Below, piece after piece: positions 1-32,403 of a DNA stretch of 32,403 nucleotides (position 1 is the first letter of the stretch; every line of letters starts with the position of its first letter). Made by a program: the position numbers and the translations under genes. The stretch is taken from the NCBI GenBank assembly GCA_026400425.1, contig JAPLPC010000482.1, positions 1 through 32,403 of the forward strand. Direction: 5' to 3'. The stretch comes from Hyphomicrobiales bacterium (GTDB taxonomy: Bacteria > Pseudomonadota > Alphaproteobacteria > Rhizobiales > Xanthobacteraceae). The notes below the pieces were generated by a model, which saw nothing but the letters and a program-made list of their open reading frames with translations, was not told where the DNA came from and made no database searches.

Positions 1-15
1 TCCCGGTGACAGTTC

Positions 16-50
16 TTTCCCGCCTGCGCAAAGCTTTCGCAGGCGGGAAA
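16..50 (-). terminator. Inverted repeat downstream of the ParA-like gene, probable terminator
   Basis: TTTCCCGCCTGCG(16-28) / CGCAGGCGGGAAA(38-50), 13-bp perfect stem, immediately after the minus-strand stop at 62. Confidence 0.6.
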
Positions 51-61
51 GGCTGGGACGC

Positions 62-817
62 TTACTGTTCGCCCGGCGTGCGTGCGCTGGGCTTGTCGTG
101 CACGATATCGGTCAGCTTGATGCGGTCGAATTCGCTCCAGACATTGGCCAGCCAATGCCGCACATAGCCGCGCAGTACGAAGGAGTAATTCGCTGCCTCG
201 TCGTTCGGCCCCTTGTTGGCGACGAATTTCAGGAACGGCACGTGGGAGACTTCGACCTGCTCATAGGCCATTTCGTTGAGCTTCGGGATCGTGATCTCGG
301 TGGCACCCTTGATCTTGTGGAAATACGAGTTGTAGGTCGCCTGATCCCATTCGAAGAAACTGGTATTGTTGATGAAGTTCTTCACCAGGATATACTTGGC
401 ACCGTCCATGAAGGCGGTCGTTTCGGCGATTTCGTCCAGCGAGGCGATCGAGGGGCCGAGGATATGGAACACCGCAAAGGTGATCTGGCCGGACTTCGCC
501 GCATCGAGGAAGCCGATGTCGCGCAGCGAGGCGAGGGCCGGGGACAACAGGCCTGCGCGGACGTCGATCACGGTGACGGACGGCGCAGCGGTATTCAGCG
601 TGTCGAAGATCTTCATCTGGTCCGAGGTGGTCGTCATATCGACGATCTCGGTGATGTCTGGGTGGAATCGCTTCAATGTTCCGCGTGGCGATTCGGTGTC
701 GAAGGCACGGGTGGCGACATTGTTGGCGCTGAAATAATCCAGAACGGTGCGCGACACCGTGGTCTTGCCGACCCCGCCTTTGTCCGCGCCGACGACGATC
801 ACTGCTGGCTTCGCCAT
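62..817 (-). CDS. ParA/MinD-like P-loop ATPase (orphan)
   Basis: N-terminal deviant Walker A GADKGGVGKTT; 251 aa; no ParB partner seen in the window. Confidence 0.75.
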   Translation of the reverse strand: MAKPAVIVVGADKGGVGKTTVSRTVLDYFSANNVATRAFDTESPRGTLKRFHPDITEIVDMTTTSDQMKIFDTLNTAAPSVTVIDVRAGLLSPALASLRDIGFLDAAKSGQITFAVFHILGPSIASLDEIAETTAFMDGAKYILVKNFINNTSFFEWDQATYNSYFHKIKGATEITIPKLNEMAYEQVEVSHVPFLKFVANKGPNDEAANYSFVLRGYVRHWLANVWSEFDRIKLTDIVHDKPSARTPGEQ

Positions 818-1117
818 GAACTTCCCTTAACTGCTCGAAATCCCCACGCGCGAGCGTGACTCGCGCGCCGCCACTGTAACCCATGGCTGCCCCGGGCGCG
901 AACATGGCAGAATGATCGGGAAATTCAATCGCCGGGTCGCGAAGGCGACGGAAACATTGGGTAATTTCTGGGCGGATCTGGCGTTCTCCACCTGTTGTCA
1001 CAGCGCGATCAGGTACCCCGGCGCGCACCGGCCAGCGGCTAAGGGGGCCCTCGGTCGAAGCCGGGCAACTGCGTAGAAGATCGGTTGTTGGGGACGTGGC
1101 AGGCGTTCAAAGGAGAA

Positions 1118-1145
1118 TGCCCTCTCTCGCATGCGAGAGAGGGCA
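1118..1145. repeat. 28-bp perfect palindrome, possible hairpin/terminator
   Basis: TGCCCTCTCTCGCATGCGAGAGAGGGCA, fully self-complementary, 28 bp beyond the stop of the 1173..1553 gene. Confidence 0.7.
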
Positions 1146-1172
1146 AGAGCGATATAGATCAATAGTGCGCAA

Positions 1173-1553
1173 TCAAGGCTTGGCGACGTGCCAGGCGCCG
1201 TTCAGGAAGCCGTCGCCATTGGTCTCGCCGGCGGCCATGTCCTTCTTGAAGGTGTAGAGCGGCTTGCCTTTGTAGGCCCACATCTTCTTGCCGTCGTCGC
1301 GCACCACGATGGTCATGTCGGCGGTCGGCTTGGCGTCGTCGGCGGCCATCAGCGCCGGCCAGTTTTCTGCGCACGGGCCGTTGCACATCGACTTGCCGCC
1401 GGCGTCCTTGTCGAAGGTGTAGAGCGTCATGCCCTTGGCATCGACGAACACTTTACCTTTCGCAGTGTCGGCGGTCTTGAGCATCTGCGCGGAGGCCGCC
1501 GATGCGGTGAAAACGATGGCCAGTGCCGCAGCGGCGGCGAATGATTTGATCAT
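1173..1553 (-). CDS. COG4315-type secreted repeat protein (predicted lipoprotein/periplasmic)
   Basis: Signal peptide MIKSFAAAAALAIVFTASAASAQ; two copies of a (M)xLYTFKKD-type repeat with C-x3-C and W residues. Confidence 0.7.
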   Translation of the reverse strand: MIKSFAAAAALAIVFTASAASAQMLKTADTAKGKVFVDAKGMTLYTFDKDAGGKSMCNGPCAENWPALMAADDAKPTADMTIVVRDDGKKMWAYKGKPLYTFKKDMAAGETNGDGFLNGAWHVAKP

Positions 1554-1676
1554 GAGCAGTACTCCCTGATGAACGATGCAACGCAGTCGCGTCAGGAGTA
1601 GGAACGCCGGGGGTGGATGATTATTCCCGCGCTCGCGATCATCCTGGAAATCGCCCTCTATCTGACGATTGAGAGG

Positions 1677-2642
1677 TCAGACAACCGCATCGCCCCAGTC
1701 GAGCTTGCGGAATTTGCCGTAGAGCGCCTTGTCGCGCTTCGGCGCAATGGCGGTGATCACACCGTCCGGCGTACAGAGTTTCGCCGTGATCGCGATCTTC
1801 GTCGTCACCGGCTGCGCCAGCACGCGCGAAGGCCGCTGTGCAACGGGCATGCGCGTCACGGCGAGGTAAATGAATTTCTCGTCCTCATAGGGAAGTTCTG
1901 CGGATTTAAGTTGTTTATGCACGCGGGAGCGCTGCAGCCGCTGGCTGAAATGGCACCAGTCCGGCTTCATCAGCGGACATGCCGCGTCATGCGGGCAGGG
2001 CGCGATCACATGCGCGCCAGCCTCGATGAGCTGTGTGCGGGCATCGAGGATGCGAGCGTATCCGGCCGGCGTGCCGGGCTCGACGATGACCAGTGTGTCG
2101 TTCGTCTTGGCCCACATCGCGGCGACCAGTCTTGCGCGTGCGATGTCGGTGAGTTCGTTGATGACGTAGCTGGCGATGACGAGATCGGCGGAAGGCGCCT
2201 GGGCGATGGTCGCATCGCCATCGCCGAGCGTGTAGGCGATGCTGCGATCGTTGTCGCGCGCCAGCTCCATTGCCAGCGCGCGGAGCGCCGGGTTTGCATC
2301 AAGCAGAGCAAACGAGGCCAGAGATTCGAACGCTTCCGCGCAGGCCCATGTCGCGGTACCCGGGCCGGCGCCGCAATCGAGCAGCGAACGAGGCGCGAAA
2401 TCCGGCCGGATCTCCTGCAGCGCATTGAGGCTGGCGATGACGGCCGCATAGGTCGCGGGCATGCGCGCGAGCGCATAGGCCAGCGCGTCGCTTTCCGTGC
2501 GGATAGCTGTTGAGCCGCCGCCGGCGCGATAGGTTTTGGAGATGGTGTCGGAACGCTGAGCGGCATCGCTGCGCGACACGCCATGCAGGCGCACGGCGAG
2601 GGCGGCGGAGATCGATGCGGGCAGATCTGGCGAGGTGGCCAT
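1677..2642 (-). CDS. Small ribosomal subunit Rsm22-like methyltransferase
   Basis: SAM-binding LLDCGAGPGTATWA; C-terminal CPHDAACPLMKPDWCHFSQR typical of Rsm22/METTL17. ATG at 2642 (MATSPDLPAS) preferred over the ORF-track start at 2801, which lies in a palindromic repeat. Confidence 0.8.
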   Translation of the reverse strand: MATSPDLPASISAALAVRLHGVSRSDAAQRSDTISKTYRAGGGSTAIRTESDALAYALARMPATYAAVIASLNALQEIRPDFAPRSLLDCGAGPGTATWACAEAFESLASFALLDANPALRALAMELARDNDRSIAYTLGDGDATIAQAPSADLVIASYVINELTDIARARLVAAMWAKTNDTLVIVEPGTPAGYARILDARTQLIEAGAHVIAPCPHDAACPLMKPDWCHFSQRLQRSRVHKQLKSAELPYEDEKFIYLAVTRMPVAQRPSRVLAQPVTTKIAITAKLCTPDGVITAIAPKRDKALYGKFRKLDWGDAVV

Positions 2643-2665
2643 CTTTACAGCGACGCTCCTCTGAT

Positions 2666-2811
2666 CCCTCCCCGGAGCGAAGCGAATGGGGAGGGTGGAT
2701 CGAACGCGCAGCGTTCGAGACGGGTGGGGTGGTGCCACAAACGCCGACGTCACGTGGGGCACCCCCCACCCGGTCGGCCTTCGGCCGCCCACCCTCCCCA
2801 CAAGGGGAGGG
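2666..2811. repeat. Composite intergenic palindromic (REP-like) element
   Basis: CCCTCCCC...GGGGAGGG plus GGGTGGGG...CCCCACCC and CCCTCCCCacaaGGGGAGGG (2792-2811); two inverted half-elements between smc and the Rsm22-like gene. Confidence 0.65.
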
Positions 2812-2821
2812 TAAACGGAGC

Positions 2822-5800
2822 TTACGCCACTTCCTGGTCGAGGATCTTCACTGCGTTTTCGAGATCCACCGACACCAGCTGCGACACGCCGCGTTCCGCC
2901 ATGGTCACACCATACAGGCGATGCATGCGGGCCATGGTGATCGGATTATGCGTGATGGTGATGAAGCGCGTTTCGGTGGTCGCGATCATTTCGTGCAACA
3001 GGCTGCAGAACCGCTCGACATTGTGGTCGTCCAGCGGCGCGTCGACTTCGTCCAACACGCAGATCGGCGACGGGTTGGTCAGGAACACCGCGAAAATCAG
3101 GGCCAGCGCGGTCAGCGCCTGCTCGCCGCCCGACAGCAGCGACAGCGACTGCGGCTTCTTGCCCGGCGGCTTGGCGATGATGTCGAGGCCGGCTTCGAGC
3201 GGATCGTCGCTCTCGATCAGCTTCAGCTCGGCTTCGCCGCCGCCGAACAGTTCGACGAACATCCGCTTGAAGTGACCATTGACCACTTCGAACGACGTCA
3301 TCAGCCGCTCGCGTGCTTCCTTGTTCAGGCTCTGGATGCCGGTGCGCAGCTTCTTGATCGCTTCGACCAGATCGTCGCGCTCGGTGGCGAGATTGTTGTG
3401 CGAGCCCTCGATCTCGTTGAGCTCTTCCTCGGCGCGCAGATTGACGGCGCCGAGCCGCTCGCGGTCGCGCCGCATCTTCTCCAGCTCGACTTCCACCTCG
3501 TGCAGATCGGGCAGCTTGTCGTCCTGGCGCACTTCGGCCATGGCCGCGACGCCGTCCGGCTCCACTTCCAGCATGTCGCGGATTTCGCGCTCGATGTCTT
3601 CGAGGCGGCGTTTGCCGCTTTCCATCCGCTCTTCGGAACGCGCACAGGCCTCGCGCGCCTGCGACAGGAACTCGATCGAGGTGCGAGCCTCGCGGTCGGT
3701 CTCGCGCATCATGTTCTCGGCCGCCTGCAACGCATTGGCCGCGAGCTGTCGCGCCTGCTCGGCATTCTCGACTTCCGAGATCAGCGCGCGGCGCTTCTGC
3801 AGGAACAGCGCCGGGGCGTCTTCCAGCTCTTCGCGCTCGCGCAGCAGTTCGGCCTGCCGCGAGGCTACCGTCTCGATCTGCGATGCGGCCGAAGACTTGC
3901 GGTTCTGCCAGTCGGCGCGCTCGGCGATGATCGCCTGCAGGCGGCGATCGGCGAGCTCTGCCTCGCGAGCCAGCGCCTGCGCCTCGGCGCGCACCTGGGC
4001 GGCGGCACGGCGATGGCCGTCGATCTCGGTGCGCACATCCGACAGCTTGGCTTCGGCCTCGGCAGTGTCAGGCAGCTGCTCCAGCGCCATATGCGCGGAT
4101 TCGAGCCCGGCTTCCGCTTCCATGCGATCGTTGGAGAGGCGCGATTGCGCTTCGGTCAGCGTTGCGCGGCGCGCCGCGTGGCGGTTGATCTCGCGCTCGG
4201 CATTGGCATGACGTTCGCGGGCCTGATCGACGTCGCGACGGGCGTTGCGCAGCGCGTCGCGCGATGCGCCTTCGGCCGATGCCGCAGTTTTCAGCGCAGC
4301 TTCGGCGCTGTCCAGCGCTTCGCGCTTGGCGATGGCGTCGAGCTTGGCGTTTTCCAGATCGGCTTCGATATCAGTGAGGCGGGCGCGTTCGGCGAGGCGA
4401 CGCGCAGCACCGGTCGGCGCATGCGCACCGGCGACAAAGCCGTCCCAGCGCCAGACGTCACCTTCCAGCGTGACCAGACGCTGGCCGGTCTTGAGCTGCG
4501 CGACGAGGGCGGCGCCCTGGTCCTTGGTGACGATGCCGATCTGCTTCAGGCGGCGCTGCAGCTCCGGCGGCGCGGTGACATGCTGCGCCAGCGATTCCAC
4601 GCCGTCCGGCAGCACCGGATCGTCGGCGGGCAGGCCGGCATCGGTCCAGCGCATCGGCGCAGAGGGATCGACGGGGGCATCGAGATCGTCGCCGAGCACG
4701 GCGCCGATGGCCTTTTCATAGCCCTTGGTGACGCTGACGCCGTCGATGATCGGCGGCCACAGATTCTTGGTCTCGCCGTTGAGAATCTTCGAAATCGTGC
4801 GCGCTTCGGTCTCGAGGCGCTGCACCTTCTTGTCGGCTTCGGTCAGCGGCGCGCGCGAGGCTTCCAGCGTCTGCCGGGCGGCCACATGCGCGGTCTCGTT
4901 GTCGCTGACGGCAGTTTCGGCGTGCAGCAGGATTTCCTGCGCGGTCTCCATCAGGGCTGCGAGTTCGTCGAGATCGCCGAAGCCGGAGGTCTGCGCCGTC
5001 AGCGCATCGATCTCGCTCTCGACGCGGCGGATCTCTTCGGAGAGGCGCGTCAGTCGATCGGCCTGGCTGCGCACGTTGGACTGCAGCTGGTTGCGCTTCG
5101 CCGTCATGTCGGCATGCGCGGTGGTGAGTTCGGTGAATGTGCGCTCGGCCGCAGCCAGCACCTGCTCAGCCTCGGAGACGCGGTCATCGACGCCGCCACG
5201 CAGCTCGACGCGCTGCATGATCTCCTCTTTGAGCATCTCGTCTTCTTCGTCGAGCCGCAGCAGCGCGAATTCGGCGTCTTCCGACTGCTTCATTTCGCGG
5301 GCGACGTCGGCCTCGAACTGGTTGAGGCGGCGATCGAGCTCAGCCGCCCGCTCCTTGGCGCGCACTTCTTCGCGGTCCAGCAGATCGCGGGCATTGGTCA
5401 GGCGTTGCAGCCCGGCTGCGGCCGCAGCTTCCGCCTCGCGCATCGCTGGCAGCTCACTGGCGCGGATCGCCTGGATGCGCGCCGATTCGCCCTGGATGCG
5501 TGTCGCTTCGGCGAGTTCGAGCACGTTGCGGTCATGGGTCGATGCAGCATCGGCATTGTCCGCATGCGCCTGGATCCAGCGCAGATGAAACAGCATGGCC
5601 TCGGCCTTGCGCACCTTGGCGGCCACTTCGCGGAAGCGTGTGGCCTGGCGCGCCTGCTTCTTCAGGCCTTCCATCTGGCCGGACAACTGCCCGATCACGT
5701 CCTCGACGCGGGTTAGGTTGGTCTCGGCCGCCTTGAGGCGCAGCTCGGCCTCGTGGCGGCGCGCATGCAGGCCGGCAACGCCGGCGGCGTCCTCCAGCAC

Positions 5801-6286
5801 CCGGCGGCGCGCTTCCGGCTTGGCCTGGATGATTTCGCCGATCTTGCCCTGGTGAACCAGTGCCGGCGAGCGCGCGCCGGTGGCGGCGTCGGCGAACAGG
5901 ATCTGGACGTCGCGGGCGCGGACGTCGCGACCATTGATGCGATAATTCGAGCCGTTGTCGCGCTCGATGCGGCGAGTGATTTCCAGCACTTCGGAATCGT
6001 TGACCATGGCCGGCGCGGTGCGGTCGGCATTATCGATGGTCATCGTCACTTCGGCATGGTTGCGCGAGGCGCGGTTGCCGGAGCCGGCGAAGATCACGGC
6101 TTCCATGTCAGTGGCGCGCAGCGACTTGTGCGACGTCTCGCCCATCGCCCAGCGCAGCGCCTCGACGAGGTTCGACTTGCCGCAGCCATTGGGACCGACG
6201 ACGCCGGTGAGGCCGGGCTCGATCATGAAGTCGGTCGGTTCGACGAACGACTTGAAGCCGTTCAGGCGCAGGCGCGTGAGTTTCAT
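2822..6286 (-). CDS. smc: Chromosome segregation protein SMC
   Basis: 1154 aa; N-terminal LNGFKSFVEP, Walker A GPNGCGKSN, long coiled coil, hinge region, C-terminal LLSGGEQALTALALIFA and Walker B CVLDEVDAPLDD. Confidence 0.95.
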   Translation of the reverse strand: MKLTRLRLNGFKSFVEPTDFMIEPGLTGVVGPNGCGKSNLVEALRWAMGETSHKSLRATDMEAVIFAGSGNRASRNHAEVTMTIDNADRTAPAMVNDSEVLEITRRIERDNGSNYRINGRDVRARDVQILFADAATGARSPALVHQGKIGEIIQAKPEARRRVLEDAAGVAGLHARRHEAELRLKAAETNLTRVEDVIGQLSGQMEGLKKQARQATRFREVAAKVRKAEAMLFHLRWIQAHADNADAASTHDRNVLELAEATRIQGESARIQAIRASELPAMREAEAAAAAGLQRLTNARDLLDREEVRAKERAAELDRRLNQFEADVAREMKQSEDAEFALLRLDEEDEMLKEEIMQRVELRGGVDDRVSEAEQVLAAAERTFTELTTAHADMTAKRNQLQSNVRSQADRLTRLSEEIRRVESEIDALTAQTSGFGDLDELAALMETAQEILLHAETAVSDNETAHVAARQTLEASRAPLTEADKKVQRLETEARTISKILNGETKNLWPPIIDGVSVTKGYEKAIGAVLGDDLDAPVDPSAPMRWTDAGLPADDPVLPDGVESLAQHVTAPPELQRRLKQIGIVTKDQGAALVAQLKTGQRLVTLEGDVWRWDGFVAGAHAPTGAARRLAERARLTDIEADLENAKLDAIAKREALDSAEAALKTAASAEGASRDALRNARRDVDQARERHANAEREINRHAARRATLTEAQSRLSNDRMEAEAGLESAHMALEQLPDTAEAEAKLSDVRTEIDGHRRAAAQVRAEAQALAREAELADRRLQAIIAERADWQNRKSSAASQIETVASRQAELLREREELEDAPALFLQKRRALISEVENAEQARQLAANALQAAENMMRETDREARTSIEFLSQAREACARSEERMESGKRRLEDIEREIRDMLEVEPDGVAAMAEVRQDDKLPDLHEVEVELEKMRRDRERLGAVNLRAEEELNEIEGSHNNLATERDDLVEAIKKLRTGIQSLNKEARERLMTSFEVVNGHFKRMFVELFGGGEAELKLIESDDPLEAGLDIIAKPPGKKPQSLSLLSGGEQALTALALIFAVFLTNPSPICVLDEVDAPLDDHNVERFCSLLHEMIATTETRFITITHNPITMARMHRLYGVTMAERGVSQLVSVDLENAVKILDQEVA

Positions 6287-6533
6287 GGACAGGGTACTCT
6301 AGTTCAGGCCAGTCACCGGCAATGCGAATCCCCAGCGCAAACAGTACCATAAAGGCACCGCCCGCGCGCCCCGGGACTCACGGGCACGGCTGTCAATTGA
6401 GCCCGACAATGGCGAGACGAGGGCAGTGGGGCAACGGCGGAACCCGGGTTGTCCCAAGGGTTTTGCGGGGGATAAGGGGCGGGGAGGGTGGGGGAAGGGC
6501 TTGTTTTGTAGGAGGGTTATGAAGTCCGGCGGA

Positions 6534-6725
6534 TCAGCCAATGCCCGAGTAGGCTTGAGCAATGCTGAGCGAAACCGATAGGCATCCTTCAATTGCTTCG
6601 CGCAGATTGACCATCAACTCGTCCATGGACTCGCCCTGGCTGGCGCAGCCGGGCATGGCTGGGACCTCTGCCCAGTACCCGCCTTCCTCGGCGTCATGCA
6701 CGATGATCTTGATCTGCATGGTCAT
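6534..6725 (-). CDS. HicB-family antitoxin-like protein (orphan)
   Basis: 63 aa; IKIIVHDAEEGGYWAEVPAMPGCASQGESMDELMVNLREAIEGCL is a HicB partial RNase H fold signature; no adjacent HicA ORF. Confidence 0.75.
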   Translation of the reverse strand: MTMQIKIIVHDAEEGGYWAEVPAMPGCASQGESMDELMVNLREAIEGCLSVSLSIAQAYSGIG

Positions 6726-6758
6726 CTTCTAATTCAAAGAGCGTGGATCGTATTTGAG

Positions 6759-7103
6759 TTACTTCGGCGTCGCCGCCACGAGCCAGCCGAGCCGCGACAT
6801 GATCGTCAGAACTGCGACTGTCACAGCAAGCCCACCGCTGATCCACCAGCCGATATAGCCTTTGCTCGGCAGATGAGCGATCCGCTCCACGACGGTGGCT
6901 TGGCCGACCTTGAGTTCGGATATGTCCTTGCCGGCGTCCTTGATGACGCTTTTCATCTCGGTGATATCGCTCCTGATATGAGCGACGTCGGCTTCAAGAC
7001 GGGCGACGCGGGCTTCGATCATGGCGTCGAATGTGCTCCCCCTGCCGGGCGGCTGCAAGGGCGGCGCCGGGCGTGCGGCGTGTTGGTCGGAATCGTCCGG
7101 CAT
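6759..7103 (-). CDS. Hypothetical coiled-coil protein with C-terminal transmembrane segment (XhlA-like topology)
   Basis: 114 aa; ARVARLEADVAHIRSDITEMKSVIKD coiled coil then GWWISGGLAVTVAVLTIMSRL TM helix. Confidence 0.55.
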   Translation of the reverse strand: MPDDSDQHAARPAPPLQPPGRGSTFDAMIEARVARLEADVAHIRSDITEMKSVIKDAGKDISELKVGQATVVERIAHLPSKGYIGWWISGGLAVTVAVLTIMSRLGWLVAATPK

Positions 7104-7215
7104 GCAATCTCCCCATCACGCGAGATTAGCGCCTCATGAGAGTCGCACAATCTAAAGTAGATTTCGCGGTTGTGCGGAATTCGACTTTTCCTGTTTGCCT
7201 CGGCTCCTGATGTGG

Positions 7216-7243
7216 ATATACGATACATATATGAATCGTATAT
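7216..7243. promoter_or_regulatory. 28-bp near-perfect palindrome upstream of the ParD-like gene, candidate operator
   Basis: ATATACGAT-A-CATATATG-A-ATCGTATAT; only one mismatched position pair (7225/7234); ends 9 nt before the ATG at 7253. Confidence 0.7.
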
Positions 7244-7252
7244 GGAGCCCCC

Positions 7253-7465
7253 ATGGGCATCGTGAGCATCGACGACGATTTGCATGAGCAACTGCGCAAG
7301 GCGACCAAGGTGTCGTGCCGATCGATCAATGCGCAGGCGGCTTACTGGATCAAGATCGGGATGCTCTGCGAGGCCAATCCCGCGCTGTCGTTCACCGAGA
7401 TCCTTGCGCGCGAGATGAGTGCTGCGGGCGTGGCGACGCCGTCGCTGGTGGCGACTGCGGCATGA
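7253..7465 (+). CDS. ParD-like ribbon-helix-helix antitoxin-family protein
   Basis: 70 aa; MGIVSIDDDLHEQLRKATKVSCRSINAQAAYWIKIGMLCEANPALSF matches ParD-like antitoxin family character; GGAG 5 nt upstream of ATG. Confidence 0.75.
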   Translation: MGIVSIDDDLHEQLRKATKVSCRSINAQAAYWIKIGMLCEANPALSFTEILAREMSAAGVATPSLVATAA

Positions 7466-8223
7466 CCAAGAAGCCTGAGGAACTGGCGCTGCTGGCAGAA
7501 TCCGGCCGGCTCCTGGCATCGGTGTTTGCGCTGCTGGATCGCACGGAGCTGGTCGGCCGCTCGACGCTCGCCATCAATGACATGGTCGAGCGCTTCATCA
7601 CCCAGGATCTGGCGGCGCGGCCGGCGAGCAAGGGGCAGTATGGCTTTGCATTCGTGCTCAATGCCTCGATCAACGAGGTGGTCTGCCACGGCATTCCCTC
7701 CAGTGCAGATGTGCTGAAGGAGGGCGACATCGTCAACTTCGACATCACGCTGGAGAAGAACGGCTATATCGCCGATAGCAGCAAGACCTATTGCGTGGGC
7801 GCGGTGAACACCGCCGCGAAGCGGCTGGTCGAGGCCACCTATGAGGCCATGTGGCAGGGTATCCGCGCGGTGCGGCCGGGCGCGCGGCTCGGCGATATCG
7901 GCTTTGCCATCGAGCGCCACGCCAAGCGCTGCGGCTATTCGGTGGTGCGCGATTATTGCGGCCACGGCATCGGCCGCGAGATGCATGAGGCGCCGCAGGT
8001 GATGCATTTCGGCAAGCCGAACACCGGGCTCACGTTGCGCGAGGGCATGGTGTTCACCATCGAGCCGATGCTCAATCGCGGCCGCGCCAAGGTCCGCACC
8101 GAGGATGACGGCTGGACTGTCGTGACCGACGACGGTTCGCTGTCGGCGCAGTTCGAGCACACGGTAGCGGTGACGGCAAAGGGCGTGAAGGTGCTGACAT
8201 TGCGGCCGGATGAGCGACGTTGA
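7462..8223 (+). CDS. map: Methionine aminopeptidase, type I
   Basis: Starts MTKKPEELALLAESGRLLA; metal ligands preserved (VNFDIT, IADSSK, CGHGIG, TIEPM, QFEHT); ATGA overlap with the preceding gene. Confidence 0.92.
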   Translation: MTKKPEELALLAESGRLLASVFALLDRTELVGRSTLAINDMVERFITQDLAARPASKGQYGFAFVLNASINEVVCHGIPSSADVLKEGDIVNFDITLEKNGYIADSSKTYCVGAVNTAAKRLVEATYEAMWQGIRAVRPGARLGDIGFAIERHAKRCGYSVVRDYCGHGIGREMHEAPQVMHFGKPNTGLTLREGMVFTIEPMLNRGRAKVRTEDDGWTVVTDDGSLSAQFEHTVAVTAKGVKVLTLRPDERR

Positions 8224-8262
8224 AGAAGGCGCGTCCGGTGACGTCAGGTTCCGATGCCAGCG

Positions 8263-8376
8263 CTAGATATCGCGCGCCACGCTGTCGGGCCGCGATTGCT
8301 GCGGCGCGCAGAGGGCGGCGATGCACAGGGCCACAAAAGCCAGGCCGATGAAATTCACGACGAGATTTTCAAACAT
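8263..8376 (-). CDS. 37-aa small predicted membrane protein (absent from supplied ORF track)
   Basis: MFENLVVNFIGLAFVALCIAALCAPQQSRPDSVARDI*; perfect AGGAGGT Shine-Dalgarno 5 nt upstream (TTTCAGGAGGTGCTCATG on the minus strand). Confidence 0.6.
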   Translation of the reverse strand: MFENLVVNFIGLAFVALCIAALCAPQQSRPDSVARDI

Positions 8377-8383
8377 GAGCACC

Positions 8384-8401
8384 TCCTGAAATATTTCAGG
8401 A
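8384..8401. promoter_or_regulatory. 18-bp perfect palindrome overlapping the Shine-Dalgarno of the 37-aa ORF
   Basis: TCCTGAAATATTTCAGGA, self-complementary throughout. Confidence 0.6.
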
Positions 8402-8471
8402 CAATGCAAAGGCAGCGCTTAATCACTTCTTAAGCGGGCTTACCGAGCCGTTACCATGGTTAATTCCGGCG

Positions 8472-8753
8472 TCAGCGCACGCGCGCCTGCGCCGTCCGCG
8501 GCATTGGGATTTCTGCTTTTAGCGCGGTCTGGCCCTGTGGCGTGATGCGATAGCGCGCCATGCTGCCCGGCGGGGACTCGATCCAGCCCTTCTGCACCAT
8601 ATTGGCCAATGTCTTCTGACCGGCCGGCAGCAGATGGGTGGCGGGGAGTTCGGCAACGCTGCAGAGCTTCTGCAACGCTGTGCGTTCGATGTAATGCGGG
8701 AGGTGGGAAGCGCGTGCGGGCATGGAGGTGATGCAACTGCGAGGTACGAGCAT
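8472..8753 (-). CDS. Hypothetical small protein, possible winged-helix-like
   Basis: 93 aa (or 83 aa from internal Met at 8723): LPAGQKTLANMVQKGWIESPPGSMARYRITPQGQTALKAEIP resembles a winged-helix wing segment. Confidence 0.5.
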   Translation of the reverse strand: MLVPRSCITSMPARASHLPHYIERTALQKLCSVAELPATHLLPAGQKTLANMVQKGWIESPPGSMARYRITPQGQTALKAEIPMPRTAQARVR

Positions 8754-8925
8754 ACAGATGGCCGCGCGATGGACGCAAAGCCGGTGGACTCAATCGTGCT
8801 CAACGCAGTCGAGTCCACTCCGTTCCCAACAAAAATGAAGCCGGCGTCGCTTGTTGTGAGTTGGCCTCAGCCGTTGGCTGATCACGGGCGCAGATCCAAT
8901 CGCAACCACGGCCATATCCCATAAA

Positions 8926-8953
8926 AAAATGGCCGGAACCGTCCGGCCATTTT
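8926..8953 (-). terminator. Rho-independent terminator of the DsbA-family gene (potentially bidirectional)
   Basis: AAAATGGCCGGA-ACCG-TCCGGCCATTTT flanked by A and T tracts. Confidence 0.85.
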
Positions 8954-8977
8954 CTACATCCCCGTTCGGCAGGCGCC

Positions 8978-9634
8978 TTAGCCCTTCAAGAGCGGCGTGA
9001 TCTTCTTTGAGAATTCTTCAAACGTCTGCTCGCCGCGCAGCATCTCGCCATTGATGAAGAAGGTCGGCGTCGAATTGACCTTAAGGACTTCGTTGGCGAA
9101 TTTCTGGTCGGCCGCGATCTTGTCGAGCAGCGCCTGATCCTTCAGGCACTCTTCGACCTGCTGCTGGCTGAGGCCGGCCTGCTTGCCGATGCGGGTCAGG
9201 GTTTCGGTGGTGTTCTTCATCACCCATTCGTTCTGCTGCTTGAACAGCATGTCGACCACGGCGAAATATTTGCCGGCATCGTCCTTGGCGATGCAGCGGG
9301 CCAGCATCGAGCCGGCAGCCGCCTTGATGTCGAGCGGGAATTCGCGGAACACGAAGCGGATCTTGTTAGTGTCGATGAATTCGGACTTGATCTTGGGAAA
9401 CACGGTTTCGGTGAAATTGGCGCAGTGCCCGCAGGTCATCGAGGCGAATTCCACCACGGTGACGGCCGCATCCTTCGGACCGAGCGCCATGTCCGGCAGC
9501 GACACCGGCTTGCTGACATCGGCCGCCGTCTGCGCCGATGCTTCGGAGATCAGCCGCAGCGGCGACAGACCGATGGCTGCAGCGGCGCCGGTCAAAGCGA
9601 GAGCAGCAGTAAATTGGCGGCGCGTGATGATCAA
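8978..9634 (-). CDS. DsbA-family thioredoxin-fold thiol:disulfide oxidoreductase, exported
   Basis: Signal region RRQFTAALALTGAAAAIGLSPL; active site CGHC in SMTCGHCANFTE; cis-Pro STPTFFINGE. TTG start at 9634 proposed behind a GGAG. Confidence 0.85.
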   Translation of the reverse strand: MIITRRQFTAALALTGAAAAIGLSPLRLISEASAQTAADVSKPVSLPDMALGPKDAAVTVVEFASMTCGHCANFTETVFPKIKSEFIDTNKIRFVFREFPLDIKAAAGSMLARCIAKDDAGKYFAVVDMLFKQQNEWVMKNTTETLTRIGKQAGLSQQQVEECLKDQALLDKIAADQKFANEVLKVNSTPTFFINGEMLRGEQTFEEFSKKITPLLKG

Positions 9635-9738
9635 AGGAGTGCTCCGAAGTGGCGGCGTGGCCGGATAAGTTCGCTTCGCTAACTTGAAACGCCAAATGTG
9701 GCAAGCGGATGCCGGAACCGCGGGCCCCCCGAAATCGC

Positions 9739-10239
9739 TCAACTTCGCTTGATCGCCGCGCCCAGGCGCGCCAGAGCTTCCTTCAGCGCGGCGTCCTCCA
9801 AGTCTGGCAAGGTCGCCGCGACCTGTGCCACCGCGGCGGGGTCGATCGGCTTGATCGTCCGCTTCGCCCGCGGTCGCGACAACGGCGCCTGGCGCAGCGC
9901 GATCTTGCCGACCGCGTTCCAGCCGAAGAAGCGGTTCACTTTCTCCAGGATGGTGTCCGACATGTGCTGGATCTCCAGCGCCATCGGGCCTTCGACGCGC
10001 AGAATGAGGGTCGCGCCTTGTTGCGGCTGGCCTTCCACCGGCCGCGGCCACTGGATCTTGAGCGGCTCAGAGAAATTGGCCACCTGGGTGCCGGCGATCT
10101 CGGCCCAGCGCGTCACCAGTTCGCGCGAGGCAAATCCCTGCTTGGCATAGGCGTCGGCGAACACGCCGCCCAGCAGCGCGGAGAGCGGTTTTGCGGAGAT
10201 CGGGCCGGGCTTGTTCATGAACGGGCGATTTGGATACAT
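9739..10239 (-). CDS. DUF721/DciA-family protein
   Basis: 166 aa; ALLGGVFADAYAKQGFASRELVTRWAEIAG...PLKIQWPR...LILRVEGPMALEIQHMSDTILEKVNRFFG. Confidence 0.8.
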   Translation of the reverse strand: MYPNRPFMNKPGPISAKPLSALLGGVFADAYAKQGFASRELVTRWAEIAGTQVANFSEPLKIQWPRPVEGQPQQGATLILRVEGPMALEIQHMSDTILEKVNRFFGWNAVGKIALRQAPLSRPRAKRTIKPIDPAAVAQVAATLPDLEDAALKEALARLGAAIKRS

Positions 10240-10245
10240 GTCGGC

Positions 10246-11370
10246 ATGAGCCTATCAGCCTCCGCCCGCGGACGAAAGAAAACCGACCCTGTCGAGCCCC
10301 GGGATAGCGGGGAAGCCGCTGCAGCGCGGCGACCCGCCCAGATCCTGGCCTGGTATGACCGGCATCGCCGCCGGTTGCCGTGGCGCGCTTTGCCGGGCGA
10401 GACGGCCGATCCCTATCGGGTCTGGCTCTCGGAAATCATGCTGCAGCAGACCACCGTTGCGGCGGTGGGGCCATATTTCATGAAGTTCCTGGCGCGCTGG
10501 CCGACGGTGAGCGATCTCGCGCGGGCCTCGCAGGACGACGTGCTGCGGATGTGGGCGGGGCTCGGCTATTATTCACGCGCGCGCAACCTGCATGCCTGTG
10601 CGGTGGCCGTGCTGCGCGACCATGGCGGGGTGTTTCCCGACACGGAAGCTGGCTTGCGCGCTTTGCCGGGCATCGGGCCGTATACGGCCTCGGCCATCGC
10701 TGCCATCGCGTTCGAGCGCCAATGCATGCCGGTGGATGGCAATATCGAACGCGTCACCGCGCGGCTCTATGCGGTCGAGGAAGCGCTGCCGAAATCGAAG
10801 CCGGCGATTGTGGCACTGGCGGCGACGCTGCTCGGCCCGTCACGCGCCGGCGACAGCGCCCAGGCCCTGATGGATCTCGGCGCGACCATCTGCACGCCGA
10901 AAAAGCCGGCCTGTGCGCTGTGCCCGGTCAACGACGATTGCGCCGCACAGGCCCGCGGCGATCAGGAGACGTTTCCGCGCAAGGCGCCGAAGAAGAGCGG
11001 AGCATTGCGGCGCGGTGCGGCCTTCGTGATCACGAGGGAGGGCGAGTTGCTGGTGCGCACGCGTGCCGAGAAAGGCCTGCTCGGCGGGATGACCGAAGTG
11101 CCGACCTCGGATTGGCTTGCCGGTCAGGATGATGCGGACGCGTTGGCGCAGGCGCCGGTGCTGAAGAGCGCGACGGCCTGGCATCGCAAATTCGGCACCG
11201 TCGCGCACGTCTTCACGCATTTCCCGTTGGAGCTCGTGGTTTATACCGCCTGCGTCGCTGCGCAAACGAAGGCGCCGAAGGGTATGCGCTGGGTGGCGAT
11301 TGCGACTCTGGACGGCGAAGCGCTGCCTAATGTGATGCGCAAGGTTATCGCTCACGGACTGGCGGATTAG
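10246..11370 (+). CDS. mutY: A/G-specific adenine glycosylase
   Basis: LAWYDRHRRRLPWR, SEIMLQQTTV, HhH LPGIGPYTASAI, Fe-S C-x6-C-x2-C-x5-C (CTPKKPACALCPVNDDC), C-terminal NUDIX-like domain. ATG at 10246; upstream extension rejected. Confidence 0.93.
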   Translation: MSLSASARGRKKTDPVEPRDSGEAAAARRPAQILAWYDRHRRRLPWRALPGETADPYRVWLSEIMLQQTTVAAVGPYFMKFLARWPTVSDLARASQDDVLRMWAGLGYYSRARNLHACAVAVLRDHGGVFPDTEAGLRALPGIGPYTASAIAAIAFERQCMPVDGNIERVTARLYAVEEALPKSKPAIVALAATLLGPSRAGDSAQALMDLGATICTPKKPACALCPVNDDCAAQARGDQETFPRKAPKKSGALRRGAAFVITREGELLVRTRAEKGLLGGMTEVPTSDWLAGQDDADALAQAPVLKSATAWHRKFGTVAHVFTHFPLELVVYTACVAAQTKAPKGMRWVAIATLDGEALPNVMRKVIAHGLAD

Positions 11371-13115
11371 GCTGCGCGGGCGCCGTGTTCGCTGCTGGCA
11401 GGCATCAGGACGCAACAGTTGCGGCCGGTGTTCTTGGCGACATAGAGCCCCTGATCGGCGCGTTCGATCATATCCTGCACGTCGCGGTCGCGGTCGGAGA
11501 CCAGCGATATGCCAACCGAAACGGTGGCCGCCAGGAGGGTCTTGCCTTCACCGATGACAGCGCGCTCGACGGCGTGGCGGATCCTGTCGCCGAGCGCGAG
11601 CGCGGTCTGCTCATCGGCCTCGCGCAGCAGCACCACGAACTCCTCGCCACCGAAGCGGGCTGCGCGGTCGGTGCTCTTGATGTTGCTCTGGATCACCTCG
11701 GCGATTTTCTTGATGGCGATATCGCCGATGGAATGACCATGCGTATCGTTGATTTTCTTGAAGTGATCGATGTCGATCATCAACGTCGCGAGGCTGCGCT
11801 TGTAGCGCAACGCGAATTCCATCGCGTCATTCGCGGCGACGACGAACGAGCGACGGTTCATCAGCCCGGTCAGGTAATCGGTATCCGCGAGCTGCCGCAG
11901 CCTGCTGAGGTCATCCTTGAGCTGCAGCGCATTCTCGGTGGCGCGCAATTCGGCTTCCTTGGTGCGCTCCTCCGCGAATCCGATGCGGCGAAGCAGGGAG
12001 CGTAGCGCCTGGGTTAACTGCACGACTTCCAGCGATCCCCGCTGCCGTTGCAGCATGGTGGGACCAGACGTCCGACCGATACGATTGGCTTCCAGCGTGA
12101 TGTCGTGGATCGGCGAAGATATTCGCCTGGCGATCAGGAAAGCGATGAAGACGCCCAACAGCCCGACGGCGGCACCGATGAGAAGGATGTTCTTTGCCGT
12201 ATGAAAGGCTGCAGCAAGTGCGATGTCGGCAGGCTGGCTCGCGGTGATGATCCAGTTCAGGCCCTGGTATTCGCGATGACCGCGGCTGACATAATAGGCA
12301 GTCAGCATGTCGCGGTCGCCGACCTTTTCGAAGGTCGTACCGGCGCGATTCTGCAGAATGACTGCTAGGCGCCGGTCGTCGAAGCGCTTGGTGTTGACGC
12401 CGTCGCCGGTCAACACGACTCCCTGTTTCGACATCACCATCAAGCGGGTGTCAGTGCCGCCGTCATTGGCCTCTGAACTGGCGATGATATTGCGCGCCCA
12501 ATCCCAATCGAGATGGGCGCCGAGCACGCCGAGCAATGTGCCGTTCGCGTTGCGAACCGGGAGGGCAATATCGACGAAGCGATGCGGCTCGCCGTCGGCA
12601 CGCTTGGCAAGAAGGGAAGCGAGCAAAGCTGCTTCATGGACGTCGCCGACATTGGAGTCGTGAAGTCCGGTGCGAAACCAGGGGCGCTGCGCAACCGATT
12701 TACCTTCGAGCATGCCCATCGTGGATGCCACAACGGTGCCGTCGGGATTGGCAAAGCCGATCCACGCGAAGTCGCTGAAGGAGCTCTGCAACTGTTCCAG
12801 GGCTGTGCGAAGCCCGGCATGGTCGCCCTGCCAGAGGCCCTGCAACAGTTCCAGTTTCGAAAATAGATGCACTTCCCGCTGCCGGGTCGCCATATAGCGA
12901 TCAAGACGTTCAGCGGTGATCGAGGCGGTCGCTGCGAGGCGGATGTTGATCAGTTCGGACGTGTGGCGATAGGCGATCGACGCCGCACCTGCGGCCAGTG
13001 CGCCGACCAACACCACGATCATCACGGCAAAAGCGATCGTGATATGTGACCGAACCGTCAGGCGATCTTCAATCGCGCGGACGCGCTCGGCAATCTTGTT
13101 GATCAGGTGACGCAT
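11367..13115 (-). CDS. Cache-type sensor membrane diguanylate cyclase (GGDEF)
   Basis: Two TM segments around a dCache-like ectodomain, HAMP-like linker, GGDEF domain with RFGGEEFVVLL active site. Confidence 0.9.
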   Translation of the reverse strand: MRHLINKIAERVRAIEDRLTVRSHITIAFAVMIVVLVGALAAGAASIAYRHTSELINIRLAATASITAERLDRYMATRQREVHLFSKLELLQGLWQGDHAGLRTALEQLQSSFSDFAWIGFANPDGTVVASTMGMLEGKSVAQRPWFRTGLHDSNVGDVHEAALLASLLAKRADGEPHRFVDIALPVRNANGTLLGVLGAHLDWDWARNIIASSEANDGGTDTRLMVMSKQGVVLTGDGVNTKRFDDRRLAVILQNRAGTTFEKVGDRDMLTAYYVSRGHREYQGLNWIITASQPADIALAAAFHTAKNILLIGAAVGLLGVFIAFLIARRISSPIHDITLEANRIGRTSGPTMLQRQRGSLEVVQLTQALRSLLRRIGFAEERTKEAELRATENALQLKDDLSRLRQLADTDYLTGLMNRRSFVVAANDAMEFALRYKRSLATLMIDIDHFKKINDTHGHSIGDIAIKKIAEVIQSNIKSTDRAARFGGEEFVVLLREADEQTALALGDRIRHAVERAVIGEGKTLLAATVSVGISLVSDRDRDVQDMIERADQGLYVAKNTGRNCCVLMPASSEHGARAA

Positions 13116-13254
13116 GAACAGGCCTTGCACTAACGAATGTTAGACACCTGACATAGGTCAATTGGGCAATTCCTAACGCTGGCAGACCGACGTCGCACAT
13201 GTTGAACCATTGATGAATCGAAATGATTCAATACGATCGATCTCGCCAGCCGCT

Positions 13255-14544
13255 TTACCCCGCATTTGACAGGAGCGAGAGCGGCGGAACCGGCACGATC
13301 GGCGGCTTTGCGTTAAGGCCTTCGACCTGAAACCCGGCAACACGCTTGTAATTGGCCGCGATCGTCTCGAGTTCCTGCTGTGACAGCACGTCGGTGACGA
13401 CGCCATAACCATTCGGCGCGCGTTCCTCGACGATCTGCATCACCTGTTCCGGCCCGTTTTTGCGATTGAGCATGACAAGATCTGTGGTGGCCGGACGGCG
13501 TTCGGCTTCGAAGGCCTCCAGCGCCGCCGGGACTTCGCCCTGGGCGAGAATTTCGCGCGTCAGCACGCGGGCGTCGAGAATGGCCTGCGAGGCGCCGTTC
13601 GACCCGATCGGGTACATCGGATGCGCGGCATCGCCCATCAGCGTGACGCGGCCGAAGGTCCAGCGGTCGACCGGATCGCGATCCACCAGCGGATATTCGT
13701 AGGCATGCGCGCAGTTGCGGATCAGGCCGGGCACGTCGAGCCAGTCGAATGTCCAATTCTCGAACCACGGCAGGAATTCGTCGAGCTTGGCCGATCGGTT
13801 ATAGTCCTCGCGGCGCCACTGATAGGTCGGCGGCATATGTCGCTCGGCGATCCAGTTGATGTCGTAATTGCCGTCGGCATCCGGTGAGCGCGAGATCGGG
13901 TAGCAGACGAATTTCAGCACCTCATGACCGGCCATGATCATGGTACGGCCGCTGAGGAACGGTTTGCTCCGGGTGACGCCGCGCCAAAGGATGCGGCCGT
14001 TCCAGATCGGGGCGCCTTCCTGAGGATAGAGCTTTTGCCGGATCGCCGAGTGGATGCCATCGGCCGCGATCAAGAGCGTTCCATCATAGCTGCCGGCCGG
14101 CGCGCCGGTGGCGCGGTCGATGAAATCGGCGCGGATGCCGTCGGCTGACTCGGCCCAGTCGCTCAAATGATGGCTGGTCAGAATATTGTCGGCGCCGAGC
14201 CGCTCGATGGCGGTGTCCAGCAGGATCTGATGCAGCGCGCCGCGGTGGATCGAGAATTGCGGCCAACGATAGCCGGCCTCGATGCCGCGCGGCTCGCTCC
14301 AGATCGGCTTGCCGCTCTTGGAGAAATAAGCCAGTTCGCGGGTGCGCACGCCGGTGGCGTCGAGTTTGTCGAGGAGGCCGAGTTCGAGCAGTTCACGCAC
14401 CGCGTGGGGCAGCACATTGATGCCGACACCAAGCGGCTTCAGCGCCGGCACGCTTTCGAAAACGCGGCACGGAATGCCAATCTGATGCAGGCTGAGCGCG
14501 AGCGTCAGGCCGCCGATGCCTCCGCCGACGATGAGAACGGTCAT
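13255..14544 (-). CDS. FAD-dependent aromatic-ring monooxygenase family protein
   Basis: MTVLIVGGGIGGLTLALSLHQIGI (GxGxxG), GRVTLMGDAAHPMYPIGSNGASQAILDA (GD motif); start at 14544. Confidence 0.87.
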   Translation of the reverse strand: MTVLIVGGGIGGLTLALSLHQIGIPCRVFESVPALKPLGVGINVLPHAVRELLELGLLDKLDATGVRTRELAYFSKSGKPIWSEPRGIEAGYRWPQFSIHRGALHQILLDTAIERLGADNILTSHHLSDWAESADGIRADFIDRATGAPAGSYDGTLLIAADGIHSAIRQKLYPQEGAPIWNGRILWRGVTRSKPFLSGRTMIMAGHEVLKFVCYPISRSPDADGNYDINWIAERHMPPTYQWRREDYNRSAKLDEFLPWFENWTFDWLDVPGLIRNCAHAYEYPLVDRDPVDRWTFGRVTLMGDAAHPMYPIGSNGASQAILDARVLTREILAQGEVPAALEAFEAERRPATTDLVMLNRKNGPEQVMQIVEERAPNGYGVVTDVLSQQELETIAANYKRVAGFQVEGLNAKPPIVPVPPLSLLSNAG

Positions 14545-14746
14545 GGTGTGCCTCCCCCTCTTATTGATCGAGGTCATGGCACGGGACGGCTCATCGGAGC
14601 AATAGATATGCCCGCCGCGGCTGGCCGCGCAGCGGCTGGTCGGGCCACGGCATGGTGGACCGAACCTTAATGCAAAATTCAACGGCTTTCCTCTAATACC
14701 GTCGTCTATCCAATCCAGATGACCTCGATCACCATCAGGGGCAAAG

Positions 14747-15283
14747 ATGTCCGAGACGATCAAACCAACAGGGCGGGAGATCTTTTTTCCCGCGTCCGAA
14801 CTCATCGTATCCAAGACGGATCTCAAGGGTCGTATGACCTATGTGAACCGGCTGTTCTGCAAGATGGCGGGCTACAGCGAGAGCGAGTTGATTGGCGAGC
14901 CGCATAGTCTCATCCGTCATCCCGACATGCCGCGCAGTGTATTCAAGCTGCTGTGGGACACCATCGAGGCGAGGCGGGAGATCTTCGCTTACGTGAAGAA
15001 CATGACGCGCACGGGCGATCATTACTGGGTGTTCGCGCATGTGACGCCATCCTACGACCTGCAGGGCAAGCTGGCCGGCTATCATTCCAATCGCCGCGTA
15101 CCGCCTCCGGATCTCGTCAAGAACACCATCGCGCCGCTTTATGCCGACGTGCTGGCTATCGAGAAGCGCCAGGTCAACGGCAAGGACGCCTTGGCCGCCG
15201 GCTACGCTGCGCTCTCCGACTTCATCGCATCCCAGAAAGCAAGCTATGACGAACTTATGTTTTCTCTCAAGAGCGCAGCTTAG
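14747..15283 (+). CDS. PAS-domain sensor (Aer/CetB-like)
   Basis: [55 protein letters not shown]...[12 protein letters not shown] is an Aer-type PAS. Confidence 0.87.
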
Positions 15284-16523
15284 CACGCTGCTGGTGATCG
15301 CCGGCCTGGTGCTGGGGGTGGTGCTGCAATGGGCCGGTCTCCCCACCGCGGCCTTGGTCGCGCATGGCGTCGCATTGGCGGCGGCCGTATTCGCCCTGCT
15401 GCTGATCGGCAAGACCGCGCGCCTGATCGAGCGCGCCCGTGTCGTTTGCCAGCGCATCGCGCAAGGCGATTTCGAGGCGCGCATCCTCGATATCCCGGTG
15501 AACGGCGTCACCGGCGAACTGCTGCATGGCATCAATGACATGATCGACGGCTGCGACGCCTTCGTGCGTGAGGCCACCGCCGCCATGAGTGCCCTCCACA
15601 ACAACAAATATTATCGCCGCATCATGCTCGGCGGCCTGCATGGCGGCCTGTTGCACGGCGCCAAGGCGATGAATGCGGCGACCGACCAGATCGCTGATCG
15701 AATCGTGGATTTCGAGAGGCAGACCGCGGAGCTCGAAACCGCGGTGGGCGGCATCGTCTCCGCACTCGACACCGGTGCGGCGGAGATGAACGGCACCGCA
15801 GGAAATCTGCGCACCGGCGCGTCCGCGACGTTATCGCGCGTCACTTCGGTCGCAGCGGCGGCAGAACAGGCGGCGGCCAACATGCAGTCGGTGGCTTCCG
15901 CCACGGCGCGATTGTCGTCGAGCGCCAGTGAAGTCGGCGCCGATGTCGACCGCTCGGCTGCGATCGCCGTCCGTGCGGTCGAACGTGTCGCCGATGCGGC
16001 CAGCAATGTCGATGTGCTGCGCCGGGTGGCGGCGCGCATCAGCGAGGTTGTCATCTCGATCAACGCCATTGCCAGCCAGACCAATCTGCTGGCACTGAAC
16101 GCAACGATCGAAGCGGCGCGCGCCGGCGATGCCGGTCGCGGCTTTGCCGTGGTGGCGCATGAAGTGAAAGCACTGGCGACGCAGACGGCCAATTTCACCG
16201 CCGAGATCGAACAGGAAATCGGCCAGGTGCAAGCGGCGACTGACAAGGTCAGCGAGTCCATCAGCGAGATCGGCACCGTGATCGCCGAGGTCAACGAGAT
16301 CACCGGCAAGGTCGCCGATGCGTCGGCCGCGCAGTCATCCGCGACGGCGGATATTTCGCGCAATATCGACGAAGCATTTGCCGTCGTGCGCGAGATTTCG
16401 GCCAATATTCAATCGCTGGCCGAGACTGCCCAGAACAACGAACAGCTCGCGGCTTCGACCATGGTGGCCTCGGACGACCTGTCATCGCAATCGGGGCTGC
16501 TGACCCACAAGATGCGCGGCTAG
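15246..16523 (+). CDS. Methyl-accepting chemotaxis protein, cytoplasmic sensing type
   Basis: Two closely spaced TM helices, HAMP-like region, MCP tip [35 protein letters not shown]; overlaps the PAS ORF by 38 nt in +1 frame. Confidence 0.88.
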
Positions 16524-16598
16524 CTCGGCGACGCACGTGACAGCCTGGTGCGTCAGGCGGGGACTGGATAGCGGCGGCCACTCGCGGCAACAGCAAGC

Positions 16599-16627
16599 AA
16601 AGCCGGCGCCGGATAGGCGCCGGCTTT
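16599..16627 (+). terminator. Terminator of MCP gene
   Basis: AAAGCCGGCGCC-GGATA-GGCGCCGGCTTT followed by GTCGTTTT. Confidence 0.8.
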
Positions 16628-16668
16628 GTCGTTTTGGTGACGCGGCTTTGCTCGTGCGTCACAAAAAA

Positions 16669-16692
16669 AAGCCGGGCAATGAGGCCCGGCTT
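16669..16692 (-). terminator. Terminator of ccrM
   Basis: AAGCCGGGC-AATGAG-GCCCGGCTT, T tract on minus strand (A8 on plus at 16663-16670). Confidence 0.8.
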
Positions 16693-16716
16693 CTCGTCAG
16701 ATCGGTGAGCGAAAAT

Positions 16717-17961
<1,245 letters not shown>

Positions 17962-17988
17962 TCGCTAGGCAAGTTTTGCCCGGCGGGC

Positions 17989-18003
17989 TAATGATTATCA
18001 TTA
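17989..18003. promoter_or_regulatory. Fur-box-like palindrome
   Basis: TAATGATTATCATTA; matches the core of the classical Fur consensus GATAATGATAATCATTATC at 14 of 15 positions. Confidence 0.5.
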
Positions 18004-18096
18004 ACGCGATGGAAAGATTGCGCTCTATCTGCGTTGTGTTGCGCCGGTTGTGCGCCATCGGCTGCACAGCGCGCATTGAATTGAAGGAATGGCCCG

Positions 18097-19023
18097 ATGC
18101 GTTACGATGATTTCCGTCGCAGCGACAATATCGACGACCGTCGCGACGATAGCGGCGGGGGCGGCGGCGGATTCGGTATTCCCGGCGGCGGTGGCGGTCT
18201 TGGCATCGGTACGGTGCTGGTGCTCGGCCTGGTCGGCTGGGCGCTGGGCATCGACCCCCGTGTTTTGATCAGCGGTGCGGAAATTTTCACCGGCGGCCAG
18301 CAGGCGCCGACGTACCAAACTGACCGCCGATCGGCGCCGAGCAAGTCGGGCCCGCCGACCGATGAAATGGGCAGCATGATCTCCGGTGTGCTCGGCGAAA
18401 TCGACGATCGTTGGAGCGAAATATTTCGCGAAAGCGGGCAGACCTATAAGGGTCCGCAGATCGTGCTGTTTCGCAACGCCACCAATGGCGGCCGCTGCGG
18501 CCAGGCACAGTCGGCGATGGGACCGTTTTATTGCCCGCCGGACAAGAAGATCTATCTCGACACCAGCTTTTTCCGCCAGGTCGAAACCAAGTTTCGCGGC
18601 TGCTCGGGCAATGCCTGCAAATTCACCACCGCCTATATCATCGCGCATGAAGCCGGCCATCACGTGCAGAATTTGCTCGGAATCATCCCGCGCGTGACGC
18701 AGGCGCAGGAGCGCGCGGGCAGCAAGGCGGAAGCAAATAATCTCCAGGTGCGCGTCGAATTGCAGGCGGACTGCCTGTCGGGCGTCTGGGTCAATCGTGA
18801 GGAGAAGAAGCGGCCGGGCTTCTTAGAGCAGGGCGATATCGATGCCGCCCTGCAGACCGCGGCCGCGATCGGCGACGACACGCTGCAGCGTCAGGCGCAG
18901 GGCCGTGTGGTGCCGGATTCTTTCACCCACGGCTCGGCCGCGCAGCGCAAGCGCTGGTTCATGGTCGGCTATCAACAAGGCACGATCCAGGCGTGCAACA
19001 CGTTTGGGACGGATCGGCTGTAG
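18097..19023 (+). CDS. Neutral zinc metallopeptidase (YpfJ family)
   Basis: MRYDDFRRSDNIDDRRDDSGGGGGGFG...GIGTVLVLGLVGWALGIDP; AHEAGHHVQN zinc motif; C-terminal QRKRWFMVGYQQG. Confidence 0.92.
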   Translation: MRYDDFRRSDNIDDRRDDSGGGGGGFGIPGGGGGLGIGTVLVLGLVGWALGIDPRVLISGAEIFTGGQQAPTYQTDRRSAPSKSGPPTDEMGSMISGVLGEIDDRWSEIFRESGQTYKGPQIVLFRNATNGGRCGQAQSAMGPFYCPPDKKIYLDTSFFRQVETKFRGCSGNACKFTTAYIIAHEAGHHVQNLLGIIPRVTQAQERAGSKAEANNLQVRVELQADCLSGVWVNREEKKRPGFLEQGDIDAALQTAAAIGDDTLQRQAQGRVVPDSFTHGSAAQRKRWFMVGYQQGTIQACNTFGTDRL

Positions 19024-19025
19024 CC

Positions 19026-19586
19026 ATGGCGCTCGACAAGACCAAAACCTTCGTCCCGCTTAACATTGCAGTGTTGACGATCTCCGACACCCGCGCGCTG
19101 GAGGATGACAAATCGGGCGCGACGCTGGCGGATCGGTTGACGTCTGCAGGGCATATACTGGCGAAGCGCGAGATTGTCACCGACGACATCGAGGCGATCC
19201 GCGCGGTAGTCAAATCTTGGATCGCCGACACCGGCGTCGATGCGATCATCACGACGGGGGGCACCGGTTTCACCGGCCGCGATGTTACGCCAGAAGCGAT
19301 CGAGCCGCTGTTCGAAAAGCGGATGGACGGTTTTTCGATCGCCTTCCATATGTTGAGCCACGCCAAGATCGGCGCTTCGACGATCCAGAGCCGCGCCACG
19401 GCGGGCACTGCTGGTACGACCTTCATTTTTTGCCTGCCGGGCTCGCCGGGGGCGTGTCGCGACGGCTGGGATGGCATCCTCGATGCGCAGCTCGATTATC
19501 GCACGCGGCCGTGCAATTTCGTCGAGATCATGCCGCGGCTCGATGAGCATCTGCGGCGTCCGAAGGCCAAGGGCACGTCGACGTGA
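19026..19586 (+). CDS. moaB: Molybdenum cofactor biosynthesis protein B
   Basis: IAVLTISDTRALEDDKSGATLADRL...DAIITTGGTGFTGRDVTPEA...FCLPGSPGAC. Confidence 0.92.
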   Translation: MALDKTKTFVPLNIAVLTISDTRALEDDKSGATLADRLTSAGHILAKREIVTDDIEAIRAVVKSWIADTGVDAIITTGGTGFTGRDVTPEAIEPLFEKRMDGFSIAFHMLSHAKIGASTIQSRATAGTAGTTFIFCLPGSPGACRDGWDGILDAQLDYRTRPCNFVEIMPRLDEHLRRPKAKGTST

Positions 19587-19587
19587 G

Positions 19588-19746
19588 CTAACGTCGCCGG
19601 ATCTGCAACACCGTCCCGAGCCATCGTCGCAAGGCCTTCCGCATATCGCTGCAGGCCTGCCGGCGCAGCTCGGCTGCACGGGCCTTGTGAAACGCGAGCA
19701 ATTCTGCTGTCACGCGCCGCGAGACATCGCGGCGCGGCGGGGTCAC
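19588..19746 (-). CDS. 52-aa basic small protein translationally coupled to the MarR-GNAT gene (not in ORF track)
   Basis: GTG start sharing GTGA with the upstream stop; VTPPRRDVSRRVTAELLAFHKARAAELRRQACSDMRKALRRWLGTVLQIRRR*; alternative ATG at 19761 gives 57 aa. Confidence 0.45.
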   Translation of the reverse strand: MTPPRRDVSRRVTAELLAFHKARAAELRRQACSDMRKALRRWLGTVLQIRRR

Positions 19747-20762
19747 AGCGCAAGCTCCCATGTCTCGCCGATCAGATTCTGCCCGAAGCTGCGATGTGGC
19801 TCGCTGGCGACGAGGGTGAAGCCCGCGCGTTCATAGATCTTGCGCGCCGCGACCAGGTTGCTTTGCGTCCACAGGGTGATTGTCCGATAGCCGCATTGCC
19901 GCGCAAAGCCGATGGCTTCCGAGGCTAACCGATGGCCGAGCCTCTGGCCGCGCGCGATGGGATCGATGATCAGCAGCCGGATTTTGGCGACATCGTCCGA
20001 AGATTTCACGAGAAAGATCGAGCCGACGGGTGCGCCGTCCATCTCGGCGATCCAGCAGCGCTCGCGCGAGGGGGCGAACGCCGCGAGATATTTCGCGACG
20101 ATATCGGCAACCAGCCCCTCGAACGAGGAATCGTAGCCGTATTCCGCCGCATAGAGCGCGCCGTGGCTTTGCACCACCCAACCCATGTCACCGGGGCGCG
20201 GGCTGCGGAGCGTTGCCTGCGACGTGTCACTGCCATCAATCAGTGTTTCAATCGTCGTCATAGCCTGCACCACGCGGGTGGCGCGAGGGCCGAGCGCGTC
20301 GAGCATCGCCGTCACCTGATGATGCGAGTCGCGATCGAGCCGATCGAAGGCAAGGCGGCCCTTTGAGGTCAGTCGCAACCTGTGCAGCCGACGATCCTCC
20401 GCCGAGGGCTTTCGCGAGATCAGCGCCTGTTCCGCGAAGCCTTTCAGAATGCGGCTGAGATAGCCGACATCGAGGCCAAGCGCGTCGCTGATCTCGCGCG
20501 CGGACAGATCATCTTGATGCGCGAGTTCGTACAGCACGCGGGCTTCCGCGAGCGAATAGGGGCTATCCAGCAAGTGCTGGTTCAGCACGCCGAGTTTGCG
20601 CGTGTAGAAGCGATTGAAGGCGCGAACGGCGGCGACGGGATCGGGGTGCTGGCGCAAGCTTGGCAAGTGTTTTGGCCATCGCTGATTATTGCCGACCTCG
20701 CGGGCGCAGCAAAGCCTTCCGGAAACGCGCAAGCGCTGACTGGATTGCTTCGATTTTTGCAA
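19743..20762 (-). CDS. MarR-type regulator fused to GNAT N-acetyltransferase
   Basis: MarR wHTH (SLAEARVLYELAHQDDLSAREISDALGLDVGYLSRILKGFAEQALISRKPSAEDRR) followed by GNAT (IDPIARGQRLGHRLASEAIGFARQCGY, AARKIYERAGF). Start codon uncertain; ORF-track start is TTG. Confidence 0.85.
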   Translation of the reverse strand: MQKSKQSSQRLRVSGRLCCAREVGNNQRWPKHLPSLRQHPDPVAAVRAFNRFYTRKLGVLNQHLLDSPYSLAEARVLYELAHQDDLSAREISDALGLDVGYLSRILKGFAEQALISRKPSAEDRRLHRLRLTSKGRLAFDRLDRDSHHQVTAMLDALGPRATRVVQAMTTIETLIDGSDTSQATLRSPRPGDMGWVVQSHGALYAAEYGYDSSFEGLVADIVAKYLAAFAPSRERCWIAEMDGAPVGSIFLVKSSDDVAKIRLLIIDPIARGQRLGHRLASEAIGFARQCGYRTITLWTQSNLVAARKIYERAGFTLVASEPHRSFGQNLIGETWELAL

Positions 20763-20774
20763 CGACGAGAAGGT

Positions 20775-21344
20775 TCAGGCCACCATCATGATGCGGCTGC
20801 GCAGCATGGTGCGGGAGGCGCGGCCAAGCTGGCGCAACAGTTTTGCTTCGGCACGGCCAGCATCGGCATGGCCGCCGAGACGCTCATAATGGTCCCGCGC
20901 AATCAGCAGGCCCTGGTCGGCTTTGGGGCCAGAGACCTTGCGGAGCAGATGTTTCACCCCGTCGCGAAAGCCGGTCTCGTCATAAGGCGAGCGCGCATAG
21001 CGAAAAATGCCGGCACGCGGTCGGTCGCTGGCGCCGACGCGCTGGATGAATTGCTGGGTCTCCTCGATCCAGCCGCTATCCAGCACAGCGCCGGCATGCA
21101 GGAACATCAGCCAGGGCGAGCGCGCGACCCGGGCCCCGGCAGCCATCGCCGCGGCGCGTGAGCCTCTGGACGTCAGAAAGCCGCAGCCGGCCACGTCTGC
21201 GACCCGCTCGATCACATCGGTGCCGGCACGATCCACCAGCAACACCTCGCGGATAACGCCGGCAGCCGCGCCCGGCACCAGCGCCGCCAGAGTGGCGACC
21301 GCGGGCTGTTCGACACCGTCGGTGGGAATGATCACGCTCAGCAT
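20775..21344 (-). CDS. Glycosyltransferase family 2-like protein
   Basis: 189 aa; MLSVIIPTDGVEQPAVATLAALVPGAAAGVIREVLLVDRAG...SRGSRAAAMAAGARVARSPWLMFLHAGAVL. Confidence 0.75.
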   Translation of the reverse strand: MLSVIIPTDGVEQPAVATLAALVPGAAAGVIREVLLVDRAGTDVIERVADVAGCGFLTSRGSRAAAMAAGARVARSPWLMFLHAGAVLDSGWIEETQQFIQRVGASDRPRAGIFRYARSPYDETGFRDGVKHLLRKVSGPKADQGLLIARDHYERLGGHADAGRAEAKLLRQLGRASRTMLRSRIMMVA

Positions 21345-21467
21345 GGAAGTGGATAATACCTCAAGGCCAGTTCCACAGCGTTATCATTTCGTCATACTGA
21401 AAGCAGCCACCAATGCACGCTATGGCTAAGGTGGCGCCTGTGGAGCAGGTTATTATTTCAAAACGTT

Positions 21468-21482
21468 GTTCTTGATATGTTC
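21468..21482 (+). promoter_or_regulatory. LexA (SOS) box
   Basis: GTTC-TTGATAT-GTTC, exact match to the alphaproteobacterial consensus GTTCN7GTTC, 23 nt before the ATG at 21506. Confidence 0.65.
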
Positions 21483-21505
21483 TGAAGAGGTGCTAGCCTA
21501 GCTGC

Positions 21506-22666
21506 ATGAATCAGAACGCCGCAGCCCTTCAGATGCCGACTGCTCCCGCGCCGTCCGAAATCGCGGGGGTGCCATCGCCGTTTCCGGCGATCGAGGTGGC
21601 GATCGACCGCCAGCGGCGGCGCGGGCGCGGCGCCCAGACCAATGACAGCGGCCGTTTCGAGAAAGAGGCGCGCGTCGTGTTCGACGACGGCTGGCAGAGC
21701 CTCGACGACCTGCCGCCATTCAAGACGACGGTGGCGGTGGACACGGCGCGGAAGGTCATCACCCGCAACGAGTCGCCGGATATCGGTTTCGACCGTTCGA
21801 TCAATCCCTATCGCGGCTGCGAGCATGGCTGCGTCTATTGTTTCGCGCGGCCGACCCACGCCTATCTCGGCCTGTCGCCGGGGCTGGATTTCGAATCCAA
21901 GCTGTTCGTGAAGCCCGACGCGCCGGCGCTGCTCGCCAAGGAACTGGCGGCGGCAGAATATGAGCCGAAGACGATCGCGATCGGCACCAATACCGATCCG
22001 TATCAGCCCATCGAGCGTGAACGCCAGATCATGCGCGGCATTCTCGAAGTGCTGGAAGCAGCGGGGCATCCCGTCGGCATCGTCACCAAGTCGGCGCTGG
22101 TGGTGCGCGATATCGATATCCTGGCGCGAATGGCGAAGCGCAATCTCGCCAAGGTGGCGCTGTCGGTGACATCGCTGGATCCGAAGCTGGCGCGCACCAT
22201 GGAGCCGCGGGCCTCGACGCCGCCGAAGCGGCTGGAGGCGCTGCGGCAGTTGTCGGAGGCCGGCATTCCGACCTCGGTGCTGGTCGCACCGGTGATCCCC
22301 GCGCTGAATGACAGCGAAATCGAGCGTATCCTCGATGCCGCCGCGCATGCCGGCGTGAAGGAAGCGAGTTACGTTCTGTTGCGCCTGCCACTGGAAGTGC
22401 GCGACCTGTTCCGCGAATGGCTGATGGCGAATTATCCGGATCGCTATCGTCACGTCTTTACGCTGATCCGCGAGATGCGGGGAGGTCGCGACTATGACTC
22501 GCAATGGGGCACGCGCATGAAGGGCACCGGGCCGATGGCCTGGATGATCGGCCGCCGCTTCGAGGTCGCCTGCGCCAAGCTCGGGCTCAACAAGAAGCGC
22601 GCGAAACTCACGCTCGAGCATTTCACGAAGCCGGCAGGCGCCGGCCAGCAACTGACTTTGTTCTAG
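21506..22666 (+). CDS. PA0069/Rv2578c-family radical SAM protein (SplB-like)
   Basis: Radical SAM YRGCEHGCVYCFARPTHAYLGLSPGLDFESKLFVK; GTNTDPYQPIERERQIMRGILEVL; C-terminus QQLTLF. Confidence 0.9.
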   Translation: MNQNAAALQMPTAPAPSEIAGVPSPFPAIEVAIDRQRRRGRGAQTNDSGRFEKEARVVFDDGWQSLDDLPPFKTTVAVDTARKVITRNESPDIGFDRSINPYRGCEHGCVYCFARPTHAYLGLSPGLDFESKLFVKPDAPALLAKELAAAEYEPKTIAIGTNTDPYQPIERERQIMRGILEVLEAAGHPVGIVTKSALVVRDIDILARMAKRNLAKVALSVTSLDPKLARTMEPRASTPPKRLEALRQLSEAGIPTSVLVAPVIPALNDSEIERILDAAAHAGVKEASYVLLRLPLEVRDLFREWLMANYPDRYRHVFTLIREMRGGRDYDSQWGTRMKGTGPMAWMIGRRFEVACAKLGLNKKRAKLTLEHFTKPAGAGQQLTLF

Positions 22667-22711
22667 GTTCTGAAGTTTACTCCTGAAGGTCTCGCAATCT
22701 TGGGAGCAACT

Positions 22712-22767
22712 CGGGGAAGGGGCGTCGGCTGGAAACCAGAGCCGGCCGGCGACCCTTCTCCGCTTTT
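22712..22767 (+). terminator. Long imperfect hairpin with T tract downstream of the radical SAM gene
   Basis: CGGGGAAGGG GCGTCGGCTGG AAACCAGAG CCGGCCGGCGA CCCTTCTCCG CTTTTT; outer stem plus inner stem with G-U pairs. Confidence 0.6.
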
Positions 22768-22841
22768 TCAGAGATCGGGATAGCGGGCATTGTCCTGGAT
22801 TCCCGGTTGCGCCATCGGGGCGGGATGCGCACGATCCGCCC

Positions 22842-23597
22842 ATGATTCGGGACAGCACCACCTCACCTGCGAAAAAAGCGACCAAACTGGCGGGTTCCAA
22901 GCCTCGCAAGTCGATCGTCGTGGCGGGAGCGCCCAGCTTCAAGCGCGAGCGGGCGCTGTTGAAGCAGGGGATCTGGCCGGTGGCGGGCTGCGACGAGGCC
23001 GGTCGCGGGCCGCTGGCGGGGCCTGTGGTGGCTGCCGCGGTGATCCTGGATCCCAAGCGGATTCCCAAAGGCCTCGACGATTCCAAGAAACTGACCGAAG
23101 CCCGGCGTGAGGCCTTGTTCGAGGAAATCTGCGCCACGTCGTCCTTTGCCGTCGCTTATGCGTCTCCGGCGCGCATCGATCGCGACAATATCCTGCGGGC
23201 CTCGCTGTGGTCGCTGGCGCGCGCCGTCGCTGCGCTGCCGCAAGCACCGCGGCATGTGTTCGTGGATGGCCGCGACAGGATCGAAACCGACGCGGTCTGC
23301 GAAGCCGTGATCGGCGGCGACGCGCTGGTGCTGTCCATCGCCGCGGCCTCGATCATCGCGAAAGTCTCACGCGATCGGCTGATGTGCCGGTTGGCCGAGC
23401 AATGCCCCGGCTACGGATTCGAGGTCCATAAGGGCTATGGCGTGCCGCAGCACCTCCAAGCGCTGACCGAACTCGGGCCCAGCATCCACCACCGCAGCCT
23501 GTTCGCCCCGGTGGTCGCAGCGCGGATCCGCCGCGAGGGGCCGGCACCGCAGGCCGAGATCGTCGAGATGCAAGCGAGCCTCGACCTGTCAGCCTGA
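22842..23597 (+). CDS. rnhB: Ribonuclease HII
   Basis: [55 protein letters not shown]. Confidence 0.95.
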
Positions 23598-23675
23598 GCG
23601 GCTGCGGTTGCCTGAACCGCCGGCGCCCCGTATCACCTGAAGCCATCCATCATTCGCGGGCCGGTTCGGACGTTC

Positions 23676-25184
23676 ATGCGTTTCACTTCCCTGATCGTCG
23701 AACTGATTCGCGCCCGGCCGCGGCTGGCGTTCTGGATCGTAGTGCTGTGTCAGGCGCTGCTCTGGCTGGTGGTCCCGCTGCTGCTCTATCGCGGGCCACC
23801 CGGCGATCTCGCCACCATGCTGGCTTACGGCCGTGAATATCAGGTCGGTACCGAACTCGGCCCGCCGCTCGCTTTCTGGCTCGCCGATATCGCGTTCCGC
23901 GCCGCCGGAAACCACATCTTCGGCGTCTATCTCTTGGCGCAGCTCTGTGCGGTTTTGACCCTGCGCGCCGTGTTCCAGCTCGGTCGTCACATCGTCGGTG
24001 GTCCGCAGGCGGTCATCGCCGTGCTGCTGACCATGACGATCACCGCATTCAGTTGGCCTGGCGTCGAATTTGGCCCCTTGGTAGTGGCGCGGCCGCTATG
24101 GGCGACGGTGCTGCTCTATGCCTGGCTGGCGATCGGCGAGGGGCGCCGCAGCGCATGGTTCGCACTGTCGATCGCCGCCGGCTTGCTGCTCCTGACCACG
24201 CCGCATGCGATGTGGCTGCTGCCGCTGCCATTGCTGTTCGCGCTGGCCACCTCGCGCGGCCGTCGCCATCTGGCATCGCTGGATCCGCTGTTCGGCATCG
24301 TGGTGATCGCGGCACTGGCATTGCCCTACGCGATCTGGCTGATGCGCGCCGGCATCGCCGTCCTGCCGGCGCCGCCGGTCCTGACCGATCCGGCCGGGAA
24401 GGCGAAGGCCTGGGGCGTTCTGCTCGGCTGGCTGATCGCTGCCACCGGTTTCGTGATCCTGCTCTGCGCGATGAACTGGCGCCGCCTGGTGCCGCCGTCC
24501 GACGATGCACCGATGATCTTCAGACCCGCGGTCGCGCCGACTGCGCGGCTCTATGTCTATGCCTTCGCGCTGGTGCCGGGACTGCTTGGCAGCCTCGCTG
24601 CGGCGCTGTACGGCCACGACGCCGTGATCGGTGGCTCCGGCATTGCGCTGGTGATGGTCGGTCTCGCCGTGGTGGTGGCGTCGGGCGACCTCATCGCGCT
24701 GCGGCGCCAGCGCTTGCTGCGCAAGGTCTGGCTGGTGGCCATCGTGGCGCCCGCCGTCGCCGTTTTGATCAATCTGGTGGTGACGCCGTGGATCGACGGA
24801 CCCGAGGATCGCACCAGCTTACCGGCCGCCGATATCGGACAGTTTTTCACCGACAGTTTCCAGCGCCGCACCGGACAGAAACTCGCCGCCGTCGCTGGCG
24901 ATCAGCAACTGGCGGCCTTGATCGCCATGAACCCGGCGCGGCCGCACGTCTTCAATGACGCGCAGCCGGCGCTGACGCCCTGGATCACGCCGGCGAGTTT
25001 CATCGTGACCGGTGGTGTGGTCGTCTGGCGCGCCGTCGATACGCTGGGCACGCCGCCGGCAGAGATCGTCGCCCGTTTTCCCGGTCTGGTGCCTGAGGTG
25101 CCTCGCGCTTTCGACCGACTGGTGAATGGCCGCCGGCCGCCGTTGCGGATCGGCTGGGCCATCCTGCGACCGAAAGCGCCTTAG
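23676..25184 (+). CDS. GT39-family (ArnT/PMT-like) membrane glycosyltransferase
   Basis: 502 aa, many TM segments; N-terminal GPPGDLATMLAYGREYQVGTELGPPLAFWLADIAFRAAG. Confidence 0.8.
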   Translation: MRFTSLIVELIRARPRLAFWIVVLCQALLWLVVPLLLYRGPPGDLATMLAYGREYQVGTELGPPLAFWLADIAFRAAGNHIFGVYLLAQLCAVLTLRAVFQLGRHIVGGPQAVIAVLLTMTITAFSWPGVEFGPLVVARPLWATVLLYAWLAIGEGRRSAWFALSIAAGLLLLTTPHAMWLLPLPLLFALATSRGRRHLASLDPLFGIVVIAALALPYAIWLMRAGIAVLPAPPVLTDPAGKAKAWGVLLGWLIAATGFVILLCAMNWRRLVPPSDDAPMIFRPAVAPTARLYVYAFALVPGLLGSLAAALYGHDAVIGGSGIALVMVGLAVVVASGDLIALRRQRLLRKVWLVAIVAPAVAVLINLVVTPWIDGPEDRTSLPAADIGQFFTDSFQRRTGQKLAAVAGDQQLAALIAMNPARPHVFNDAQPALTPWITPASFIVTGGVVVWRAVDTLGTPPAEIVARFPGLVPEVPRAFDRLVNGRRPPLRIGWAILRPKAP

Positions 25185-25206
25185 AGGCCGAGCCGATCGC
25201 GCGGCC

Positions 25207-27456
25207 CTATAGCTCGACCTCCAGCGACAGCAGGATGACGCGGGGAGTCCCCAGCGCGATGGTGCCGAACGAGGCGGTCCCCGCCCAGTAATTGGTATCG
25301 GCGATATTCTGCACGGTGCCGCGGAGCGTCGTCTTGCGGCCTTCGACATAGGTCACATAGCGTGCGCCGAGATCGAGCCGGGTCCATTCCGGCAGGACCT
25401 GCGTGTTGGCGGCGTTGACGAACTGCCGGCCGGTATGAACCAGCGTGCTGGTCAGCGTCACGCCGTGGGTGCCCGGCAGATCCCATTCTCCGCCCAGATT
25501 GAATTGCGCGGATGGAATGCCGATTGGGGTGTTGCCGATATTGGCGGTGGTTGCCGTCTGCGTCACGGTGGCGTCGAACAGCGTCAGCCCGCCGACGGCC
25601 CGAATGCCCGGTGCGATCTCGCCGAACACGTTGAACTCGGCGCCGCGCACGCGTTGCTCGCCGCCGGCAGAATAGATGCCGGCGTTGAGTTCGCCGTTCG
25701 GTTTGGTGATCTGGAACAGCGCGAATGTCGCGCCGATCGTGCCATAGTCCAGCTTGATGCCCGTCTCGTATTGCCGGGTCTTGTAAGGCGCCAGGACTTC
25801 GCCGGCATTGATGGCGGTGACCGGAGCGGTATCTCCCCGGCTGAGACCTTCGATGAAGTTGGCGTAGAGCGACACATGATCGATCGGCCGCACCACCAGC
25901 CCGGCCATGGGGGTCGTGGCACTTTGATCATAGGCGGCGGTCTGCAAGCCGGTAGCTGGTGCGAAATTGTGCGCGATGATCTGTTGGCGTCGAACGCCCA
26001 GCGTCAGCGCGATGCGCTCGTCCAGTACGGAGAGCGTATCCGCGATGGCCACGCCGTTCAGGGTCGTGTCCGACAGCCGTGGCTTGAACGAGGGGACGGT
26101 AAAGCCCTGCTCGGGTTGAGAGATCGGGCTGTAGATGTTGGAGAGGTAGGATCGCCCGGCCGGAAACACCCGATATTGCTGTTCGTCGTAATGCGAGGCC
26201 TGGAAAGACAGCGCATGATGAACGAACCCCGTATCGACTTTGGCCCGGAAGCCGCCGTCGATGGTGAAGCGATCGACGTCGAGATTGTAGTATTGCGGCG
26301 TCGTGATCGTGTCACCGCGGGCATTGACGATGTTCGGCACCCCGAAGAAGCGCTCGACGTTTGTCTTTGAGCCGCCGACATTACCGAACATTGTGACCGA
26401 GTCGGACAGATCGAACTCGTTTTTCCACAGCACCGAGGATTCCTGAACCCGCGACCATTCCCAGGATTGTGTCAGGTTGGTCCGACCGTCCGGCGCGGCC
26501 GGCACGGCAAGGCCGCTGGCAACCGTGAAGGGGCGGGACGGCGCCTGGATGCGTTCGTTCTGCGTCAGCGCGTAGATCCAGGACCGGTAGCGTTCGCCCT
26601 GGTAGTCCAGCGCCAGCGAACCGACCTTGAAGCGATCCGACTGGTGATCAAGCGCGGTGTCGCCACCGCCGAGCTTGCCATTGAAGCGCAATCCGAATTC
26701 GCGATGCTCGCCGAAGCGCCGCGAGACGTCGATATTGGTCTCGGCGAAACCTTTGGAAGCGTAGCCAACGCCGATGCGGCTGAAATCGCCATCGGCCCGC
26801 TTCGGTACGACGTTGATCACGCCGCCGACACCGCCGTTCGGCGACACGCCGGAGAGCATGGCGGACGGTCCCTTGAAGACCTCGATCCTGTCCACATAGG
26901 TGTTGAAGACGCGAAAGTTCGGCGCGATGCCGTAGACGCCGTCAAACGCCACCTCGCCGGACGTGCCCTCGGCGATCGGAAAGCCGCGGATGTAGAACGA
27001 ATCGACGAGACCACCGACCGGGCTGGTCACGCGCACCGATGGATCGAGCAGCAGCGCATCGGCTGCTGTGGCGGCCTGCAGATTTTGGATGGTCTGGCTG
27101 GTGTAGCTTGCGGTCGCGAATGGGGACCGGAATGTATCGGTATTGCCGAGCATGCCGAGGCGGCTACCGCGCGCCACCTGGCCGCCGGCAAACATGGGCG
27201 GCCTGTCCGTCGTCGCCCGCGGTGTCGCTGTCGCATTCTCCGGCGCACGGACGGCGGCTGGCGTCGACGATCGCGGAGCGAGACCTGTCGAGACTCTCCG
27301 TCTGGTGGTCGGTTTGGCGCGTGATTGCTTTGGCGCTTCCACGGTGACCGCCGGCAGCGTCTGGCTCGGTGTCTGGGCGCGAAGATCGGAGGGCAAAACT
27401 GCGAAAGAGCCCGACAAAACGAGCAGGCTCACGCCGCCGAGAGAACAGCGAGACAT
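25207..27456 (-). CDS. TonB-dependent siderophore receptor
   Basis: 749 aa; signal peptide, plug domain (RGFPIAEGTSGEVAFDGVYG, RIEVFKGPSAMLSG, GGVINVVPKRA), beta-barrel, C-terminal aromatic-alternating strand; no FecA-type signalling domain apparent. Confidence 0.92.
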   Translation of the reverse strand: MSRCSLGGVSLLVLSGSFAVLPSDLRAQTPSQTLPAVTVEAPKQSRAKPTTRRRVSTGLAPRSSTPAAVRAPENATATPRATTDRPPMFAGGQVARGSRLGMLGNTDTFRSPFATASYTSQTIQNLQAATAADALLLDPSVRVTSPVGGLVDSFYIRGFPIAEGTSGEVAFDGVYGIAPNFRVFNTYVDRIEVFKGPSAMLSGVSPNGGVGGVINVVPKRADGDFSRIGVGYASKGFAETNIDVSRRFGEHREFGLRFNGKLGGGDTALDHQSDRFKVGSLALDYQGERYRSWIYALTQNERIQAPSRPFTVASGLAVPAAPDGRTNLTQSWEWSRVQESSVLWKNEFDLSDSVTMFGNVGGSKTNVERFFGVPNIVNARGDTITTPQYYNLDVDRFTIDGGFRAKVDTGFVHHALSFQASHYDEQQYRVFPAGRSYLSNIYSPISQPEQGFTVPSFKPRLSDTTLNGVAIADTLSVLDERIALTLGVRRQQIIAHNFAPATGLQTAAYDQSATTPMAGLVVRPIDHVSLYANFIEGLSRGDTAPVTAINAGEVLAPYKTRQYETGIKLDYGTIGATFALFQITKPNGELNAGIYSAGGEQRVRGAEFNVFGEIAPGIRAVGGLTLFDATVTQTATTANIGNTPIGIPSAQFNLGGEWDLPGTHGVTLTSTLVHTGRQFVNAANTQVLPEWTRLDLGARYVTYVEGRKTTLRGTVQNIADTNYWAGTASFGTIALGTPRVILLSLEVEL

Positions 27457-27502
27457 AGCAATCCTGACACCGGCGCACGGGCCGGTTTGCTGGTAAGTAT
27501 GA

Positions 27503-27521
27503 GGTGCGGATGGTCCGCACC
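27503..27521. promoter_or_regulatory. Hairpin in leader of the TonB receptor gene
   Basis: GGTGCGGA-TGG-TCCGCACC, 8-bp perfect stem. Confidence 0.5.
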
Positions 27522-27612
27522 GATAATGCGAGATGGAGGCGGCAGCCTGTGCTGTTGCGTTTCACGGGCAAGCGAGGTCGAGAACCTGGGTGCCCGTCAT
27601 GGCTCCGCTGCG

Positions 27613-27633
27613 AACAAGTGTAGTCCACTTGTT
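27613..27633. promoter_or_regulatory. Inverted repeat upstream of the TonB receptor, candidate operator
   Basis: AACAAGTG-TAGTC-CACTTGTT, 8-bp perfect arms. Confidence 0.4.
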
Positions 27634-27873
27634 GCCTGTTGTTATGCGAGCTTCAAACGAAGTGTCGATATCCTCCGCGTCCAACGAGCATAATGCGCGA
27701 TCGCATCGTTTTAAATCGCTGACGGCTTCGCCAGGTTGATCGTGCTCGTCTTAATGTCGGAGCGAGATATGAAGGTCAATTGATCGCAGGCGGTATTGGA
27801 GGGCTTCTATGTTGGTCGCTCGATGCTGCCACATGACGACCAGCGCGACGACATCGCCTTCGGCAGTCGGCTA

Positions 27874-28707
27874 TCAGGTCGTCTTGCCCGAGGCCGCTTC
27901 GAGAGCCACGGCGATCGATCGGAAGTCGATCCAGGCCATCCGCTTGTAGGATGGCGAGCGGAGCAGATAGGCCGGGTGGAACGTCGCGACGGCGCAAATC
28001 TTTCGGGTACCCGTGTCGTAGTCCACCCAACGGCCGCGCGACTTCATGATGCCGTCCCGGGTCTGCAATAGGGTCTGCGTCGAGGGATTCCCGAGCGTCA
28101 CCAGGATGTCCGGATCGACCAGTTCGATCTGGCGCTGAATGAAAGGCAGGCAGATCTGCGTCTCCTGCGGCGTCGGCGTGCGGTTGCCGGGCGGACGCCA
28201 TGGGATGACGTTGGCGATATAGACCGTCGTGCGGTCGAGGCCGATTGCCTTCAGCATCAGGTCGAGCAATTTGCCGGAGCGCCCGACGAAGGGCAGGCCT
28301 TCGATATCCTCGTCGCGACCGGGGGCCTCGCCGACCAACATCACCCGCGCCGTTGGATTGCCGTCGGCGAATACCAGCCGGGTCGCGGTTCCCTTCAGCG
28401 CGCAGCCCTCGAAAGTTTCCATGATGGCGCGCAGCGCCTCCAGGGTGGGCGCCGTCCGCACGGCATCGCGGGCAGCGGCCACGGCCACATCAGGGGCCAC
28501 TTCGGTCTTTGTCGGCGCAGGTCGCGGTGCGGCCGCTGGCATGCCAGTCAAAGGCGAACGCGTCGGTGCGGCTTCGGCGCGCGCGGGCAGGCCGATATCC
28601 TCGTCCAGCAGGCGATCGACCGGCTCGTCCATGACAGCGCAATCGACCCCGGCCTCCAGATAGAAGGCGAGCAGTTGCGCGACGGTGGGGGCAGGTTCAA
28701 GGATCAT
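27874..28707 (-). CDS. Uracil-DNA glycosylase, family 4-like
   Basis: VGEAPGRDEDIEGLPFVGRSGKLLDLML, NVIPWRPPGNRTPTPQE, TFHPAYLLRSPSYKR. Confidence 0.88.
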   Translation of the reverse strand: MILEPAPTVAQLLAFYLEAGVDCAVMDEPVDRLLDEDIGLPARAEAAPTRSPLTGMPAAAPRPAPTKTEVAPDVAVAAARDAVRTAPTLEALRAIMETFEGCALKGTATRLVFADGNPTARVMLVGEAPGRDEDIEGLPFVGRSGKLLDLMLKAIGLDRTTVYIANVIPWRPPGNRTPTPQETQICLPFIQRQIELVDPDILVTLGNPSTQTLLQTRDGIMKSRGRWVDYDTGTRKICAVATFHPAYLLRSPSYKRMAWIDFRSIAVALEAASGKTT

Positions 28708-28859
28708 GGCGATGGTTCAGGTATGCCAGCATCCGGCCGGGATCGCCACCCGTGGAAAGGGCCCCTGTGCATTTCGGTGGTTGTTCTTCCGCCAAAAATC
28801 GGAAACAACACCCTTAGAAGCGTTCTGAACGGGTTGGAAACGGGTCTGAGATCAACATT

Positions 28860-30518
28860 ATGAGCACTGAAGAACTTCCGCCGCGCGAAAGTATGGAATT
28901 CGACGTCGTCATCGTCGGCGCGGGACCAGCCGGTCTGTCGGCGGCGATCCGGCTGAAGCAGCTCAATGCGGATTTGTCCGTCGTCGTGGTGGAGAAGGGG
29001 TCCGAGGTCGGTGCCCACATCCTGTCGGGCGCCGTGATCGACCCGGTGAGCCTCGACAAGCTGATCCCGGATTGGCGTGAAGATGCGGATTGCCCGCTCA
29101 AGACTCAGGTCACGGACGATCAGTTCTATTTCATGACCAAGACCGGCGGTTTCAAGCTGCCGAACTTCCTGTTGCCGCCGCTGATGAACAATCATCACTG
29201 CTACATCACCTCGCTCGGCATGACGACGCGCTGGCTCGGCGCCAAAGCCGAGGCGCTCGGGGTCGAAATCTATCCGGGCTTCGCGGCGGCCGAGACGCTG
29301 TATGATGAGCAGGGCGCCGTGCGCGGCATCGCCACCGGCGACATGGGCGTCGGCCGTGACGGCAAGCCGAAGGATTCGTTCACCCGCGGCATGGAACTGC
29401 TCGGCAAATACACGCTGTTCGCCGAAGGCGCGCGCGGCTCCCTGACCAAGGAGTTGATCGCCAAATTCGCCCTCGACAAGGATTGCGAGCCCGGCAAATT
29501 CGGCATCGGCCTCAAGGAAATCTGGCAGATCGATCCCGCCAAGCACAAGAAGGGCACCGTCAAGCATTCGTTCGGCTGGCCGCTTGAGAACGACGTCGGC
29601 GGCGGCTCGTTCCTGTACCACTACGATGACAACTTGGTAGCTGTCGGCTTCGTGCTGCATCTGAACTACGAGAACCCCTATCTCTATCCGTTCGAGGAGT
29701 TCCAGCGCTTCAAGACCCATCCGCTGATCCGCGACACGTTCGAGGGCGGCAAGCGCCTCGCTTACGGCTCGCGAGCCATCACCGAAGGTGGCTATCAGTC
29801 GGTGCCGAAGCTGAGCTTCCCGGGCGGCGCGCTGATCGGCTGCGCCGCAGGCTTCGTCAACGTGCCCCGTATCAAGGGCGTCCACAACGCCATGGCGTCG
29901 GGTATGCTGGCAGCCGAGCATCTCGATGCTGCGCTGAAGGCCGGCCGCGCTAACGATGAGTTGATCGACTACGAAAACGCCTGGCGCTCATCCTCGATCG
30001 GCAAGGACCTCTATCCGGTTCGCAACGCCAAGCCGCTGTGGTCGAAATTCGGCACGCTGCTCGGTAACGCGCTGGGTGGTTTCGACATGTGGTGCAACAC
30101 GTTCGGTTTCTCGCTGTTCGGCACCCAGAAGCACGAAAAGCCGGATCGCAAGACGCTGAAGCCGGCGAAGGATTTCAAGCCAATCCCGTATCCGAAGCCG
30201 GACGGCAAGATCACCTTCGACCGCCTGTCCTCGGTGTTCCTGTCCAACACCAATCACGAGGAGGATCAGCCGGTCCATCTCAAGGTCGCCGACATGGCGC
30301 TGCAGAAGTCGTCGGAGCATGACGTGTTCGCCGGACCGTCGAACCGTTATTGCCCGGCCGGCGTGTATGAGTGGGTCGGCGAAGGCCAGGAGCCGCGCTT
30401 TCAGATCAATGCGCAGAACTGCGTCCATTGCAAAACCTGCGACATCAAGGACCCGAACGGCAACATCACCTGGGTCCCGCCGGAAGGCGGCGGTGGTCCG
30501 AATTACGAGGCGATGTAA
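28860..30518 (+). CDS. Electron transfer flavoprotein-ubiquinone oxidoreductase
   Basis: 552 aa; FDVVIVGAGPAGLSAAIRLKQL, C-terminal 4Fe-4S YCPAGVYEW...NAQNCVHCKTCDIKDPNGNITWVPPEGGGGPNYEAM. Confidence 0.96.
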   Translation: MSTEELPPRESMEFDVVIVGAGPAGLSAAIRLKQLNADLSVVVVEKGSEVGAHILSGAVIDPVSLDKLIPDWREDADCPLKTQVTDDQFYFMTKTGGFKLPNFLLPPLMNNHHCYITSLGMTTRWLGAKAEALGVEIYPGFAAAETLYDEQGAVRGIATGDMGVGRDGKPKDSFTRGMELLGKYTLFAEGARGSLTKELIAKFALDKDCEPGKFGIGLKEIWQIDPAKHKKGTVKHSFGWPLENDVGGGSFLYHYDDNLVAVGFVLHLNYENPYLYPFEEFQRFKTHPLIRDTFEGGKRLAYGSRAITEGGYQSVPKLSFPGGALIGCAAGFVNVPRIKGVHNAMASGMLAAEHLDAALKAGRANDELIDYENAWRSSSIGKDLYPVRNAKPLWSKFGTLLGNALGGFDMWCNTFGFSLFGTQKHEKPDRKTLKPAKDFKPIPYPKPDGKITFDRLSSVFLSNTNHEEDQPVHLKVADMALQKSSEHDVFAGPSNRYCPAGVYEWVGEGQEPRFQINAQNCVHCKTCDIKDPNGNITWVPPEGGGGPNYEAM

Positions 30519-30534
30519 GGGTGGATGAAGCTCC

Positions 30535-30567
30535 GCTTCACCTCTCCCCGGCGGGGAGAGGTGAAGC
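30535..30567. terminator. Strong hairpin downstream of ETF-QO (REP-like, possible terminator)
   Basis: GCTTCACCTCTCCCC-GGC-GGGGAGAGGTGAAGC, 15-bp perfect stem, 3-nt loop, 16 nt after stop. Confidence 0.65.
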
Positions 30568-30839
30568 AGCGCATTCACTCGCGCGTGACGTGTGGGCCAG
30601 CGGTCACGATCCCGCCACACTGAGAGCGTTTGCAAGCATATACGGCGCAATTCGATCGCCCGAACCTGAACAGGCTCCTTCGGTGCATCCGCACCCCGAT
30701 CCTTGCGGACGGCCGTCAAAACCGGCATTGTCGTGCTGCGCTATGGTGCCGGGTCGGCAGCGCTTTCGAGCTTGTGTCGCTGTTCAGGTCGCGTGGTGCT
30801 CGAACTCTCGCCAATCATTCCTGGAGCTAGGCGAATTTG

Positions 30840-32403
30840 ATGTCCTCACGTTTCAACCGCTTGACGCTCGCCGCCGCTACGCTCGCCGTTCTGGCCATGC
30901 CGGCGCAGTCCTTCGCACAGACCCCTGATCATGCCGGCGACAGCGCGGCACAGTTTCCGACGGCGAAAGATCTGCGGCAGATGACGACCGCGGGCAGCTA
31001 TCTGGCCGCGCGTCATGCCAGCGTTGAGCGCGATGCGACGTCGGCTGCGACCTTTTATCGCTCCGCTCTGCGTACCGATCCGAAGAACAACGAACTGCTG
31101 GATCGTGCTTTCATCTCGTCGCTGGCCGATGGCGATATCGACGAGGCGGTGAAGCTTGCCGCGCGGATCCTGGTGATCGACAAATCGAACCGCGTCGCCC
31201 GTCTGGTGGTCGGCGTGCGCGATCTCAAGATGAAGAAATACGCGGCCGCGCAGACCAATATCAATCAGTCGGTGCGCGGCCCGATCACCGATCTCGTCGC
31301 CACGTTGCTCGGCGCCTGGGCCAGCTACGGCGCCGGCGACACCAAGGCCGCCATCGCGAATATCGACAAGCTGGCCGGCCCCGAATGGTATCCGATTTTC
31401 AAGGATCTGCACGCCGGCCTGATCCTCGATCTCGCCAACAAGCAGAAAGAAGCCGGCGCACGCTATGAGCGCGCCTACAAGCTCGACGATTCCGCACTGC
31501 GTGTGGTCGATGCGTATGGCCGCTGGGCGTCGCGCAACAAGGATGAGGCGGCGGCGCTCGCGATCTACGAGACCTTCAACAAGAAACTCGCGCGTCATCC
31601 TTTGGTGCTGGAAGGCATTCGCGAAACCAAGGCTGGAAAGAAGCTGCCGGCGCTGGCGGATAGTCCGCAGGCCGGTGCGGCCGAAGCGCTTTACGGCATC
31701 GGTGCCTCGCTGACGCGCCGCGGCGGCGAGGATCTGGCACTCGTCTATCTGCAACTCGCGCTCTATCTGAAGCCCGATCACTCACTGGCTCTGCTTTCGC
31801 TCGCGGATCTCTACGAATCCGTCAAGAAGCCGGCCATGGCCATCAAGGTCTATGAGCGCATGCCGGCGGATTCCGCGCTGAAGCGCAATGCGCTGATCCA
31901 GCAGGCCACCAACCTCGACGCTGCCGATCGCAGCGACGAAGGCATCAAGATCTTGCATGAGGTTACGGCGAGCGATCCGAAGGACCTCGAGGCCATCATG
32001 GCGCTCGGCAATATCGAGCGTGCGCGCAAGAAGTTCGCGGATTGCGCCCAGACCTATACCAAGGGCATCGACGTGGTCGCTGCCAATCAGGACAAGCCAA
32101 ACTGGGTTTATCACTATTTCCGCGGCATCTGTCTGGAGCGCTCCAAGCAGTGGGCCAAGGCCGAAGTCGACATGAAGAAGGCGCTCGAATTACAGCCCGA
32201 GCAGCCGCATGTGCTGAACTATCTCGGCTATTCATGGATCGATCAGGGCATCAATCTCGACGACGCCATGAAGATGATCAAGCGCGCGGTCGAGCAGCGC
32301 CCGGATGACGGCTACATCGTCGACTCGCTGGGCTGGGCTTATTACCGCATCGGTAATTACGAAGACGCGGTGAAGAATCTTGAACGTGCCATCGATCTGA
32401 AGC
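30840..32403 (+). CDS. Exported tetratricopeptide-repeat protein (truncated by window end)
   Basis: Open frame from ATG 30840 to the window edge, absent from the ORF track because no stop is in range; signal peptide MSSRFNRLTLAAATLAVLAMPAQSFAQ; C-terminal TPRs such as DGYIVDSLGWAYYRIGNYEDAVKNLERAIDLK. Confidence 0.88.
   Translation, partial: MSSRFNRLTLAAATLAVLAMPAQSFAQTPDHAGDSAAQFPTAKDLRQMTTAGSYLAARHASVERDATSAATFYRSALRTDPKNNELLDRAFISSLADGDIDEAVKLAARILVIDKSNRVARLVVGVRDLKMKKYAAAQTNINQSVRGPITDLVATLLGAWASYGAGDTKAAIANIDKLAGPEWYPIFKDLHAGLILDLANKQKEAGARYERAYKLDDSALRVVDAYGRWASRNKDEAAALAIYETFNKKLARHPLVLEGIRETKAGKKLPALADSPQAGAAEALYGIGASLTRRGGEDLALVYLQLALYLKPDHSLALLSLADLYESVKKPAMAIKVYERMPADSALKRNALIQQATNLDAADRSDEGIKILHEVTASDPKDLEAIMALGNIERARKKFADCAQTYTKGIDVVAANQDKPNWVYHYFRGICLERSKQWAKAEVDMKKALELQPEQPHVLNYLGYSWIDQGINLDDAMKMIKRAVEQRPDDGYIVDSLGWAYYRIGNYEDAVKNLERAIDLK

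Follow-up and report, generated by a model that had tools for sequence, protein, structure and literature searches.

A conserved LexA-type box in the promoter region of a PA0069-family radical SAM gene of a Hyphomicrobiales bacterium

The locus and its LexA-type box

The analysed stretch of DNA, hereafter the window, comprises 32,403 nucleotides of the genome of a Hyphomicrobiales bacterium (contig JAPLPC010000482.1). The following features are relevant:

16717..17850, minus strand: CcrM-type adenine methyltransferase gene (Pfam N6_N4_Mtase and RAMA)
20775..21344, minus strand: small glycosyltransferase-like gene related to TIGR04283, divergent from the radical SAM gene
21468..21482, plus strand: putative LexA operator GTTCTTGATATGTTC (GTTC-N7-GTTC), from exact match, orthologue conservation and matrix rank
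21472..21477, plus strand: putative -35 element TTGATA within the spacer of the operator, from the sequence and the spacer consensus in orthologues
21491..21499, plus strand: putative extended -10 element TGCTAGCCT (TGnTAnnnT), 16 bp after TTGATA, from the sequence and a positional peak in orthologues
21506..22666, plus strand: PA0069-family SplB-like radical SAM gene, 386 aa, from NF033668, Pfam PF04055 and fold matches
22842..23597, plus strand: rnhB (Ribonuclease HII), downstream of the radical SAM gene

The divergent arrangement of the glycosyltransferase-like gene is present in 76 of 110 orthologous loci. The gene rnhB is on the same strand as the radical SAM gene in 90 of these 110 loci, with a varying gap, and might be partly transcribed from the SOS promoter. 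The protein encoded at 16717-17850 reached 610 bits with the Caulobacter CcrM model, under the cut-off of 830.

The original prediction described a perfect GTTCN7GTTC box 23 nt before the start codon, placed in a short divergent intergenic region, and estimated about one chance match per window. The box is an exact match. The 3' end of GTTCTTGATATGTTC is 23 nt from the ATG at 21506, and the divergent neighbour starts at 21344. GTTCN7GTTC occurs only once in the whole window, at this site. Shuffling of the window gave an expectation of 0.75 matches, in agreement with the estimate, and 54 of 100 shuffles contained at least one. A bare match is therefore without significance. As a direct repeat, GTTCTTGATATGTTC has the architecture of the alphaproteobacterial LexA operator, for which PMC3323433 defines the motif GTTC-N7-GTTC.

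Conservation and promoter geometry

Orthologues were obtained from 60 relatives, 290 genomes of the class and 80 named genomes. Because of overlap between the samples and shared phylogeny, the following counts are not independent: a perfect GTTCN7GTTC was located upstream of all 50 sampled orthologues within the order, in 79 of 88 testable class members and in 76 of the 80 named genomes. The named genomes include Bradyrhizobium, Rhizobium, Agrobacterium, Mesorhizobium, Bosea, Bartonella and Stella. Seven more class members have a version with one mismatch, for example GTACTTGTTTTGTTC. The chance expectation for a perfect box is about 1% per promoter. In the named set, the 450 nt upstream of the gene had a motif density of 2.19 per kb, compared with 0.020 per kb in the remainder of these loci, a ratio of about 110. 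The box is on the strand of the gene in nearly all orthologues, and it stays while the flanking DNA varies between families. The operator is thus conserved upstream of orthologues, and the scan across Rhizobiales promoters that had been proposed as a check came out in its favour. One locus, L105, was counted as box-bearing, as its box GTTCCTTCTTTGTTC spans the tblastn start and is visible in L352 from the same genome.

Two of the 88 class members (L174 and L176) have no recognisable box in register; lexA is kept in both genomes. Decay of the box to one mismatch is seen within a single genus of the order (GTTCCGTATTCGTTT in L353 of genome G118 and GTTCTCTATTTGTTT in L354 of genome G398), with lexA present. 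Loss of lexA as the cause of imperfect boxes was ruled out by its presence in 15 of 15 genomes checked.

The operator overlaps a putative promoter. The consensus around the box in 108 box-bearing promoters is wwTGTTCTTGwTTTGTTCt, with TTGwTTT as spacer, which places the -35 element between the GTTC halves. TAnnnT shows a sharp positional peak 26 and 27 nt from the box start, seen in 97 of 184 distinct promoters and corresponding to a -35/-10 spacer of 16-17 bp. In the window, the -10 hexamer is TAGCCT (21494-21499), with TG in front. A generic sigma-70 scan did not flag this promoter, so the promoter case rests on the geometry in orthologues. With the -35 element inside the operator spacer, LexA should directly block RNA polymerase.

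The predicted transcription start, about 7 nt past the -10 element, coincides with the ATG. The form TGnTA was reported as the -10 element of leaderless mRNAs in Bradyrhizobium japonicum (PMC4842269). In the host genus, the mRNA is probably leaderless, as judged from these positions, with a start at or 1-2 bases from the ATG. Many other genera have the conserved coding start further away from the box.

The box in the host genome and in other proteobacteria

The host genome encodes a full LexA as well as RecA, and both genes have like boxes upstream: GTTCCATATGTGTTC before lexA and GTTCGCAATATGTTC before recA. Among relatives including the host, boxes are upstream of lexA in 27 of 27 and of recA in 21 of 28 cases. 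Together with the orthologue conservation, these boxes support the predicted membership of the radical SAM gene in the SOS regulon. A weight matrix was built from 21 lexA and recA sites, which themselves score 14.7-24.6 bits. The window box scored 22.3 bits and ranked fourth among the distinct genome boxes listed; only 0.15% of boxes with random cores scored as high or higher. The bare motif is mildly enriched in the whole genome, with 128 occurrences versus 88 for the reversed control. When the core is required to be AT-rich (GTTCNNNWWWTGTTC), the motif has 21 occurrences versus 1 for the control, and dispersed repeats account for about 10 of these 21.

One type of dispersed repeat is about 450 nt long and has no obvious open reading frame (L084:1485-1960, L029, L085, L087, L088 and L091, on host contigs C339, C130, C371, C433, C485 and C565). 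It has 11 matches in the host, 2-24 in each of 11 other genomes of the same genus and none in the 7 genomes of other genera that were searched. The copies start with GTTCYYATTTTGTTC, which adjoins TTGACA, and end with a hairpin formed by CTCCCCTCATG and CGAGGGGAG. Its sequence suggests a multi-copy non-coding transcript under a promoter that contains a LexA-type box. A second repeat type has a like start (GTTCCACATTTGTTCTTGACA) and a different body (L081, L083 and L090 on C193, C235 and C548; L092 on C622). The pairing of box and TTGACA thus occurs with two different repeat bodies. An Rfam search with the box-bearing repeats yielded no match.

A scan of genome contigs retrieved essentially alphaproteobacteria only, and other classes were sampled by a phylum-wide search with the family model. 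This provided 40 pooled upstream regions of orthologues from classes other than Alphaproteobacteria. GTTCN7GTTC was present in none of the 40. A perfect CTGTN8ACAG, the enterobacterial-type LexA box, was present in 29 of them, where chance would give 0.0045 per region; most of these boxes are 35-105 nt ahead of the conserved start. In two members of one family, the gene is preceded by TTAGyAATAATACTAA, which we take to resemble the Xanthomonas LexA site. PA0069 itself is presumably part of the LexA regulon of P. aeruginosa. With GTTCN7GTTC in one class and CTGTN8ACAG elsewhere, the gene keeps LexA-type boxes while the box sequence changes.

These observations bear on three other explanations of the 15-mer. 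It could be a chance match of eight bases in a short intergenic region, as the shuffles and the mild genome-wide enrichment of the bare motif would allow. This is extremely unlikely given a box that is kept at nearly every sampled orthologue of the class and whose density there far exceeds that in the rest of these loci. The conserved block could also be a core promoter, with TTGwTT as the -35 element and the GTTC repeats serving RNA polymerase or another regulator instead of LexA. The register of TTGwTT with the TAnnnT -10 element fits this reading, and RNA polymerase alone could explain the conservation of the TTGwTTT spacer. It leaves the two GTTC halves unexplained, which are outside the -35 element and yet kept in nearly all orthologues. 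The same halves recur at lexA and recA with different spacers and on the opposite strand, and other classes put another LexA box before the same gene. We consider a role confined to the core promoter very improbable.

A third possibility is that the operator acts on the divergent glycosyltransferase-like gene to an equal or greater extent than on the radical SAM gene. That gene is kept in the majority of the orthologous loci, as given above, and LexA is able to act on both sides. However, strand and spacing of the box are fixed relative to the -10 element of the radical SAM gene, a distance of 123 nt separates the box from the start of the divergent gene, and the box is also found where no divergent homologue was detected, for example in L249-L252. 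Such a role is very unlikely. GTTCTTGATATGTTC is very probably a functional LexA operator that represses the SplB-like radical SAM gene until DNA damage occurs.

In an undamaged cell, LexA on the 15-mer would cover the -35 element TTGATA and keep the radical SAM gene off. After DNA damage, RecA would load on single-stranded DNA, LexA would cleave itself and the promoter would open. Transcription would start at or near the ATG and yield a leaderless mRNA. The SplB-like product would most likely reverse or process a DNA lesion within the SOS response.

The enzyme and its place in the SOS response

The assignment of the gene to the PA0069 family was correct: the protein reached 577 bits with NF033668 over model positions 1-348, and the curated cut-off is 360. 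A CX3CX2C cluster motif is located at residues 105-112, and C105, C109 and C112 are invariant in 81 sequences. The AlphaFold2 model has a mean pLDDT of 66.5, with good core strands and helices and a poor cluster-motif region. In a fold comparison with the PDB, the six best matches were all spore photoproduct lyase (E 6e-9 to 2e-8, TM-score 0.51-0.58, identity 16-17%). Searching the PDB by sequence gave no relevant relative, and no spore photoproduct lyase model was among the NCBIfam matches of the protein.

Spore photoproduct lyase repairs 5-thyminyl-5,6-dihydrothymine and uses a catalytic cysteine, Cys140/141, as H-atom donor. Fold and CX3CX2C motif are common to SplB (PDB 4fhc and mutants) and the protein of the window, but Cys140 is missing in the PA0069-family sequences compared. 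Beyond the three cluster ligands, no cysteine is conserved in the 81 sequences, so the donor cysteine has no counterpart. The window protein has no cysteine between residues 112 and 356. Identity as a spore photoproduct lyase is not supported with the donor cysteine missing. Nor is the enzyme a light-driven photolyase. An action like that of spore photoproduct lyase, with radical SAM chemistry and probably on DNA, is plausible from the modelled fold.

LexA control of splB was predicted in 2012 for alpha- and beta-Proteobacteria (PMC3323433). This prediction concerns the same kind of gene, the same GTTC-N7-GTTC motif and the same class as here, and that splB likely belongs to the PA0069 family. 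The set includes Agrobacterium, Brucella, Paracoccus, Rhodobacter and Sinorhizobium, with no mention of Bradyrhizobium. According to the same work, the SOS trait of splB was not seen in Gammaproteobacteria, LexA binding was assayed in Vibrio only, and the argument of a changing box was drawn from alpha- and beta-Proteobacteria. Bacteroidetes, Balneolaeota and Gram-positives also have SplB-like radical SAM genes in their SOS networks (PMC8565304, PMC7739468). There, too, a LexA box precedes the radical SAM gene; the comparison is at the level of SplB-like genes, and the LexA motifs differ from GTTCN7GTTC. The SOS link of the gene is well supported and mostly already known. New are the class-wide counts, the overlap with the -35 element, the lack of the donor cysteine and the finding of CTGTN8ACAG boxes before orthologues in other classes.

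LexA control that is kept despite a changing target sequence would argue for a core SOS function. An enzyme like spore photoproduct lyase that lacks the donor cysteine, and whose LexA control extends over several classes, probably repairs a lesion not yet assigned to it. Evenly balanced, in our judgement, is the broader proposal that the PA0069 family is a widespread radical SAM enzyme of DNA repair under SOS control, distinct from spore photoproduct lyase and with another lesion as target, whose LexA control was kept across Proteobacteria through the change of box (GTTCN7GTTC, CTGTN8ACAG and perhaps TTAGN8CTAA). The question that would matter is the substrate of the enzyme. Judged from sequence comparison, an uncharacterised and widespread enzyme can be assigned to the SOS response with confidence, and its promoter is now testable.
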